Source: Deltaproteobacteria bacterium
Lineage (GTDB): Bacteria > Desulfobacterota > Desulfomonilia > UBA1062
Direction of reading: 5' to 3'
Assembly (NCBI GenBank): GCA_018434685.1
Contig: JAHDOV010000015.1
Coordinates: forward strand, 62,001 to 126,000
Length of the DNA: 64,000 bases
Position numbers and translations under genes: made by a program. How positions within the stretch are numbered: position 1 is the first letter of the stretch; the number at the start of each line of letters is the position of its first letter. Below the pieces are notes generated by a model. That model was not told the origin of the DNA. It ran no database searches and saw nothing but the letters and a program-made list of their open reading frames with translations. This document shows positions 1 to 64,000 of the stretch, in pieces.

Positions 1-1
1 G

Positions 2-706
2 CAGGCGGATCTCATCTACCTGTGCTTTCCCAACAACCCCACCGGTGCAACCATATCAAAAGACCTTCTCAAGAACTGGGTTGATTTTGCACGGTCCACC
101 AATGCGCTTATCCTCTTTGATGCGGCATACGAGGCCTTCATCCGGGACGAAAGCCTGCCCCATTCCATCTATGAGATCGAGGGTGCCCGCGATGTGGCCA
201 TCGAGTTCAGGAGCTACTCCAAGACCGCAGGCTTTACCGGCACACGCTGCGCATACACCGTTGTCCCCAAGACTTGCATGGCCTATGACCGCTCAGGACA
301 GAAGTACTCTCTCCATGATCTGTGGAACAGAAGGCAGACCACGAAATTCAACGGTGTTTCCTATCCGGTTCAGAAGGCTGCTGCGGCCATCTATTCCGAG
401 GAAGGCAAGGCCCAGGTCACTTCCCTCATCGACTATTACCTGAAAAACGCAGTGTGTATACGCCGCGAGATCCAGGCCCTGGGATACGCGTGTGCGGGCG
501 GGGTGAATTCCCCGTATATCTGGATCGACACCAAATCGGATTCATGGGAATTCTTCGATCTTCTCCTGAACGAGGCAGGTGTCGTGTGTACGCCCGGGGC
601 CGGTTTCGGCAAATGCGGGCAGGGCTATGTGAGAATCAGCGCCTTCAACGACTATGAAAAGGTCGAAGAGGCAATGGACAGAATCAGGCAGGCTCTTGGC
701 AGGTAG
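2..706 (+). CDS. dapL: LL-diaminopimelate aminotransferase, C-terminal part
   Basis: The reading frame is open from the window edge, so the N-terminal part is missing; 234 residues are visible. The protein is a fold-type I PLP aminotransferase. It shows the FPNNPTG loop near its visible start, a DAAYEAF stretch with the PLP-contacting Asp and Tyr, and the [10 protein letters not shown] segment whose lysine (codon 221-223) would form the Schiff base. The Phe-Thr-Gly after the lysine and the GYVRISAF end are typical of DapL. DapL converts tetrahydrodipicolinate directly to LL-diaminopimelate, bypassing the succinylated or acetylated intermediates. dapF, the next enzyme, lies 183 bases downstream on the same strand, which supports the assignment. 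Confidence 0.93.
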
Positions 707-889
707 CTGCCGGCCCGGAACACCCTCAGTTTGTTGCCCGGGACAGCATTAGAGGAAGGCCGGAACAGAGAGCCAAGATCCTTGACTTAGGCAGGAGAGT
801 CTGTTAATGCAAGCTCACTTTTTGGTGATTGCACGAGGATGCGTGTCATATCGTATCCCGGTAACAGCTGAGATGAAAGTTGGAAAAAC

Positions 890-1720
890 ATGAAATCAAC
901 AGGTCATGACAGGGGCATCGCTTTCACGAAGATGTCCGGCACTGGCAACGACTTCATTGTCATCAACAATATGCAGGGAACCTATGCCATTGACTGGTCC
1001 GGTTTTGCGGCCAGGTACTGCACCAGGAGAATATCGGTCGGTGCAGACGGGGTGCTCATCCTCGAGAGTTCGGCAGAGGCGGATTTCAATTACCGCATCT
1101 TCAATGCAGACGGGAGCGAGGCCGAGATGTGCGGCAACGGGGCACGCTGTGCCGGCCGGTTCGCCTTCGACCAGGACATAGGGGGCAGATCCATGCGATT
1201 CAAGACCCTGGCGGGCATCATCGAGGCCAGGGTACATACCGATGATGTGTCCATAAAGATGACCAATCCGCATGATTTCAGAAAGGATATCGCTCTCGAT
1301 ATCGACGCTCACCGCTACAACCTGTCGTTCATCAACTCCGGAGTCCCCCATGCGGTACTCTTCACCGACCGGCTGTCTTCCATCCCCATCGAGGAACTTG
1401 GTCGCTCCATACGCTCTCACCCGTACTTTTCCCCTGCCGGCACGAATGTCAATTTTATTCAGATCACCTCCGAGGGTCACATCAGTGTCCGCACCTACGA
1501 GCGCGGGGTCGAGGCAGAAACCCTTGCCTGCGGTACCGGCGCGGTGGCCTCGGCCATCATCAGCAGCCACCTGCAGCCTGCCTGCGGCGCCCCCCCGGTG
1601 CACGTCCACATGCCTGGCGGTGATCTGAGGATAGATTTTGCAACGCACAACGCCACGTTCAGGGATGTGTGGCTCAGCGGCAAGGTCGATACGGTATACA
1701 CCGGCAGCATTGTCTTATAG
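890..1720 (+). CDS. dapF: Diaminopimelate epimerase
   Basis: This 276-residue protein interconverts LL- and meso-diaminopimelate in the cytoplasm, supplying lysine and peptidoglycan. Both catalytic cysteines of this cofactor-free racemase are present: Cys81 in MCGNGARC and Cys214 in ACGTGAVAS. The N-terminal KMSGTGNDF signature is also intact, and the length matches the family. The chosen start is the first ATG; the region before it has only a weak purine-rich ribosome site. It follows dapL and precedes guaA on the same strand. The spacing (183 and 85 bases) allows separate promoters. Confidence 0.96.
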   Translation: MKSTGHDRGIAFTKMSGTGNDFIVINNMQGTYAIDWSGFAARYCTRRISVGADGVLILESSAEADFNYRIFNADGSEAEMCGNGARCAGRFAFDQDIGGRSMRFKTLAGIIEARVHTDDVSIKMTNPHDFRKDIALDIDAHRYNLSFINSGVPHAVLFTDRLSSIPIEELGRSIRSHPYFSPAGTNVNFIQITSEGHISVRTYERGVEAETLACGTGAVASAIISSHLQPACGAPPVHVHMPGGDLRIDFATHNATFRDVWLSGKVDTVYTGSIVL

Positions 1721-1805
1721 CGCGCGGTACCACTGTTTTGAAAAAAGATTGCTTGGCAAAGACTGACTGATCATATGAATATCACTACCTTTAAGGAAAA
1801 CAAGA

Positions 1806-3344
1806 ATGCATGAACTTATCGCTGTTCTCGATTACGGGTCCCAATACGCACAGCTCATTGCACGGCGCGTGCGTGAATGCGGTGTCTACTGCGAGATCCT
1901 GCCCCACGACATAACCGCTGAAGAACTGTCGTCCCGTCAGCCCAAGGCCGTTATACTCTCCGGTGGGCCAGCCTCGGTGCTGAAAAAAGGACACCCCGGC
2001 ATGGACCCGGAGATCCTCAGGCTCGATGTCCCGGTCCTGGGCATATGCTATGGCATGCAGCTCATGGCCCAGCTGATCGGCGGTGATCTCGAGCGCGGCA
2101 GGTCCGGAGAATATGGACCCGCAACCATTGAGATCGACGATGCGGGATCACTCTTTGCCGGCCTTGAAGGCAGGATCAACGTGTGGATGAGCCATGGCGA
2201 CCAGGTTCTCGCCTTGCCGGACGGGTTTTCCGTCCTTGCCCGCACCGGGGTATGCCCCATCGCCGCCATGGGCGATCTGGACAGGAAGCTGTTCGGTGTC
2301 CAGTTCCACCCGGAGGTCGTCCACACGCCCCGGGGCAAGGAGATCATCAAAAACTTCCTCTTCACCATAGCCGGCTGCTCGGGCGACTGGAGCATGTCAG
2401 GCTTTATCGAAGAATCCATTAGCGAAATCCGTGATCGCGTAGGGTCAGCCCGGGTAATCTGCGGGCTTTCCGGCGGGGTAGACTCCGCTGTCGTGGCAGC
2501 CCTGATCAACCGGGCCATCGGAGAGCAGATGACGGCCATCTTTGTGGACAACGGGCTGCTCCGGGCAGGAGAGGTGGAGGAAATACGCCGCATCTTCACC
2601 GAAGAGTATGCCCTCAATCTCGATGTCGTCGATGCTCGCGACGCCTTCCTGGATGACCTCAAGGGAATCACCGACCCTGAACAAAAGCGCAAGAAGATCG
2701 GCAACACCTTTATCAATGTCTTTTACGGAGAGGCCAGGCGCCTGGGCGGAGCGGATTTTCTCGCTCAGGGCACGCTCTATCCCGATATTATCGAAAGCCG
2801 CTCGGCCAAGGGCGGACCGTCTGCCACCATCAAGAGCCACCACAATGTGGGAGGACTGCCCAAGGACCTCAAATTCAAGCTCATAGAACCACTCAAGGAG
2901 CTCTTCAAGGACGAGGTGAGAATCCTCGGTAGAGAGCTCGGACTGCCCGAGAGCCTGGTCAACCGCCAGCCGTTCCCGGGCCCGGGCCTGGGGGTGCGTA
3001 TCCTCGGCGAGGTAAACGCGCAGAACGTGGCAATCCTCCAGGAGGCGGACAAACGGGTGCAGGAAGAGATACAGAAGTTCGACGGGTATAAAGACATCTG
3101 GCAGTCGTTTGCCGTGCTGTTGCCGGTCAAGAGCGTCGGCGTCATGGGCGACGAGCGCACCTACGCTAACGTGATAGCCATCCGTGCGGTATCGAGCCTC
3201 GACGGTATGACAGCCGACTGGGTGAAGGTGCCCTATGAGGTGCTGGCCAGGATTTCGACACGCATCATCAATGAGGTCAAGGGGGTAAACCGTGTTGTGT
3301 ATGACATCAGTTCGAAACCCCCCAGCACCATAGAATGGGAATGA
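1806..3344 (+). CDS. guaA: GMP synthase (glutamine-hydrolysing)
   Basis: The 512-residue protein makes GMP from XMP, ATP and glutamine in purine synthesis. Residues 1 to about 190 form a class I glutamine amidotransferase with the nucleophile Cys81 (GICYGMQ) and a downstream VQFHPEV motif holding the catalytic His. The N-type ATP pyrophosphatase loop SGGVDS lies near residue 222. The C-terminal dimerisation domain ends in the usual KPPSTIEWE. Length and domain order match bacterial GuaA. The neighbouring downstream gene is a PurF-like phosphoribosyltransferase, so purine metabolism continues to the right. Confidence 0.97.
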   Translation: MHELIAVLDYGSQYAQLIARRVRECGVYCEILPHDITAEELSSRQPKAVILSGGPASVLKKGHPGMDPEILRLDVPVLGICYGMQLMAQLIGGDLERGRSGEYGPATIEIDDAGSLFAGLEGRINVWMSHGDQVLALPDGFSVLARTGVCPIAAMGDLDRKLFGVQFHPEVVHTPRGKEIIKNFLFTIAGCSGDWSMSGFIEESISEIRDRVGSARVICGLSGGVDSAVVAALINRAIGEQMTAIFVDNGLLRAGEVEEIRRIFTEEYALNLDVVDARDAFLDDLKGITDPEQKRKKIGNTFINVFYGEARRLGGADFLAQGTLYPDIIESRSAKGGPSATIKSHHNVGGLPKDLKFKLIEPLKELFKDEVRILGRELGLPESLVNRQPFPGPGLGVRILGEVNAQNVAILQEADKRVQEEIQKFDGYKDIWQSFAVLLPVKSVGVMGDERTYANVIAIRAVSSLDGMTADWVKVPYEVLARISTRIINEVKGVNRVVYDISSKPPSTIEWE

Positions 3345-3519
3345 CAGCGATTGTTGCCCGTGACCGTGCCCCCTGGTGAAACCGGCTTTCTGTGGATGGA
3401 CACACCAGGACGGCCCGGCATGCGGACGAAAAAGAACCTTCGGAGAGAGAACCCTGCGGGGATGACATATAGTGCACCACATGCTTTAGCGTAAAATCCA
3501 ATACGATGGGGAGTGAACT

Positions 3520-4923
3520 ATGGGTGGGCTTTTTGGAGTAGCATCACGGCACGACTGCGTAAGCGATCTGTTCTACGGCACCGATTACCATTCACACCTT
3601 GGGACCAAGCGGGCAGGGCTCGCGGTTGTGAACACAGAAGGGTTTACCCGGTCGATTCACAACATCGAAAATGCCTACTTCCGGTCGAAATTCGAGCCGG
3701 AACTCTCTGATTTCCACGGCGGGACAGGGATCGGCATCATCAGCGACCATGATGCACAACCGCTGATCATCAACTCCCACCTGGGAACCTTCGGCATCGT
3801 CACGGTGGGCAAGATCAACAACATCGACGAACTCGGCCGGAAGGCATTCTCCCAGAAGAAATACTTCGCCGAGACTTCGGGCAGGGATATCAATCCCACA
3901 GAACTCATTTCCATGCTCATCTGCGAGGAATCCTCGTTTGTCGACGGCATCTCCAATGTCCATCACTCCATCAGGGGATCCTGCTCCCTGCTCATCCTCA
4001 CCCGGGACGGCGTGATTGCAGCCCGGGACAAGCTCGGCAGGACCCCTATCGTGATCGGTAAAAAGCAGGGCGCCTACGCGGCATCGTCGGAATCGTGCGC
4101 GCTGTCCAACCTCGGGTATGAGGTCGACTACTACGTCGGTCCCGGAGAAGTCGTCCTGCTGACCCCCGACGGATACAAGCAGCTCAAGAAGCCCGGCGAG
4201 AAGATGCAGATCTGCTCCTTCCTCTGGGTGTACTACGGCTACCCTCCTTCAAACTACGAAAAGATTAATGTGGAAATGGTCCGCTACCGGTGCGGACAGG
4301 CGCTTGCCAGGAGTGACGACCTCATGGCCGACCTCGTCTCGGGCATCCCCGACTCGGGAATCGGACATGCCGTGGGCTATGCAAACGAGAAGCACATCCC
4401 CTATATGCGGCCCTACGTCAAGTACACCCCCACCTGGCCGAGAAGCTTCATGCCCCAGAGCCAGGCCATGAGAGATCTCGTGGCAAAGATGAAACTCATC
4501 CCCAACAGGGACCTGATCGAGGGTAGAAGGATCGTCTTCTGTGACGACTCCATCGTGCGGGGAACCCAGCTGAAGGACAATGTCCAGATCCTGTTCGACT
4601 ACGGCGCCCGCGAGGTCCACATGCGGATTGCATGCCCTACCCTCATCTACCCGTGCGAGTTCCTGAATTTCTCCACCTCGCGCTCCACACTCGACCTTGC
4701 CGGCCGCATGGCGATCCAGGAACTCGAAGGGTCCGACGACCGGTTTCTTCAGGACTATGCCCAGGCAAACTCGGAAAAGAACCTGGCCATGGTGGAAAAG
4801 ATCCGGGCACGCCTCGGGCTCACCTCGCTGAAGTTCCAGACCATGAACGACCTCGTGGCTGCCATCGGCATGCCCAAGGAACAGCTCTGCACCCACTGCT
4901 GGGACGGCAGCAGCTGTTTCTGA
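3520..4923 (+). CDS. PurF-like amidophosphoribosyltransferase lacking the N-terminal cysteine
   Basis: This 467-residue protein has the architecture of glutamine PRPP amidotransferase: an N-terminal Ntn glutaminase-like domain (residues 1 to about 230) followed by a type I phosphoribosyltransferase domain with the PRPP loop CDDSIVRGT at about 341-349. In true PurF the chain begins with Cys after Met or propeptide removal, and that Cys is the nucleophile. Here the protein begins MGGLFGVA, with Gly at that place. The start is well fixed by a GGGGAG ribosome site a few bases upstream. The C terminus carries a cluster, CTHCWDGSSC, recalling the Cys pair that binds a [4Fe-4S] cluster in PurF. I infer that it is either ammonia-dependent, works with another glutaminase, or is regulatory. 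Homologues with this start are annotated simply as amidophosphoribosyltransferase. Confidence 0.85.
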   Translation: MGGLFGVASRHDCVSDLFYGTDYHSHLGTKRAGLAVVNTEGFTRSIHNIENAYFRSKFEPELSDFHGGTGIGIISDHDAQPLIINSHLGTFGIVTVGKINNIDELGRKAFSQKKYFAETSGRDINPTELISMLICEESSFVDGISNVHHSIRGSCSLLILTRDGVIAARDKLGRTPIVIGKKQGAYAASSESCALSNLGYEVDYYVGPGEVVLLTPDGYKQLKKPGEKMQICSFLWVYYGYPPSNYEKINVEMVRYRCGQALARSDDLMADLVSGIPDSGIGHAVGYANEKHIPYMRPYVKYTPTWPRSFMPQSQAMRDLVAKMKLIPNRDLIEGRRIVFCDDSIVRGTQLKDNVQILFDYGAREVHMRIACPTLIYPCEFLNFSTSRSTLDLAGRMAIQELEGSDDRFLQDYAQANSEKNLAMVEKIRARLGLTSLKFQTMNDLVAAIGMPKEQLCTHCWDGSSCF

Positions 4924-5295
4924 TCGAGCATCCTGTCTGAAGCCACTGCGTACTTCCCGAGAAATGCATGATCCCCCTGGCCCCTGGTCAGGGGTTCGTG
5001 CATGCCGGCTTCGACCTCCGGAAACTCCTCGCCTCCAGATATAGATGCCGTTCACGCCCGCGGAGGTCCACCCGGCCGTGACCTGGACGATCTCCGTTCA
5101 AATATGACATATTTGTTTCATTCATTGTCCTGTATTCCTTCGGTTTCAAGGGTCCAAAATACCACTGGTCAAGAGGGCCTGTAATCCCTGCAAGGGCAAT
5201 TAATGTGTTGATTAAATAAACAAATCAACTCTTGTAAACTTGCTGCCGATGTGATTTACAATAGCCGTTCATACAGAACAGAGGGGGGTTTTCCT
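4924..5295. other. Intergenic stretch upstream of the NagB-like gene
   Basis: This gap of 372 bases contains no convincing gene; a 60-codon frame inside it has no ribosome site and an unlike composition. The left part holds an imperfect hairpin around CCCCTGGTCAGGGG (about 4978-4991) with no T tract. The right part, from about 5200, becomes AT-rich and holds two inverted repeats described separately, so it is most likely the control region of the NagB-like gene. Confidence 0.6.
5207..5261 (+). promoter_or_regulatory. Two stacked inverted repeats upstream of the NagB-like gene
   Basis: GTTGATT at 5207-5213 is the perfect reverse complement of AATCAAC at 5223-5229 (9-base spacer). TTGTAAA at 5232-5238 is the perfect reverse complement of TTTACAA at 5255-5261 (16-base spacer). 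TTGTAA (5232-5237) and TACAAT (5257-5262) could also act as -35 and -10 elements, though 19 bases apart. The gene starts at 5296. These look like operator sites, but the regulator is unknown. Confidence 0.4.
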
Positions 5296-6324
5296 ATGCC
5301 GTTTAAAGTCATTGTTTGTAACAATTTTGACCACATGAGCGAGGTCGGAGCCAGCATAGTCGCTCGGGACATCAAGGATAAGACATCCAATGGAGACAGA
5401 TACGTCCTGGGACTTGCCACGGGCAATTCTCCCACCGGGCTGTACAAGCACTTTGCAAAGGCGGCCAACTCCGGTGTGTTCGATTCCTCGAAGATCCTGA
5501 GCTTCAATCTCGACGAATATATCGGCCTGCCCGGAGACAATCCCCAGCAGCGTGCCCTGCATCCCGAGAGCTACAGCTATTTCATGGTGCAGGAACTCTT
5601 CGCCCTGCTGCAGAATAAATTCAGTCAGACCAATGTCCCCTGGGGAACCCTCATCGATCAGCACAAGCTCGTGTCCGAGCTGGCAGCCAACCCTGCGGAC
5701 TGGGAAGAACAGGGGCATGACAAGGGAAAGGCCATCGTTATCCATGCCGATGCAGTCTCTGATTATCTCAGGTGGATACGGTCGGATATCCTGGATGCCT
5801 ACTGGAAGAAGATCGATGCAGCCGGCGGAATCGACCTCCATGTCATCGGCGTCGGGGGAAAGGGACATGTGGCCTTCCACGAATCGGGCATCCCCTTCGA
5901 AGGCAACAAGATGCTCCTGGTGAAACTCGACGACAACACGGTCTCTAATGCCGTGGATGACGGCCACTTCGCCTGCCGTGAGCAGAGTCCGTGGTACGCG
6001 ATCTCCATGGGGGCACAGCAGGTATACAAGGCCAAGACCGTAGTCCTCCTGGCAAACGGCGGCCGCAAGGCCGAACCGGTTGCCGAGTCCCTGCTGAAGG
6101 ATCCCACTTCTGCGGTGCCCATCTCATACGGCCAGATCTATGCGAAAGGCGGCGGAAACATGATCTATGTCATCGACAAGGCTGCTGCCAGGAATGTTCT
6201 GGAAAACATACCCGCTCTCAGAGACAGGGGTATCGAGGTGGAGGACATCAGCGATCGGAGAGCTTCCATCCCGGTGGAAAGGCTCCTGTTCTGCAGGAAC
6301 CCGCAGACGGGCCTCATGGGATGA
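5296..6324 (+). CDS. Glucosamine-6-phosphate deaminase/isomerase-like protein
   Basis: A 342-residue member of the NagB/6-phosphogluconolactonase superfamily. It shows the phosphate loop ATGNSPTGLY, the LDEYIGL motif (residues about 71-79) and the GVGGKGHVAF motif (about 186-195), corresponding to the DEY and GIGxDGHIAF motifs of NagB. It is about 75 residues longer than E. coli NagB, with an insertion between these motifs. A GTG farther upstream is in frame, but the ATG at 5296 follows AGAGGGGGG at good spacing and begins MPFKVIV, the natural beta-strand start. It converges on a hexapeptide-repeat protein and glmM, both of glucosamine phosphate metabolism. Whether it degrades or makes glucosamine-6-phosphate is not settled by sequence. 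Confidence 0.8.
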   Translation: MPFKVIVCNNFDHMSEVGASIVARDIKDKTSNGDRYVLGLATGNSPTGLYKHFAKAANSGVFDSSKILSFNLDEYIGLPGDNPQQRALHPESYSYFMVQELFALLQNKFSQTNVPWGTLIDQHKLVSELAANPADWEEQGHDKGKAIVIHADAVSDYLRWIRSDILDAYWKKIDAAGGIDLHVIGVGGKGHVAFHESGIPFEGNKMLLVKLDDNTVSNAVDDGHFACREQSPWYAISMGAQQVYKAKTVVLLANGGRKAEPVAESLLKDPTSAVPISYGQIYAKGGGNMIYVIDKAAARNVLENIPALRDRGIEVEDISDRRASIPVERLLFCRNPQTGLMG

Positions 6325-6368
6325 TGAAGATCGTATTCTCTTATCCCTCTATGCCTTCAGGACGCGCT

Positions 6369-7619
6369 TTAATCCAAGCTCTCCTTAAATGAGGGAAGTT
6401 TTTCCAGGCACGTGGCAGTGACTTCGTTCACAATGCTGTTCAGCCATGTTGTGCCCATGGCACGCACCTCAGGCGAGAGCCCCTGTATGGTGGCGACATA
6501 ATCGGGTGAGTCGGCCTGCCTGGCATCCGGGAGTGCCTGGATGAAGCTATCCCGCTCCCGGTCATTGCCTGGAGCGGATACAAGGGACTGAAGCGCTTCT
6601 TCGAGCTCGCCCCATTGTGCTGAGAGTTCCTGCTTCTGCCGGATCAGTGCCTCCGAGGCATGACTGCCCATCATTCTCCGGTATTCCAGAACTGAATGCC
6701 CCATCTTTCCGGCCACGGCGCCGAGACGTTTTATCCGCTCCTCCAGCGCCATATCGAGCTTCTCGAGCGCACCTTTGAGCAGGGCCTGCTCCAGGGCATC
6801 CGGGCCGAAGAACAGGGAGCGTATATGGGTATACCAGGCCTTCAGCGCAATGATGTTTGCGATGTAGGTGATGGAGTTGCGGGTCTTTCTCTGTATCTCC
6901 CAGTAGACCCCGGGAACGAATTCTCTCTCTCCGGTCCTGGCCTCCCGGCCCATGACGATCTTTCCGCCTGAAGGGATGTCGCCCCTGAAGACCGTGCCGG
7001 CGGCAATGACCGTGCCGAACCCGATGACCGAGGGCCCCACGATGCCGCCCTGCCCCCCGAGGAATATGGGCCTCTGGTCGAGCATGACCCCGCGCGGCAC
7101 ATCGCCGATAAGGGTTGCGGTGGCCTTGTCCTGGTTCGGCGTGTAGTTGAAGTGGATATATGAGCTGCCCACCTCGCTGTGGTCCTTCCGGCTCGTACCG
7201 CCCGCCATGAGGCAGTCGCAGAAATTGATCAGGCTGCCGAGCGTCACGAACGGCAGGAGTATGGTCTGCTTGAGCCCGACCGTATGGGCACCGCCCGCCT
7301 CCTCCTCGAGGATGCAGGCATCCCGGACATGGGCCCCGTAGGACATGTTGGATTTGTCTAAGAATACGGACTTCTTGAAGTATCCGCCCGTGAGCTCCAC
7401 ACCGCGGCCTATCTGGCAGTCCTGGATCGTGACAGGTCCCTCCTGGCCGAGTTTCGTGCCGGTCATGATGGAGGTCTTCTTTCCGTATATCCTGCAGCCC
7501 GGATAGATGGTCACCCCGGCAGCGATCCGTGCCGGATCGACCTCGTCACCGACAGTGACGCTTGTGGGATTGGGTAGTGCGACGCCTTTGTCCAGGAGGG
7601 TCTGTACCTTATCATTCAT
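6369..7619 (-). CDS. Left-handed beta-helix (GlmU C-terminal-like) protein
   Basis: The 416-residue protein has an N-terminal half of imperfect hexapeptide repeats (from about residue 10 to 230, for example GVTIYPGCRIYG and GPSVIGFGTVIAAGT), the left-handed beta-helix fold of sugar-nucleotide acyltransferases such as the C-terminal domain of GlmU. It lacks the nucleotidyltransferase domain of GlmU. The C-terminal 180 residues are helical and unlike GlmU. The start at 7619 is preferred over an ATG four codons upstream because GGAG lies six bases before it. It sits 84 bases downstream of glmM on the same strand. The inferred role is in UDP-N-acetylglucosamine synthesis, possibly acetylation of glucosamine-1-phosphate; similar proteins are annotated as UDP-GlcNAc pyrophosphorylase-like. 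Confidence 0.7.
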   Translation of the reverse strand: MNDKVQTLLDKGVALPNPTSVTVGDEVDPARIAAGVTIYPGCRIYGKKTSIMTGTKLGQEGPVTIQDCQIGRGVELTGGYFKKSVFLDKSNMSYGAHVRDACILEEEAGGAHTVGLKQTILLPFVTLGSLINFCDCLMAGGTSRKDHSEVGSSYIHFNYTPNQDKATATLIGDVPRGVMLDQRPIFLGGQGGIVGPSVIGFGTVIAAGTVFRGDIPSGGKIVMGREARTGEREFVPGVYWEIQRKTRNSITYIANIIALKAWYTHIRSLFFGPDALEQALLKGALEKLDMALEERIKRLGAVAGKMGHSVLEYRRMMGSHASEALIRQKQELSAQWGELEEALQSLVSAPGNDRERDSFIQALPDARQADSPDYVATIQGLSPEVRAMGTTWLNSIVNEVTATCLEKLPSFKESLD

Positions 7620-7703
7620 TCTCCGCTCCATAGCACTGGGATATACGGCCAGGAGGTCTGCGGGTCTTCCCCTTTCGTCCCTCCCGGCCGTGAAAACTTT
7701 CTC

Positions 7704-9053
7704 TCAGCCGATCTGCTCGGTGATCACATCGGCAATCTTGCGGCAGAAGATCTCGGTCTCGGTTTCGGACGGCCCCTCCACCATTACCCGGCACATGTGC
7801 TGGGTACCGGAATAGCGCACCAGTACCCGTCCCTTTTCGCCGAGCGCAGCCTCCACCTCTTTGATGGCCGCGACGATCTCGGGTACCGTGGTGATGTCGG
7901 GTTTTGACTTCACATCGATATTGATGAGCCTCTGGGGGAATACCTTCATGATCCCGGCCAGATCCGACAGCGGCCTGTCTTCGTATTTCATGGCGTTGAG
8001 CACCTGGAGCGCGGCGATGATGCCGTCGCCGGTGGTGTGGTGATCGAGGAAGATGATATGACCGGATTCTTCGCCGCCGATGGAGGCTTCTCTTGCCAGC
8101 ATTTCCTCGAGCACATACCGGTCACCCACCTTGGTGGCCAGGGTCTCTGCCCCGAACTCCTTGAGTGCCATGCCCAGGCCGATATTGCTCATCACCGTGC
8201 TCACCACGAGGTTGTTCCTGAGCCTTCCCTGTTTTTTCATGACCAGTGCACACAGGGCCATGATCTGGTCTCCGGTGAGCACATTCCCCTTCTCGTCCAC
8301 GGCGATAAGCCGGTCCCCATCCCCGTCAAAGGCGAAGCCGACATCTGCCCTGTTCTTCACCACCTCGTGGGCCAGGGTGGTGGGATGCTGCGATCCGCAG
8401 TCCTTGTTGATGTTCTTGCCGTCCGGTTCGTTGAAGAGCGGGATAACCTCGGCCCCGAGCTCGAAGAACACCTCGGGAGCGACCTTGTAGGTTGCACCGT
8501 TGGAGCAGTCCAGGACGATCTTCATGCCCTCGAGGCTGTACTCGCTCGGGAACGAGTTCTTCAAAAACACGATATAACGGCCCCGGGCATCGTCTATCCG
8601 GTAGGCCTTGCCCATCTCGGAGTGGTCTACATGGAGGCTGGGGAGATCGTCCGAGGTGATGAGGGCCTCCAGTTCGTCTTCCTTTGCGTCCGGCAGTTTG
8701 AAGCCGTCCCGCGAGAAGATCTTTATGCCATTGTCCTGGTAGGGATTATGAGATGCGGATATGACGATGCCGGCATCGGCCCGCATGCTCACGGTCAGGA
8801 ATGCCACCCCGGGCGTCGTCATGGGTCCCACGAGCAGGGCGTCTGCACCCATGGAGCAGATTCCCGACACCAGGGCATTTTCCAGCATATAGCCTGAAAG
8901 CCTCGTATCCTTTCCGATGAGGATCCTGGATGTGTGGCCCTTCTTCCGCGTGATATAGGCAATCGCCCGGCCCACACGCAAGGCCATTTCCGAAGTCATG
9001 GGGTGTACATTAGCAACCCCCCTGATACCGTCGGTCCCGAACAGTCTGCCCAT
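7704..9053 (-). CDS. glmM: Phosphoglucosamine mutase
   Basis: This 449-residue enzyme converts glucosamine-6-phosphate to glucosamine-1-phosphate on the way to UDP-N-acetylglucosamine. It has the N-terminal FGTDGIRG signature, the phosphoserine loop SASHNPYQDNG at about residues 101-111, the metal-binding DGDGDR motif, and the C-terminal phosphate-binding RYSGTQ. Asn-Pro after the active Ser-His and the length are as in GlmM rather than phosphomannomutase. I chose the start at 9053 because GGGAGGAG stands just upstream and the chain then begins MGRLFGTDG. An ATG 16 codons earlier gives an unlikely extension. It is followed by the beta-helix protein, probably in one transcript. Confidence 0.95.
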   Translation of the reverse strand: MGRLFGTDGIRGVANVHPMTSEMALRVGRAIAYITRKKGHTSRILIGKDTRLSGYMLENALVSGICSMGADALLVGPMTTPGVAFLTVSMRADAGIVISASHNPYQDNGIKIFSRDGFKLPDAKEDELEALITSDDLPSLHVDHSEMGKAYRIDDARGRYIVFLKNSFPSEYSLEGMKIVLDCSNGATYKVAPEVFFELGAEVIPLFNEPDGKNINKDCGSQHPTTLAHEVVKNRADVGFAFDGDGDRLIAVDEKGNVLTGDQIMALCALVMKKQGRLRNNLVVSTVMSNIGLGMALKEFGAETLATKVGDRYVLEEMLAREASIGGEESGHIIFLDHHTTGDGIIAALQVLNAMKYEDRPLSDLAGIMKVFPQRLINIDVKSKPDITTVPEIVAAIKEVEAALGEKGRVLVRYSGTQHMCRVMVEGPSETETEIFCRKIADVITEQIG

Positions 9054-9275
9054 AACCAGCTCTCCTCCCTTAACGTATTCTAACTCGCGGCTAACTACCA
9101 TAAAGTCGGCCGGTTAACAATATGAAATTATGCTTGCATTACACAAGAGCTTTGCTTTAATTTTCCTATATTATCTAATGAAAAAGACAGGTTATCTGTT
9201 TACAATCCGCCATGTTTTCCCGATGAACCGCTTGGCGGAACTCGGCAAGGTTCTATCTTGATTTCCATGGTGATT

Positions 9276-12200
9276 TCATGAAGATATCTTCACTTTCAGT
9301 GCCTGACTGTCCCAGTAGCCAAGGAATTCATTGAGACTAAAACGTGCCTCAGACGAGCTGTGGATGACGTCCCTGACCGCACCATAGTTCTGTACAAGAC
9401 GTCTCAAAAGGGATTTTCGGTCTTTTCCATATAAGGAAATGGATTTTATGGCTGAAATGGCATAAAGCCAGTACCACAGGTTCTCCATGGACTCCTTGTT
9501 GTACCACCACGTGCCCTCGAATTCGTTTGCGCCGACATAGTCCCGCACGTCGCTGTCAGAGAGTAGCGTATTCACCAATGCAGGCATGCCATCAGTTCGC
9601 ACCTTCTCATCCCAGTGCTGATGCCGGGTAAGTATCCTGATGAGGAGTGTTTCATATCCGGCAGCGTGCTCATCGATGCCCAAGGTGCCAAGAAACCGGG
9701 TAACGGTGCTCCCCAGCATCCATTCGTCCATAAGGGCCCGGCTCTTTTCGGCATCCGGTTCCTCCTCGAAAAGACCGCCAAGCCTGCTCACAAGGCACCA
9801 GATAAGGGAAGTTCTCCACCACGACAGGTCTCCCGGGATACCCGAGGGCAGTGCCGAGAACAGGTATTCGAGGGCCTGCGCGGTCTTCCCTTTTGAGGGC
9901 TCCCTGAGATCCTCGATACGAACGAGGGCCTGTACCAGGGAAGTGACAGCCTCCCCGACAACGGAGGCGTCCTGTCCGGACTGAGCGAACTCCCTGGCCT
10001 GCAAGAGAAACTGGCTCAACCTCGTACCAAAGGCCTCGCATACACGGCCGGTACGGCGTCCGTCCGTGACGGTCCGGATCAGGAGATCCGCATCGAGGAT
10101 CTCCTTGAACGGGTCCAGCACCTTCTCGAGGTACAGTTCCTGGAGGGCAGCCATGACATCGGGTATCCCTCGGCCGCCGAGCTTCTGGTAGAGCCTTTTC
10201 CATTGACCGTCATAGTCCCGGTGCTCGCGAATGTCTGCAAACACCTTTACCTTGAACGCACCGAGCCGGATGTAGAAACCTTCGCGGTTGAGGCCGCTGC
10301 CCTGACGGAGGTACTCGAGGCCGCTCAAGGCATCCCTGAATATGTAATACAGGCTCTCGTCGTCAGCCAGACCCAGGCCCTGGGCCAGGGTCTTGTGTAC
10401 GATATGCCTCCGGCCGTCATTCTCCACGCTCATGCCTACGGACCGCCGGATAAAGCCGCTCGCCTCGGCATAGCGGTTGTTGTAGACGACAAGGGATTTC
10501 TCCTGCCCCCATGCATTGGAATAGGCAAAAACATCTTCGTTGACCCCTCCGTCGTCCATGACAACATCGTAGAGCACGAAATTTTCCACCCCGCTGAAGA
10601 GATGCCGCATCTTCAGCAGCGGGAATATCTCGTGTTCATGACGCCTTACAAGGTCCTGGTCCACGGACTCATCCCGGTATGCCCGGGTATATTCCATGCC
10701 GTATTTCTCGCTGAATCCCTCGATCTGGCCATGACCGAACATGGGCAGGCCCGGCATGGTAACCATCATGGTGGCAACGCCGAAATACTTGTCGTGCTTG
10801 CCGAACTGTTCCATGGCCGGTTCCTCGTCCGGGTTGTTCATGAAATTGACGAATCTCCGCAGGATCTCCGGGTTGAACCGCAGCACGTTCTTGATCACAT
10901 CCCGGTACTTGCTGTTCTCCTCGGATTTCAGCATGTTCATGAAGGCACTGTTATAGACCCGGTGCATGCCCAGGCTCCTGACAAAATAGCCTTCCATGAG
11001 CCAGAATGCCTCGGCGAGGAGCAGGGTGTTCGGGGCCTCGGCAGCAACCCGGTCCACGAGTTCGCGCCAGAATTCCACGGGGAACTCGCGGTCGAAATCT
11101 TCCTGGGATACGTTCTGTCCCGCACGCGACGGGATATCGCCGCCATAGCCGGGCAGCGGATACCAGAGCCTCTGGAAATGCCGTTTGGCCAGCGTCATGG
11201 CAGCATCGAACCTGATAATGGGAAAATCCTTTGCGATCTCGATGGTGGTCCTTATCACGGCCTCGCGCACCTCATGCTTGAGGAAATCGAGCTGGGCAGT
11301 GTCGTTCCACGGCATGCTCGTCCCATCGTTGCCGTGGTAGAGGTATCGCACCTCGCCGGTATGCCGGTCTCTGCGCTGGAATACGACAGCGGCATCCCGC
11401 CGGTCCCAGTACCCATCTTCGATCCGGAGTTCGACCCGGTCATCACCCGAGAGGTTCTCACCGGTGTAGCTGTACGAGGGGTACGGGCTTTCCTCGAGCT
11501 GAATGAACCGTTCCGGGTGCTCGACAACCCATTTCGAATAGATGCCCATGTGGTTCGGTACCATATCGGTGGCTATCCTGATGCCATAGCCCCTGGCCCG
11601 CGCCTTGAGGTTCTCAAAGGCGCCCTTTCCACCGAGGTCATGGGCAATGACATAGTCATAGATGGAGTATGCAGACGCAGCAGCCTCGGGATTTCCGGTG
11701 AGCTGCTTGATCCGTTTCGAGGCCGGGCTCCGCTCCCATATCCCGATGAGCCACAACCCGGTAAATCCCCACCGGGCAAGGATCTCGAGCTCCTCGTCGG
11801 GGATCTCGTCGAGCCGGGAGATATTCCTGCCATACTTCCTGGAGAGCTGATAGAGCCACACGTAGACGGTCTTTGCCATGAGGATGAGGCTGGGCATCCA
11901 GTCCTCGTCCGGGCTGAACCGCTCGATCTCTTCGAGTTCCCGCTGGCCGAACCTGGGGACCAGGGCCGGACCCGGTCCGAAGAAATGGGCCTTGCGCTCC
12001 TCTTTTATGAAATCGATGCTGCCGAGGATCCGGATCAGGAGGTCTGATATGAGGTGACCCCACTGGGAACGGATATATTCCAGCTGACCGGAGAGAGAAT
12101 CAGGGGAAGCCTTTGCAGGTGCCATGAGCAGTTCTATCAGGGTCTCGTTGCGGGGCCCGAAGCGAGGCTGTGCAGCAAAGTACTCTTCAACACAGCGGAT

Positions 12201-12752
12201 TATTTCCGGATAGCTGGTGTTTTCCCGCAAGTGCCTGTCATCAAAGAGCTCGATATAGGGCTTAAATGCCGGATTCTTGTTGGCGATGTAGAGCAGGATC
12301 ATTTCCTCGAGCGTGATATGGGTATTGGGCACCCCATGGGTGTCGGCATTCAGGTAGTTTCTGGCACTGATCAGGCCCCGGTACGCATCGACCGGGGGAA
12401 ACAACTCAACGAAATCAGACAGGGTTTCGTCCACCCGTGCAAGCTCTTTCTTCGAGAGGGTGTAGGAATCCGCTATGGCATGCGGGTTCACGGTTCTCCG
12501 GTAGAGGGCCATCATGTAGTGAAGGATCTCGTCGATGAGACCCATGGCATTGATCTCGCTTGCCTTGACGGCACGCTCGGGATGCCGTGCCGCATCCTTA
12601 ACCGCGTTCATCTTCTCGGCAAACCGCCGGGCAGCAGAAAAGTCTGCAAAGATCACGTTGCCGGAAGTCGTAAAGAGTGCTTCGTCGAACCGGTAGGTAT
12701 CTCTCGATTGTCTGGAGACATGAAACTCAAACATATGTCTGTCTACTCGCAC
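9276..12752 (-). CDS. Very long GH13 alpha-amylase-family protein
   Basis: At 1158 residues this is more than twice a simple alpha-amylase. The central part is a GH13 TIM barrel. Region I reads DMVPNHMG (about residue 396), region II IIRFDAAM with Arg and the nucleophile Asp (about 515), and region III LAEAFW with the acid/base Glu (about 580). Region IV, normally FxxNHD, appears as NFMNNPDEEP (about 640): the Asp is kept but the His before it is Pro. The first 300 residues and the last 350 are helical, of no recognised domain. No signal peptide is visible, so it is probably cytosolic and acts on glycogen-like or malto-oligosaccharide substrates. The GTG start is uncertain; an ATG six codons later is equally possible. 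It lies in its own gap-flanked unit. Confidence 0.75.
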   Translation of the reverse strand: MRVDRHMFEFHVSRQSRDTYRFDEALFTTSGNVIFADFSAARRFAEKMNAVKDAARHPERAVKASEINAMGLIDEILHYMMALYRRTVNPHAIADSYTLSKKELARVDETLSDFVELFPPVDAYRGLISARNYLNADTHGVPNTHITLEEMILLYIANKNPAFKPYIELFDDRHLRENTSYPEIIRCVEEYFAAQPRFGPRNETLIELLMAPAKASPDSLSGQLEYIRSQWGHLISDLLIRILGSIDFIKEERKAHFFGPGPALVPRFGQRELEEIERFSPDEDWMPSLILMAKTVYVWLYQLSRKYGRNISRLDEIPDEELEILARWGFTGLWLIGIWERSPASKRIKQLTGNPEAAASAYSIYDYVIAHDLGGKGAFENLKARARGYGIRIATDMVPNHMGIYSKWVVEHPERFIQLEESPYPSYSYTGENLSGDDRVELRIEDGYWDRRDAAVVFQRRDRHTGEVRYLYHGNDGTSMPWNDTAQLDFLKHEVREAVIRTTIEIAKDFPIIRFDAAMTLAKRHFQRLWYPLPGYGGDIPSRAGQNVSQEDFDREFPVEFWRELVDRVAAEAPNTLLLAEAFWLMEGYFVRSLGMHRVYNSAFMNMLKSEENSKYRDVIKNVLRFNPEILRRFVNFMNNPDEEPAMEQFGKHDKYFGVATMMVTMPGLPMFGHGQIEGFSEKYGMEYTRAYRDESVDQDLVRRHEHEIFPLLKMRHLFSGVENFVLYDVVMDDGGVNEDVFAYSNAWGQEKSLVVYNNRYAEASGFIRRSVGMSVENDGRRHIVHKTLAQGLGLADDESLYYIFRDALSGLEYLRQGSGLNREGFYIRLGAFKVKVFADIREHRDYDGQWKRLYQKLGGRGIPDVMAALQELYLEKVLDPFKEILDADLLIRTVTDGRRTGRVCEAFGTRLSQFLLQAREFAQSGQDASVVGEAVTSLVQALVRIEDLREPSKGKTAQALEYLFSALPSGIPGDLSWWRTSLIWCLVSRLGGLFEEEPDAEKSRALMDEWMLGSTVTRFLGTLGIDEHAAGYETLLIRILTRHQHWDEKVRTDGMPALVNTLLSDSDVRDYVGANEFEGTWWYNKESMENLWYWLYAISAIKSISLYGKDRKSLLRRLVQNYGAVRDVIHSSSEARFSLNEFLGYWDSQALKVKISS

Positions 12753-12951
12753 CCACGGCTTGTTGCTTTATCTGAAAGACGATGTGTTGAATCACTAACA
12801 GCATGCAGTTCCATCGGTTACAGAAAAGTTGTATCCGTGCAGGTTCTGACATATCTAGGGAAAAGATTCCACGTCGTCAAGCCCAAACACTGCCAGCACA
12901 CCGTGCCTCGGTCCGGGATATCATATAAACTGAACAATATCAGATTATTGC

Positions 12952-13431
12952 CTATGCTGCATCTTTTTCACGGTGATAGGAACGGATATACCGGACAATC
13001 ACGAGCGTGAAGGGGAGCAGCACGACCGCCGGGGTATAGGGCGGAGCGAAAGCCTGCAGGATGCCCTGAGGGGTATTGAGCCACCGGCCGGCATCGGGAG
13101 AGGGTATGGACCGGGCGACCATGGAGAAGAGGTCTGTTCCCGCCAGGACCCACACGAGCACACTCGCCAGGACCACCCGGGCAAACTGGTGAATCTCGTT
13201 GGCGTCCCTGATCCCCGAGAGGTAGAATATCCCGGCAAAGAGCATGACAAGTCCGCCCCACCCACCCCGGAAGCCGTCCGATGGTATTTCGACGAAGCCG
13301 AAAGAACAGGTCGAGGATGAGATGGTTACGATGAGGTCCGCTGCACCTGCACCGAACGCTGTGAGGCCAAGCAAGGTGAAGTATACGGTATATGTCAGGC
13401 TCTTTTTTTTGAAAGCAAGCTGTTTTCCCAT
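12952..13431 (-). CDS. Small membrane protein coupled to feoB
   Basis: This 159-residue protein of unknown function has three or four hydrophobic segments: about residues 13-33, 58-73, 84-100 and 131-147. Its N terminus is basic (KQLAFKKK). There are no cysteine clusters or recognisable motifs. Its start lies one base after the feoB stop, so it is almost certainly translated together with feoB as the last gene of the iron-uptake operon. The position suggests an accessory subunit or modulator of ferrous iron transport, playing the part FeoC has elsewhere, but it is not FeoC-like in sequence; FeoC is a small soluble winged-helix protein. Confidence 0.75.
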   Translation of the reverse strand: MGKQLAFKKKSLTYTVYFTLLGLTAFGAGAADLIVTISSSTCSFGFVEIPSDGFRGGWGGLVMLFAGIFYLSGIRDANEIHQFARVVLASVLVWVLAGTDLFSMVARSIPSPDAGRWLNTPQGILQAFAPPYTPAVVLLPFTLVIVRYIRSYHREKDAA

Positions 13432-13432
13432 A

Positions 13433-15271
13433 TTACGCTACTCCCATGAGCTTCCAGATGAGATGGAGCAATCCGCCATAGGCAAATGCCACGACCAGGA
13501 GGGCGATGAGGGATCCGAAAAACGCCCTGCCTCCCTCCTTGAGCATCATGATGAACGTGGCGACACACGGGAAATAGATGGTGACGAGCACAACGGAACT
13601 GATCATCTGATACGGGCTCATCTCGATGGACCCCAGCTGTGCGATGGCGAGGTCCTTTCTGAGAAATGCCGCGACCAGGGGACCAGCGGTTTCTCTGGGC
13701 ACCCCGAACCAGCCCTCGAATACGGGGCCCATTACCAGGGCCAGGGAATCTATCACACCGAGAATATAGAGGATATTTATCAGGATGATGCCCACCATGA
13801 CAAAGGGGATACCCTCTTTCAGGAAGGCATGCGTCCGCATCATCACCTTGCGGGAGACGTTCGAGAAAATGGGCTTCTGGTACGGCGGTACATCCATCAG
13901 AATCTCGGGGATCTTTCCCGGAATAATCCTGTTGAGGAGAAAGCCGAACAGGAAGTACCCGACGAACAGGTAGGCCATGACGAATCCGAGATACTGGGGT
14001 ATCATCTCGTGCATGATGCCGATCTGGGCGCTGCACGGTATGAAGACCGCCAGGAGGGTCATCATCATGAACCTCTGTTTGCTCGTCTCCAGAATCCGTG
14101 TTGCCTCAACGCCTGGCACATTGCACCCGAGGCTGAGTATGGTGGGCACAATGGCATACCCGTGCAGGCCGATCTTGTGGAGAAAGGTATCCATGAGCAC
14201 GGCGAGCCTGGGCATGTACCCGATATCCTCGAGGAGGGCGAGCATCACGTAGAAGATAAATATGGCAGGCAGGACAATGCCCAGCGGCAGGAACAGGCCG
14301 GAGGTCAGGACGCCGAAAGACTCGAGGCAGGTCCTTGAAGGTTCCAGGACACCGTCGCTCATCTGCCCTGCATCGACCATCAGGGCAAAGAACCAGTTCC
14401 CGAACCCTCCCGGGAAGTGTCGCTGGAGCAGGGGAAGCCAGTACCCATCGAAGACCTTCACGAGAAACCCGTCGGTAAAGAACCCGGCAAACGAGGTGAA
14501 TATACTCCAGAACGCATAGAGCATGGCTATGGCGAACGGAATGCCCGTGGCCGGTTTCACGGTATAATCACCGAGTGCATCCTTGAGCGAATGGATGAAA
14601 TGTCCGAAGGTCACGGTGCGCGAGGATATCTCCTCGACAAGATCCCAGCGTTCATCCTGGCTGAGTGCGGGGGAACGAGACTCCTCCTGGGGCAGAGATC
14701 TCAGGGAACACCCCATGCACCCCGAACAGCCCGAATCGAACATGTGCCGGGATAGTTTCAGCCTGGAGACGATATCAGCAAGCGAGGCAGGCTTTAGGTC
14801 TTCGAGTTTCTGGACCATCTCGGAGATGCCTTCCGCGCTGATGGCTACGGTGGGCACCACGGGCACATTGAGGATCGACTCGAGTTTGCCGGCGTCAATG
14901 ACAATGTTCTTGTCGTGGGCCACGTCCCACATATTGAGCGAGAGCACGAGGGGAAAACCCTGCTCTATCAACTCCAGTACGAGGTACAGCCCCCGCTCCA
15001 TCTTCGCCGCATCGATCACGCAGATGATCCGTGCGTCCCGGTTGTCCCGGAGCATCTGTACCGCCACCTCTTCCGCCTTGTCCTTGGGTTCGAGGGAGAA
15101 CGTGCCGGGCACATCGATGAGTTCTATGTCCTGGCCGAACTGACGCATGTAGCCTTTCGTAAAATCGACCGTGGTACCCGGATAGTTTGACGATATGACA
15201 TTTGCTCCGGTCAGGCGGTTGAAGATGACGCTCTTGCCTACATTGGGATGTCCGATGAGGAGAACCTTCAC
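13433..15271 (-). CDS. feoB: Ferrous iron transport protein B
   Basis: The 612-residue protein has an N-terminal GTPase domain (residues 1 to about 165) with G1 GHPNVGKS, G3 DVPG and G4 NMWD, and then membrane-spanning Gate domains that carry Fe(II) through the inner membrane. It is shorter than E. coli FeoB (773). Between the G domain and the membrane part, near residues 178-187, is a cysteine-rich stretch, CSGCMGC, not present in E. coli FeoB. The gene overlaps the upstream feoA by four bases (ATGA) and is followed after one base by a small membrane protein gene. The operon lies behind a Fur-type repressor gene and Fur box. Confidence 0.95.
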   Translation of the reverse strand: MKVLLIGHPNVGKSVIFNRLTGANVISSNYPGTTVDFTKGYMRQFGQDIELIDVPGTFSLEPKDKAEEVAVQMLRDNRDARIICVIDAAKMERGLYLVLELIEQGFPLVLSLNMWDVAHDKNIVIDAGKLESILNVPVVPTVAISAEGISEMVQKLEDLKPASLADIVSRLKLSRHMFDSGCSGCMGCSLRSLPQEESRSPALSQDERWDLVEEISSRTVTFGHFIHSLKDALGDYTVKPATGIPFAIAMLYAFWSIFTSFAGFFTDGFLVKVFDGYWLPLLQRHFPGGFGNWFFALMVDAGQMSDGVLEPSRTCLESFGVLTSGLFLPLGIVLPAIFIFYVMLALLEDIGYMPRLAVLMDTFLHKIGLHGYAIVPTILSLGCNVPGVEATRILETSKQRFMMMTLLAVFIPCSAQIGIMHEMIPQYLGFVMAYLFVGYFLFGFLLNRIIPGKIPEILMDVPPYQKPIFSNVSRKVMMRTHAFLKEGIPFVMVGIILINILYILGVIDSLALVMGPVFEGWFGVPRETAGPLVAAFLRKDLAIAQLGSIEMSPYQMISSVVLVTIYFPCVATFIMMLKEGGRAFFGSLIALLVVAFAYGGLLHLIWKLMGVA

Positions 15272-15498
15272 TCTCTGACCTCCACGGAGATCTTGTCGGC
15301 AATGCCGATGCCCAGGGAAATGTTTGCCTGATCTATGAGGAGCACCACCGGTCCCTTGAGCGGCTCTTTGGTGATCATCTTCACTGTCTTGCCTGTCCTC
15401 ACGCCCATACTCGCCAGCTGTCCGCGCACAACAGGGTCAATGGCCACGATGGTTCCTTCCTGGCTGTACGTCATCATGTCGAGTCTCTTCCGTCCCAT
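15268..15498 (-). CDS. feoA: FeoA-domain protein (second copy)
   Basis: A 76-residue SH3-like FeoA domain protein, probably a cytosolic partner of FeoB. It has the usual run of short strands with GQLASMGVRTGKTVK in the middle and SLGIGIADKISV near the end, where the family shows lGxxiaxkI. The start overlaps the stop of the preceding feoA by one base (TGATG), and its end overlaps feoB by four, so the three are translationally coupled. Its N terminus (GRKRLDMMTYSQEG) is somewhat longer than that of the first copy. Confidence 0.88.
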   Translation of the reverse strand: MGRKRLDMMTYSQEGTIVAIDPVVRGQLASMGVRTGKTVKMITKEPLKGPVVLLIDQANISLGIGIADKISVEVRE

Positions 15499-15722
15499 CA
15501 GTCGTCCAGCCTCTTGACCCGTATCCTGTCCGCCATGCCTGCTCCCAGGGCTATGGTCGACCTGTTGACCTCGAGGACCACCGGGCCGCCCTGTCTCGCG
15601 ATAATCCGGATTGTGGATCCTTCCGTGATGCCCCTGAGGAGGAGTTTCTGGCGCAATCCCATGCCTCCGTCGATAGCGATGACCCGACAGCTCTGTCCTT
15701 GAGAAAGATCGCTCAGCACCAT
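15498..15722 (-). CDS. feoA: FeoA-domain protein (first copy)
   Basis: This 74-residue FeoA-type SH3-like protein has the characteristic LSQGQSCRV start, LRGITEGSTIRI centre and IALGAGMADRIRV end. A GGGAG ribosome site precedes the ATG. It is the first feo gene after the Fur-type regulator, 48 bases away, and is directly coupled to a second feoA and feoB. Two different FeoA proteins in one operon are known from several anaerobes. Each probably binds the cytosolic side of FeoB, but their separate roles are not known from sequence. Confidence 0.88.
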   Translation of the reverse strand: MVLSDLSQGQSCRVIAIDGGMGLRQKLLLRGITEGSTIRIIARQGGPVVLEVNRSTIALGAGMADRIRVKRLDD

Positions 15723-15770
15723 ACGGAACTCCCTGTGCAGTGTTCTTTTCGTAGATAGCTCATCATATGC

Positions 15771-16214
15771 CTATTCCTGTCCCTTCTTGTCTGTGCATTG
15801 TTTGCATATGCCTCTTACGCTGAGGCGATGTTCATTCTCCACAAATCCATGTGCCGTGCAGATCTCTCCGACCAGTTCTTCGAGCCTCTCCGATCTGAAT
15901 TCAATTACCTCCTGGCATCTCTCACAGATCATGTGTCCGTGCCTGAAGGACCCATGGGAGCGTTCATAGCTCACCCTGCCCCGTGCACTGAGCGTCTCCA
16001 CTACAAATCCCGAATCGATGAGCAGCGGCAGTACCCGATAGATCGTCGCTCTCGAGATTCGTTTATTGTAGCTCTGGACCCTCTCCAGAAGCTGATCCGC
16101 GTCGAAATGACCATCTAAGGAGAGCACTCCCCTCAAAACCGCCATCCGTTCCGGTGTCCTCTTCAGGTTTTTCTCTCTCAGAAACTCTCGAAACGACCGT
16201 TCCGCATCCCTCAT
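15771..16214 (-). CDS. fur: Fur-family iron regulator
   Basis: This 147-residue metalloregulator has an N-terminal winged helix (LKRTPERMAVLRGVLSLDGH, ISRATIYRVLPLLIDSGFV) and a C-terminal dimerisation domain. The domain carries the metal ligands GSFRHGHMIC and CxxC (CERC), with a second CKQC pair near the end, the structural zinc site of Fur. It heads the run fur-feoA-feoA-feoB on the same strand, and a near-perfect 7-1-7 Fur box lies 15 bases before its ATG. It therefore most likely represses itself and the ferrous iron transporter when Fe(II) is plentiful. Zur or PerR are less likely given the feo context. Confidence 0.9.
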   Translation of the reverse strand: MRDAERSFREFLREKNLKRTPERMAVLRGVLSLDGHFDADQLLERVQSYNKRISRATIYRVLPLLIDSGFVVETLSARGRVSYERSHGSFRHGHMICERCQEVIEFRSERLEELVGEICTAHGFVENEHRLSVRGICKQCTDKKGQE

Positions 16215-16228
16215 GCCTCGCCCCTAAT

Positions 16229-16243
16229 TGAGATTGATTCTCA
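16229..16243. promoter_or_regulatory. Fur box upstream of fur-feo operon
   Basis: TGAGATTGATTCTCA differs by one base from the 7-1-7 Fur consensus TGAxAATNATTxTCA symmetry: its two halves TGAGATT and ATTCTCA are reverse complements apart from one position. It is enclosed by a further TAATTG...CAATTA pair at 16225-16230 and 16252-16257. It lies just before the fur start codon and well placed to control the whole operon. Confidence 0.75.
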
Positions 16244-16319
16244 GTCTCATCCAATTAGCAGGTCTTCTTCGTCCGGTCAACTCCTTTTGTGGATGCAGAG
16301 AGGCCTGGTTGCCGAAAGG

Positions 16320-17168
16320 TCAGCAGCTCTCCATGACGATGAAGCTGTTCATCTCAGCCCCCACCTCGCCAGAGATGATCGGGCACTTCACCATGAACAG
16401 AAAAAACACGTCCCTCCCGGGAGCACAAAGCGTCTCAAGGTTCCCCTGCCCTTTCGAGATGACCACGTCCGCACCATAAAACAGCTGCCTGAATTCTTCG
16501 GTGCACAGGCCAAGGGGCGTGCCCGGCGCCGGGGAGCCGCTCGATATTACGGTGCAGACCTTGTCAAGGCCTGTCTGGATGGCATCCTGCATGGTTGCAT
16601 CGTTTATGACCGGGATGTCACGGACGGCACAGGTGACACGCTCCGGACCCAATTCTTCGATCAATACCCGGTCAAACACAATCTCACCCGCATTATCAGC
16701 GAGGTAGAGGATGGACCGGGCATCCGTGACCCGCTGTCTGAGCCGGTCCGTGTGATCGATTGCAAAAGGAACAGCAAGCGCCCTTTCCAGGGTCTCTTCC
16801 ACGGGAATCCGCCGGTGATCGCCAGCCGCGAAATCGATAATGTTGCCAGCCACCGCCATGCGCACACCGGCATCAAAGGGGTCAGCCGATGATGCCAGGA
16901 TCTCCTTAAGCCTCGGATAGAGCGCAAGCGCCTTGCTGTTGCAGTCATATTTCACCTCGGCATACGGATCATGTATGCCGAGGGTCTCCCGGAGCATCCC
17001 GTACATCTCCATGGCCATGATCGGCGGAGGAGAATCAAAATCGAGTTCACCCAGACTCTTCAGCACATCCCTGATGAATGTTCTCTGAAGGTCCTCGGGG
17101 ATATTCTGCCGTGCAATATCGAGGGCCTGTCGCACCAGGCAGCCCACACAGTCGAGGTGCGTGCGCAT
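16320..17168 (-). CDS. DUF89 / ARMT1-like metal-dependent phosphatase
   Basis: This 282-residue protein belongs to the DUF89 family, whose characterised members are metal-dependent phosphatases thought to remove damaged or harmful sugar phosphates. It shows the family motifs GNIIDF (about residue 110), LADNAGEIVFDR (about 155-166), whose Asp-Asn bind metal, and SKGQGNLET (about 245). The N terminus CVGCLVRQA is typical of the short archaeal and bacterial branch. The start is one base after the mrp stop, so the two genes are translated together. The gene ends about 75 bases before the Fur-box region. The substrate is unknown. Confidence 0.85.
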   Translation of the reverse strand: MRTHLDCVGCLVRQALDIARQNIPEDLQRTFIRDVLKSLGELDFDSPPPIMAMEMYGMLRETLGIHDPYAEVKYDCNSKALALYPRLKEILASSADPFDAGVRMAVAGNIIDFAAGDHRRIPVEETLERALAVPFAIDHTDRLRQRVTDARSILYLADNAGEIVFDRVLIEELGPERVTCAVRDIPVINDATMQDAIQTGLDKVCTVISSGSPAPGTPLGLCTEEFRQLFYGADVVISKGQGNLETLCAPGRDVFFLFMVKCPIISGEVGAEMNSFIVMESC

Positions 17169-17169
17169 G

Positions 17170-18027
17170 CTACTTGCCGTTAAAGCTCTTCAGTATCTTC
17201 TCGAGGATGTCGTTGAATGCCTTTGCAGCAGGTGTCGTGCTGTCGCCGTTGACAAAGGGCCTGCCTTCATCGGTACCCGTGACGATCTTCGGGTCGATGG
17301 GGATTGCACCCAGAAACGGCACCTTGAGATCCTGGGCAGCGCGTTTGCCTCCGCCCACCTTGAACAGATCCAGGGTTTCCCCGCAGTGCGGGCAGGAGAA
17401 CCCGCTCATGTTCTCGATGATGCCCAGTGTCTTGAGCTCGAGAGTCCTGGCGAACTCCACACTCTTACGGGAGTCCAGCAACGCAACATCCTGCGGGGTT
17501 GTCACGATGATTGCATAGGGAGATTTGATCTCCTCCCCGTTCGTGATGATGTGTGCGATGGACAGGGGTTCATCACCGGTTCCAGGCGGCAGGTCCACAA
17601 CCAGGAAATCCAGTTCACCCCAGTTCACGTCGCGGACAAACTGTTTCATGACCGTGTGTTTCATGGGCCCTCTCCAGATCACCGGGGTGTCCTTGCTGTC
17701 GAGGAGATACCCTACAGAGATGACAAGGAGATTCTCAGCGGCCTCCACAGGTCGGATGTTTCCTTCTCCGTCCGTCCTGAGCTTGCTGTCTTCGATACCG
17801 AGGACCTTGGGTATGTCCGGTCCGTGGATATCACCATCGATTATACCCACCTTGTATCCGCGCATTGCCAGGCCCAGGGCAAGATTGGCAGAAACCGTCG
17901 ATTTCCCCACCCCGCCCTTGCCGCTCATGACCAGGATGGTGTTCTTGATCCGTGAAAGCCTGTCGGCTAGTTTCTTCTCCATATTATCTGGAGCATTTTC
18001 CTGTATTTGAGTTAAATTATCAGCCAT
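17170..18027 (-). CDS. mrp: Mrp/NBP35-type iron-sulfur cluster carrier ATPase
   Basis: This 285-residue deviant P-loop ATPase has the motif [10 protein letters not shown] (about residues 35-44) and [13 protein letters not shown], the Mrp signature. Near residue 200 it has CPHCG, the Cys pair that holds a bridging Fe-S cluster at the dimer interface in ApbC/NBP35 proteins. The family delivers [4Fe-4S] clusters to apoproteins in the cytoplasm. The start is supported by AAAGGAAG six bases before the ATG. It is coupled to the DUF89 gene and lies upstream of the fur-feo operon on the same strand, an iron-themed neighbourhood. Confidence 0.93.
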
Positions 18028-18185
18028 ATGTCTTCCTTTCTTGATTTGAGGCTAGAAGATGCCTAGCATATATCCCCTGTGAACACAACCCGGAGGAAGA
18101 TCCCGGACGGCATCGGCCCGACGGGGTCTTTCCAGGCAGAAACGAGGCGCACGTCAGTTCCGGAGTTAACCGCGGGGGGATCGTA

Positions 18186-19577
18186 TTATGAGCTCTTCCT
18201 GTCTGAGACCATGCGGGCACCGGGACGGATAGTTCCCAGGGCCCGGTAGGCATAGCCCCGCACATACCATGAGGGGTCATCGTGCAGCACACGCTCGAGA
18301 AGTGACCTTGCCTGAGCGGTTTTCAGGGCCCCGAGAGACCAGCACGCCCTGGTCCGCACGTTGAGCTGGCTATCGGCAAGGGCCTCTTCGAACATACCCA
18401 TGAACTCGGGATTTCTTCTCTTTCCCGCCTCGAACAGTGCATTGAGCCGTATCCGGGCACTCGGGTCCCCGGAGAATCGCAAGAGTTCGCTGTCACTGAG
18501 CTCGCCGGGGAATGTCCTGATCGCGAGGTACCGTTTGTTCTCCTGTTCCGAGAGTACATACCGGTGGATCATGCCCGGGTCGGCACGAAGCTGACGCTGC
18601 AGAAAAACCGTCCGGCCCGGTCCGATAAACAGGGCCAGGTATCCGAGGATTGCCAGCACAGCAATGATCCTGTTCCTGTCACAGAGCCCGGACAGAGACA
18701 GCGACAGCCACAGCATGAACAGGACAGGAATGAACAGCAGAGGCCCCTGGTAGAAAAACAGTCCGATCCCTGAGCGCATCCTCGCGTTGTCATCAAACAC
18801 CCCGCCAAGCTCGTGGATAATCCTGTTCGAGGTATTTGCCGGCTTTCGGTCGGTCAGAACGATGGACCTGCATGCAAGCGGCGCCGTGCTGACGGTCAGC
18901 GTCCTGGCCGGGATACCGCACGGATCGGACGAACGTATCCACAGGGTGCCGTGCGGCATTGTCCCGATCCGGACGATATCCTCCGACAGGGCGATAATCT
19001 TCTGTTCCAGCGCGGAGGGAGGCTTGATGACGTGGGCGGCAAGGAGGGTATGATCATAATAGAAATCACTCAGCGTCCGCGCCACGGGCATCTCCAGCAT
19101 GGAATCCCGTATGATCTCGAAGGAGGCTGTGCCGAGGGTAACCAGCCCTGCAAAGGGTGCTGCCATGACCAGAAAGATGACGAGCCACCTGGTATGATGA
19201 ACCCTGCGTTCTGTGCTCCTGCGAATAAACCAGGACCAGGTCAAAAAAAAGATCAGGGGGCAGACAAAGCCGAACAGGAACGAGACTGCCGGCAGTTCAC
19301 GGCTGAAGCTCAGGTAGACGAACAGGCAGCCCAGGAGGATATTGACGACCAGGTCAGGCAGTGAGAAACGGCCCCTTTTCCAGGGAATCAGGGAGACCGC
19401 CATGCAGATCAGGGCATTGAGTACCCCGAGGGTGCACCCGAAAAACAGTGCACTGCCTGCCTGATGAGGCCAGGATGTGAGGTAAGCATCTCCGGGCATG
19501 ACCAGCGGTACCATGTCGTATGCCAGCAGCAGCTGCATCTGGGATGCGAGCAGTCCGGCATGGTGCCGCACAAACAC
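18186..19577 (-). CDS. Polytopic membrane protein with C-terminal HEAT repeats
   Basis: At least 463 residues. The N-terminal part has several transmembrane segments (around residues 40-65, 75-95, 100-118 and 132-152), then an extracytoplasmic stretch of about 110 residues, two more helices near 275-295 and 303-320, and about 120 residues of HEAT-like helical repeats (ARIRLNALFEAG, LNVRTRACWSLGAL, WYVRGYAYRALG). The function is unknown. The start is a problem. The GTG at 19577 has no ribosome site, and the same frame stays open to 19775, encoding a hydrophobic segment that looks like a first membrane helix, yet this stretch holds no ATG, GTG or TTG. A non-canonical start or a sequence error is possible. 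Confidence 0.65.
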   Translation of the reverse strand: MFVRHHAGLLASQMQLLLAYDMVPLVMPGDAYLTSWPHQAGSALFFGCTLGVLNALICMAVSLIPWKRGRFSLPDLVVNILLGCLFVYLSFSRELPAVSFLFGFVCPLIFFLTWSWFIRRSTERRVHHTRWLVIFLVMAAPFAGLVTLGTASFEIIRDSMLEMPVARTLSDFYYDHTLLAAHVIKPPSALEQKIIALSEDIVRIGTMPHGTLWIRSSDPCGIPARTLTVSTAPLACRSIVLTDRKPANTSNRIIHELGGVFDDNARMRSGIGLFFYQGPLLFIPVLFMLWLSLSLSGLCDRNRIIAVLAILGYLALFIGPGRTVFLQRQLRADPGMIHRYVLSEQENKRYLAIRTFPGELSDSELLRFSGDPSARIRLNALFEAGKRRNPEFMGMFEEALADSQLNVRTRACWSLGALKTAQARSLLERVLHDDPSWYVRGYAYRALGTIRPGARMVSDRKSS

Positions 19578-19741
19578 AAGTCCGAAGAGGGTATAGAGAA
19601 GAATGCATGAAACTGTTGCGAAGAAAGAGGCCTTGAACCACGTTCCCGGGTCCCGGGTCCCGCTCAGGAAAAACAGGGACGAACCCGGTATACCCGCTGT
19701 TGCCCCGTTACTGTCTGCCTGATATGAGGATAGTTGCTGAC

Positions 19742-20257
19742 TTATATTTGTAACCGCCCCGCAATCGATGCCGTTTCAAGGGATTTGTACTGATCCAGCA
19801 GCGCTGCTATCTCCTGGGTTGATTGAACGCTCTTCCTCCCCCGGACGGCCTCCACGTCTGATCTCGACATCCAGACGTTCTTAAAGTTCTTTTCGTGCTT
19901 GGTGAAGGTGATGAAATTCGCGAGTGCCTCATCGCACACATGGGTAAACCGCCGGTTGTCCAGGCATGCAATGTCCCTGATCTTCTCGACGGATTCCCTG
20001 TTCAGCCTCATGACATAGCGGATGCGCTTTTCCGAGGTATCGGCCCTCGGCCCGACATAGCGCTTCTTTCCCCGCGAAGGGATCTCTCTGCCGTACTCAC
20101 CGACTTTCTTGAACACGTAGGCAGCCAGGGCTGCATCGACAAAATCCACCATGGCGATATTCAACATGCGTGATATCACCCTGAGTTCGTTCAGGTTCTG
20201 AGACTTGAAGTACATCATGAAGCGGGATGAACCTGACGTGTTATTCAAAGAATTCAT
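19742..20257 (-). CDS. Possible ribbon-helix-helix protein of unknown function
   Basis: The 171-residue protein has no recognised family. Two stretches resemble ribbon-helix-helix DNA-binding units: residues about 13-50 (FMMYFKSQNLNELRVISRML) and about 82-115 (RYVMRLNRESVEKIRDIACL), each with a short basic strand and two helices. A basic linker (SRGKKRYVG) joins them. A strong AGGAGGAG ribosome site precedes the ATG, so translation is likely. It lies upstream of the HEAT-repeat membrane protein gene and downstream of frr. A DNA-binding or scaffold role is only an inference from the pattern. Confidence 0.6.
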   Translation of the reverse strand: MNSLNNTSGSSRFMMYFKSQNLNELRVISRMLNIAMVDFVDAALAAYVFKKVGEYGREIPSRGKKRYVGPRADTSEKRIRYVMRLNRESVEKIRDIACLDNRRFTHVCDEALANFITFTKHEKNFKNVWMSRSDVEAVRGRKSVQSTQEIAALLDQYKSLETASIAGRLQI

Positions 20258-20371
20258 AGATGCTCCTCCTGGGCTTGGTCAGTCGAACTCGATGCTCATG
20301 ATTGTTGGGGACAGGACCATACTGAGCGCTCCCGCCGAGGAAACGCCGGTGAGATCGTGAAGGTGAACGCT

Positions 20372-20929
20372 TCATACTTCCATGATTTCTTTTTCTTTCG
20401 TGGCCAGCAAATCATCTATCAGCTTGATATATTTATCAGTGATCTCCTGTACCTTGTCCTGTGAGGCCTTCAGTTCATCCTTGTTGATCTCTTTGTCCTT
20501 CTCCAGATCCTTCAGGAGGGAGTTTGCACCCCTGCGATGGTTGCGTATTTCAATCCGGTAGTCCTCGGACATCTTCTTGACCATCTTCACCAGGTCCCTG
20601 CGTCGCTCCTCGTTCAGTGGAGGGATGGGGACCCGGATAATCTTTCCGTCATTGGCTGGGGTCAATCCGAGTTCCGATTTCATAATGGCCTTTTCTATAC
20701 ATGACAGCGCGCCTTTATCCCACGGCTGGATCGTGATGAGCCTGGCCTCGGGAACGGCGAGCGTTGCAAGCTGATTCAGCGGAGTCTGGGTACCGTAGTA
20801 ATCCACCATGATACCATCCATGATCCCGATCGATGCCCTGCCGGTCCTCACCTTTACAAAGTTCTGCTTCATGGCATCAACGGATGTCTGCATGTCGGTT
20901 TTCATGTCTTCAATAAGTTCATTCACCAT
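20372..20929 (-). CDS. frr: Ribosome recycling factor
   Basis: The 185-residue protein, the same length as the E. coli factor, splits post-termination ribosomes together with EF-G. It shows the family features VRTGRASIGIMD, YYGTQTPLNQLA, the IRVPIPPLNEERRRDLVK hinge and a C-terminal helix. The start is placed at the ATG overlapping the pyrH stop (TGATG), eight bases after GAGGG; a GTG one codon upstream is also in frame. It is the last gene of rpsB-tsf-pyrH-frr, the standard bacterial order. Confidence 0.97.
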   Translation of the reverse strand: MVNELIEDMKTDMQTSVDAMKQNFVKVRTGRASIGIMDGIMVDYYGTQTPLNQLATLAVPEARLITIQPWDKGALSCIEKAIMKSELGLTPANDGKIIRVPIPPLNEERRRDLVKMVKKMSEDYRIEIRNHRRGANSLLKDLEKDKEINKDELKASQDKVQEITDKYIKLIDDLLATKEKEIMEV

Positions 20930-21651
20930 CACATGTCCCTCCTCGGCTTGACGACAGAACCAACCGGTTCACCCAAGAGCAAGGCCTTCAGGTTTTTTGG
21001 GTCTTTTATATTGATAACCCTGACCGCCAGGTCATTGTCCCTGCACAGGCTGATGGCCGTTGCATCCATTACGCCCAGTTTCATGCCCAGCACCTGGTCA
21101 TAATCGAGTTCCGGGTAGAATACGGCATCGGGATGTTTCACCGGGTCCTTATCATATATGCCGTTTACCTTGGTTGCCTTGATGAGCACCTCTGCCCGTA
21201 TTTCCAGGGCACGAAGCGCCGCCGTGGTATCTGTTGTAAAGAAAGGGCATCCCGTACCGCCGGCGAATATAACAGTCTCTGAGTTTTCAAGACACGCTAT
21301 AGCCCTGGATGCCACATACGTTTCCGCTACCCGCGGCATATCGATGGCACTGAAGACCCTGGCAGGTTTCCCCAGTTTTTCCAGGGATCCCTTCAGGGCA
21401 AGTGCATTGATAACCGTGGCGAGCATCCCCATATGATCGGCACTTACCCGGTCAGAGGCGATGGGGGCGTCCTGCCCCCGGAAGATATTTCCACCGCCGA
21501 TGACAAGTCCGACCTGAATACCCAGGTCGATAGCATCGACGACATTCGATGCTATCGCGTAGAGGGTATCAGGGTCGAATCCATGCCCTCTATCCCCGGC
21601 AAGGGCTTCACCACTGAGTTTCAGGAGGATGCGCTTATAGAGAGCAGCCAC
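20929..21651 (-). CDS. pyrH: Uridylate kinase
   Basis: This 240-residue amino acid kinase-fold enzyme phosphorylates UMP to UDP in pyrimidine synthesis. It shows KLSGEAL, GGGNIFRG and the GGTGCPFFTTDT loop that binds nucleotide. I place the start at the GTG at 21651, five bases after the tsf stop: GGGAGAAGAG just upstream is a good ribosome site, and the chain then begins VAALYKRILLKLSGEAL as in other PyrH proteins. The ATG 18 codons earlier would overlap tsf by 49 bases. The stop overlaps the frr start. Confidence 0.96.
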   Translation of the reverse strand: MAALYKRILLKLSGEALAGDRGHGFDPDTLYAIASNVVDAIDLGIQVGLVIGGGNIFRGQDAPIASDRVSADHMGMLATVINALALKGSLEKLGKPARVFSAIDMPRVAETYVASRAIACLENSETVIFAGGTGCPFFTTDTTAALRALEIRAEVLIKATKVNGIYDKDPVKHPDAVFYPELDYDQVLGMKLGVMDATAISLCRDNDLAVRVINIKDPKNLKALLLGEPVGSVVKPRRDM

Positions 21652-21656
21652 GTTCG

Positions 21657-22268
21657 TTATATCTCTTCTCCCAACTGATAACGCGCAAAGCGGCGTATCA
21701 CGCATTTCTCTCCTGTCTTGCCCATCAATTCATCCAGCAACTGCTGGATTGTTTTATCCCCGTCCTTCACGAAGGGCTGATCGAGGAGACAGTGCTGAGA
21801 GTAAAACTTCGTGAGTTTACCCTCGACGATCTTGTCGAGAATCTTCTCGGGCTTCCCTGATTTGAGGGCCTGCTCCTTCAAGATCTCTTTTTCCTTGTCG
21901 AGTTCCGCTGCAGGAACCTCATCCCTGTTTACCCAGTCCGGGCCTGCAGCAGCGATATGCATTGCGATGTCCTTGACAAATTCGCTGAAATTATCGGACT
22001 TGGCGACGAAGTCGCTTTCGCAGTTGATTTCCACAAGCACGCCGATCTTTCCGCCCATATGGATGTACGAACCGACAACACCTTGAGATGTCTGTCTTCC
22101 CGAACGCTTATTGGCCACCTCGATGCCCTTTTTCCGGAGATGTTCCATTGCCTTGTTGAAGTCTCCGTTGCACTCCTTGAGGGCATTCTTGCAATCCATG
22201 ATGCCAACGCCGGTCTTCTCTCTGAGTTTTTTTACATCTTCTGATGATATCTCCACGTTTCCCTCCAT
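21657..22268 (-). CDS. tsf: Elongation factor Ts
   Basis: The 203-residue protein is the nucleotide exchange factor of EF-Tu. It has the N-terminal UBA-like helix VKKLREKTGVGIMDCKNAL and the core motif NCESDFVAKSDNF that contacts EF-Tu. It is the short form of about 200 residues, lacking the second core repeat of the 283-residue E. coli protein, as is common outside gammaproteobacteria. It lies six bases after rpsB and five before pyrH. Confidence 0.96.
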   Translation of the reverse strand: MEGNVEISSEDVKKLREKTGVGIMDCKNALKECNGDFNKAMEHLRKKGIEVANKRSGRQTSQGVVGSYIHMGGKIGVLVEINCESDFVAKSDNFSEFVKDIAMHIAAAGPDWVNRDEVPAAELDKEKEILKEQALKSGKPEKILDKIVEGKLTKFYSQHCLLDQPFVKDGDKTIQQLLDELMGKTGEKCVIRRFARYQLGEEI

Positions 22269-22274
22269 AGTCTC

Positions 22275-23168
22275 TTATGCATTCTCTTCTTCATCGTTGG
22301 GGCCGTCTGCTTCATCAGGATTGACGGTCTCTTTCTCTACCCGGACGGCGCTCTCCTTCACGATGATCTCGATCTCACCCTCGAGCCCTCTGCCCATGGC
22401 TTCCTTGCCGGCGCCTTTCTCCGATGACGGAGCGCCTTCAGCCATGACCTGCTCTTCCTTCTTCTCACTCTGGAGCTTCTCGACATAAAGGGCATTGCCC
22501 TGCTCCACGGCATCCGCCACCTTGGAACTGAACAACCTGATCGCCCTGATCGCGTCATCGTTGCCCGGGATCACATAGTCGATCAAGGTCGGGTCACAGT
22601 TCGTGTCAACGATTGCCACAATCGGTATGCCCAGTTTCCTCGCCTCTTTTATGGCGATGTGCTCCCGTGAGGGATCCACGATATAAATGAGATTCGGCAG
22701 GGTCTCCATGTTCTTGATGCCGTGAAGAGACCGTTCGAGTTTCATCTTGTGTCTCTTCATGCTGATCTGTTCTTTTTTCGGGTAATCTTCTATGTTCCCG
22801 TTATCAATGATCTGCTCAAGCCACTTGAGTTTTTCGACGCTCTTCTTGATCGTCTCGAAATTCGTCAGCGTGCCGCCCAGCCAGCGATAGTTCACATAGT
22901 ATGCACCGGCCCTCATCGACTCTTCCTCGATGGCATCCTGTGCCTGCTTCTTTGTCCCGATAAACAGGACCTTGCCCCCGTTCCCTGTGACCTCGCGGAT
23001 GAAATCGCAGGCCTTTTCAAAGAGCTTCTCGGTCTTCTGGAGATCGATGATATGGATCCCGTTCCTCGAACCGAAAATGTAGGGTTTCATCTTGGGGTTC
23101 CATCTCGGTGTCTGATGGCCGAAATGTACCCCTGCCTCTAAGAGTTGCTTCATGGTTACTACGGACAT
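22275..23168 (-). CDS. rpsB: 30S ribosomal protein S2 with acidic C-terminal extension
   Basis: This 297-residue S2 starts [19 protein letters not shown], with AGGAGG six bases before the ATG; the longer frame to 23279 is not coding. The core matches the family ([32 protein letters not shown]). After the usual end near residue 230 there is an added tail of about 60 residues rich in Glu and Gly, ending NDEEENA. It leads the rpsB-tsf-pyrH-frr operon. Confidence 0.96.
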
Positions 23169-23341
23169 TTTGTTCCTCCTCGGTTTTTCCTCCGCCCTGC
23201 AAGATCCATCCCCAAACAGGACACCGCGATCTCGCATAGTATTTCGGACGTGTGTTTTGGTGAGCCCTTTATCATACAAGTATTATGGTTTCAAGGTATT
23301 AATAGCATAATCAGGAAAAATGTGTTCTCTCCCTGTAAATA

Positions 23342-23920
23342 TTACCTGAAAAGAGGAGAGAGTTTCTTGAATTCTTCTGTACCCGCCTTCTCGAGAAACA
23401 TGAATGCCAGGGTCTCGGTGGAGCAGATGACAGCCCCGGCCCTCTCCAGTGCTGCAAGGGCCGTCAGCCGGTCATCCCTGCGCCGGGAACACACGGCATC
23501 GTTCACCACGACCACCCGGTAACCGGCCATGAGGAGATCGAGCACGCTCTGGTATACACAGACATGCGCCTCGATACCGAGTACAATAACGGTCTTCCTC
23601 GCGATCTTCTCCAGTTCTCCCCGTATGTCCCGATCACGGTAACAGCTGAAGTAGAGCTTTTCGAACCGGGGGATCTCTCCTATGATGTCTGCAATCTCGT
23701 CGATGGTTTTTCCCAGGCCGCGGGGGTATTGCTCCGATACGAGAATGGGGATGCCAAAGGCCTTTGCCACCTCGAGCATAATTGCCGCATTCTTCACGAG
23801 TGTTCCCTGAAAATCTTTTTCCATGGCGCTGAAAAGCCGTTCCTGGATGTCTATGGTCAGCACCATGCAGTCTTCGGGTCTGATGAAGTAGTTGTTCATA
23901 CCGTTCATCAATTGATTCAC
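23342..23920 (-). CDS. Isochorismatase-family cysteine hydrolase
   Basis: This 192-residue alpha/beta hydrolase shows the family pattern: Asp in LTIDIQERL, Lys in FEKLYFSC, and the catalytic Cys in GIEAHVCVYQSVLDL. Substrates in the family include isochorismate, nicotinamide and ureidoacrylate, and cannot be told here; it resembles the YcaC group. The GTG at 23920 is preferred because six Gs stand eight bases before it; ATG codons follow at 23908 and 23899. The longer frame reaching 24286 runs into the neighbouring gene and is not real. It lies 38 bases downstream of the DUF554 gene. Confidence 0.85.
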   Translation of the reverse strand: MNQLMNGMNNYFIRPEDCMVLTIDIQERLFSAMEKDFQGTLVKNAAIMLEVAKAFGIPILVSEQYPRGLGKTIDEIADIIGEIPRFEKLYFSCYRDRDIRGELEKIARKTVIVLGIEAHVCVYQSVLDLLMAGYRVVVVNDAVCSRRRDDRLTALAALERAGAVICSTETLAFMFLEKAGTEEFKKLSPLFR

Positions 23921-23958
23921 TCTACCATCCCCCCTGTCGATAGTTTCTTTCCCGGGCC

Positions 23959-24633
23959 CTAGAAGATCAGTGGATATACCGCGGCATACACGACAGCCGG
24001 GACGAGATTCCCGACGCGTATCTTCCTGATCTCCAGGAGGTTGATGCCTATCCCGATGATGATCATCCCTCCGGTTGTCGTTATGCATGCAAGCACATCG
24101 GGCTGCTGCAGGAAGGCCAGCTGCGAAGCCAGCAGCGTGAGGCTTCCCTGGACAACGAGCACGGAAATCGCCGAGAATGCCACCCCCACCCCGAGTGTCG
24201 AAGCAAAGGCAACGGATGCCACGCCGTCCAGGAGGGATTTCAGATAGAGCGTGCTGGCATCCCCTATGGTGCCGTCCTGGATGCACCCCACGATGGTCAT
24301 GGCCCCGGTAATGTAGAGCAGGGTTGCCGAGACAAACCCCTGAACAAAGGTGGCCGAGTCGGATCGGAAGCGTTCCTTGAGATGTCTCCCCAGCCAGTGA
24401 AGGCCGTCTTCGATATGCATTATCTCACCGGTGATTCCTCCGAGCAGGAGGCACGCCACCGCCGGGATGAGATCGAAACCCGACAGTGCCATCTTGAATC
24501 CGATGACAAGAACTGCAAGGCCGAGGCCCTGCATGAGGATCTCCTTTACGCCTGGTGAAATGCGATTGCCTGCCGTTAAACCTACCATGGAACCCACTAG
24601 AATTGCTGCTGTATTTACAAGTGTGCCTGTCAC
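23959..24633 (-). CDS. DUF554 membrane protein
   Basis: This 224-residue integral membrane protein of the DUF554 (YdfK/YqgA) family has about six or seven hydrophobic helices, with the family's N-terminal GTLVNTAAILVGS and the conserved LYITGAMTIVGCIQDG stretch. Its biochemical role is unknown in the literature I know. It starts with GTG behind GAAAGGCGG. It is divergent from an arsR-type gene across about 150 bases, and is followed closely by an isochorismatase-like gene. Confidence 0.88.
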   Translation of the reverse strand: MTGTLVNTAAILVGSMVGLTAGNRISPGVKEILMQGLGLAVLVIGFKMALSGFDLIPAVACLLLGGITGEIMHIEDGLHWLGRHLKERFRSDSATFVQGFVSATLLYITGAMTIVGCIQDGTIGDASTLYLKSLLDGVASVAFASTLGVGVAFSAISVLVVQGSLTLLASQLAFLQQPDVLACITTTGGMIIIGIGINLLEIRKIRVGNLVPAVVYAAVYPLIF

Positions 24634-24748
24634 GATTCCGCCTTTCCGTCGTCACCGTCCGGTGTCGCGCAAAGATGTTAACTACCCAAACAACGATACC
24701 AGGTCAATGATTAAGAATTCGCAGGCTGATATTTCCTCAGATACCCTG

Positions 24749-24782
24749 TTGACATCGGGCTCGAATAGCCTTAAATTTAAGG
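24749..24782 (+). promoter_or_regulatory. arsR promoter with overlapping palindromic operator
   Basis: A perfect -35 box TTGACA (24749-24754) stands 17 bases before TAAATT (24772-24777). The -10 box lies inside a perfect 14-base palindrome, CCTTAAATTTAAGG (24769-24782). The arsR start codon is at 24786, so the transcript would have almost no leader. This is the expected arrangement of an autorepressed ArsR gene. Confidence 0.6.
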
Positions 24783-24785
24783 GTA

Positions 24786-25139
24786 ATGACCGATCCATAT
24801 GAAATGGACTGCGCCATTCACAGCGATACTGTCCTCGAGGTCAAAAAGCTCTTGCCTGATAACGACCGCGCATTGAACGACCTTGCCGATTTTTTCAAAC
24901 TCTTTGGCGATGTCACCAGGATAAAGATCCTCTTTGCCCTGGGCGCATCCGAACTCTGCGTCAGTGACATAGCAGCACTGCTCGGCATGAACCATTCCGC
25001 CATCTCCCACCAGCTCAGACTGCTCAGACGATCCCGGCTGATCAGGTCGAGGAAGCAGGGTAAACTCGTCTATTACTCCCTCAATGACCGGCACATCAGA
25101 CAGGTGCTCGCGCTGGGATTCGAACACATTACGGAATAA
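24786..25139 (+). CDS. ArsR/SmtB-family transcriptional regulator
   Basis: The 117-residue winged-helix repressor has its helix-turn-helix at about residues 58-85 (ELCVSDIAALLGMNHSAISHQLRLLRRSRLI), followed by the beta wing KQGKLVYYSL. The metal-sensing helix, ELCVCDL in ArsR proper, here reads ELCVSDI, with one Cys; further candidate ligands are in the N-terminal MDCAIHSD and in DRHIRQ near the end. The inducer cannot be named. The ATG at 24786 has a poor ribosome site; an ATG six codons later (24804) is an alternative. A palindrome covering its promoter suggests self-repression, and the divergent DUF554 gene may share the control region. Confidence 0.88.
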   Translation: MTDPYEMDCAIHSDTVLEVKKLLPDNDRALNDLADFFKLFGDVTRIKILFALGASELCVSDIAALLGMNHSAISHQLRLLRRSRLIRSRKQGKLVYYSLNDRHIRQVLALGFEHITE

Positions 25140-25168
25140 GGCCACAACCTAAGGGGCGACCTCGCGGT

Positions 25169-25828
25169 TTATTCCCCTTGCAGGAGCGGGAGCAGTTCGA
25201 GGGGATCGGCCAGAAGGCTCGCCGCACCGCTCGATATCAGGGTGTCCCTGTCCTGGTACCCCCACAGCACGCCTACCGGGAGCATCCCGGCCCGCACAGC
25301 CGTTATCATGTCGAAACTCGAGTCACCGACAAACAGGCATCCTGACGGTTCGACCCTCAGGGCATGGGCAATCGCCAGCGCAGATAAGGGATCCGGTTTC
25401 CGCGGCGTACCGGGCACCATGCCCAGCACGGTATGAAACTGCCATGAACCCAGCACGGCCGCAACAATTTTCCTGGTGAACGCATCGGGCTTGTTCGACA
25501 GCACGGCCATCCTCACCCCCTTGTGGGTGAGCAGGTCAAGCAGTTCCGGGATATGTTCGAAGGGCCTCGTCTTGTGGCGCCAGCGCTGCCCGTACTCCCT
25601 TTTCATATGCTCCAGGCAGGTCGAGACGGCATGTTCATCCCGCAGCCCTTCGGGGAGAGATCTCCTCACAAGAAGTTCCATTCCCTCCCCGACAAAGGTC
25701 TTGTACGCGTCTACGGCGTGTCCCGGCAAGCCCATATGATGGAGCGCGGCATTCATGGAATCTGCGATGTCCCCGATCGTGTCGAGAAGGGTGCCGTCGA
25801 GGTCAAAGATAACCACTGCATCAGCCAT
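25169..25828 (-). CDS. gph: HAD-family phosphatase, phosphoglycolate phosphatase-like
   Basis: The 219-residue haloacid dehalogenase-fold hydrolase shows motif I FDLDGTLLDT (nucleophile Asp), motif II VLSNK, the conserved Lys in RKPDP, and motif IV FVGDSSFD. The helical cap between motifs I and II and the closing sequence match phosphoglycolate phosphatase and related beta-phosphoglucomutase-like proteins. The start at 25828 follows GGGGAGGG; an upstream ATG 13 codons away is unlikely. It converges with arsR and lies 60 bases downstream of the acyl-CoA synthetase gene. Confidence 0.8.
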   Translation of the reverse strand: MADAVVIFDLDGTLLDTIGDIADSMNAALHHMGLPGHAVDAYKTFVGEGMELLVRRSLPEGLRDEHAVSTCLEHMKREYGQRWRHKTRPFEHIPELLDLLTHKGVRMAVLSNKPDAFTRKIVAAVLGSWQFHTVLGMVPGTPRKPDPLSALAIAHALRVEPSGCLFVGDSSFDMITAVRAGMLPVGVLWGYQDRDTLISSGAASLLADPLELLPLLQGE

Positions 25829-25888
25829 GGCGGTTCCCTCCCCTGAGGCAAAGATTCTATCTGTCATGATCGATGGGTGTTCCTTTCC

Positions 25889-27259
25889 TCAGGAGAATGT
25901 CCGGTATTTCTTCAGCGCCTGCGCCATGTGTACGGCACCTTCGATGGAATGGGCGACAGGCACCCCGTTGATCTCGAACCCCTCTATGAGCATGCGATAC
26001 TTTTCCAGGCGGGGCACATAGGCGATCATGGGTTTCCCCGACTGTCTGCTCACAATGCTGAGACGTGCCCCCAGGTCCGAGGTGACCCCCGGCGCATAGG
26101 GCAGCAGGAGCATGAGGATGCATTCGATCTGCTCCATTTCGCTCAGGACCCGGGCCGCCTCGACAAAATCGTCATCCGTCGAGCTTCCGGTGAGGTCTAC
26201 CGGATTGCTGCACGAGGCGATATTGGTTATGGCAGGCCTGAGCCGTTTCTTGATGAAGTCCTGTTCACCCTCGGACAGGGCCGGCACCGTGAGTCCGTAC
26301 TGCATGCAGAGATCCGTTGCCAGAGCCCCATGCCCGCCGCTGAGGGTGACGATGCTCACGTTACCCTTGATGGAGGTCTGGTGGGCACTCAGAGACTCGC
26401 AGAAATACAACAGCTCAGTCTGGTCCATGGCTTCGACGATCCCGTTCTGGGACATGAGAGACGAGAAGACCCGGTAATCGCCAGCCAGCGAGGCGGTGTG
26501 GCTTGAGACAGCTTTCTGTCCACTGGGGCTCTTGCCTGCCTTGAGCACGATAACCGGTTTTTTGCACACCTTTGCCCTTTTCAGGAACTCCCTGCCCTCG
26601 TCCTCCTGGAACCCCTCCACATAGAAACAGATGACCTTGGTCTCTTCGTTCTCCTCGAGGTAGTCGAACAGCTCGATCTCGCGGACAAACGCCTTGTTCC
26701 CGATACTGACGGCAAGGGAAAGGCCGATCCCCTCGACAGAGAAGCCGATCATCTGATCAACGAGCAGTCCGCCGCTCTGGCTTACGACCGCCACATTCCC
26801 CCTCTCGGGCACATTGATGCGTTCGGGAGCGATGAAGAAACTGTCAAAGTATGCCGGCGAGTAGATACCGAGGCAATTGGGTCCGACAAAGGGGAAATCA
26901 GCCTCCCGGGCTATGGATACGATACGATCCTGCAGGGCGCTGTTGCCCACCTCGGCAAAACCGCCGGATATGATCGCGGCACCCTTTATCCCTGCCTCGA
27001 TGCACTCCTCCATGATGGCAGGGACAACATCCGACCGTGCTGATATGACGGCGAGATCAACGGGATGCGGGAGATCCCGTACGCTGGAGAATGCCCGTTC
27101 TCCCTTCAGGATCCCTGCCTTGGGGTTCACCGGATACGCCTCTACGGGATACCGGTACAGGTTCTTGTAGTAGATGAGGTTCGACGGATGCATATCGTTG
27201 TGGAGTGATACGCCGATGACTGCAATTGATTGGGGTTCAAACAGTGGCCTCAGGTTCAT
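25889..27259 (-). CDS. ADP-forming acyl-CoA synthetase alpha subunit
   Basis: This 456-residue protein carries an N-terminal CoA-binding Rossmann domain (IAVIGVS, AVISARSDVVP), a succinyl-CoA ligase-like domain with VSQSGG, and the loop SSHTASLAG, whose His254 would carry the phosphate in ADP-forming acetyl-CoA synthetases. It matches the alpha subunit of ACD enzymes, which conserve energy by making ATP from acyl-CoA. The beta subunit with the ATP-grasp domain is not fused and not found in this window, so it must be elsewhere or the protein may serve another role. A protein acetyltransferase is ruled out by the absence of a GNAT domain. Confidence 0.85.
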   Translation of the reverse strand: MNLRPLFEPQSIAVIGVSLHNDMHPSNLIYYKNLYRYPVEAYPVNPKAGILKGERAFSSVRDLPHPVDLAVISARSDVVPAIMEECIEAGIKGAAIISGGFAEVGNSALQDRIVSIAREADFPFVGPNCLGIYSPAYFDSFFIAPERINVPERGNVAVVSQSGGLLVDQMIGFSVEGIGLSLAVSIGNKAFVREIELFDYLEENEETKVICFYVEGFQEDEGREFLKRAKVCKKPVIVLKAGKSPSGQKAVSSHTASLAGDYRVFSSLMSQNGIVEAMDQTELLYFCESLSAHQTSIKGNVSIVTLSGGHGALATDLCMQYGLTVPALSEGEQDFIKKRLRPAITNIASCSNPVDLTGSSTDDDFVEAARVLSEMEQIECILMLLLPYAPGVTSDLGARLSIVSRQSGKPMIAYVPRLEKYRMLIEGFEINGVPVAHSIEGAVHMAQALKKYRTFS

Positions 27260-27375
27260 ACATTCTCCCTTCCTTCGTAATCATCGCGCTATAGTACTGA
27301 TTATACCCCTGCTATCGTCCCGATCCCTCACCGGCAACACGTAAACGGATATTCCGCAAGAGGGATCCCTGCTCC

Positions 27376-27843
27376 TCATGTTTCCATCAGTTCCTTCAGG
27401 GCAACCTCGTAGAGGTGAAAGCTGGATCCGATACAGTCAAGAATGGCCTCCTTTGAATATGTGGGCCCTTTTCCTATGCCGGGACATTTCAGCTTGACCT
27501 CCTCCCACGACTGTTCGCTTCGGAGATTCTGGAACCAGAATGGGTAGGTCCTGCACTGTGAGGGGCGTGCCGGATAGATGGCGCAACCGTTCTCATAAAA
27601 GATGCACCGTCCGTCAGGTGCCTCGCGGATGCTGTAACTGTCCTGGAACGGATAGAGACACCGCTCGATGAAGATCTCTCTTGGGATGTCGAGAAACGCG
27701 GCAATATCGGTGATCTCTGGCTCCTCTACATAGATGATACCCGGTTCACCGGTACAGCAGATACCGCACTGCTGACATTCGAATGCGATACCGTCATCAA
27801 AGAAGTATGTCCTTGCCTTTAAGACATCGATAAATGAATCCAT
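27376..27843 (-). CDS. YkgJ-family cysteine cluster protein
   Basis: The 155-residue protein has the YkgJ/UPF0153 pattern: CQQCGICC near residues 23-30, followed by a Cys in ERCLYP, CIFYENGCAIYPARPSQCRTYPFWF and a final Cys near KCPG. The spacing suggests binding of zinc or an Fe-S cluster. Function is not established for the family. It lies upstream of the acyl-CoA synthetase gene on the same strand, and is divergent from a ferredoxin gene 265 bases away. Confidence 0.85.
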   Translation of the reverse strand: MDSFIDVLKARTYFFDDGIAFECQQCGICCTGEPGIIYVEEPEITDIAAFLDIPREIFIERCLYPFQDSYSIREAPDGRCIFYENGCAIYPARPSQCRTYPFWFQNLRSEQSWEEVKLKCPGIGKGPTYSKEAILDCIGSSFHLYEVALKELMET

Positions 27844-28108
27844 ACCTGCACCTGCCTGTTTTTCTCATACACGCACACCTCATTACAGGTCAAGGACACA
27901 TTGGAGGCTCCGGTTCCTCAGGGGCATGCCGCTGGATAAAAGGCTGGCCTTATTGAAAGACCCACCGGAATCATTGAAGCTGTTCTCTATTATACCTCGC
28001 GTCGTGTCTGGTACATCACGATCCCCGCAGGCAAAAAAAAGACTTGCCATTTACCGGTAATTTGTATACCACCCTTGCAGTTTATCAAGACTTGAAAGGA
28101 GAGCAACA

Positions 28109-28282
28109 ATGGCATATGTGATTACTGACGAATGTATTTGCTGTGGGACCTGCATCGATGAGTGTCCGGTCGAGGCAATAAGTGAAGGCGATGACAAATA
28201 TACCATCGATGCAGATCTTTGTACCGATTGCGGTGCCTGTGCAGATTCTTGCCCCACCGATGCAATCGTGCCAGGAGAATAG
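28109..28282 (+). CDS. Small 2[4Fe-4S] ferredoxin
   Basis: A 57-residue clostridial-type ferredoxin. The first cluster motif is CxxCxxCxxxCP with Cys9 (or 11), 12, 15 and 19; the second has Cys38, 41, 44 and 48. Two Ala-Ile pairs and the acidic overall charge are typical of this electron carrier. The ribosome site GAAAGGAG stands seven bases before the ATG. It would serve low-potential redox enzymes of anaerobic metabolism in the cytoplasm. It is a single-gene unit, ended by a hairpin shortly downstream. Confidence 0.95.
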   Translation: MAYVITDECICCGTCIDECPVEAISEGDDKYTIDADLCTDCGACADSCPTDAIVPGE

Positions 28283-28287
28283 GTAAC

Positions 28288-28587
28288 TTAGCGGTCAGAG
28301 GCTTTCCTTGCGAGGTCTTTACATTCCATGAAAGGAAAGCCTTTTCCATAATATCTTATCTCGCATCCATCCGGAACACCGCGGATGGGGATATCATGGC
28401 AGGTGATGGAATTCACCGGTAACTTTGTCTGTCTATATTCTCTGTCTGCATTCACCCTCAATGATTCATCTGGTAGAACACTGCCGTGGAGTGCAGGGTA
28501 CAGGTTAATCTCACTCCGTCCACTGGCTAGGAAGATTTTCTCCGAATGGTCTTGAATCCACAGAGCTGTTCCGGTGGATGTTCTCAT
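28288..28587 (-). CDS. Hypothetical protein, doubtful
   Basis: A 99-residue frame with AGGA five bases before its ATG and a plausible amino-acid mix, lying 38 bases downstream of the IHF gene on the same strand. It has no recognised domain. Its 3' end is made of the ferredoxin terminator hairpin read from the other side, which weakens the case for a real gene. It may be a true small protein or a chance frame. Confidence 0.3.
   Translation of the reverse strand: MRTSTGTALWIQDHSEKIFLASGRSEINLYPALHGSVLPDESLRVNADREYRQTKLPVNSITCHDIPIRGVPDGCEIRYYGKGFPFMECKDLARKASDR
28299..28345 (+). terminator. Probable terminator of the ferredoxin gene
   Basis: AGGCTTTCCTT (28299-28309) is the perfect reverse complement of AAGGAAAGCCT (28332-28342), with a 22-base loop, followed by a short TTTT run. 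It begins 17 bases after the ferredoxin stop. The loop is longer than usual and the T tract is short, so efficiency is uncertain. Confidence 0.5.
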
Positions 28588-28625
28588 GGTGATCCTGGTC
28601 TGATTCTATGCCCCTTTTTAGGGGA

Positions 28626-28916
28626 TCAGTTCTTGCCCGTAAGTTTCGATCTCAGGACATTCGACAGTGAGAAGGTTACGACCTTTCTGGGCGAAATCAC
28701 AATCTCTTCGGCCGTCTTGGGGTTACGTCCTCTGCGAGCAGACTTCTCTCGAACCTTCCACTTTCCAAAGCCGGAAATACTCACGGGCTCTTTCTTTTCA
28801 AGGGTTTGCTTAACAATCTCAATGAAGGTCTCAATGCCGTCACTCGCCTCTTTCCTTGAGAGTCCTGTATTCAAGACGATTTCATCGATAATACCACTTT
28901 TTGTCAGGGTGCCCAT
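28626..28916 (-). CDS. ihfA: Integration host factor alpha-type / HU-family DNA-binding protein
   Basis: This 96-residue member of the HU/IHF family bends DNA as a dimer. It starts MGTLTKSGIIDEIV, with AAGGAGG five bases before the ATG; the frame reaching 28937 has no such site. The family core is present: VSISGFGKWKVREKSARRGRNPKT, where the Arg-rich arm with its Pro inserts into the minor groove, and a C-terminal VTFSLSNVLRSKL helix. The RRGRNPKT arm and SISGFGKW match IhfA better than HU. A small hypothetical frame follows. Confidence 0.88.
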   Translation of the reverse strand: MGTLTKSGIIDEIVLNTGLSRKEASDGIETFIEIVKQTLEKKEPVSISGFGKWKVREKSARRGRNPKTAEEIVISPRKVVTFSLSNVLRSKLTGKN

Positions 28917-28985
28917 GTATACCTCCTTAGTGTTCACTCAAGATATATAACTACATAAAATTATTAATACCGGAACAGGTATATG

Positions 28986-29333
28986 TCAATACCCTATTGG
29001 ATTTAAAGATTCTTTTAATGTTCGATTCATGCTGAAATCACGGGCCATGATAATCCGCATGCCGGAGATATTGAGGGTTCTGAAGTCATGGTTCACACCA
29101 CAACTAATTGAAAACATGTGCAATCTACCACCTGTCTGCTCCCGGGTGATCGATTCGAGTTCAAACTTCCACCCCTGCGACCGGAGAAAAGGGATGACCT
29201 TCTTTAACTCCTGCCAGGTAAAACATTCATTCCAGTAATCATCTTCGGGCTCTGCACCCGGATGCTGATTTTCTTTCATGAGTTCATATCTGCCGACAAG
29301 GGGCATGGATGCGTAAATATTGTACCGTCTCAT
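28986..29333 (-). CDS. Hypothetical protein
   Basis: A 115-residue protein from the ATG at 29333 (MRRYNIYASMP), preceded by GAGAAGGT; the same frame is open farther upstream to an ATG at 29411 with no site. It contains a Trp-rich acidic region (DYWNECFTWQELKKVIPFL) and a C-terminal strand-rich half. I recognise no family. It lies 82 bases downstream of radA on the same strand, and could be the last gene of the type II secretion transcript. Confidence 0.55.
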   Translation of the reverse strand: MRRYNIYASMPLVGRYELMKENQHPGAEPEDDYWNECFTWQELKKVIPFLRSQGWKFELESITREQTGGRLHMFSISCGVNHDFRTLNISGMRIIMARDFSMNRTLKESLNPIGY

Positions 29334-29415
29334 ACCTTCTCTATCGTCATCGCGCGAGTCACGCTTTAGGATATCCCGGGGATTTCCAGGAAAAGACCTT
29401 GATGAGCGCAAGGTG

Positions 29416-30771
29416 TTATTTCAGCATATCGAGGGCAGAACGCACATGGGGCAGCCCAACGAGCTTGACTCCCTTGATGCCCCTGAGAGAATCATAATTC
29501 GCCTGCGGGATCATTGCCGTGGTAAAACCCAGCCTGAGGGCCTCCCGGATTCTCGACTCCATGCGGCCAACCGGCCTCAGCTCTCCGTTGAGCCCGACCT
29601 CCCCGATGCTGACGACCCCTTTAGGCAGCGGTTTGTCCATGGCGCTCGAGGCGATGGCCATGACAACGGCCAGGTCCACGGCAGGCTCATTCACCTTGAT
29701 TCCACCGGCGATATTGACCACAACATCGGATTGCGCCAGAAAGGTTCCTGCCCTTTTTTCCATAACGGCAAGCAGGACAGAAAGCCGGGAAGGATCCGAG
29801 CCGATGGAGATCCGTTTGGGCATACTGTAGCTGGTTCTGCTCACCAGGGACTGTACCTCCACGACAAAGGCCCTGCTCCCTTCGATCGTTACCATGACCG
29901 CACTCCCCGAGACATCGCCGCCCAGACCGTGAAGGAAGAGCGCCGAGGGATCGCTCACCTCGTTGAGCCCGGTGGATTTCATCTCGAAGACACCGATCTC
30001 GCCGGTGGTGCCGAACCGGTTCTTGACCGCACGCAGTATCCGGAAGGCCCCCGAGGTATCCCCCTCAAAATAGAGCACGGTATCCACCATGTGCTCAAGC
30101 ATCTTGGGTCCTGCAATCCACCCGTCTTTTGTCACGTGTCCCACCACGAAGACCACCACGCCCAGCCCCTTGGCTATCTCCATGAGAATTCCGGCGCACT
30201 CCCGGATCTGCGATACGCTCCCGGGAGGGGCATCTATCTCGCCGGAATACACAGACTGAATGGAGTCGAGAATGACGAGATCAGGCATGAGAACCTGGAT
30301 CTGTTCCCTGATGTTCTCGAGCAGGACCTCGGAATAGATGAGTATGTTGTCGGAAACAACGCCCAGCCTGTCGCCCCTCATCCTGAGCTGCACGGCAGAT
30401 TCTTCACCGCTGATGTACAGGATGCGCATGCCCGAGACCGCGAAATTATATGCCATCTGGAGCATGATGGTGGATTTTCCGATCCCCGGGTCGCCCCCGA
30501 TCAATACCAGGGAGCCGTCAACGATACCGCCCCCGAGTACCCTGTCGAGTTCATCGATGCCGCACTTCCTGCGGGCAATGTCCGCCGATGCTATGGACCC
30601 GAAGGTAACGGGTTCGACGTGCCGGGCACTCTTGACGGCCGGGACCTTTCTCTCCTCGATAACATCCTCGACCAGCGTGTTCCACTGGGCGCACTGGGAA
30701 CATTTTCCCATCCACTGGGGGGATATGGAGCCGCACGATGAACAGCGGAAGACTCTTTTCGGTCTCGACAT
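29416..30771 (-). CDS. radA: DNA repair protein RadA (Sms)
   Basis: The 451-residue protein processes recombination intermediates. An N-terminal zinc finger (CSSCGSISPQWMGKCSQC, residues about 10-27) is followed by a RecA-like ATPase with Walker A GGDPGIGKST, Walker B VILDS, the RadA-specific KNRFG motif, and a C-terminal Lon-like domain with TIEGSRAFVVEVQ. Length is normal. It starts two bases after the gspE stop, so it appears to be translated from the secretion operon transcript. Confidence 0.97.
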   Translation of the reverse strand: MSRPKRVFRCSSCGSISPQWMGKCSQCAQWNTLVEDVIEERKVPAVKSARHVEPVTFGSIASADIARRKCGIDELDRVLGGGIVDGSLVLIGGDPGIGKSTIMLQMAYNFAVSGMRILYISGEESAVQLRMRGDRLGVVSDNILIYSEVLLENIREQIQVLMPDLVILDSIQSVYSGEIDAPPGSVSQIRECAGILMEIAKGLGVVVFVVGHVTKDGWIAGPKMLEHMVDTVLYFEGDTSGAFRILRAVKNRFGTTGEIGVFEMKSTGLNEVSDPSALFLHGLGGDVSGSAVMVTIEGSRAFVVEVQSLVSRTSYSMPKRISIGSDPSRLSVLLAVMEKRAGTFLAQSDVVVNIAGGIKVNEPAVDLAVVMAIASSAMDKPLPKGVVSIGEVGLNGELRPVGRMESRIREALRLGFTTAMIPQANYDSLRGIKGVKLVGLPHVRSALDMLK

Positions 30772-30773
30772 AC

Positions 30774-32468
30774 CTACTGGGTAACCCTCAGCACTTCTTC
30801 AATGGTGGTGCTGCCGTCCTCGACCTTGCGTGCCCCGTCTTCCCGCAGGGTATGCAGCCCTTCGTTGATGGCAACTTTCTTTATGACATTGGAATCCGAG
30901 GTCTTCAATATCGTGTTCTTGATGGAATCTCCCATCAGGAGGATCTCATATATCCCGGTTCTCCCCTTGTAGCCGGTATCGAGACATTCCTTGCAGCCCG
31001 CACCCCGGTAAAGGTACCCGTCCTTGTGGAGCATCTCCTTGGAGAGGCCGATCTCCAGGAGACTCTCGTCCTCGGGGAAATATTCCTGCCTGCATGCGGG
31101 GCAGATCTTGCGCACCAGTCTCTGCGCAACGATTGCATTGACCGAAGAGGTCACGAGAAACGGCTCGATGCCCATATCTATCAGCCTGGTGACCGCACTG
31201 GAGGAGTCATTCGTATGCAGGGTGGAAAACACGAGGTGACCGGTCAGGGCCGCCTGTATGGCGATCTCTGCCGTCTCGAGGTCACGGATCTCTCCCACGA
31301 GGATCACGTCCGGGTCCTGTCTGACAATGGAGCGCAGACCGGAGGCGAAGGTGAGACCCACCTTGGTGTTTACCGGGATCTGGCCGATGCCCTTGAGCTG
31401 GTATTCTATGGGATCTTCAATGGTGAGGATGTTCTTGTCCGGCGAGTTTATCCGGTTGAGCATGGAATAGAGCGAGGTGGTCTTGCCCGAGCCGGTAGGC
31501 CCGGTGACGAGCACGATGCCATGTTCCTGCTTGATCAGCCTCTCGAGGGCCAGGAGGTCGTCGGGATAGTACCCCAGCTCCTCGAGCCCGAAGAGCACGG
31601 ACGACTTGTCCAGGATCCTCATCACTACCCGTTCCCCATTGACGGTCGGCACCGTCGAGATTCTCAGATCCACCGAGTGATCGCCGAGCTTTATCCCGAT
31701 CCTTCCGTCCTGGGGGAGCCGCTTCTCTGCGATGTTCAGCGTTGCCATTACCTTGATGCGGGACACGACGGCCGAGTGAATCCTTTTGGGCAGGGTGAGC
31801 ACGTCGTGGAGTATGCCATCCACCCGGTAACGCACCTTCACATCGCTCTGGTAGGGTTCCACATGGATATCAGAGGCCCTCTCCCGGTATGCCTGCACCA
31901 TGAGCCGGTTGACCATCCGGATTATGGGCGCCTCGGACTCCATCACGGTGATGTCCTGTATGCTCTCGAGATCCTTGAGTATCTCGTCTTTTTCCTCTTC
32001 CATATCATCCATGATGTCCTTGGCGCTCTCTTCCTTCATGGCAATGAGACGGTTGATGGCAGCGAAGATTTCCTGTTTCGGTGCGAGGACACGTTTGATG
32101 TCTTTTACCGCCATGATCTTCGAGATGTCGAAGAGGGGTTCCTGGTTCGTCGGGTCGTTCACGGCCACGACCATGGTATCTCCCTGCACCTTCACCGGCA
32201 CCATGACATACTTGCGCAGGAAGGTTATGGGCAGGGTATCGATAATGGACGAATCCACCTCGATCTCGCCGATCATGGTCATGAGCGTTATGTTCCACTG
32301 CCTGGACAGGGCCTGGATCATCTCGTAGTCGCTCAGAACGCCTGTGGACAGGAGTGCATCCTGCAGGGGGACAGCCTTTTCCCTCTGGACGGAGCGTGCC
32401 TTTTCCAGGGATGCCTCGTCAACGAGGTTCATCTCCAGGAGCACTTCCTCAAGGCTTTGAATCTTCAT
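30774..32468 (-). CDS. gspE: Type II secretion ATPase GspE
   Basis: The 564-residue protein powers the type II secretion pseudopilus from the cytoplasmic face. It has an N-terminal GspE/PilB domain (about 1-150), a second N domain, and the AAA+ core: Walker A GPTGSGKTT, Asp box, Walker B ILVGEIRD and His box LHTND. The C-terminal zinc motif CPAC...CKEC (about residues 455-500) is intact. The start overlaps the end of gspD by 20 bases. PilB is possible, but the adjacent gspC and gspD favour secretion. Confidence 0.94.
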   Translation of the reverse strand: MKIQSLEEVLLEMNLVDEASLEKARSVQREKAVPLQDALLSTGVLSDYEMIQALSRQWNITLMTMIGEIEVDSSIIDTLPITFLRKYVMVPVKVQGDTMVVAVNDPTNQEPLFDISKIMAVKDIKRVLAPKQEIFAAINRLIAMKEESAKDIMDDMEEEKDEILKDLESIQDITVMESEAPIIRMVNRLMVQAYRERASDIHVEPYQSDVKVRYRVDGILHDVLTLPKRIHSAVVSRIKVMATLNIAEKRLPQDGRIGIKLGDHSVDLRISTVPTVNGERVVMRILDKSSVLFGLEELGYYPDDLLALERLIKQEHGIVLVTGPTGSGKTTSLYSMLNRINSPDKNILTIEDPIEYQLKGIGQIPVNTKVGLTFASGLRSIVRQDPDVILVGEIRDLETAEIAIQAALTGHLVFSTLHTNDSSSAVTRLIDMGIEPFLVTSSVNAIVAQRLVRKICPACRQEYFPEDESLLEIGLSKEMLHKDGYLYRGAGCKECLDTGYKGRTGIYEILLMGDSIKNTILKTSDSNVIKKVAINEGLHTLREDGARKVEDGSTTIEEVLRVTQ

Positions 32469-34587
32469 TCTTTGTTCCCTTCCGGGGGTTATCCTTTATG
32501 TCTTTGAGTTCCTTGTACTTCTCATTATAGAGCCCGTCAACCTTGTCGTCGGTGTCGATGATGCGCGGGGTCAGGAAGATATACAAATTGGTGGTCTCCC
32601 GGGAATTGGACGTGGACTTGAAGAGGTATCCGAGAATCGGGATCCTGCTCAGGAGCGGAACCCTGGTATCTCCCACCGAGAGGGTGTCGCCGATGAGCCC
32701 GCCGATGACCATGGTGCTCCCGTCCTTGACCGTCACGGTGGTGGTGGCGGAGCGCTTCAGGGTTGTCGGTGCAAACTCCTCCTCACCCTGCCCGGGCACC
32801 AGTGTGGTGTTCTCCTGGAAGAGCTCGATCCGGATATTGCCCTGCTGGTTGATCTGCGGGGTCAGGCGCAGGGTCACCCCTACATCGCGATAGTCGAAGG
32901 TCCGCACCGTCCTGTTGATGTTGGTGCTGTCCGTGTCGGTCTTTGTCACATAGGGAACATTCGCCCCCACCTTGATCTCCGCCTCCTTGTTGTCCATGGT
33001 GATGATCTGTGGCGTGGATATGATGTTCACGTCAGAATCCGTTGCCATTGCATTGATGAACGAGGTCATGTTCGGGAAGGTTATCTGGGTATCGCCGCTG
33101 CCGATGGTGATGGTCTCTCCCACGACGCCGAGCAGGGCACCGGTCGGGAGATCCGCCGGGCTCGTGATGAAGTTCTGTCCTGTCCTGCCGAAGACCCCGC
33201 CGATACGCTCGCCGTTATCGTACTTGAAGTCCTCGAAATAGGTCCACTCCACCCCCACCTTGAAATCCTTGTTGGTATTCACCTCCATGATGAGCGCCTT
33301 GATAAAGACCTGCTTCCGGGGGATATCCAGGTACTTGATGGTCCCCACGATGCTCCGGTAGGCATACGGATCGGCATAGATGATAAGCGAGTTGGTCTCC
33401 TTGTCTGAGCTGATCTTGATGCCCTGGTCCTTCGTGGTCCCCCGTACCACCGCCTTGGTCTTGTCCGCAGGGGTTGTCTCGGGGCTTTCCGGGGTCGGGA
33501 TGTCGGTGAGCACCTTGGCCATGTCCTCGGCATTCGCATACTGGAGGTAGTAGACATGGATGTCCTCCTTGCCGCTCGGCGTGGGGATATCAAGGGTCTT
33601 GATGAGGTCTTCGATATCCGCCATATCCATGGCAGAGGCGAGAACGATCAGCGCATTGGTCCGTTCGTAGGGTATGATCTTCGCAGCGGTCTTGCCTCCG
33701 GCAACTCCCTGCTGCCGGGTAGTCCGTATGCGGGTCGTCTGTGCAGCCTTGTCTTCGGAGAGGATCTCGGTGAGCTTGGTGCTCAGATCGGAGGCAGAGG
33801 CATACGTGAGGGTAAAGATGCGCACCTCCTGGGCAAATCCGGTCACGTCCACCACCTTGAGGATATCCATGATCTTGCTTATGTTGGACATGGTATCGGT
33901 TATGATGAGCACGTTGCTCTGGGGGTATGCGAGCAGCTGAGACGTTCCTTTCGAGATGAGGGGAGACAGGAGGGTTTTCATGTCGTTGGCATCTGCATAC
34001 CTGAGCTGGATGATCTGGGTAACCATCTTGTCGTCCCGGGAGGCCGGAGGAGTCATGGTGGTGGAAAGGCTCTTGGTGATGGCATCGGCGGATTTGACGA
34101 TCTTGGTGGCACCGCCGACGGTAACCGTTCCATACCCATTGACCTCGAGCACGCTGAGAAACACCTGATACGCCTCCTCGAGGGTCATCTTTCTGGGTGA
34201 TATGACGGTAACCTTCCCGGACACCTTGTCGTCCAGGATGAAATTCTTCCCGGTTATGTCTGCGATAAACTTTATGAAAACCTTGATATCCACCCCGTCG
34301 AAATCCATGGTGACCAGCTGGGCTGTTTCATCGGGCACCTGGGCACCTGTCTCCTGTTTCGCTGCGGGAGGTGATCCCGGCTCGACCCTGAGTGGTTTCT
34401 GATTCACGGCGGTGTTGTTGGTTGTTTTGCCTTTAACCTGTTGCGGTGTTACCGAGGGCTGTTCCGCATTCTTTTCCTGGGCCGGTTTTACAGGTTCCTG
34501 GTCCTGGATCAACCGTGCTCCCCATACGCAAGGAGAGATCAACAAGAGAACTATACCAGTCAACAAGATTACCTTTTGCGTATTCAT
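32449..34587 (-). CDS. gspD: Type II secretion secretin GspD
   Basis: This 712-residue outer-membrane channel protein starts MNTQKVILLTG, with AAGGGGGAAGA before the ATG, and has a signal peptide of about 25 residues. After a Pro/Gln-rich linker come the N0 domain (VTMDFDGVDIKVFIKFIAD, about 100), N1, N2 and N3 ring domains, then the secretin C-domain with VPYVTKTDT, VGVTLRLTPQI and GSTMVIGGLIGD. The order and length agree with GspD. It overlaps gspE downstream and the TPR gene stop stands 16 bases upstream. Confidence 0.95.
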   Translation of the reverse strand: MNTQKVILLTGIVLLLISPCVWGARLIQDQEPVKPAQEKNAEQPSVTPQQVKGKTTNNTAVNQKPLRVEPGSPPAAKQETGAQVPDETAQLVTMDFDGVDIKVFIKFIADITGKNFILDDKVSGKVTVISPRKMTLEEAYQVFLSVLEVNGYGTVTVGGATKIVKSADAITKSLSTTMTPPASRDDKMVTQIIQLRYADANDMKTLLSPLISKGTSQLLAYPQSNVLIITDTMSNISKIMDILKVVDVTGFAQEVRIFTLTYASASDLSTKLTEILSEDKAAQTTRIRTTRQQGVAGGKTAAKIIPYERTNALIVLASAMDMADIEDLIKTLDIPTPSGKEDIHVYYLQYANAEDMAKVLTDIPTPESPETTPADKTKAVVRGTTKDQGIKISSDKETNSLIIYADPYAYRSIVGTIKYLDIPRKQVFIKALIMEVNTNKDFKVGVEWTYFEDFKYDNGERIGGVFGRTGQNFITSPADLPTGALLGVVGETITIGSGDTQITFPNMTSFINAMATDSDVNIISTPQIITMDNKEAEIKVGANVPYVTKTDTDSTNINRTVRTFDYRDVGVTLRLTPQINQQGNIRIELFQENTTLVPGQGEEEFAPTTLKRSATTTVTVKDGSTMVIGGLIGDTLSVGDTRVPLLSRIPILGYLFKSTSNSRETTNLYIFLTPRIIDTDDKVDGLYNEKYKELKDIKDNPRKGTKNEDSKP

Positions 34588-34603
34588 TCTTCCCCCTTGT
34601 AGA

Positions 34604-35329
34604 TTAATGCTCACGAATCATGGCATTAAAATCCCCGATCCCCCTGAGCTCTTCCAGGTCGGGGTCCTGGAGGGCCCATTGCATTACATCAGGGTTCATC
34701 TTGTATGCCTTCTTCAAAGAAGAAACTGCTTCAGCCTCATTCCCCATCTTTGCATACGCACATGCCATGTTATAGAGGGGCTCGACAAAATCTCCGGATA
34801 CCCTGTTCGCCTGAACGAAGTATCCTACAGCCTTTTCCATCTCCCCCTTCGCCAACAACACACTACCGATATTATTCAGGATCTTCGCATCGCTGCGAAA
34901 ATACCGAAGCGCTCTTGTATAGGTGAGCAGCGCCTTGTCATACTCACCTGCTTCATAGTAGAGCCCGCCGAGTCTCAGGTAATCCTCCTGGCTGTGAGGC
35001 TTTTCGGCCGGAACCCGAGAATGGTCCTCAAGGGCTCCCTCTGCATCGTCTTCACCGGGCTCAGATCCGCCCTGGACCACGGGTGGAGCAACCATATCGA
35101 CCCGGACAGATTGTTTCCCTGAGGTCACCTGCTCAATCTCCCCATTACCACCTTTCAGTGCCCTTGCACCATAGAAAAGAGCCGCCGTGCATACAGAACT
35201 CACGATAACGCTTAAGAAAACCAGCCAGATGATCTTTCTCCGCTGGGAGGAATCTCCTCCAAGGCCTCCCTGAGAGACCGATCCCTTGCTTGCCTGTATC
35301 CTCTGGAGCGCATCGTAAATCGAGCTCAT
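34604..35329 (-). CDS. TPR-containing membrane protein of the secretion locus
   Basis: The 241-residue protein begins MSSIYDALQRIQ, the start seen in GspB/ExeB-type and related proteins that accompany ExeA ATPases. A transmembrane helix follows (about 33-54). The outer part holds three TPR-like repeats from about residue 115 (DYLRLGGLYYEAGEYDKALLTY, AKILNNIGSVLLAKGEMEKAV, VEPLYNMACAYAKMGNEAEAV). Its start overlaps the end of the ExeA-like gene by four bases. I infer that it couples with that ATPase in insertion or assembly of the secretin. Confidence 0.75.
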   Translation of the reverse strand: MSSIYDALQRIQASKGSVSQGGLGGDSSQRRKIIWLVFLSVIVSSVCTAALFYGARALKGGNGEIEQVTSGKQSVRVDMVAPPVVQGGSEPGEDDAEGALEDHSRVPAEKPHSQEDYLRLGGLYYEAGEYDKALLTYTRALRYFRSDAKILNNIGSVLLAKGEMEKAVGYFVQANRVSGDFVEPLYNMACAYAKMGNEAEAVSSLKKAYKMNPDVMQWALQDPDLEELRGIGDFNAMIREH

Positions 35330-36843
35330 TTCATACCCTTCTCGAGCAGCGAGAGCAGCATCATGGTCTCAGGTCCCACCACCCCGTCTCTCTTGAGCCC
35401 GAAGTCCTCCTGAAGCCTTTCTATGCCCCTAGCGGTCTCGATATCGTATATCCCTCCCGGTTGGCCTGCAAGGTATCCCTGCCTGGATAACACGTCCTGT
35501 ATCCGCGCCACTTCTTCCCGGTCGTCATCGAGGGTGTAGATCTCCTCATCAACGTTTCGGGCATAATTTATCATAATATTCCACTGATATATAGCTCTGA
35601 ACTCTTCCATGGGGATCTCGACTATGGCCTTGTCCCTGCCGACCACCCGCACGAACTCATCGGTGGCGTGCACCAGGACCAGGTATCCCTTTTCCACCGA
35701 TGCGATGGACGGTTTATCGATATATTTCAGGCAGCGCGGCAGCGGATGAAGATTGAGCGAATCCGGCCCGGTCAGTCCTTCCGGCACCATGCTCAGGGTC
35801 TCCAGCGCGGAATCATAGTCTGGGATGATCCGGTCCAGATGGGGTTTTTCCACTGCCGCTGCTGCATCTGCGGCATCTGGTGCATCCTCAAACCCCTGGT
35901 CCGTGGCAACCACGGTGCTGTTGATGTAGTCAGAGAGATCGGAAAAGAGCGACGGCCAGAAGATACCCGAGATAACGATCAGAAAGGCTGCGTAAACAGC
36001 GGGAACGAGCAGCCTGCGCGATAAACCTCCATCGTGGTAGTTGCCACGCAGCTCTTTAGTGGCCTTGTCCACTATACGTGCAGTGATCTTGCGTTTGCCC
36101 CCCAGGTACGCAATGAGCAGGGATCGTTCTGCAGCCGCATTTATCTTCCTGGGTACCCCCTGGGAATAGGCATATATCTTCCTGAGTGCCCGGGAGGTAA
36201 ACCTGACATCTCCGTGCGAGCCGGATACTATAAGCCGGTGATTGATATAATTCTTCGTATCGGCCCGGCCCAGGGGCCACAGGTGGTATCTCAGCACGAT
36301 ACGATCGTTTATCTGCTTCATGTCGGGTGACGAGAGGATCTTCAACAGCTGCGGCTGTCCTATCATGAGGATCTGGAGGAGCTTCTCCTTCTCCGTCTCC
36401 AGATTGGAAAGCATGCGTACCTGCTCGAGGACTTCAGGCGAGAGGTTCTGACACTCATCGATTATCAGTACTGCATTCTCATTATCGATAAACACCTGTA
36501 TGAGAAATTCGTAGAGTTCGTCGAGGAGGGCCTTCCTCGATGTGCCGGTGGCATCTATGCCGAAGTCCTGATTAATTGTCTGCAGCAGTTCGACATCGGA
36601 CAGCGAGGGATTCAGCACCAGGGCCGTGCGTGTCTTCTTTGACAGCATGGAGAGCAGGGACCGGCAGATGGTCGTCTTCCCGGCGCCCACCTCACCGGTG
36701 ATGAGCACGAATCCCTTCTTCTGCTCAATCCCGTAGATAAGATGAGACAACGCCTCCTGATGCACCTTGGATTGATAGAGAAATTTCGGGTCGGGTGTCA
36801 GATTGAACGGATTCTCCGAAAGCCCGAAAAACCTCTCAAACAT
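35326..36843 (-). CDS. ExeA/GspA-like ATPase with peptidoglycan-binding domain
   Basis: The 505-residue protein has an AAA+ ATPase in its N-terminal half (FFGLSENPFNLTPDP start typical of the ExeA group, Walker A GEVGAGKTT, Walker B VLIIDECQ), a transmembrane helix at about 290-310, and a C-terminal peptidoglycan-binding domain (about 440-500, IQDVLSRQGYLAGQPGGIYD). In Aeromonas, ExeAB uses this architecture to open the wall for secretin assembly. The start is at 36843, 13 codons inside the open frame, behind AAGGGG. It lies between gspC and the TPR gene. Confidence 0.88.
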   Translation of the reverse strand: MFERFFGLSENPFNLTPDPKFLYQSKVHQEALSHLIYGIEQKKGFVLITGEVGAGKTTICRSLLSMLSKKTRTALVLNPSLSDVELLQTINQDFGIDATGTSRKALLDELYEFLIQVFIDNENAVLIIDECQNLSPEVLEQVRMLSNLETEKEKLLQILMIGQPQLLKILSSPDMKQINDRIVLRYHLWPLGRADTKNYINHRLIVSGSHGDVRFTSRALRKIYAYSQGVPRKINAAAERSLLIAYLGGKRKITARIVDKATKELRGNYHDGGLSRRLLVPAVYAAFLIVISGIFWPSLFSDLSDYINSTVVATDQGFEDAPDAADAAAAVEKPHLDRIIPDYDSALETLSMVPEGLTGPDSLNLHPLPRCLKYIDKPSIASVEKGYLVLVHATDEFVRVVGRDKAIVEIPMEEFRAIYQWNIMINYARNVDEEIYTLDDDREEVARIQDVLSRQGYLAGQPGGIYDIETARGIERLQEDFGLKRDGVVGPETMMLLSLLEKGMK

Positions 36844-36881
36844 GGTCAGTCCCCTTACCCACTCATCACACCACGAGTGCA

Positions 36882-37724
36882 CTATTGCAATGGCACAGAT
36901 ATCGTGGTTGACTCACCATTTCTCTCCAGCTCCACTTCCACTGCTGATTCGCTCTGTAATTCCTGGTAGGCAGCGAAGGCATCTTCAGGTGTCCTGATGG
37001 GAAGGCCATTGACAGAACGAATGATATCACCGGAGCGTACGCCCATTTCATAGACCAGGGCATCTTCCTTGAGATTGCTCACCCGGAATCCATAGGGCTC
37101 GCCACCCTTGAAATACGGTACGACCCTGGCAGACCCGATGTACTGGTCAAGGTTCTTCATGATGGAGGTAATGCCGGGCGACCCGGTCGGTGCAGACGGT
37201 CCGCGGGAAGTGGTCGGTGCCCTCGGGGAGGTGACTCCGGATTTCGTCTTCGTCTCTTCGATGACGAGCATCTGCTCCTGACCGTTCACCTCCATGATCA
37301 CCTTGTTCCGGTAGATGGCCAGAACGGTGGCCCCTTTTACCGTATCGCCGATCCGGTAGATCTTCTGTTCCTTCTTCTCTTCGATGATTGCCCTGGCGAT
37401 CTCTGTGGGACCGGCAATGGTGCCCCGCAAGGTCAGACCCATCTCTGCTATGGGGCGTACGACATCCTGTTCCACCCGCGCCTGCTTTTCATTAGCAGTC
37501 TTTTCCGCCACCTGCAGGAGATCCCGCTCGATGATCACATCATATTGGGTCTTGCCCTTCTGCTCGCCCTTCTTACGTTCATTGCCCTGAATATCGATCT
37601 TGCCGGGAGGCCCTGGCGGCTCATAGAGGAAATACTGGGCAAGCGAGGTGACAATGCCGGCTGCAACCCACAGGAACAGGGTCAGCACCAGCAATTCCAG
37701 TAACCACTTAAAACGTCTTATCAT
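36882..37724 (-). CDS. gspC: Type II secretion protein GspC
   Basis: This 280-residue inner-membrane clamp protein has a membrane anchor at about residues 8-30, a Pro-rich linker, the homology region (LTLRGTIAGPTEIARAIIEE, YRIGDTVKGATVLAIYRNKVIME), and a C-terminal PDZ domain (about 200-278, VYEMGVRSGDIIRSVNGLPI). This is the domain order of GspC, which joins the secretin to the inner platform. It is the first gene of the operon, about 140 bases downstream of a good promoter. Confidence 0.9.
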   Translation of the reverse strand: MIRRFKWLLELLVLTLFLWVAAGIVTSLAQYFLYEPPGPPGKIDIQGNERKKGEQKGKTQYDVIIERDLLQVAEKTANEKQARVEQDVVRPIAEMGLTLRGTIAGPTEIARAIIEEKKEQKIYRIGDTVKGATVLAIYRNKVIMEVNGQEQMLVIEETKTKSGVTSPRAPTTSRGPSAPTGSPGITSIMKNLDQYIGSARVVPYFKGGEPYGFRVSNLKEDALVYEMGVRSGDIIRSVNGLPIRTPEDAFAAYQELQSESAVEVELERNGESTTISVPLQ

Positions 37725-37872
37725 CTTGAATCCCGAGCATCGTGTCCGGATGAGGTCTTCTCGGCAGCGGTCTTCAGAGAGGAAATGTCTGTATGCCCTC
37801 GAGCAATCACCCCTGCGTCAGCTGCGTTCCTGGCATTGTCTCCTGGCATCATTTCCCAAAACCTCATAGACT

Positions 37873-37900
37873 ATTATAAGGGATCCCTACACCGTATCAA
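37873..37900 (-). promoter_or_regulatory. Sigma70-type promoter of the gspC operon
   Basis: On the minus strand TTGATA (plus coordinates 37895-37900) stands 16 bases before a perfect TATAAT (37873-37878). The -35 box lies within the last codons of fusA. Transcription would start near 37866, giving gspC a leader of about 140 bases in which I see no known riboswitch. Confidence 0.65.
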
Positions 37901-39905
37901 AGCCGTGGAATCTCATGCTGAAGCTCCCTCTTCCCCGAGTGAGTGACCGCAGCCCCGTAGAATAGCCGAATGTCTTGGAAAGGGGGATGTACGCCCTGAT
38001 CTGGTGGTATTTCCCCTTGATGATCACCCCTTCTATACTGGCCTTCCTGGAACTGAGATCTCCAACAACATCACCGACATACTCTTCAGGGGACAGCGCA
38101 TCTATTTCCATGATCGGCTCGAGCTGTGCCACACCGGCCTTCTTGATGGCGTCCTGCAGTGCCATCTGGGCTGCAATCTTCATCCCCTGTGAAGTGGTCT
38201 TCTCATTTATTATGACTTTCTTTACCTCCACGTCAATATCAACGACCTCGTATCCGTACAGCGCGTCGGACAGGCAGGCCTCTTCAAGCCCCAGGGAGAG
38301 GTTGGATCTCATGCCTGCCTCCATATCGTCGGGGATGGTGAACACGTTGCCCGATCCCCGCTTGTTCGGCCTGACGCGCAGTGCAACCTGGCCGAAATGT
38401 TCGGTGTCCCCGATCTTCTTGTCGAAAACGATCTCGGAGACGGCCTCCTGCTGTACGGTGGAGCAATAGAGGACCTGGGGTTTGCCCACATTGATGTCCA
38501 CCCCGAAGGCAGTCTTGAACCGGTCGATCGACACCTCCAGATGAAGCTCTCCCATGCCTTCGAGGATTATCTGGCCGGTATCGGAATTCTCGTGCACCTT
38601 GATGGTGGGATCTTCCTCCATGATCTTTTCCATGGCCTGCAGGAGCCGCCCGGAGGAATCAGAGCTCTTTGGTTCGATCGCAACGGAAATTACCGGTTTG
38701 AGGACCTCGATGGGCTCCAGCACGACCGAATCGTCCTGACGGGTTATGGTATCTCCGGTGATGGAATCTTTCAGACCGACAACAGCGACGATATCTCCTG
38801 CCACGGCCTTGTCTATTTTCTGTTTATTGTGGGAATGCATCTGAAACAACCGGGCAACCTTTTCCCGGATGTCTCTCGTGGTGTTGAAGACATCTTCTCC
38901 CACCTGGAGGGATCCGGAATATATCCTCAGGTAGACCATCCTGCGGCCTTCATCCATGTAAACCTTGAACACATATCCCAAAAGCGGCCCATCAGGGGAG
39001 ATCTCCACCTGGATTTCCTCACCGGTTTTCTTGTTGTGGGCCACGATCGGTTTGACCTCCTGGGGTGAAGGCAGGTAATCGATCACGGCATCGATCAACG
39101 GCTGTATGCCCTTGTTCTTCAGTGCGGAGCCGCACAGCACCGGCACCACGAGATTATCGAGAGTTACCGTCCTGAGAATTTCCTTCACCTTCCTGGTCTC
39201 GGGCACTTCTCCGGCAAGGTAGGCCTCCATTATCTCGTCATCATAGTCTGCCAGGGTCTCCAGCAGGTAATCCCGAGCCTGGGTCGCGGCCGGAAGGAGG
39301 TCATCCGGCACCGGGTATTCATCGAAGGAGGAGCCAAGGTTGTCCTCATCCCAGACCAGGACGCGCCATCCGATGAGATCGACCACGCCCCGCAGGGTAT
39401 CTCCTTCATAGAAGGGTATCTGGAGCGGCAGCGGCCGTACCTCGAGGCGCTCCTGCATCTGTCTGATGACCGAATCGAAATCTGCGCCGAGCCGGTCCAG
39501 CTTATTCACGAACGCCACGATGGGCACCTGGTATTTCCGGCACTGCTGCCATACGGTCTCTGTCTGGGCCTGAACACCCCCGACCGCACAGAGAATCATC
39601 ACCGCACCGTCGAGCACCCTGAGGCTTCGCTCCACCTCTATGGTGAAATCAACATGCCCCGGGGTATCGATGATATGGATCTCGTGATTGTTCCAAGCAC
39701 ACGTGGTTACCGCCGAGGTGATGGTGATGCCCCGTTCCTGTTCCTGGGGCATCCAGTCCATGGTGGCCTGCCCGTCGTGGACCTCCCCCATCCGGTGGAT
39801 CTTGCCCGCGTAGAAGAGTACCCGTTCCGTGACCGTGGTTTTGCCTGCATCGATATGGGCCACAAAGCCCATATTCCTCACTCGTGAGAGTCTTTTTCCA
39901 TTCAT
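37887..39905 (-). CDS. fusA: Elongation factor G, probable second copy
   Basis: This 672-residue translational GTPase shows all five EF-G domains. The G motifs are AHIDAGKTT, DTPGHVD and NKLDRLGADF, followed by domain IV with the SQGMKIAAQMALQDAI and PLSKTFGYSTGLRSLTRGRGSFSM end. It is shorter than E. coli EF-G (704) and is not next to rpsG, rpsL or tuf, so the main fusA is expected elsewhere. It could serve only translocation or only ribosome recycling, as in bacteria with two EF-G proteins, but sequence alone does not decide. It is 21 bases downstream of murI on the same strand. Confidence 0.9.
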   Translation of the reverse strand: MNGKRLSRVRNMGFVAHIDAGKTTVTERVLFYAGKIHRMGEVHDGQATMDWMPQEQERGITITSAVTTCAWNNHEIHIIDTPGHVDFTIEVERSLRVLDGAVMILCAVGGVQAQTETVWQQCRKYQVPIVAFVNKLDRLGADFDSVIRQMQERLEVRPLPLQIPFYEGDTLRGVVDLIGWRVLVWDEDNLGSSFDEYPVPDDLLPAATQARDYLLETLADYDDEIMEAYLAGEVPETRKVKEILRTVTLDNLVVPVLCGSALKNKGIQPLIDAVIDYLPSPQEVKPIVAHNKKTGEEIQVEISPDGPLLGYVFKVYMDEGRRMVYLRIYSGSLQVGEDVFNTTRDIREKVARLFQMHSHNKQKIDKAVAGDIVAVVGLKDSITGDTITRQDDSVVLEPIEVLKPVISVAIEPKSSDSSGRLLQAMEKIMEEDPTIKVHENSDTGQIILEGMGELHLEVSIDRFKTAFGVDINVGKPQVLYCSTVQQEAVSEIVFDKKIGDTEHFGQVALRVRPNKRGSGNVFTIPDDMEAGMRSNLSLGLEEACLSDALYGYEVVDIDVEVKKVIINEKTTSQGMKIAAQMALQDAIKKAGVAQLEPIMEIDALSPEEYVGDVVGDLSSRKASIEGVIIKGKYHQIRAYIPLSKTFGYSTGLRSLTRGRGSFSMRFHGFDTV

Positions 39906-39926
39906 GTGGCCTTCCCTGTTATTCTA

Positions 39927-40724
39927 TTATACACAAAGATCGATATCATATACATACTTCATTTTCTTGCCCAAAATCACCTCCCCGATATCGATGAAAT
40001 TCTGCGAGAGATCGGACAGGTAGAAGTCGACCGATTGCGGCCTCTCACGGTCATAGCCGTCCCCGATCATCCCGGAAACGACCCGTGCGGTTGACAGAGC
40101 CGAATCAACGATGCGGACACCTTCCCCCATGACCCTGGCAATAGCCCCTTTCAGGAGAGGATAATGGGTACATCCCAGCAGCAGCGTGTCAATATCTTCC
40201 CGTACAAGACAATCGAGATACCGCCTGGCCACCTGTTCGGTGATCTCGTTGTCGCACCAGCCCTCTTCAACGAGCGGGACAAAGAGAGGACACGCCTTTG
40301 AGTATATCCGGAGGCCCGGCTTCAGGGCCTTTATGGCGTTATCGTATGCCCTGCTCTGTATGGTTGACAGGGTGCCGATGACCCCAATCCGGGAGCCTCC
40401 GGCATCCACAGCTGCCCGTGAGCCCGCCTCGATCACCCCCATCACCGGGATATCGAACTCCTCCCTCAGTGCAGGAATGGCATGGGCACTGGCGGTGTTG
40501 CATGCAACCACGAGCATGTCGATGTCCTTGGCTATGAGAAATCGTGCACACTGGAGGCTGTAGCGAATAATCGTCTTGGGTGACTTTGTCCCATAGGGAA
40601 GACGGGCGCTGTCCCCGAGATATGCCATATCGATCCCCGGCATAAGATCCAGCAGGTCCCTGAGCACCGTGAGCCCGCCAATGCCTGAATCAAAAACCCC
40701 GATCCTGGTATATTCTTTTTTCAT
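39927..40724 (-). CDS. murI: Glutamate racemase
   Basis: The 265-residue enzyme makes D-glutamate for peptidoglycan. Both catalytic cysteines are present, in VVACNTASA (about residue 75) and LLGCTHYPLL (about 185), together with the start motif GVFDSGIGGLTVL and GDSARLPYGTKS. Length and motifs are normal. Upstream lies a perfect 11-base inverted repeat, beyond which the UDP-sugar dehydrogenase gene runs the other way. Confidence 0.96.
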   Translation of the reverse strand: MKKEYTRIGVFDSGIGGLTVLRDLLDLMPGIDMAYLGDSARLPYGTKSPKTIIRYSLQCARFLIAKDIDMLVVACNTASAHAIPALREEFDIPVMGVIEAGSRAAVDAGGSRIGVIGTLSTIQSRAYDNAIKALKPGLRIYSKACPLFVPLVEEGWCDNEITEQVARRYLDCLVREDIDTLLLGCTHYPLLKGAIARVMGEGVRIVDSALSTARVVSGMIGDGYDRERPQSVDFYLSDLSQNFIDIGEVILGKKMKYVYDIDLCV

Positions 40725-40787
40725 GGTCCACCTGAGCAGTTCTCCGTACTGTGTGATACCCGCAATTGTCCATTTTCTATGTTTTTT

Positions 40788-40820
40788 TATAATCCGGTGT
40801 CAAGCAAAGACCGGATTATA
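40788..40820. repeat. Perfect 11-base inverted repeat between murI and the UDP-sugar dehydrogenase gene
   Basis: TATAATCCGGT (40788-40798) and ACCGGATTATA (40810-40820) are exact reverse complements, separated by 11 bases. It is not a normal terminator, as no T tract follows on either strand; a T7 run precedes it on the plus strand. It lies in the promoter region of two divergent envelope genes, and TTGACA for murI falls inside the loop and flank (40799-40804, minus strand). A shared operator is the simplest reading. Confidence 0.6.
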
Positions 40821-40953
40821 CTTCAGCACTCAAGTCTTTTGGACAGTTTTACGAACTATCCCTAAGAGATACAACGACGATCTATGGCCCGGGGCAAAAA
40901 TATGCTAAGGGAGATACCTCGATTGAAATTATGTACTCAATAAGGGGAGTTGT

Positions 40954-42210
40954 ATGGAACATAACATAGCTATCATCGGTTTGGGATATGTGGGCCTGCC
41001 GCTGGCAGTGGAATTCGGGAAAAAGTACCCCACCACTGGCTTCGACATCAACATCAAGAGGATCTCGGAACTGAGATCCGGGCACGACAGGACCAGGGAA
41101 ATGAGTCCCGAAGAACTCAACGCCGTACCGAACCTGACCTATACCAGCGAACCCGGCGACCTGAAACAGTGCAATACCTACATCATCACGGTTCCCACCC
41201 CCATAGATCACTACAACAGGCCTGACCTGACGCTGCTCAAGAAGGCGAGCGAAACAGTAGGAAGGGTGCTGTCCAGGGGGGATATCGTCATATACGAATC
41301 GACCGTCTATCCGGGTGCCACCGAAGAGGACTGTGTCCCGGTCATAGAGCAGGCCTCGGGCATGACCTACAACCGGGACTTTTTCTGCGGGTACAGCCCC
41401 GAGCGGATCAATCCCGGCGACAAGGCGCACCGGCTTGTCACCATAAAGAAGGTGACCTCGGGATCCACCCCGGAGACCGCCGCAACAGTCGACAGGCTCT
41501 ACCGGTCTATCATCGAGGCAGGAACCCATCTCGCACCCTGCATCAAGGTGGCTGAGGCGGCAAAGGTGATAGAAAACGCCCAGAGGGACATCAACATCGC
41601 CTTCATCAACGAGCTCGCCATGATCTTCGCCCGCATGGGGATCAGGACCAAAGACGTGCTCGAAGCGGCACGCACGAAGTGGAACTTCCTCGGTTTCGAG
41701 CCTGGTCTCGTCGGCGGTCACTGCATAGGGGTCGACCCGTACTATCTTACCCACAAGGCCGAAAGTCTCGGCTACATACCGCAGATCATCCTTGCAGGCC
41801 GCAGGCTCAATGACGGCATGGGCAGATACGTGGCAACCCAGCTCATCAAGATGATGGTAAAAAAGGCCCAGAGAATCACCGACACGAATATCCTCATTCT
41901 CGGCATCACCTTCAAGGAAAACTGCCCAGACATCAGGAATTCCAAGGTGATAGACATCATTAAACAGCTCAGGGATTTTGCTTGCAATTTTGATGTGTAC
42001 GATCCCCTGGCCGATCCGGTTGAGGTGAAGCATGAATACGGGATAGACCTCATTACCAGGCAGGCAGATCTCAGGGAGCAGTACGAGGGGATCATGGTCG
42101 CAGTGGCCCACAGCGAGTTCAGGGACCTCGATCTCGAAAGGCTCAAGACCCCTGACGGGGTGATCTTCGACGTCAAGAATTTCTCCCCCCGTGCAGATGA
42201 ATACCTGTGA
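40954..42210 (+). CDS. UDP-N-acetylhexosamine 6-dehydrogenase (TviB/WbpA-type)
   Basis: This 418-residue nucleotide-sugar dehydrogenase oxidises C6 of a UDP-hexose twice to the uronic acid. It has an NAD Rossmann motif [11 protein letters not shown], the [10 protein letters not shown] stretch, and the catalytic Cys257 in [11 protein letters not shown]. It belongs to the UDP-GlcNAc/GalNAc dehydrogenase branch, as TviB and WbpO, judged by [17 protein letters not shown] and the [22 protein letters not shown] helix. It begins after GGGGAG. It probably feeds surface polysaccharide synthesis; the glycosyltransferase cluster lies 10 kb to the right. Confidence 0.9.
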
Positions 42211-42269
42211 TGGCGCACCAGGCAACTTCCTGCCTTGCAAAACACCGCGGGGTGTGGTTTCTCTAGGGT

Positions 42270-42758
42270 ATGAAGAAAATCGGGGTGATATCGGACACTC
42301 ATCTGAGGCAGCCGGACAAGGCTCTTCAAGCCATCTTCGAGAGGCACTTCCATGATGCAGACCTGATCATCCACGCAGGCGATCTGGTCACCCTCGACGT
42401 GCTCTATTGCTTTGCCCTGTGGAACAAGGAGGTCATAGCGGTCTGCGGCAACATGGATTTCCCGGACGTGGCGAGAACATTTCCTGTCAGCCGCACGGTG
42501 ATGGTGGAAGATCTCCGGCTGGGTCTTGTCCACGGCTGGGGGGCTCCCGGCGGGATCAGGGACCGCATCCGGACGTCATTCGATCACGTGGATGCCATCA
42601 TCTATGGCCATACGCACCAGGCATTCGCCGGATATGAAGCAGGCATCTACTTCTTCAACCCGGGATCTCCCACAGACTCGCGATTTACAACACCTCCATC
42701 TATCGGTATAATACGGATCGACCACAAAAACATAGAAGGGGAGATCATCTCGATATGA
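42270..42758 (+). CDS. MJ0936/YfcE-type metallophosphoesterase
   Basis: The 162-residue protein is a small calcineurin-like phosphodiesterase, with metal ligands in the motifs ISDTH, HAGD, GNMDF, HGWG and YGHTHQ, all in the family order. Relatives hydrolyse artificial phosphodiesters; the natural substrate is unclear. Its last codon overlaps the start of the HIT gene (ATGA), so the two are coupled. Confidence 0.9.
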   Translation: MKKIGVISDTHLRQPDKALQAIFERHFHDADLIIHAGDLVTLDVLYCFALWNKEVIAVCGNMDFPDVARTFPVSRTVMVEDLRLGLVHGWGAPGGIRDRIRTSFDHVDAIIYGHTHQAFAGYEAGIYFFNPGSPTDSRFTTPPSIGIIRIDHKNIEGEIISI

Positions 42759-43222
42759 ACAACCTTTGGGCGCCGTGGAGAACAGAATATATCACTTCTC
42801 CGAAAGAGAGTGTCTGCGTATTCTGTAATGCCCCGAAAAACAAAGACCCGCTCATTCTCAGAGAAGGGGAGACCTGTTTTGCCATCATGAACCGGTTCCC
42901 CTACAACACCGGCCACTGCATGATCGCCCCCTACCGCCATGTGGGGGATCTGACCGATATCAACCCACAGGAATCCCTTGAGCTGATGTCCCTGATACAG
43001 ACCATCATGAAGGCTCTGCGGCAGGCTCTGACCCCCCAGGGGTTCAATGTGGGGTGCAACATCGGGGCTGTAGCCGGAGCGGGTATTGCTGACCACCTCC
43101 ATATACACATCGTGCCCCGGTGGAACGGCGACACGAACTTTATGCCCGTAATCAGCGATGCCCATATCATCTCCGAGCATATCGAAAAAACGCGGGACAA
43201 GATCCTGAGGAATCTCCCGTGA
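42755..43222 (+). CDS. HIT-family hydrolase/phosphorylase
   Basis: The 155-residue histidine-triad protein starts MNNLWAPWRTEYI and has CxxC (CVFC) near residue 22 and HLHIHIVPRW at about 110-119, where the His triad attacks nucleotide phosphates. The WAPWR start with the zinc-type Cys pair resembles the Ap4A phosphorylase-like branch of actinobacteria and deltaproteobacteria. It acts in the cytosol, probably on diadenosine or adenylylated nucleotides. It overlaps the phosphoesterase gene by four bases. Confidence 0.88.
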   Translation: MNNLWAPWRTEYITSPKESVCVFCNAPKNKDPLILREGETCFAIMNRFPYNTGHCMIAPYRHVGDLTDINPQESLELMSLIQTIMKALRQALTPQGFNVGCNIGAVAGAGIADHLHIHIVPRWNGDTNFMPVISDAHIISEHIEKTRDKILRNLP

Positions 43223-43410
43223 GCGCCACACCGGATGGAATGCCCGGCCTTCTCTCTCGGTACTGCCTGGACTACCTGGCTCATCCCTGCAGAAAGAACC
43301 CCGTGATATGATGATCGCAACCAGTTCTCTCTTCACCGAATTGGCCCGGGGAGTTGTATGATTTACCCAGACGTCTCAGCGAGAAGACCCTCCCTGGCCG
43401 GGCATGCGTG

Positions 43411-44319
43411 ATGGACAGTCGCAGAGAAGACAGTCTCAGTGAGGGAAGAATCCCTTCGTGGGTGAGAAAGAAAAAGGACCTGAGGGAATTGCGAACCCTC
43501 AAGGTACGGCTCCGGCACTCCTGTCTCTCGACGGTCTGCGAGGAGGCCAGGTGTCCGAACATAACCGAATGCTTCAGCAGACCAACGGCAACCTTTCTCA
43601 TCCTCGGTGACATCTGCACCAGGAACTGCTCGTTCTGCTCCATACACAAAGGCACCCCCCGTGAACCTGACGAGCGGGAAGACCGAATGGTGGCAGAGGC
43701 GGCCCGTGAGATGGGACTCGAACATGTCGTCGTCACCTCGGTGACCCGGGACGACCTCGACGACCGGGGGGCGCACGCCTTTGCACGGACCATATCCTCC
43801 CTGAGAAGCGCCCTTCCCTGCTCGACAATCGAGGTGCTCACCCCTGATTTCTCAGGAAAGGCATCCTTAGCCGAGATCGTACTCAGGGCGGGTCCCGACG
43901 TCTTCAATCATAACGTGGAAACCGCCGGAAGGCTCTACGGCACGGTTAGGCCCGGAGCAAACCTGGAAACGAGTCTGGATCTCCTGCGAACGGCCCGTGC
44001 ATACTCCGGTGATCTCATCGTGAAATCGGGTTTCATGGTGGGTCTCGGCGAAAGCGAAGAGGAAATCCGCGATCTCATCGTCTCACTGAAACAGGCAGGC
44101 TGTGACATTATCACCATCGGCCAGTATCTGCAGCCGACAAAGATGCAGACACCCGTGACAAGGTACTGGCATCCCGATCGATTCGAGGCATGGTCCGATC
44201 TTGCGAAAAACATTGGGATACGGTATGTTGTCTCTGGGCCTCTCATACGTAGTTCCTATCATGCGAAAGAGGCATTGGAAGAGGTCCGCCGCGTTCAAGG
44301 ATGCAGAAGAGATGGTTGA
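43411..44319 (+). CDS. lipA: Lipoyl synthase
   Basis: The 302-residue radical SAM enzyme inserts two sulfurs into octanoylated lipoyl domains. Both Fe-S motifs of LipA are present: the auxiliary cluster CEEARCPNITEC (with TVC just before) and the SAM cluster CTRNCSFC. The C-terminal GPLIRSSYHA end supplies the serine ligand of the auxiliary cluster. The start is uncertain: a TTG at 43354 lies directly against GGGGAG, while the ATG chosen at 43411 gives the normal length before PSWVRKKK but has little ribosome site. lipB is not adjacent. Confidence 0.93.
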   Translation: MDSRREDSLSEGRIPSWVRKKKDLRELRTLKVRLRHSCLSTVCEEARCPNITECFSRPTATFLILGDICTRNCSFCSIHKGTPREPDEREDRMVAEAAREMGLEHVVVTSVTRDDLDDRGAHAFARTISSLRSALPCSTIEVLTPDFSGKASLAEIVLRAGPDVFNHNVETAGRLYGTVRPGANLETSLDLLRTARAYSGDLIVKSGFMVGLGESEEEIRDLIVSLKQAGCDIITIGQYLQPTKMQTPVTRYWHPDRFEAWSDLAKNIGIRYVVSGPLIRSSYHAKEALEEVRRVQGCRRDG

Positions 44320-44455
44320 ATGGCTATCAGGGATCGTGCCCGACAGAGTAACTCTCGGATTCAAGACGTTTTCCCGATATAATCTCGGAACAGGTTACGG
44401 GTCGCGGGTGTCATCACCTGCTGTCATGTCCGAAAAAACAGCTTAAGGAGTAGGT

Positions 44456-45781
44456 ATGGACAACATAAAAGTCGGATTGATCGGTCTTGGAACCATTGGA
44501 ACAGGGGTGGCGAAAACGCTCCTTGAAAACAAGGCGCTCCTTGAAGAGAGGCTCGGCTTCTCCCTGACCTTAAAATCCATTGCCGATCTGGATATAACCA
44601 CCGACAGGGGGATCACGATCCCTGAGGGAATGCTCACGACAGATACGTTCTCCCTTATCCAGGATCCTGAAATAGACATCATCGTCGAACTCATCGGGGG
44701 CATGAACCCGGCGAAGAAGTTTATTCTCGAGGCGCTCAAGTCCGGAAAGCATGTGGTCACCGCAAACAAGGCCCTGCTGGCAACCCATGGGAAGGAACTC
44801 TTCGATGCCGCCCAGACCTATGGGAAAGACCTCTACTACGAGGCTTCTGTCGGCGGCGGTATACCCATTATCAAGGCGCTCAGGGAGTCGCTCGTTGCAA
44901 ACAATTACACGTTCATCTACGGCATTCTCAACGGTACGTGCAATTTCATCCTTACCGAGATGACCGAGAAGGGCTCCACGTTCAGGGAGACCCTGGATGA
45001 GGCCATGAACCTGGGATACGCGGAGGCAGACCCGACCATGGACATCGAAGGCATCGATGCGGCCCATAAACTTGCCATCATCACCTCGCTGGCCTACGGG
45101 GTCCCGCCTGACCTGAAGAGCGTTTATGTAGAGGGAATCACCAATCTCGACAGACTCGATGTAACCTATGCCCGGGAGCTCGGGTACAAGGTGAAACTGC
45201 TGGCGCTCGCCATAGACAGGGGTGACCAGGTGGAGGCACGGGTGCACCCGACCCTGCTGCCGTTCAATTACCTCCTCTCGAAGGTCGACGGCGTGTTCAA
45301 CGCCTTCTATGTCAGGGGTGATATTGTCGATTCAACGCTCTTTTACGGCAGGGGCGCCGGGATGATGCCCACCGCCTCGGCAGTGGTAAGCGACATAGCG
45401 GATATCGGAAGGAATATCTGGGCCGGTATCGCCGGCAGGATCCCCCATCTGGGCTACCGCAAGGATATAGCGAAACCCAAACGATACATGGCCATAGACG
45501 ATATCCATACAAACTACTACATGCGCATAAATGTGCTGGACAAACCCGGGGTGCTGGCCCAGATTGCAGGAATCCTCGCAGAGCGGAACATCAGCATTGT
45601 CTCGGTCATTCAGAAGCCTGCGCACGAACAGGGCTTTGTTCCTCTCGTCCTGCTGACTCACGAGGCACAGGAGTCCAGCATCAGAAGCGCCGTGAAGGAG
45701 ATCGGAAACCTCGAAGAGGTCGGCGGCACACCCGTGGTTCTTAGGGTTGAGGACAAGGCACTGAAGAATCATTCATCATGA
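44456..45781 (+). CDS. hom: Homoserine dehydrogenase
   Basis: This 441-residue enzyme reduces aspartate semialdehyde to homoserine for threonine and methionine. It has the NAD(P) motif IGLGTIGTGVA (about 6-16), the ANKALLATHG and GGGIPIIKALRE substrate-binding stretches, NGTCNFI, and a C-terminal ACT domain from about residue 350 (INVLDKPGVLAQIAGILAE) for feedback control. Its AAGGAG ribosome site is six bases before the ATG. The next gene, 81 bases on, is the ApgM-like protein. Confidence 0.96.
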   Translation: MDNIKVGLIGLGTIGTGVAKTLLENKALLEERLGFSLTLKSIADLDITTDRGITIPEGMLTTDTFSLIQDPEIDIIVELIGGMNPAKKFILEALKSGKHVVTANKALLATHGKELFDAAQTYGKDLYYEASVGGGIPIIKALRESLVANNYTFIYGILNGTCNFILTEMTEKGSTFRETLDEAMNLGYAEADPTMDIEGIDAAHKLAIITSLAYGVPPDLKSVYVEGITNLDRLDVTYARELGYKVKLLALAIDRGDQVEARVHPTLLPFNYLLSKVDGVFNAFYVRGDIVDSTLFYGRGAGMMPTASAVVSDIADIGRNIWAGIAGRIPHLGYRKDIAKPKRYMAIDDIHTNYYMRINVLDKPGVLAQIAGILAERNISIVSVIQKPAHEQGFVPLVLLTHEAQESSIRSAVKEIGNLEEVGGTPVVLRVEDKALKNHSS

Positions 45782-45862
45782 TCCGCATATACATGATGGT
45801 GCATGGGCACGGGCAAAGAAGACACAAGGCTGTACCAGTAATCTTACCATGGAGGAATTAAC

Positions 45863-47062
45863 GTGAAGACCTTGATACTGCTGGGCGACGGCATGGCTGA
45901 CGAGCCCCTTGAAGAGCTTATGGGAAAGACACCTCTCGATGTGGCTCATACGCCGTATATGGACAAACTTGCTACCCGCGGAGAGCTCGGGATGGTCAGG
46001 ACGGTGAAGGCTGGATTTCCACCCGGCAGCGACGTGGCCAACATGTCTGTCCTCGGTCTCGATCCGAGCCTGTACTACACAGGCAGGGCACCTATCGAGG
46101 CGATCAGCATGGGGGTTGACCTTCACGAGGACGACACTGCCTTCAGGATAAACCTCGTGACCCTCACCCACAGAGAAAGAGGCCTCATCATGGAAGATTA
46201 CTGTTCCGATCACATATCCACCCAGGAGGCCCGGGAGCTCATAGATGCCTTGCGGGTCCTGGTGGAGCAGTATGAGCAGATCCATGTATACCCCGGGATC
46301 GAATACCGGCACCTCATGGTTATCCGGGGATTCGAGAACAAGGCGCTGCATACAACACCCCCTCATGACATTATCGGTGAGTATATCGATAAATTCCTGC
46401 CGAACGATGAGCTTCTCACAAAGCTCACCCATGACTCGATGAAGCTTCTCAAGGATCATCCCATAAATCTCGGAAGGAGAAAACAGGGAAAGAGAGAGGC
46501 CACGGCCATCTGGCCCTGGGGTGAGGGGAAGGCCCGGAGAAACCCCACCCTGCAGGACGAATACGGCATCTCCGGTGCCATGATATCGGCGGTTGATCTC
46601 TTGAAGGGCCTCGGCAAACTGCGGGGCATGGAGGTCATTACCGTGCCGGGGGCTACGGGCTGGATAGACACCAATTATATCGGGAAGGCCCAGGCTGCCC
46701 TCGAGGCACTCAGCCGGCACGATCTGGTCTTCGTGCACGTGGAAGCGCCGGATGAAGCAGGTCATTCGGGCCTGATTCGAGAAAAGATCCAGGCCATCGA
46801 GAACTTTGACGAAATGATCGTGGGTCATATTCTCACGAACATTGAAAGCCAGGATATACCGTTTCGGGTCCTCTTCCTGCCCGATCATCCGACGCCCATC
46901 GCCAAGAGGACACACACGTCCGATCCCGTGCCCTTCGTCATTTATGACAGCACCGATACGAAGAACAACCCCTGGAGATTCACGGAGAAGGACGCCGGCG
47001 AGACCGGTCTGTTCATAGAGGAAGGATGCTCGCTGCTCGGCAGGCTGCTGCAGAAAGGGTGA
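45863..47062 (+). CDS. apgM: ApgM-type cofactor-independent phosphoglycerate mutase-like protein, candidate homoserine kinase
   Basis: The 399-residue protein belongs to the alkaline phosphatase-like archaeal-type iPGM family (COG3635). Metal and catalytic sites are visible: GDGMADEP at the start, PPGSDVANMSVLG (about 51-63) with the nucleophile Ser, HVEAPDEAGHSG (about 293-304), and the FLPDHPTP end motif. In bacteria that have another phosphoglycerate mutase, genes of this family next to hom are proposed to provide the homoserine kinase step. Here hom is directly upstream and no thrB is seen. I rate threonine synthesis the likelier role, glycolysis the alternative. Confidence 0.88.
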   Translation: MKTLILLGDGMADEPLEELMGKTPLDVAHTPYMDKLATRGELGMVRTVKAGFPPGSDVANMSVLGLDPSLYYTGRAPIEAISMGVDLHEDDTAFRINLVTLTHRERGLIMEDYCSDHISTQEARELIDALRVLVEQYEQIHVYPGIEYRHLMVIRGFENKALHTTPPHDIIGEYIDKFLPNDELLTKLTHDSMKLLKDHPINLGRRKQGKREATAIWPWGEGKARRNPTLQDEYGISGAMISAVDLLKGLGKLRGMEVITVPGATGWIDTNYIGKAQAALEALSRHDLVFVHVEAPDEAGHSGLIREKIQAIENFDEMIVGHILTNIESQDIPFRVLFLPDHPTPIAKRTHTSDPVPFVIYDSTDTKNNPWRFTEKDAGETGLFIEEGCSLLGRLLQKG

Positions 47063-47078
47063 CCTTCTGCTGGGTCCC

Positions 47079-47975
47079 CTAGCGTTTGAACGCCGACACG
47101 AAACTGCTCTGCCGGTCGATCTCCAGATCGAGCTGGCTGAGCAGTTTCACCATGTCTTCAGTTGCAAAATCCTCCTTCAGGCCATGCAGTGTCGGGAGGA
47201 TTCCCTTATCTATGGTAAGAAAGTAGTGCTCCTTCAGCGGGGATATCCCCTTGACGGTACAGATCAGGTCCGCAAGGTGCACACATGACGCAAAGGCAGG
47301 ATCGGTCCGGGAACGAGCAGGGTCGTGATGAAAGGTTACCGCATCCGATATATCCTGCGGAAACATCCAGGAATCCAGGAGCCTCCCGCCCACCTCGGCA
47401 TGAGATATCCCGAAATATTCCTCTTCGAGGGCATGGTAATTCATCTTGTTGTCATCTTCTTCCATTACCCACAGCAGGTCATTGAACTTTTCAGGAAGAT
47501 ACTGGGAGAGGAAAATCTTCCCGATGTCATGGAGGAGCCCGCCGACAAAGAATTTGCCGTCCAGCTTGAGATTCAGGTAGCCGGCCAGCATCCGAGATCC
47601 TACCCCCACGGCAAAACAATGGCGCCACAACCTCTCGGTAAATTCCGACCCTCTGCGGTCGAACAGCTGGACAACGGACATGCTCAAGGCTATGTTCTGG
47701 ATTTCCTGGAAGCCCAGGATCACGACGGCGTGAGAGATGGTCGAGATCTTCTTCACGAAGCCGTAGTATGACGAGTTCGCGATAGAGAGTATCCTCGTGG
47801 TCAATGCCGGATCGCTCTCGATGATATTCGTCAGGTCAACGGCAGAAGAATTTTTCCCTGAAGTCACATCGAGTATCTCGTGCACCACATGCGGGAGGGT
47901 AAGGATGTCCGTCGTCCTCGAGAGGATCTCCAATATCTGTTCTCTGGCCTGTTCCGGACGCAGTTTACCTTCCAC
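47079..47975 (-). CDS. HDOD-domain signalling protein
   Basis: The 298-residue protein is essentially one HDOD domain (about 15-230) with the LPHVVHEIL start, the DPALTTRILSIANSSYYG helix pair, and the degenerate HD motif GGLLHDIGK. HDOD proteins are thought to act as scaffolds in chemotaxis, c-di-GMP and stress signalling and usually lack nuclease activity. No partner domain is fused. It faces apgM tail to tail with 16 bases between, and is divergent from another HDOD gene 210 bases away. Confidence 0.87.
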   Translation of the reverse strand: MEGKLRPEQAREQILEILSRTTDILTLPHVVHEILDVTSGKNSSAVDLTNIIESDPALTTRILSIANSSYYGFVKKISTISHAVVILGFQEIQNIALSMSVVQLFDRRGSEFTERLWRHCFAVGVGSRMLAGYLNLKLDGKFFVGGLLHDIGKIFLSQYLPEKFNDLLWVMEEDDNKMNYHALEEEYFGISHAEVGGRLLDSWMFPQDISDAVTFHHDPARSRTDPAFASCVHLADLICTVKGISPLKEHYFLTIDKGILPTLHGLKEDFATEDMVKLLSQLDLEIDRQSSFVSAFKR

Positions 47976-48185
47976 AATGATTCCCTCGGAAACACCCTTT
48001 GTTTTCTTTAACCTGGATATCTCCCTTTTATCTTAGAACCTGCTGCATGTACACTACCAATGGCCGAACATGCTGAAATGCGTCCTGGAATGTCAATACG
48101 TCGTTCTCCGTAAAAATGAAAATTATTTATCTGCATGGAGTGAATAATCATTAAAGCGGGCATGAATAATTCCCGATAAGAGCAC

Positions 48186-49259
48186 ATGATGGAAGGTACA
48201 AATATATTGTTGCTGATCATATGCACGCTCACGGCCGTTGCACTCATAGTCGCATTCGTGAAGATCTTTCTGGAGAAGTCCAGGCCTCCTATCAGGAAGA
48301 CACCCGCCCGCTACGTAACCATCTCATCGGACGATGATGTTGATTCCTTCATGGCCGTGTATGATCTCGACTGGAAACCGAACAGGGAGAAACCCGAAGA
48401 GCTTTCCGCCGGCATCGAATCTATTATCAATAATATAGAAAGCATATCCCCCCTGGTAACGGAGCTGTCCTCGAGGTTGAACGACCCTGACATCAATCCC
48501 AAGGATATCAGCAAACTCATCATAACCGATCAGGGACTCACCTCGTTCATCCTGAAACGGGTCAATTCTCCATTTTATGGACTCGTGCAGAAGGTTGACA
48601 ATATCTTCAATGCCATCGTCATCCTGGGCTATAACGAGATCTATCGCATCGTCATGGAAGAGAGGACCTCGAGAATCGGACTGCGGCCATCACGCAAGGA
48701 ATGGATCCACTCGAACCTCACCTCCACAATTGCGGGTTACCTTGCCAGCACGTCCAGGATCGGCGTGCCTGGAGGAACCATGGTCACCCTGGGCATGCTC
48801 CACGACATAGCCAAGATCATCATGGAGCAGTCTCTTCCGCGGCCCGAGGGCGGTTTCCCTGAAGATCCGAGGGAACGCCTGCGGGAGGAAAGCGAGCTGT
48901 ACGGCATCGACCATGCCATGCTGGGAGGAATGCTGGCCAGAAGGTGGCGAATGCCCGAGAAGCTGATCACGGTCATAGAAAGGCATCACTGGCCCATGTT
49001 CTGGCCTCTGAGGGAAATTGCCCATGATTCACCGGACACCGTCAAGGAACTTGCCCTCCTGAGCATATCGGATGTGGCTGCAAAGAACTTCATGCAGGAA
49101 CTGGAAGGACCATACATCGGCAATGATTACTACCGGTTCATCAACAAGCCCCCCAAGATCGAGGGTATCCTCAAGCCGGAGATCATGCGGGATCTCAAGA
49201 GAATCAAACACATAGGGGATACCGACACGGCCGAGGCGACCGCGGCGAAACAACCCTGA
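48186..49259 (+). CDS. Membrane-anchored HDOD-domain protein
   Basis: The 357-residue protein begins with a transmembrane helix (about residues 6-29), a linker, and an HDOD domain from about 80 to 290, with ISKLIITDQGLTSFILKRVNSPFYGL and the HD motif LGMLHDIAK. It resembles the first half of the neighbouring soluble HDOD gene in fold but is clearly different in sequence. It would be tethered to the inner membrane with the domain in the cytosol. The two HDOD genes share a 210-base divergent control region. Confidence 0.85.
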   Translation: MMEGTNILLLIICTLTAVALIVAFVKIFLEKSRPPIRKTPARYVTISSDDDVDSFMAVYDLDWKPNREKPEELSAGIESIINNIESISPLVTELSSRLNDPDINPKDISKLIITDQGLTSFILKRVNSPFYGLVQKVDNIFNAIVILGYNEIYRIVMEERTSRIGLRPSRKEWIHSNLTSTIAGYLASTSRIGVPGGTMVTLGMLHDIAKIIMEQSLPRPEGGFPEDPRERLREESELYGIDHAMLGGMLARRWRMPEKLITVIERHHWPMFWPLREIAHDSPDTVKELALLSISDVAAKNFMQELEGPYIGNDYYRFINKPPKIEGILKPEIMRDLKRIKHIGDTDTAEATAAKQP

Positions 49260-49524
49260 GAACAGCCTGCCCTCAGTGATAAAGGTCCACTTTACCGGGA
49301 TGAAACCCGATCAATGGCATAAACCCCAAGACTAGCCCTTGTCATTTTTTTTTGCAGCGGGCTTCGGGGAATCGGATCCAAGATTCTTGTGCTGTGACCT
49401 GTCCTGCGAAGCGTGTAAACGAAACAGGAAGGGGTTGAAAAGGCCGATTCAAGAGACATGATGACCCGAGAACAGGGTCAAGAATGAGAGCTTTTCCTTA
49501 TCACCTGAGTCTGAGCAGGCGTTC

Positions 49525-49788
49525 CTAACTGATGAGCCTCGATATCCTGTATTGATTGAGATCATGTATGTCGGTGGATCGGTTCCCCATGTCTTTCATG
49601 ACATCACTCAGGAGGGCCCTTGCCTCTTCAACACTATCCACCTGGGAACGAGAGGCTGCAGCGTTTTCCAGCGAAACGATGTCAGTAACATCTTCCATCT
49701 GCTCGCCTGCCTCACGGGTCTTCTTCTGATACCCGACTTCCTTGTTCACCATATTGATAACACTTGATATTTCCGGATTGATCTTCAT
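49525..49788 (-). CDS. Small conserved-looking protein of unknown function
   Basis: The 87-residue protein starts MKINPEISSVINM behind a purine-rich site (GAAGGGGATATAT on the coding strand). It is mostly helical and acidic in the middle, ends with a short hydrophobic turn LNQYRISRLIS, and has no Cys. I do not recognise a family. It stands alone downstream of rsmI, 57 bases away on the same strand, and may be co-transcribed with it. Confidence 0.55.
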   Translation of the reverse strand: MKINPEISSVINMVNKEVGYQKKTREAGEQMEDVTDIVSLENAAASRSQVDSVEEARALLSDVMKDMGNRSTDIHDLNQYRISRLIS

Positions 49789-49845
49789 ATATATCCCCTT
49801 CGAAGGACTTCTACATACATGGTATCGGCAACTGCCTGATATTCT

Positions 49846-50682
49846 TTAATCCAATTTGAGCAATAGTTCATAAATCCTGTTTCTCTTCAACCCGGTCTCC
49901 TCGGACAGTACGGAGAGAATATCCTTCTTTGAGTAGCCTGATTCCGAAAGTTCCTGAGCCCGTGTCTGCACAAAGGAATCATCGATGTCGTCCCTCCGGG
50001 ACGACCCCTTTACTACTACGGTAACCTCTCCAATGGAGGCAAGCCCCTCGAGCTTATCGTACACCTGCCCTGCAGTGCCCAGAAGGTATTCCTCATGCAT
50101 CTTGGAGATCTCGCGGGCCAGGCATATATGCCGGTCTCCCAGGGCCTTATACAGGGCGGCAAGGGTCCTCATGATCCGGTGAGGAGATTCGAAGAAGATG
50201 GTGATCTCCCGCGACAGGTCCATTCTCAGCAGTTCGCGTTCCACGATGCTCTGCTGTCTCGGGAAAAAACCGATGAAGCGGAATGGCCCGTCGAAGCCGG
50301 AGGCAGACAGTGCCGTGATAATCGCAGAAGGACCCGGAAGCGCCTCGATCCGGATCCCCTGCTCCCGGGCACAGGAAATGAGGACAGAACCGGGATCGCT
50401 CATCAATGGCGTGCCGGCATCACTGACCAGTGCGATACTGAGCCCTGATTCCAGCTGAGAGATAATATTATGTGCCTTTCTGGCCTCACTGAACTTTTCG
50501 CACGAGACCAGCGGTTTCTTTATGCCGTAGTGATTTAACAGTTTTATGGTATGCCTCGTATCCTCACACACGATGATGTCCACAGACTTGAGGACATCGA
50601 GCGCCCGCAGGGTGATGTCCCCGAGGTTGCCGATCGGTGTCGGTACGATATAGAGGGTAGGTTCCGCCATAGTCCCAGCCAT
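49846..50682 (-). CDS. rsmI: 16S rRNA (cytidine-1402 2'-O)-methyltransferase
   Basis: This 278-residue SAM-dependent enzyme of the tetrapyrrole methylase fold methylates the 2'-OH of C1402 in the ribosomal decoding centre. It has the LYIVPTPIGNLGDITLRA start, CEDTRHT, VSDAGTPLMSDPG and the FESPHR stretch. The start at 50682 follows AAGGGG at short spacing; an ATG four codons later (50670) is also possible. The frame open to 50763 has no site. It is divergent from the PLP decarboxylase gene with about 70 bases between. Confidence 0.95.
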   Translation of the reverse strand: MAGTMAEPTLYIVPTPIGNLGDITLRALDVLKSVDIIVCEDTRHTIKLLNHYGIKKPLVSCEKFSEARKAHNIISQLESGLSIALVSDAGTPLMSDPGSVLISCAREQGIRIEALPGPSAIITALSASGFDGPFRFIGFFPRQQSIVERELLRMDLSREITIFFESPHRIMRTLAALYKALGDRHICLAREISKMHEEYLLGTAGQVYDKLEGLASIGEVTVVVKGSSRRDDIDDSFVQTRAQELSESGYSKKDILSVLSEETGLKRNRIYELLLKLD

Positions 50683-50753
50683 TTTCCCCTTTTTGAACGT
50701 GGTCTGGTATGCTATATATGATTTTTCTTTACAATGAAAGGACGGGCTTCGGC

Positions 50754-52454
50754 ATGGAGTCACTGAGATTAGGCACCAAGACTAGCTGCAAGAAGATAGA
50801 GAGCACCACGGAATATATGAAGAAACTATTCATCATGCCGGACTCATCAGACCACTTTGTCGAATTCGGCGTTCATCTTCTCGACATGATTCACGACTTT
50901 TTCAAGCAGAAAGGCGGGATCCACTCGTCTGTCTCCATGGAGCAGCTTGCAGACATCTTCAACAACATTGAGATGCCCTGCAATCCTCATCTCATCAAGG
51001 ACGTCCTCGACGAGATCAAGAACAACATCATCAAACACTCCGTGAAGGTGGCAAACCCGTACTATATCGGCCATATGACCAGTGCCATCCCCTACTTCAT
51101 GATCCTTCTCGAGATGATCTCGGTAAGCCTGAATCAGAACCAGGTCAAGATCGAGAGTGCCAAGGCATCCTCCTTTGTCGAGAGAGAGTTTCTCTGCTGG
51201 ATGCACAACCTCATATACACCGACACCCCTGAATTCTATGAAAAGAACATCCAGGATCCCCGTATCGCCCTGGGAAATATTACCTCGGACGGGACCCTGG
51301 CAAACATAACCGCCCTGACCCTTGCAATGGCAAAGGTCTTCCCGAGCGATGGAAAAGCGTTCAAAGGACTCAGGAAGGAAGGACTTGCCAGGGCACTGGA
51401 GCATTACGGCTACCGGCAGGCGCTGATCCTCGTGTCGAAGCGCGGACACTACTCCATATGCAAGGCCGCAACCATCTTGGGTATCGGCGAAAACGGGGTC
51501 GTGTACGTACCGGTTCACCCCTATACCAACAAGATCGACATCCCCAAACTCCTCCACACGATCGAACGGATCAGGAAAGAGGACAAGGCTGCGGGCAAAC
51601 CCTCAAAGATCGTCGCCATCGTCGGCATCGCGGGGACCACTGAGACCGGGAACATCGACGACCTGGATCTGCTTGCAGAGATCGCCCAGGATATAGGGAC
51701 CCATTTCCACGTGGATGCTGCCTGGGGCGGCGGGGCACTGATCATGGACGACGGAAAAGAACTCATGAGGGGGATCGAGAAGGCCGACACGGTGAGCCTT
51801 GATGCGCATAAACTCCTGTATGCACCGAATTGTATGGGTATCTGTCTCTTCAAGGATGTCCAGGATTCCAAGATCCTCTACCATACATCGAATTACATCA
51901 TCAGGGAGGGATCCGTGGATCAGGGGAGATTCACCATTGAAGGCTCCCGTCCGTTTGCCTGCTTAAAGCCCTGGGCAGCACTGAAGATCATCGGCAAGCA
52001 CGGGTACAAACTCATCTTCGAGCACGCCAAAGACCTCCAGAACTGTTTTACGGAGTTGATAGAGAATGACAAGTCTTTCGAACTACTCAACAAGCCCGAA
52101 CTCTTTATCATTAACTACCGCTTCGTTCCGGAGGAGTTAAAGCTCAGGCTCGATGAACTCATGATCAGCCCGAAAGAAAATGCGGAGAAGATAACCGCCA
52201 TTAACAATATCATCAACACCATCAACATCGAATTGCACAAGACCATCAGGGAACACGACATGTCGTTTGTCTCCAGGACCCGTCTGGAATCGACAAAGTA
52301 TGCCCCGCGGAAGGTAGTGGTCTTACGGGCCATAAGCGTCAATCCCAACACCGAGCGGTATATGCTCAAAAAGATACTCAATGAGCATCGGAGTATGGGC
52401 ATGAATATCTGGCATAAGATGAATTATACTGATACCGAATTTCAGATTCCCTGA
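50754..52454 (+). CDS. Group II PLP-dependent decarboxylase (PanP/glutamate decarboxylase-like)
   Basis: The 566-residue fold-type I decarboxylase shows SDGTLANITAL (about 182-192), the HVDAAWGGGAL stretch (about 319-329) whose Asp contacts the pyridine nitrogen, and the Schiff-base Lys353 in SLDAHKLLY. Length and overall sequence resemble the PanP group, which decarboxylates aspartate to beta-alanine for pantothenate, rather than the shorter GadB. The start at 50754 follows GAAAGGACGGG; the longer frame overlaps rsmI. Glutamate or another amino acid as substrate cannot be excluded. Confidence 0.82.
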   Translation: MESLRLGTKTSCKKIESTTEYMKKLFIMPDSSDHFVEFGVHLLDMIHDFFKQKGGIHSSVSMEQLADIFNNIEMPCNPHLIKDVLDEIKNNIIKHSVKVANPYYIGHMTSAIPYFMILLEMISVSLNQNQVKIESAKASSFVEREFLCWMHNLIYTDTPEFYEKNIQDPRIALGNITSDGTLANITALTLAMAKVFPSDGKAFKGLRKEGLARALEHYGYRQALILVSKRGHYSICKAATILGIGENGVVYVPVHPYTNKIDIPKLLHTIERIRKEDKAAGKPSKIVAIVGIAGTTETGNIDDLDLLAEIAQDIGTHFHVDAAWGGGALIMDDGKELMRGIEKADTVSLDAHKLLYAPNCMGICLFKDVQDSKILYHTSNYIIREGSVDQGRFTIEGSRPFACLKPWAALKIIGKHGYKLIFEHAKDLQNCFTELIENDKSFELLNKPELFIINYRFVPEELKLRLDELMISPKENAEKITAINNIINTINIELHKTIREHDMSFVSRTRLESTKYAPRKVVVLRAISVNPNTERYMLKKILNEHRSMGMNIWHKMNYTDTEFQIP

Positions 52455-52579
52455 CTGATGCCGGAGGGCCATCTTCTCACGTTCCGAGCATCAGAAATGT
52501 CTCACGTAATCGAATTCAGCAGCACTTAAGACGTTAGTTTCAACCCTTTTAAAACAACCTTACATTCCGGATCGTAGTC

Positions 52580-53584
52580 TCAACAATCCGTACCAAGCAG
52601 GGAATTCCAGAATTGCAGAACATCCCCTTCCTCTCGCTCCTTGGTGTAGGTACAACGGATATGGTTTGATGCAGACAGAGTCTTCTTCAGGAGGGTGCCA
52701 GGATCATTCATATAAGCGCCCACGACAGCTTCTATAGTCTTTGCATAGGAGATGATGTCTCCCATTTCCAATGGGAACCCATAATCCGGCACAAAATATT
52801 CTCTACCACCCATTCCATGATACCCCAGCACAATGCACCCACAGGCCATTGCCTCTGCGGGAGGCAATGAAAATCCTTCCGGATAACCGAAGCTGAGAAA
52901 GACAAGCGAGTCTTTCATGATCTGCGACGTCTCCCGTTCGGATTTGTTTTCTATGGGGATGATGGTAAAATCACGGAGATTGCCTCTGGATTTGACTACA
53001 TTAATAACCTGCAGTGCATGATCCGCATTTTTCCTGGGCATAAAGCAGATCTGCTGCTTCTTCTCAGGGCAATAGGAGAAGATATCATGATTGATTGAAT
53101 TGTGTATCCTGAACACCTTCAATCCCGGAAAAGCATATTCCAGATATTCTCTGTTGTCTCTTGAAACCACCATCGTGCCTATCACACCGGCGTCACGATA
53201 GATGCTCTTTATAGGTGCCTCGTCAAACAAACAGCCATTGAAAGTATTATAGGTATTCTGGTTGAAGACGATCTTCTTTGCCGGTGTCTGGAACAGCTTA
53301 CGAAATAATCTGGAAGCCTTGGGACGGCTTTGGGGATCGGTGTATAATGATGCATATACCTCCGGTATAACAAGGAAATCAGATTCGCCCAGACGTGTTT
53401 TCCTCACATACGATATCCTGGTGGAGTTCTCGAACCACGTACATCTGAAACCTGATTTCCTGTGGAGGACAGCGGCCGGCAACCCATTCTTGTTGAGTAT
53501 GTCCACATGCCGATAGAGGATTTTCACCCCTCCGACTGCCGACGAATAGTCGGGGCTCCAATAATATATCGTTCCTTCTCTCAT
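52580..53584 (-). CDS. Glycosyltransferase (GT4-like)
   Basis: The 334-residue protein has a GT-B type C-terminal half with FGYPEGFSLPPAEAMACGC and the Glu-x7-Glu type motif of retaining GT4 enzymes (about residues 230-250). The N-terminal half begins IYYWSPDYSSAVGGVKILYRHVD, the Gly-rich acceptor loop. It is the last gene of the surface-glycan cluster and 12 bases after the next upstream gene. Donor and acceptor are unknown. Confidence 0.82.
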   Translation of the reverse strand: MREGTIYYWSPDYSSAVGGVKILYRHVDILNKNGLPAAVLHRKSGFRCTWFENSTRISYVRKTRLGESDFLVIPEVYASLYTDPQSRPKASRLFRKLFQTPAKKIVFNQNTYNTFNGCLFDEAPIKSIYRDAGVIGTMVVSRDNREYLEYAFPGLKVFRIHNSINHDIFSYCPEKKQQICFMPRKNADHALQVINVVKSRGNLRDFTIIPIENKSERETSQIMKDSLVFLSFGYPEGFSLPPAEAMACGCIVLGYHGMGGREYFVPDYGFPLEMGDIISYAKTIEAVVGAYMNDPGTLLKKTLSASNHIRCTYTKEREEGDVLQFWNSLLGTDC

Positions 53585-53596
53585 AGATACACCCCG

Positions 53597-54586
53597 TCAC
53601 CCTGCAATAATATCGAACATCCTAGGCTCATTGGCCTCTTTCGTATACCCTTTCTCCAGGATCTCTCTTCCGGCCAGCCCGAACCGCATTCTCAGAGAAG
53701 CATCCTCGATCAGGAGCGAGATCATCTCAACCCACTCATGGTCGGTCCTTGCCCAGTAACCGCTGCTGCCGTGGACAACCACATCCCTGTTCACCCCAAC
53801 CGGTGTACAAACCGCTGGTACTCCCACCCCGAAATATTGCAGGATCTTAAGTCCGCACTTGCCCCAGGACCACGGATCGTCCTTGAGCGGCATTACCCCG
53901 ATATCGAAATCCTGCAGCTCGGCCACCTCGGTCTCATTTGACCAGTACACCTTCCTCACCGGCATGTCTCTGCAGTCGAAAAAGGTGTCACATATGATCT
54001 TCAATTCAACTCTGCCGGGGTAGCGCCTCGCCAACTCATCCCAGACATGCCGGAGCCTCTCAAGGTAGTGTATGCTTCCATGATCACCGATCCACCCGAT
54101 AGTCACCTTTTCCTTCTGTACGGAGTAGTCTTTTAATCCGTATTTCCCAATCGGGATCGATGAGGGGATAACCTCGACGCAGGGATGATACTCAAGGGCC
54201 TTCTCCTTCAGGAAGGAATTCCCGGCTATGATGACATCGCTGGCCTTCACCATGCGCATGAATCTTTTCTGACGTGTCCTGGAATAGGGAGAGCGGGCTA
54301 GGGAGTTCTTATACATCACCGCGTCATCCAGATCATAGACGATTCTCCGTGCACGCCTCTGGAAAAGCGGGAGGATCGGGAAATGAAACCTCTTCCTCTG
54401 GACAAAGACGCACGCGTAGCGTGGCAGATCAGCAAGCAGGGATGGGTACTCCCTTAGCGATCTCGGGAATTCCTTTATGCTGCAAACCATACCACGGTCT
54501 TCGAGATAGGGAACATACTGGAGTATCCTGTACCTGCTGGCAGCGACGTCTTTGCCCTGAATGAGAATAAGCACATTATTCTGCAT
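53597..54586 (-). CDS. Glycosyltransferase family 4-like protein
   Basis: The 329-residue protein has an N-terminal RYRILQYVPYLEDRG, a middle VTIGWIGDHGSIHYLERL with the phosphate-binding loop, and a C-terminal GLKILQYFGVGVPAVCTPVGVN that holds the donor site Lys and Gln-Tyr in place of the usual Glu pair. The ATG at 54586 overlaps the end of the preceding gene by 11 bases; farther upstream starts in the frame are unlikely. Part of the same glycan transcript; exact linkage unknown. Confidence 0.82.
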   Translation of the reverse strand: MQNNVLILIQGKDVAASRYRILQYVPYLEDRGMVCSIKEFPRSLREYPSLLADLPRYACVFVQRKRFHFPILPLFQRRARRIVYDLDDAVMYKNSLARSPYSRTRQKRFMRMVKASDVIIAGNSFLKEKALEYHPCVEVIPSSIPIGKYGLKDYSVQKEKVTIGWIGDHGSIHYLERLRHVWDELARRYPGRVELKIICDTFFDCRDMPVRKVYWSNETEVAELQDFDIGVMPLKDDPWSWGKCGLKILQYFGVGVPAVCTPVGVNRDVVVHGSSGYWARTDHEWVEMISLLIEDASLRMRFGLAGREILEKGYTKEANEPRMFDIIAG

Positions 54587-55682
54587 GATTTTCCATGAGT
54601 CTTTCCAGGTGAGCAAACACACCCGCATGATCCTGGAAGACAATGTCCATATGCCTCTCTTTCCTAGTCAGTAAAACAGCATTCATTGCCTCGACAAGCG
54701 CATGTACATCACCGGGTGGTATTACATAACCATTTTCCCCCCTCACATACATTTTCGCCCCGTTTGCACTTGTCGTGATGACGGGAACACCCGATGCGAG
54801 GGACTCCAGAATCACAAGGGAACACGCATCATAATAGGTCGGGTGCACGAGACAATCGCATGCGGGATATATCTTCTCCAGGTCGGATGCCCTCCCCCCC
54901 AGTACAATCTTGTCTCCGAACTGCGCTGCCTTCTTCCGGGCAGAGGCATCGGCAGGCCCGATGACGAGCACCCTGAACGACCGGTCTTTCAGCTCCGAAC
55001 AGGCACGCAGGAGGATATCAAACCCCTTGAGCGTCAGATTCTGTGCGACGAAGACAAAGACAAAATCATCCCTGTCCAGATGATACCGTTGCCTGATTGC
55101 TTCCCGGTATTGCCTGTTGACCGGCGAGAACCTGCCCTGGTCGATGCCGTTCGCAATGAGGTGAATCATCGAATCAGGATATTTGAAACGTGTTTGAATG
55201 TCGTTCGATACCATCTCAGAGATGGCGATCACCTGTGGACGGGTTATCCTGAAGACCCACCACTCCATGACACGCTGCACGATATCCTTGGGGGACAACC
55301 GCTTCATGAGGCGTATGAGCCTCCGTGCCGCGGGGCTGTATCTCTGGGTTTCCCGCATGAACCATGCCCGGTGGAGTCCGCCGTGGGGCTGATAGATGTC
55401 CATATAAAAGGTGTTTCCGACACAAAAGTGGATATGATCGGGAAGACCTCGCGCCTTCAGATAGTGCATGACGGCAAAGCTCAAATGCCTGAGCGCCTGA
55501 GGAAACCGCAGGCACATCACTTCAATAATACTGATCGACGGGTGCAATGGATCTTTGGCCTTGATGCAGGTTATCGCCACATCATGGCCTTTTTCTGCGA
55601 GGAAATGGGCCAGATCCCAGCAGTATCGCTCCGCCCCACCAACGCTCGGGTCAAATTTTTCGATCGCGATACATATTTTCAA
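54576..55682 (-). CDS. Glycosyltransferase family 4, WaaG-like
   Basis: This 368-residue GT-B enzyme has the VGGAERYCWDLAHFL acceptor loop, the QNLTLKGFDILLRA linker, and the donor motif HPTYYDACSLVILESLASGVPVI with Cys-Ser and a Glu. The whole pattern, including the QPHGGLHRAWF region near residue 95, resembles WaaG/RfaG, which adds glucose to the lipopolysaccharide core. It acts at the cytoplasmic face of the inner membrane. It is translationally overlapped with the following glycosyltransferase gene and 72 bases after the aminotransferase gene. Confidence 0.86.
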   Translation of the reverse strand: MKICIAIEKFDPSVGGAERYCWDLAHFLAEKGHDVAITCIKAKDPLHPSISIIEVMCLRFPQALRHLSFAVMHYLKARGLPDHIHFCVGNTFYMDIYQPHGGLHRAWFMRETQRYSPAARRLIRLMKRLSPKDIVQRVMEWWVFRITRPQVIAISEMVSNDIQTRFKYPDSMIHLIANGIDQGRFSPVNRQYREAIRQRYHLDRDDFVFVFVAQNLTLKGFDILLRACSELKDRSFRVLVIGPADASARKKAAQFGDKIVLGGRASDLEKIYPACDCLVHPTYYDACSLVILESLASGVPVITTSANGAKMYVRGENGYVIPPGDVHALVEAMNAVLLTRKERHMDIVFQDHAGVFAHLERLMENHAE

Positions 55683-55754
55683 GTCGTCACCCTGTGTTGG
55701 ATCTGTTTTTCCTGCTCTCTTATCGATCCGGAAAGGAATGAGGTATCGAAAAAC

Positions 55755-56864
55755 TTATAAACCTTTCCACTCCGACAGCACCGAACATATTCTCTCAACA
55801 TCCCCATCAGAAAGCTCAGGGTACATGGGCAAGGTGAGTATTCTCTCATACAACAATTCCGTTTTCGGCAGATGGTCCCATCCACGGATTTGCCTATATG
55901 CCTCCTGCTGATGGACCGCTTTGGGATAATGAAGGGCAGAGCCGATCCCTTTCTGCCTCAAGAAGTCCTGCAGAGAATCCCTGCTGCCACATTCAACCAC
56001 ATAGAGATGCATGGCATGGACGGTATCGGGAATATCCCAGGGTGGTTGTATTCCAACCTCATTCATGATGCTGCTGTACCTGTCTGCGATCTGTCTTCTC
56101 CTGGCATTTTCCTCCAGGAGAAACGGCAGCTTTACCCGCAAGATGGCCGCCTGGATCTCGTCAAGCCGGGAATTCATGCCGGGAATCTTGGCATCCCGGT
56201 TCTCTTTCCATCCATATTGTCTGAGCCACCGTACCTTATCGGCTATGTCCGGGTTATCTGTCAGAACAGCCCCGCCGTCTCCAATGGCCCCCAGGTTTTT
56301 AGTGGGGTAGAAGCTGAATGTAGCTGCATCTCCGAACGTACCGACCCGTTTCCCTGAGATCTCTGCACCACATGCCTGGGCACAATCCTCGATAACGTAG
56401 AGATTGTTCTGCCGGGCAACTTCACAGATCTCACGCATGAGGCAGGGTTGACCATACATGTGCACCGGGATAATTGCCCTGGTTTTTTCCGTGATACACG
56501 CAGGGATCTGCCGGTGGTCCATACAGCGCGAGTCCGGTTCGATGTCGACTAATACTGGCACAGCGCCCATCATCTCGATTGCTGCAACCGTTGGAACAGC
56601 AGTATGCGAAACCGTGATCACCTCTTCACCAGGGAGTATTCCGCATGCCTTCAAGGCAAGGGAAATGGCTTCAGTACCGTTGGCCACCCCTATGCAATGA
56701 GCACAACCATGGAAATCTGCAAATTCTCTCTCAAAACCTTCGACCTCTTCTCCCAGGATATATCTCCCGCTCTCGAGCACCCTGCTGATCGCAGCGGTAA
56801 TTGCCCCCTTGTGGCTTTGATAGTTTTCCCCTGGACTTGTAACAGGAATGAATGCATCAGCCAT
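55755..56864 (-). CDS. DegT/DnrJ/EryC1 sugar aminotransferase
   Basis: A 369-residue PLP enzyme that transfers an amino group to a keto nucleotide sugar. It has GTEAISLALKA, VIPVHMYGQ, EDCAQACGA and the Schiff-base Lys189 in YPTKNLGAIGDGG. The start at 56864 follows GGGGACCGGAAA and overlaps the epimerase stop by eight bases; an earlier ATG 12 codons upstream has no ribosome site. It should act after the epimerase/dehydratase made by the preceding gene, giving an amino sugar for the surface glycan. Confidence 0.92.
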   Translation of the reverse strand: MADAFIPVTSPGENYQSHKGAITAAISRVLESGRYILGEEVEGFEREFADFHGCAHCIGVANGTEAISLALKACGILPGEEVITVSHTAVPTVAAIEMMGAVPVLVDIEPDSRCMDHRQIPACITEKTRAIIPVHMYGQPCLMREICEVARQNNLYVIEDCAQACGAEISGKRVGTFGDAATFSFYPTKNLGAIGDGGAVLTDNPDIADKVRWLRQYGWKENRDAKIPGMNSRLDEIQAAILRVKLPFLLEENARRRQIADRYSSIMNEVGIQPPWDIPDTVHAMHLYVVECGSRDSLQDFLRQKGIGSALHYPKAVHQQEAYRQIRGWDHLPKTELLYERILTLPMYPELSDGDVERICSVLSEWKGL

Positions 56865-57858
56865 TTTCCGGTCCCCAATAATATTCTGAAAAGCTTTCAT
56901 GGAAATTCAGGGTCGTACGCAAGCCGTCTGCAAGAGATGTTTTTGGCTTCCACCCAAGAAGATTCGTGATCTTATCATAATTACCGTAGTAATCTCCGAT
57001 ATCTATGACTTTTCTCTCCTCCGGAAAAGGAACAATCTCATAGGAGCCTCTCCCGTACACCCGGGTGAGTTGCTCGGCGGTCTCTTTTAAACTGATCGGA
57101 TCGTCCCCCCCGAGGTTGAATATTTCTCCGTTTGCTCTTTCTGAGGCAGCAGTCAGCAACAGGGCATCTATGACATCATCCACATAATTGTAATCTCTGA
57201 GCTGCAAACCATCGCCAAAAACCAGTATCGCCTTCCCTTCAATCAGTCTGCGAATCCAGATGCCAAGAAATGTCTGCCTGGCATCCTTGACCCTCATTCT
57301 CGGGCCATAGGTGTTTGTAAGCCTCAGGACAGTCGAACGTATCCCGTAGACATTGTTGTACACCAGATGATACCACTCGCCTGCCATCTTGTTTATGCCG
57401 TTGACATCAACGGGAAAGAGCGGATGCTTTTCATCGACGGGCAGATACTGCGGTTTCCCGTATATCTGCCGTGTGCTCGCAAATATGATCTTTATTGCAG
57501 GATTGTTCCACCTGCAGGCCTCCAGTATAAACAGTTGTGCCTTGGCATTTATCTCCAGATCGGTATAGGGGTCGTTCATCGAATCCAGATGGCTGGTCTG
57601 TCCTGCAAGATTGAAGAGATAATCCTTGTTCTGCACAAGATACTTCATGGAATGCTCATCCCGGACATCAGAAAAATTTATCTGTACTTTTTCCTTGATG
57701 GTATCGACATTAAAAAGATTCCCACCATATTCCGGGATCAGGCTGTCAACAAGGGTCACATGCGCCCCATAGTCCACGAGGCGTATCGCAAGATTAGAAC
57801 CGATAAACCCAAGTCCTCCTGTTATGAGGACATTTTTCTTTTTAAATAGATCTTCCAT
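56857..57858 (-). CDS. NAD-dependent epimerase/dehydratase with altered active site
   Basis: The 333-residue short-chain dehydrogenase-type sugar nucleotide enzyme has the NAD motif TGGLGFIGSNLA (about 14-25), FASTRQIYGK (about 124-133) with the catalytic Ser/Thr, and a C-terminal substrate region. The usual YxxxK pair reads NGINK, so Asn153 replaces Tyr while Lys157 is kept. This may shift the reaction from the usual epimerisation or dehydration. It pairs with the DegT aminotransferase, overlapping by eight bases, and so probably prepares the keto sugar it uses. Confidence 0.86.
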   Translation of the reverse strand: MEDLFKKKNVLITGGLGFIGSNLAIRLVDYGAHVTLVDSLIPEYGGNLFNVDTIKEKVQINFSDVRDEHSMKYLVQNKDYLFNLAGQTSHLDSMNDPYTDLEINAKAQLFILEACRWNNPAIKIIFASTRQIYGKPQYLPVDEKHPLFPVDVNGINKMAGEWYHLVYNNVYGIRSTVLRLTNTYGPRMRVKDARQTFLGIWIRRLIEGKAILVFGDGLQLRDYNYVDDVIDALLLTAASERANGEIFNLGGDDPISLKETAEQLTRVYGRGSYEIVPFPEERKVIDIGDYYGNYDKITNLLGWKPKTSLADGLRTTLNFHESFSEYYWGPENG

Positions 57859-58002
57859 ATTGAATAGTTATACCTTTATAAGAGTATGTACCTTATGAGC
57901 CCTGCGCAACTCTTACTCCAACGTTACCCGCCCATGTGTATTTTGTGTCAAGTCATCATGTCTTCAACTGATAAATAACATACTTATAATTTTCTAATCC
58001 AT

Positions 58003-58770
58003 TCATTTACTGTCAACTTCTTTCAGTCTCTCTAATTCCCAGAGCTTAGCATATTTGATGAAAACATAGTACGACGTGGATATGGCAATGACAAACCCTG
58101 GAAAACCATCGAGAAAACCCTTCTTGAAGATATATTCTTTCAAGAATCTTATTGGTGGGCGCAACAGGGCGTCAATCCAGGAGAATCGCCTCCCTTCTTC
58201 CAGCATGTCTTTGGCCGCAGCCGCAGAATATCTGTTGATCGTCTCGATCTGCTCCGCAATGTCCTTGTAGTTGTAGTGATGGTAGATGTGCTTCAGCTCA
58301 CCTACCTGACCACGAACCTTTACATTTGCATGGAGAGCGCCCTCGAACCCCCCTTGGGACTTCCTGTACAACCTCACCTCATGATCCGGCACCCAGCCCC
58401 CGTGCATGATCCACCTGCCGAGGTAGTAGTTCCTCCGGTGGGCAAGGTACCCGTCATATCTGCCAGCATCCTGCTCAAGCCTCTCCTCGATCTCCCGGGC
58501 AAGCTCAGGCGAGATCTCTTCATCCGCATCGAGAAAGATCACCCAGTCATTCTTCGCCTTTGAGATACAGTAGTTGTACTGATCCCTGAATCCCGGCCAG
58601 GTACGCTGTTCGCAGCAGGTCGCATATCGTTTCACGATCTCGTAGGTCTCATCGGTGCTGAAGGAATCCACAACGATGACCTCGGAGGCCCACGAGGCGA
58701 CACTGATCAGTGCCTTCTCCACGGTACGGGCATTGTTAAACGTGATCATGCATGCAGATATCTTTTCCAT
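58003..58770 (-). CDS. Family 2 glycosyltransferase (WaaE/KdtX-like)
   Basis: The 255-residue inverting GT-A enzyme starts ISACMITFNNARTVEKALISV and has the nucleotide-binding DSFSTDET, the metal-binding DxD-type motif FLDADEEI, and the acceptor-side LHANVKVRG. The C-terminal hydrophobic GFPGFVIAISTSYYVFIKYAK may touch the membrane. This matches the lipopolysaccharide core beta-glucosyltransferase group. It is the first gene in the direction of transcription of the glycan cluster; a 144-base AT-rich gap separates it from the epimerase gene. Confidence 0.87.
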   Translation of the reverse strand: MEKISACMITFNNARTVEKALISVASWASEVIVVDSFSTDETYEIVKRYATCCEQRTWPGFRDQYNYCISKAKNDWVIFLDADEEISPELAREIEERLEQDAGRYDGYLAHRRNYYLGRWIMHGGWVPDHEVRLYRKSQGGFEGALHANVKVRGQVGELKHIYHHYNYKDIAEQIETINRYSAAAAKDMLEEGRRFSWIDALLRPPIRFLKEYIFKKGFLDGFPGFVIAISTSYYVFIKYAKLWELERLKEVDSK

Positions 58771-59201
58771 ATCGAACCCATAACCCCATTCTTACCCCTG
58801 TTCGGGGTAGGCGCTGCCTTTGCCGGCTCATGTGGCCCTTCCGTCTGTCCGGGAATGCCGTTAGCACCCCAACTGACAGAATCCTCCGGCAAGAACACAT
58901 CTCAAGCAATAACAGTGTCCTCAACATCGATTGATCTTATTGACATACCTGGAACATTATTGCAATACATGGGCGCCTGGTTCCCGGAAGCGGAATCAAT
59001 ACAACGAGGGTTCGGCCTGCCCCTACCCTTCAGAGACGAGGAACCGGGGCAATACGCACCGGGATCAATGCACTGCTTTTCCGGGCTCCAGCCGCCTGTG
59101 CCGGCACAGATTTTTCTACCCACAGTGGATGGAAAAACAGGAGACCTTACCACAGAAGATTTAATTGACATATATATAAAAAACCTTATTGTTGGAGTAT
59201 T
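58771..59201. other. Intergenic stretch before the CoA-transferase/GNAT gene
   Basis: This 431-base gap has no convincing gene. A 116-codon plus-strand frame (58855-59205) lies here, ending four bases into the next gene, but it has no ribosome site and an unconvincing composition. The last 60 bases are AT-rich and hold TTGACA (59165-59170) and TATATA/TATAAA runs (59171-59180), a likely promoter area whose exact boxes I cannot fix. GGAG precedes the 59202 ATG. Confidence 0.5.
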
Positions 59202-61076
59202 ATGATTTATGATTGGAAAGAGCTATATGAAAGCCGTCTGACCGAGGCAAAGGATGCATTGTCTAAGATTAAAAAGGGGGCCAGGATATTCCTCGGTTCT
59301 GCCTGCGGAGAACCCCAGCTCCTCATTCAGACCCTCATAGACATTGCACCGAACCTGGCCGACACAGAGGTTATTCACTTTCTGGATATCGGCTCCGCCC
59401 CGTACATAGACGAGAAGTTCAACGATAATTTCCGCCATAATGCGCTCTTTATCGGTGCAAGCACCCGCAACGCCATTCATGAAGGCAGGGCAGACTACAC
59501 CCCCATCTTTCTCTCGGAGATCCCCCTGCTCATGCTCAGGGGACGAATGCCCCTGGACGTCGCACTCATAACCGTGTCTCCTCCGGACAAGAACGGGTAT
59601 GTAAGCCTCGGCATTTCCGTCGATACCACCAAGACCGCTGCCGAGGTCGCGAATTACGTCGTGGCCGAGGTGAATCCCAACATGCCCAGAACGCTCGGCG
59701 ACAGCTTTCTCCATGTAAGCGATATCGATGCCTTTGTGGAAAACAATGCCCCCCTGATCGAGTTTCAGCAGAAGACCCCCGGAGATATCGCAAAGAGTAT
59801 CGGCGAGCAGATAGCCGATCTCGTGGAAAACGAATCCACCATCCAGACCGGTGTGGGCAGAATTCCCAACTCGGTATTCCCTTATCTCATGAACAAGCGG
59901 GATCTCGGCATCCATACCGAGACCTTTACCGACGGCATCATCGACCTGATCGAGGGCGGCGTGGTTACCTGCAAGAAGAAAACGCTGCACCATGGGAAAA
60001 TCGTGGCGAGTTTCTGCATGGGTACCAAGCGTCTGTACGATTATGTCGACAATAACCCGTTATTCGAGTTCCACCCGTGCCAGTATGTCAACAATCCATA
60101 CATCATTTCCCGCAACGACAAGATGATCTCCATAAATTCCGCCCTCACCGTTGACCTCACCGGCCAGGTCTGCTCCGACTCCCTGGGCTTCCTGTTCTAC
60201 AGCGGCATCGGCGGCCAGGTGGATTTTGTCCGGGGATCTTCCATGTCACGGCGTGGAAAGTCGATCATGACGCTGCCCTCAACAACGGACGACGGCAAGA
60301 AATCCCGTATCGTTCCATACCTGGACCCGGGCAGCGGAGTGGTGGTCTCCAGGGGAGACATCCACTACGTCGTGAGCGAATACGGCGCGGCATACATCCA
60401 TGGAAAGTCCATCAGGGAACGGGCCATGTCTCTCATCAATATCGCCCACCCCAGATTCAGAGAAGAACTCCTTGATGCAGCGAAACAGCAGGGCTACGTG
60501 TACAAGGATCAGATCCTGCCGGCAGTGCTCTATCCCAAGGAGTACGAGACCTACTGGACAGACACCAAGGGCACGGACATCTTCTTCCGGCCTGTGAGAA
60601 CCACGGATGAGAGGGCCATTCAGGACATGATCTATGCCCTCCCGGAACAGGACATGTACACCCGTTTCTTCCAGAACCTCAAGTCCTTCTCGCACAAGCT
60701 CGCCATGCCCTTAGCTGCCATCGATTACAACGACAGAATGGCCATCGCTGCCGTGACAGGCAGAGAGGAACCCGAGAGCAAGGAAAAGATCGTTGCCGTA
60801 GGCCGCTATATACGAGATCCGAATACCAATTATGCCGAGGTGGCCTTTACCACGGACCATGGATGGCAGAACCGGGGAATCGGAACCTTCCTGCTCAGGT
60901 TCCTCGTCAGGATCGCCCGGGAAAAGAACATCAAGGGATTCACGGCAGATGTTCTCTCCCAGAACACCCCCATGATGAAGGTCTTTGCAAAATCGGGCTA
61001 TCCCATGAAGACCAACCTTGAATACGGTGTTTATGAACTGGAGATCCCGTTCATAGAAGAGGGATTACCGGGCTGA
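59202..61076 (+). CDS. Acetyl-CoA hydrolase/transferase fused to a GNAT acetyltransferase domain
   Basis: The 624-residue protein is a fusion. Residues 1 to about 455 form a family I CoA-transferase of the acetyl-CoA hydrolase/4-hydroxybutyrate CoA-transferase type; NKNGYVSLGIS and the GVGRIPNSV stretch are family features, and the catalytic Glu is likely in TETFTDGIID. Residues about 465 to 620 form a GNAT domain with the acetyl-CoA pyrophosphate loop HGWQNRGIGTFLL. Such fusions exist in deltaproteobacteria and are annotated as bifunctional; their substrate is unknown. A simple guess is CoA-thioester metabolism coupled with lysine acetylation. A strong terminator follows. Confidence 0.88.
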   Translation: MIYDWKELYESRLTEAKDALSKIKKGARIFLGSACGEPQLLIQTLIDIAPNLADTEVIHFLDIGSAPYIDEKFNDNFRHNALFIGASTRNAIHEGRADYTPIFLSEIPLLMLRGRMPLDVALITVSPPDKNGYVSLGISVDTTKTAAEVANYVVAEVNPNMPRTLGDSFLHVSDIDAFVENNAPLIEFQQKTPGDIAKSIGEQIADLVENESTIQTGVGRIPNSVFPYLMNKRDLGIHTETFTDGIIDLIEGGVVTCKKKTLHHGKIVASFCMGTKRLYDYVDNNPLFEFHPCQYVNNPYIISRNDKMISINSALTVDLTGQVCSDSLGFLFYSGIGGQVDFVRGSSMSRRGKSIMTLPSTTDDGKKSRIVPYLDPGSGVVVSRGDIHYVVSEYGAAYIHGKSIRERAMSLINIAHPRFREELLDAAKQQGYVYKDQILPAVLYPKEYETYWTDTKGTDIFFRPVRTTDERAIQDMIYALPEQDMYTRFFQNLKSFSHKLAMPLAAIDYNDRMAIAAVTGREEPESKEKIVAVGRYIRDPNTNYAEVAFTTDHGWQNRGIGTFLLRFLVRIAREKNIKGFTADVLSQNTPMMKVFAKSGYPMKTNLEYGVYELEIPFIEEGLPG

Positions 61077-61169
61077 GGGCACTGCACTCTCCGATACTGC
61101 AGACATACCGTTTTCACGTGTACTTTGCGCATTGACGCACTCGATGGAACACGAGAGCCTGAAAAGAAA

Positions 61170-61199
61170 CGCCCCGCGGTAAAGCCGCGGGGCGTTTTT
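61170..61199. terminator. Strong bidirectional intrinsic terminator
   Basis: CGCCCCGCGG (61170-61179) and CCGCGGGGCG (61185-61194) form a perfect 10-base GC stem with a 5-base loop, followed by TTTTT. On the other strand the flank reads GTTTCTTTTC, so it can serve both the CoA-transferase/GNAT gene (+) and the secreted protein gene (-), which converge here. Confidence 0.92.
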
Positions 61200-61229
61200 C
61201 GTTCTCTACCCTTTATCGGATGTCTTTCA

Positions 61230-62408
61230 TCAGAATCCCGCAGTGGATATGAAACATCCACCGCCGCCTCCGCCACCACCGCCTGCTGCAACGCTGTCAT
61301 CCTGGGTACCTGCGGCATCTTCCGCACTTGAGAAGACCCTGAAGCTGCCGAGTTCCTGGGAAGAAAAACTCACCAGACCGTTCGACGATGTCACCCCATC
61401 GACATCCTCCCAGGTATCGTTCGCCTCGTCATAATACTGCACAGCCGGATTCTCGCCTTCGTAAGGGGCGGTTATGAGTGCCGGCTTCGCGAGCACCAGT
61501 CCGAAGGGAAGGACATCGAACTCGAAGTAATCACTGTCGTATTCAACGGCAGAGACAGCTTCCACTCTCATATTTCCGATCCCTATGGGCACCTGCCGGA
61601 TTACGGCATCTGCAGGGATCTCGATGCTTATACCGTAGGAGGTGTCCTCGAGGTTCATCTGATACCCGGGTTCGTACTCTCCCAGAACTGACAACTGGTC
61701 AGTAACCGAAACCCTCAGGCGATAAACGAGTGCTGAAACATCGTCGATCACATCGTACAGGTAAGCCCCCTGCGTGTCGGTCTGAAGAAGATTATCCTGC
61801 GGCTCGGGATACAGGTCTGACAGCGGGATAATGGGATAGCTTCCCTGTGGGTTCACGATGGACAGATCAATGGCCTCACCGACCTCGCCGATAACATCCT
61901 TGAGAACATCGTCTGTCTCGGGCCTGTCAGCGGGATCAAGTGGTGATGTGCCCGCCATGTACTCCACAAGGTTCACCACGCCGTCCTGGTCTGTATCCGC
62001 CAGCGAATCCGACGGGTCAGCCGGGTCCATCCCCAGAGACAATTCAAAGGCATCCGGCATTCCGTCCAAATCGGCATCAGGCAGAGCACCACTGTCTTCA
62101 CTCGGGATGAAGATGTAGGCTTCGGAGGAATAATCGCTCTCATTCCCGGTGGCATCATAGGCGGTAACCGCGAAAAAGTAGGCACTCGCTTCAGCCAAGC
62201 CCGGAACATCCACACTCGTTGCGAGCCCGACATCAAGGGTCTGCTGGTACGAGCGGCTGGAGGTACCGTAGTATACCTTGTAGCCGTCAAGATCCGACTC
62301 GGAGTTGCTGTTCCAACTGATCCTGACCGTTGCAGCAAATGCATACTGTGCCAGGAAAACCATACTGACCATGAAAACCAGTGTCTTTATCGTCTTTGTT
62401 ATCTTCAT
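61230..62408 (-). CDS. Secreted fibronectin III / calcium-repeat protein ending in a polyglycine-CFI motif
   Basis: The 392-residue protein starts at 62408 with a signal peptide (KITKTIKTLVFMVSMVFLAQYAFAA). A fibronectin type III domain follows (about 27-105, VRISWNSNSESDLDGYKVYY), then thrombospondin type 3-like calcium repeats (DADLDGMPDAFELSLGMDP, DTDQDGVVNLVEYMAGTSP, about 115-160) and a beta-rich region. It ends in nine Gly then CFISTAGF. The Gly-Gly-Cys-Phe-Ile ending is a known form in deltaproteobacterial exported proteins, where it is usually followed by a hydrophobic helix and basic tail; here the chain stops straight after. It is probably exported and kept at the cell surface. Confidence 0.85.
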   Translation of the reverse strand: MKITKTIKTLVFMVSMVFLAQYAFAATVRISWNSNSESDLDGYKVYYGTSSRSYQQTLDVGLATSVDVPGLAEASAYFFAVTAYDATGNESDYSSEAYIFIPSEDSGALPDADLDGMPDAFELSLGMDPADPSDSLADTDQDGVVNLVEYMAGTSPLDPADRPETDDVLKDVIGEVGEAIDLSIVNPQGSYPIIPLSDLYPEPQDNLLQTDTQGAYLYDVIDDVSALVYRLRVSVTDQLSVLGEYEPGYQMNLEDTSYGISIEIPADAVIRQVPIGIGNMRVEAVSAVEYDSDYFEFDVLPFGLVLAKPALITAPYEGENPAVQYYDEANDTWEDVDGVTSSNGLVSFSSQELGSFRVFSSAEDAAGTQDDSVAAGGGGGGGGGCFISTAGF

Positions 62409-62478
62409 GCAGATCTTGTACTCAAAACCTGTGCCACTTTGATTCACTTTTGATTATAAAGAGTTACGTCTCGATATT

Positions 62479-62653
62479 CGGCATTTCGCGGGCACTATTG
62501 TAACCCCGATTACGAAAATGTAGACTTTTACATCAGGTGGAATAACAAAAGGGACCCCGTAGCGGGACGATGTCGTACCCGAGAGCGGCTGCAACCTCGC
62601 TCAGTAAGGGTTTGTCGGTGATATGGTTATTACTTGTGGGATAGAGAAGGAAA
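62479..62653 (-). other. Intergenic sequence downstream of secF with possible relic or RNA
   Basis: Between the secreted protein gene and the secF terminator. On the minus strand one frame reads TDKPLLSEVAAALGYDIVPLR (about 62541-62605) and ends at a stop; it has no start or ribosome site of its own and looks like a gene remnant or chance frame. The same bases can fold locally (GGGACGATGTCGTACCC, about 62561-62577 plus strand, near-palindromic). No known riboswitch or tRNA fits. Confidence 0.3.
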
Positions 62654-62678
62654 CGAGGGGGCAGAAGCCGCCCCCTCG
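62654..62678 (-). terminator. Terminator of the secD-secF operon
   Basis: CGAGGGGGC (62654-62662) and GCCCCCTCG (62670-62678) are a perfect 9-base inverted repeat with a 7-base loop. On the minus strand it begins 12 bases after the secF stop and is followed by TTTCCTTCTCT, a T-rich tail. Confidence 0.75.
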
Positions 62679-62689
62679 GACGATACGGT

Positions 62690-63589
62690 TTATTTGCCCC
62701 GGTTCATCAAAAGCAATATCGGGCTCGCAATGAATATGGATGAATAGGTTCCCACGACTATCCCGACCATCATGGCAAAGGCAAAGTTGTGGATAACGCT
62801 TCCACCGAGCACATACAGGCACAGCACCACGATAAATGTCGTGAAAGACGTCAGGATCGTACGGCTCAGGGTCTGGGAGATGCTGTTGTCCAGCAGTGAC
62901 GAGAAGTCAAACGAACCCGAGGCCTTCTTCAGATTTTCCCGGATCCGGTCAAAGACAACTATGGTATCGTTGAGTGAATACCCCACGATGGTGAGAAGCG
63001 CCGCCACAACCGGAAGGCTGATCTCCTTGCCGGCCAGGGAGAACAATCCCACCGTGATGATCACGTCGTGAATCAGGGCGATAATAGCCCCCAGGGAGAA
63101 TTTCAGCTCGAAACGCCACCAGATGTAGATGAGAATGCAGATTCCCGCATAGAATAACGACAGGAACCCTTTTTCTTTCAGGTCCTTGCTCACCTCGGAC
63201 CCCACCATTTCGACCCGTCGGATCTCGACCTTGTCCTTCCCGAAGGTGTCATTGAGAGCACCTTCCACCTTCATGGTCAGGTCCTGCGTGGATTCGTTCA
63301 TCATGGGGGTTCTGATGAGAAACTCCTGCCCTTCGACGGTGCTGACACTCTGTATCCTCGCCTGGGAAAGGCCGATGGGGTTTAAGGCTCCCCGTATGTC
63401 TTCGGTCTTTATCGGATCGGAAAAACTCACCTGTACCTCGGTGCCGCCCTCGAAGTCGATGCCGTAGTTGATACCCCGCAGCAAGAATATCGATATCAGG
63501 CTCAGTACCACCAGGGTAATGGATATGCCGAAGGCAATGTTCTTTAATTTCATGAATTCAATCTGTGTACCCGGTCTTATCAATTCCAT
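62690..63589 (-). CDS. secF: Protein translocase subunit SecF
   Basis: The 299-residue integral membrane protein works with SecD to pull proteins across the inner membrane using the proton gradient. It has one N-terminal helix (about 17-38), the DFEGGTEVQVSF motif opening the periplasmic domain, and five C-terminal helices including VGYSLNDTIVVFDRIREN, the SecF signature. An AGGAGG ribosome site precedes the ATG. It follows secD with nine bases between. Confidence 0.96.
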   Translation of the reverse strand: MELIRPGTQIEFMKLKNIAFGISITLVVLSLISIFLLRGINYGIDFEGGTEVQVSFSDPIKTEDIRGALNPIGLSQARIQSVSTVEGQEFLIRTPMMNESTQDLTMKVEGALNDTFGKDKVEIRRVEMVGSEVSKDLKEKGFLSLFYAGICILIYIWWRFELKFSLGAIIALIHDVIITVGLFSLAGKEISLPVVAALLTIVGYSLNDTIVVFDRIRENLKKASGSFDFSSLLDNSISQTLSRTILTSFTTFIVVLCLYVLGGSVIHNFAFAMMVGIVVGTYSSIFIASPILLLMNRGK

Positions 63590-63598
63590 ATCAACCTC

Positions 63599-64000
63599 CT
63601 AGATACTGATCCGCTCGACCTTTTTATAGTTAACCAGCCAATCCATGATCCACCTGCACAAGAAGAGCACCGTGAACAGCGACGACAGAATACCGATCGA
63701 CAAGGTCACGGCAAATCCCCTGACTGGTCCTGTGCCGAACTGGAACAGTACGACCGCGGCGATCAGCGTGGTTATGTTGGCGTCGAGGATCGTGGAGAGC
63801 GCATTCTTGTATCCCGCTTCGATGGCCATCTTTGCTGTCCTGCCGAGTCTGATCTCTTCCTTGATCCGCTCGTAGACAATTACATTGGCATCCACTGCCA
63901 TACCGATTGTGAGCACGATGCCGGCAATACCCGGCAAGGTCAGCACTGCATGAAACAGCGACAGTGCGCCGAGGATGAGTACGATATTGCATACCAGGGC
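63599..64000 (-). CDS. secD: Protein translocase subunit SecD, C-terminal part
   Basis: The frame is open to the right window edge; 133 C-terminal residues are visible. They hold the last membrane helices of SecD, with [19 protein letters not shown], the SecD counterpart of the SecF signature, and [20 protein letters not shown]. The N-terminal periplasmic domain lies outside the window. Confidence 0.95.

Follow-up and report, generated by a model that had tools for sequence, protein, structure and literature searches.

Threonine synthesis requires that homoserine, the product of Hom, be phosphorylated before ThrC can act, and the question raised by this locus is which protein would perform that step in a bacterium where hom is followed by a gene of the cofactor-independent phosphoglycerate mutase (ApgM) fold. 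We examined a window of 64,000 nucleotides (positions 62,001 to 126,000 of contig JAHDOV010000015.1) from a Deltaproteobacteria genome, hereafter G000. A sequence-only reading of this DNA had placed an ApgM-type gene directly after hom, and both open reading frames were indeed recovered there, as follows (window coordinates).

44446-44450, + strand: AGGAG, ribosome site of hom (sequence).
44456..45781, + strand: hom, homoserine dehydrogenase with a C-terminal ACT domain, 441 aa (ORF, profile and domain matches).
45851..45855, + strand: GGAGG, ribosome-binding site of the TIGR02535 gene (sequence).
45863..47062, + strand: TIGR02535 member of ApgM fold, 399 aa, GTG start at 45863, proposed homoserine phosphotransferase, ThrB2 (ORF, profile and domain matches, AlphaFold model, PDB match).

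The hom product is complete, with NAD-binding, Homoserine_dh and ACT domains in the domain search and a score of 540 bits against NF004976 (cut-off 205). The two genes are in line on the same strand with 81 bp between them. No terminator-like site was seen in this interval, and the promoter/terminator scan gave no more sites than shuffled sequences. Two divergent HDOD-domain genes lie just downstream of the TIGR02535 gene (window 47079-47975 and 48186-49259).

To place this pair in its metabolic context, we searched the whole host genome (4.29 Mb, 99.19% complete, 0.86% contaminated). The thrB profile (TIGR00191, GHMP) gave a single match of 32.7 bits, against a cut-off of 168.25, and the only place in the genome with a Pfam GHMP kinase domain is this same site. 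The protein was rejected as a real thrB, as it is ispE (191.8 bits, cut-off 138.7). The alternative kinase HSK2 (TIGR00938, cut-off 255.9) gave no match at E<=1e-20. Threonine synthase is present (thrC, 211 bits, cut-off 167.1, G000:C47:10069-11055). Judged by these profiles, G000 has hom and thrC and is without the standard enzyme for the step between them; the thrB, TIGR00938 and GHMP domain searches of this genome yielded no other candidate. ThrB and HSK2, whose folds are unrelated to the ApgM fold, are the enzymes that carry out the reaction proposed here for the window protein.

The window protein contains PhosphMutase and Metalloenzyme domains and matches TIGR02535, named 'proposed homoserine kinase', over the full model (1-397 of 397; 517.7 bits, cut-off 446.3). 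It also passes TIGR00306 (apgM; 503 bits, cut-off 320) and NF003242 (PRK04200; 527.1 bits, cut-off 426), the latter named cofactor-independent phosphoglycerate mutase. Two curated NCBIfam models with conflicting names, NF003242 and TIGR02535, are thus passed by one protein; database annotation of the family will therefore be split, and the annotation of any member depends on which model name wins. The AlphaFold model (mean pLDDT 96.0, pTM 0.91) was compared with solved structures using Foldseek and VIA. The best PDB match was 2zkt (Z 44.0, 33% identity over 368 residues), followed by 3kd8 (Z 32.4) and then by iPGM, nucleotide pyrophosphatases, phosphopentomutase and alkaline phosphatase. One alternative is that the gene encodes an ordinary cofactor-independent phosphoglycerate mutase, as the NF003242 and TIGR00306 names say and as the resemblance to the archaeal mutases, with conserved metal ligands, would allow. 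Against this, the protein falls far below the cut-off of PRK04024, the archaeal ApgM phosphoglycerate mutase (299.7 bits, cut-off 489), and in a tree of 52 rows TIGR02535 forms one side of a branch with an SH-aLRT of 100.

The mutase inventory of G000 bears on the same alternative. Neither gpmI nor gpmA was found: for gpmI only the window gene matched, at 21.8 bits, and gpmA gave no match at E<=1e-40. The genome encodes a second ApgM-type protein (G000:C47:63587-64786), which scores 589.8 bits against PRK04135 (cut-off 468), so the window gene was rejected as the sole mutase of G000. This protein belongs to the same superfamily as the window protein and keeps Ser56, most metal ligands and all five basic residues that are replaced in TIGR02535 (see below). 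A real thrB elsewhere in the genome, together with no other mutase, would have spoken against the sequence-only reading; what we found is the reverse, as thrB is missing, ispE being the only GHMP kinase, and the mutase is of the PRK04135 type, with gpmI and gpmA both absent.

We then extended the comparison to 198 genomes of the phylum and 14 control genomes. After removal of 40 of the 198 (completeness <90% or contamination >5%), 158 good-quality genomes remained. In this set, 38 genomes carry PRK04135 only, 111 carry gpmI/gpmA only, 3 carry both and 6 neither, a mutual exclusion with a Fisher p of about 1e-26, not corrected for relatedness. Such a distribution would be expected if PRK04135 served as the mutase in the genomes that carry it. 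TIGR02535, on the other hand, co-occurs with every mutase type, being found in 39/41 PRK04135, 81/98 gpmI and 17/24 gpmA genomes, and a different type of mutase is present in 129 of its 132 good-quality carriers. Given that PRK04135 and gpmI/gpmA exclude one another, whereas TIGR02535 occurs alongside each of them, it follows that TIGR02535 should not be the glycolytic mutase. On these sequence comparisons, we consider it very unlikely that the window gene is one. The converse assignment, PRK04135 as homoserine kinase, was rejected, since this family adjoins hom or thrC in 0/34 loci and excludes gpmI/gpmA. It may be added that PRK04135 proteins, including the one in G000, have Glu at the position of the metal ligand His301 of other ApgM types in 31/31 rows; despite this, they behave across genomes like a sole mutase.

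The distribution of the threonine genes was then considered. TIGR02535 exceeds its cut-off in 157/198 genomes of the phylum, compared with 5/198 for thrB and 0/198 for TIGR00938 (weaker, HSK2-like matches in 9), and thrC is present in 185/198. Among the good-quality genomes, 132/158 carry TIGR02535; neither thrB nor an HSK2-like gene was detected in 123 of these 132 carriers, the remaining 9 having one or the other alongside TIGR02535, and thrC is present in 129. A two-by-two comparison of TIGR02535 with thrB/HSK2-like genes across the 158 genomes gave p = 0.057. Moreover, 21 good-quality genomes are without all three types (TIGR02535 over cut-off, thrB and an HSK2-like gene), and 20 of the 21 have thrC; in all these counts, probable real members under the TIGR02535 cut-off (e.g., those of G040, G092, G113, G142 and G144) are scored as absent. 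Five of the 21 belong to one genus, g69 (G076, G109, G138, G165 and G190), and 16 are others. At least one other homoserine kinase route thus probably exists in the phylum. These 21 genomes and the p value make the absence of thrB weaker evidence than it appears; as far as gene content can tell, the evidence lies in the many thrC-bearing genomes that offer TIGR02535 as their sole candidate, rather than in a strict anticorrelation. In the 14 controls, thrB exceeded its cut-off in 11 and TIGR02535 in 2. Both thrB and TIGR00938 are absent from two of the controls, Bacteroides and Methanosarcina, and these are presumably also the two that carry TIGR02535.

To determine whether the pairing with hom is conserved, we inspected gene neighbourhoods in 66 of the 157 TIGR02535 carriers, selected from the genomes listed so as to have at least one from each family. 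In 48/66 loci, hom was found no more than 5 kb away, in every case upstream of the TIGR02535 gene and in the same orientation, which indicates that the pairing is not due to chance; the gap is <=150 bp in 32/66. By comparison, thrC is near in 10/66. At a distance of <=1.5 kb, hom or thrC is present in 48/66 TIGR02535 loci versus 0/34 PRK04135 loci. Of 80 named relatives taken from a genome scan, which include Thermodesulfobacteriota, Nitrospirota, Clostridia and Methanosarcinales, 39/80 showed hom or thrC in the fetched stretch and 18/80 aspartate kinase; the 41/80 with neither hom nor thrC include some at contig ends. Other neighbours were also recorded. The CTP synthase gene pyrG lies at most 5 kb from the TIGR02535 gene in 10/66 loci (L089, L090, L092, L094, L103, L104, L116, L125, L139 and L145), with hom missing from the stretch fetched for 6 of these, and xerD is near in 3/66 phylum loci and 17/80 relatives. 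We read both as local synteny rather than function.

This conservation also bears on the idea that an undetected ThrB performs the step and that the TIGR02535 gene is a mere hitchhiker beside hom. The 21 genomes that lack all three searched types give that idea some room, but a neighbourhood common to 48/66 loci and a single GHMP kinase in the whole of G000, itself ispE, make it extremely improbable.

Residues were compared in an alignment of 111 TIGR02535 proteins with two archaeal mutase chains, 2zkt and 3kd8, and with 31 PRK04135 rows, of which 30 are distinct. Three codons of the window gene are referred to below.

46028..46030, + strand: codon of Ser56, aligned with the catalytic Ser of phosphoglycerate mutases; Ser in 109/111 and Thr in 2/111.
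46517..46519, + strand: codon of Trp219; Trp in 111/111 TIGR02535 proteins versus Arg in 31/31 PRK04135 rows and both archaeal PDB chains.
46742..46744, + strand: codon of Glu294, three residues before the metal ligand Asp297; Glu in 111/111 versus Lys in 31/31 PRK04135 rows and both archaeal PDB chains.

The positions D9, D297, H301, D341, H342 and H351 are kept in 111/111 TIGR02535 proteins; by analogy with iPGM, we take these to be the metal ligands and Ser56 to be the catalytic serine. The window protein further shares with the archaeal ApgM proteins (2zkt, 3kd8; PRK04024) the fold and the residues R75, R95, R149 and K308, which are common to TIGR02535 and the mutases compared. It differs from them at five basic positions, R113, R114, R117, R219 and K294, which are constant in the 31 PRK04135 rows, 2zkt and 3kd8. 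In TIGR02535 these are replaced by Y/F/H at 113, S/T/C/A at 114, H at 117 (102/111), W at 219 (111/111) and E at 294 (111/111), and the window protein reads Y, C, H, W and E. Four more residues are near-constant in TIGR02535 and different in the mutases, namely D169 (110/111), D245 (108/111), and E298 and W217 (111/111 each). In iPGM, basic residues hold the phosphoglycerate. We infer from the alignment that an acidic and aromatic pocket may have replaced one that held carboxylate and phosphate, as an amino-acid acceptor would need. With the five basic residues of the mutases lost, and with carriers that have gpmI, gpmA or PRK04135 alike, the ordinary-mutase explanation retains only a slight probability.

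The assignment of this family to threonine synthesis has precedents. The sequence-only reading referred to a proposal that such proteins act as a non-orthologous homoserine kinase in deltaproteobacteria; the proposal does exist in print for TIGR02535, or ThrB2, in PMC7311316 and PMC9026213, and it extends well beyond deltaproteobacteria. According to the former (GapMind, 2020), TIGR02535 was put forward by the TIGRFAM curators to stand in for homoserine kinase, with PEP, for instance, as the donor, mutants of BT2402 of Bacteroides thetaiotaomicron need threonine, and TIGR02535 occurs in 15/29 prototrophs without ThrB. The same paper cites a personal communication that an E. coli thrB mutant given BT2402 failed to grow on minimal medium. 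PMC9026213 (2022), which names the family ThrB2, describes its occurrence in gut genomes as complementary to thrB. The literature searched, in which few subscription journals were covered, contained no direct biochemical assay of homoserine phosphorylation by a TIGR02535 protein.

The window protein resembles this published system in that it is a full-length member over the curated cut-off, in that the family has the same kind of neighbours (hom, thrC and aspartate kinase), and in that thrB is absent from G000, as in the gut genomes treated in PMC9026213. It differs from the BT2402 system in that hom stands as a gene of its own, encoding an ACT domain, while thrC is on another contig, outside the operon; the mutant phenotype belongs to BT2402.

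Some of these data could also suit a different role in threonine synthesis or a related path, such as that of an L-threonine kinase, another amino-alcohol kinase or the partner of another kinase. The failure of BT2402 to rescue the E. coli thrB mutant (PMC7311316) would fit such a role, and a Dehalobacter member encoded in a cobalamin operon, Dehre_1608, was proposed as an L-threonine kinase in PMC4285132. We nevertheless regard it as unlikely, given the hom/thrC/aspartate kinase neighbourhood, the rescue of the BT2402 mutant phenotype by threonine (PMC7311316) and the outcome of the thrB, TIGR00938 and GHMP domain searches of G000, which turned up no alternative enzyme for this step.

Taken together, the product of the window gene is very probably a homoserine phosphotransferase that takes the place of ThrB and would act through phospho-Ser56. 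The view that it stands in for the missing homoserine kinase is supported by the lack of thrB and the separate mutase in G000, the activity itself being predicted. In the reaction that we infer, Hom would make homoserine, Ser56 in the two-metal centre of the ApgM-fold enzyme would accept a phosphoryl group, which the enzyme would then transfer to the gamma-hydroxyl of homoserine, and ThrC, encoded elsewhere in the genome, would convert the O-phosphohomoserine to threonine; the swapped residues would favour this acceptor. The donor could be PEP, as the TIGRFAM curators suggested, ATP or another nucleotide, pyrophosphate, or a phosphoglycerate. More tentatively, and with the balance of probability against it, TIGR02535 might be an ATP-independent homoserine phosphotransferase in which the two-metal phospho-Ser chemistry of the mutases has been turned to transfer between two different molecules. 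We speculate that Trp217-x-Trp219, Glu294 and Asp245 would form the new pocket, and that the donor would be scarce in aerobic E. coli (e.g., pyrophosphate) or the metal centre oxygen-sensitive, either of which would explain the failed complementation by BT2402.

The window gene is thus a further member of an already published prediction, to which we add the distinction of TIGR02535 from true mutases across the phylum, the neighbourhood control and the residue signature. The residue changes at the five basic positions, along with the exclusion pattern with the real mutases, offer a cheap and sharp test of the homoserine kinase idea. If the prediction is true, most of the phylum, together with Methanosarcina relatives, Bacteroides and many Clostridia, would make threonine via an enzyme that is also annotated as phosphoglycerate mutase, and metabolic models of these organisms would carry both a false gap, in the form of a missing homoserine kinase, and a false duplicate, in the form of two mutases.
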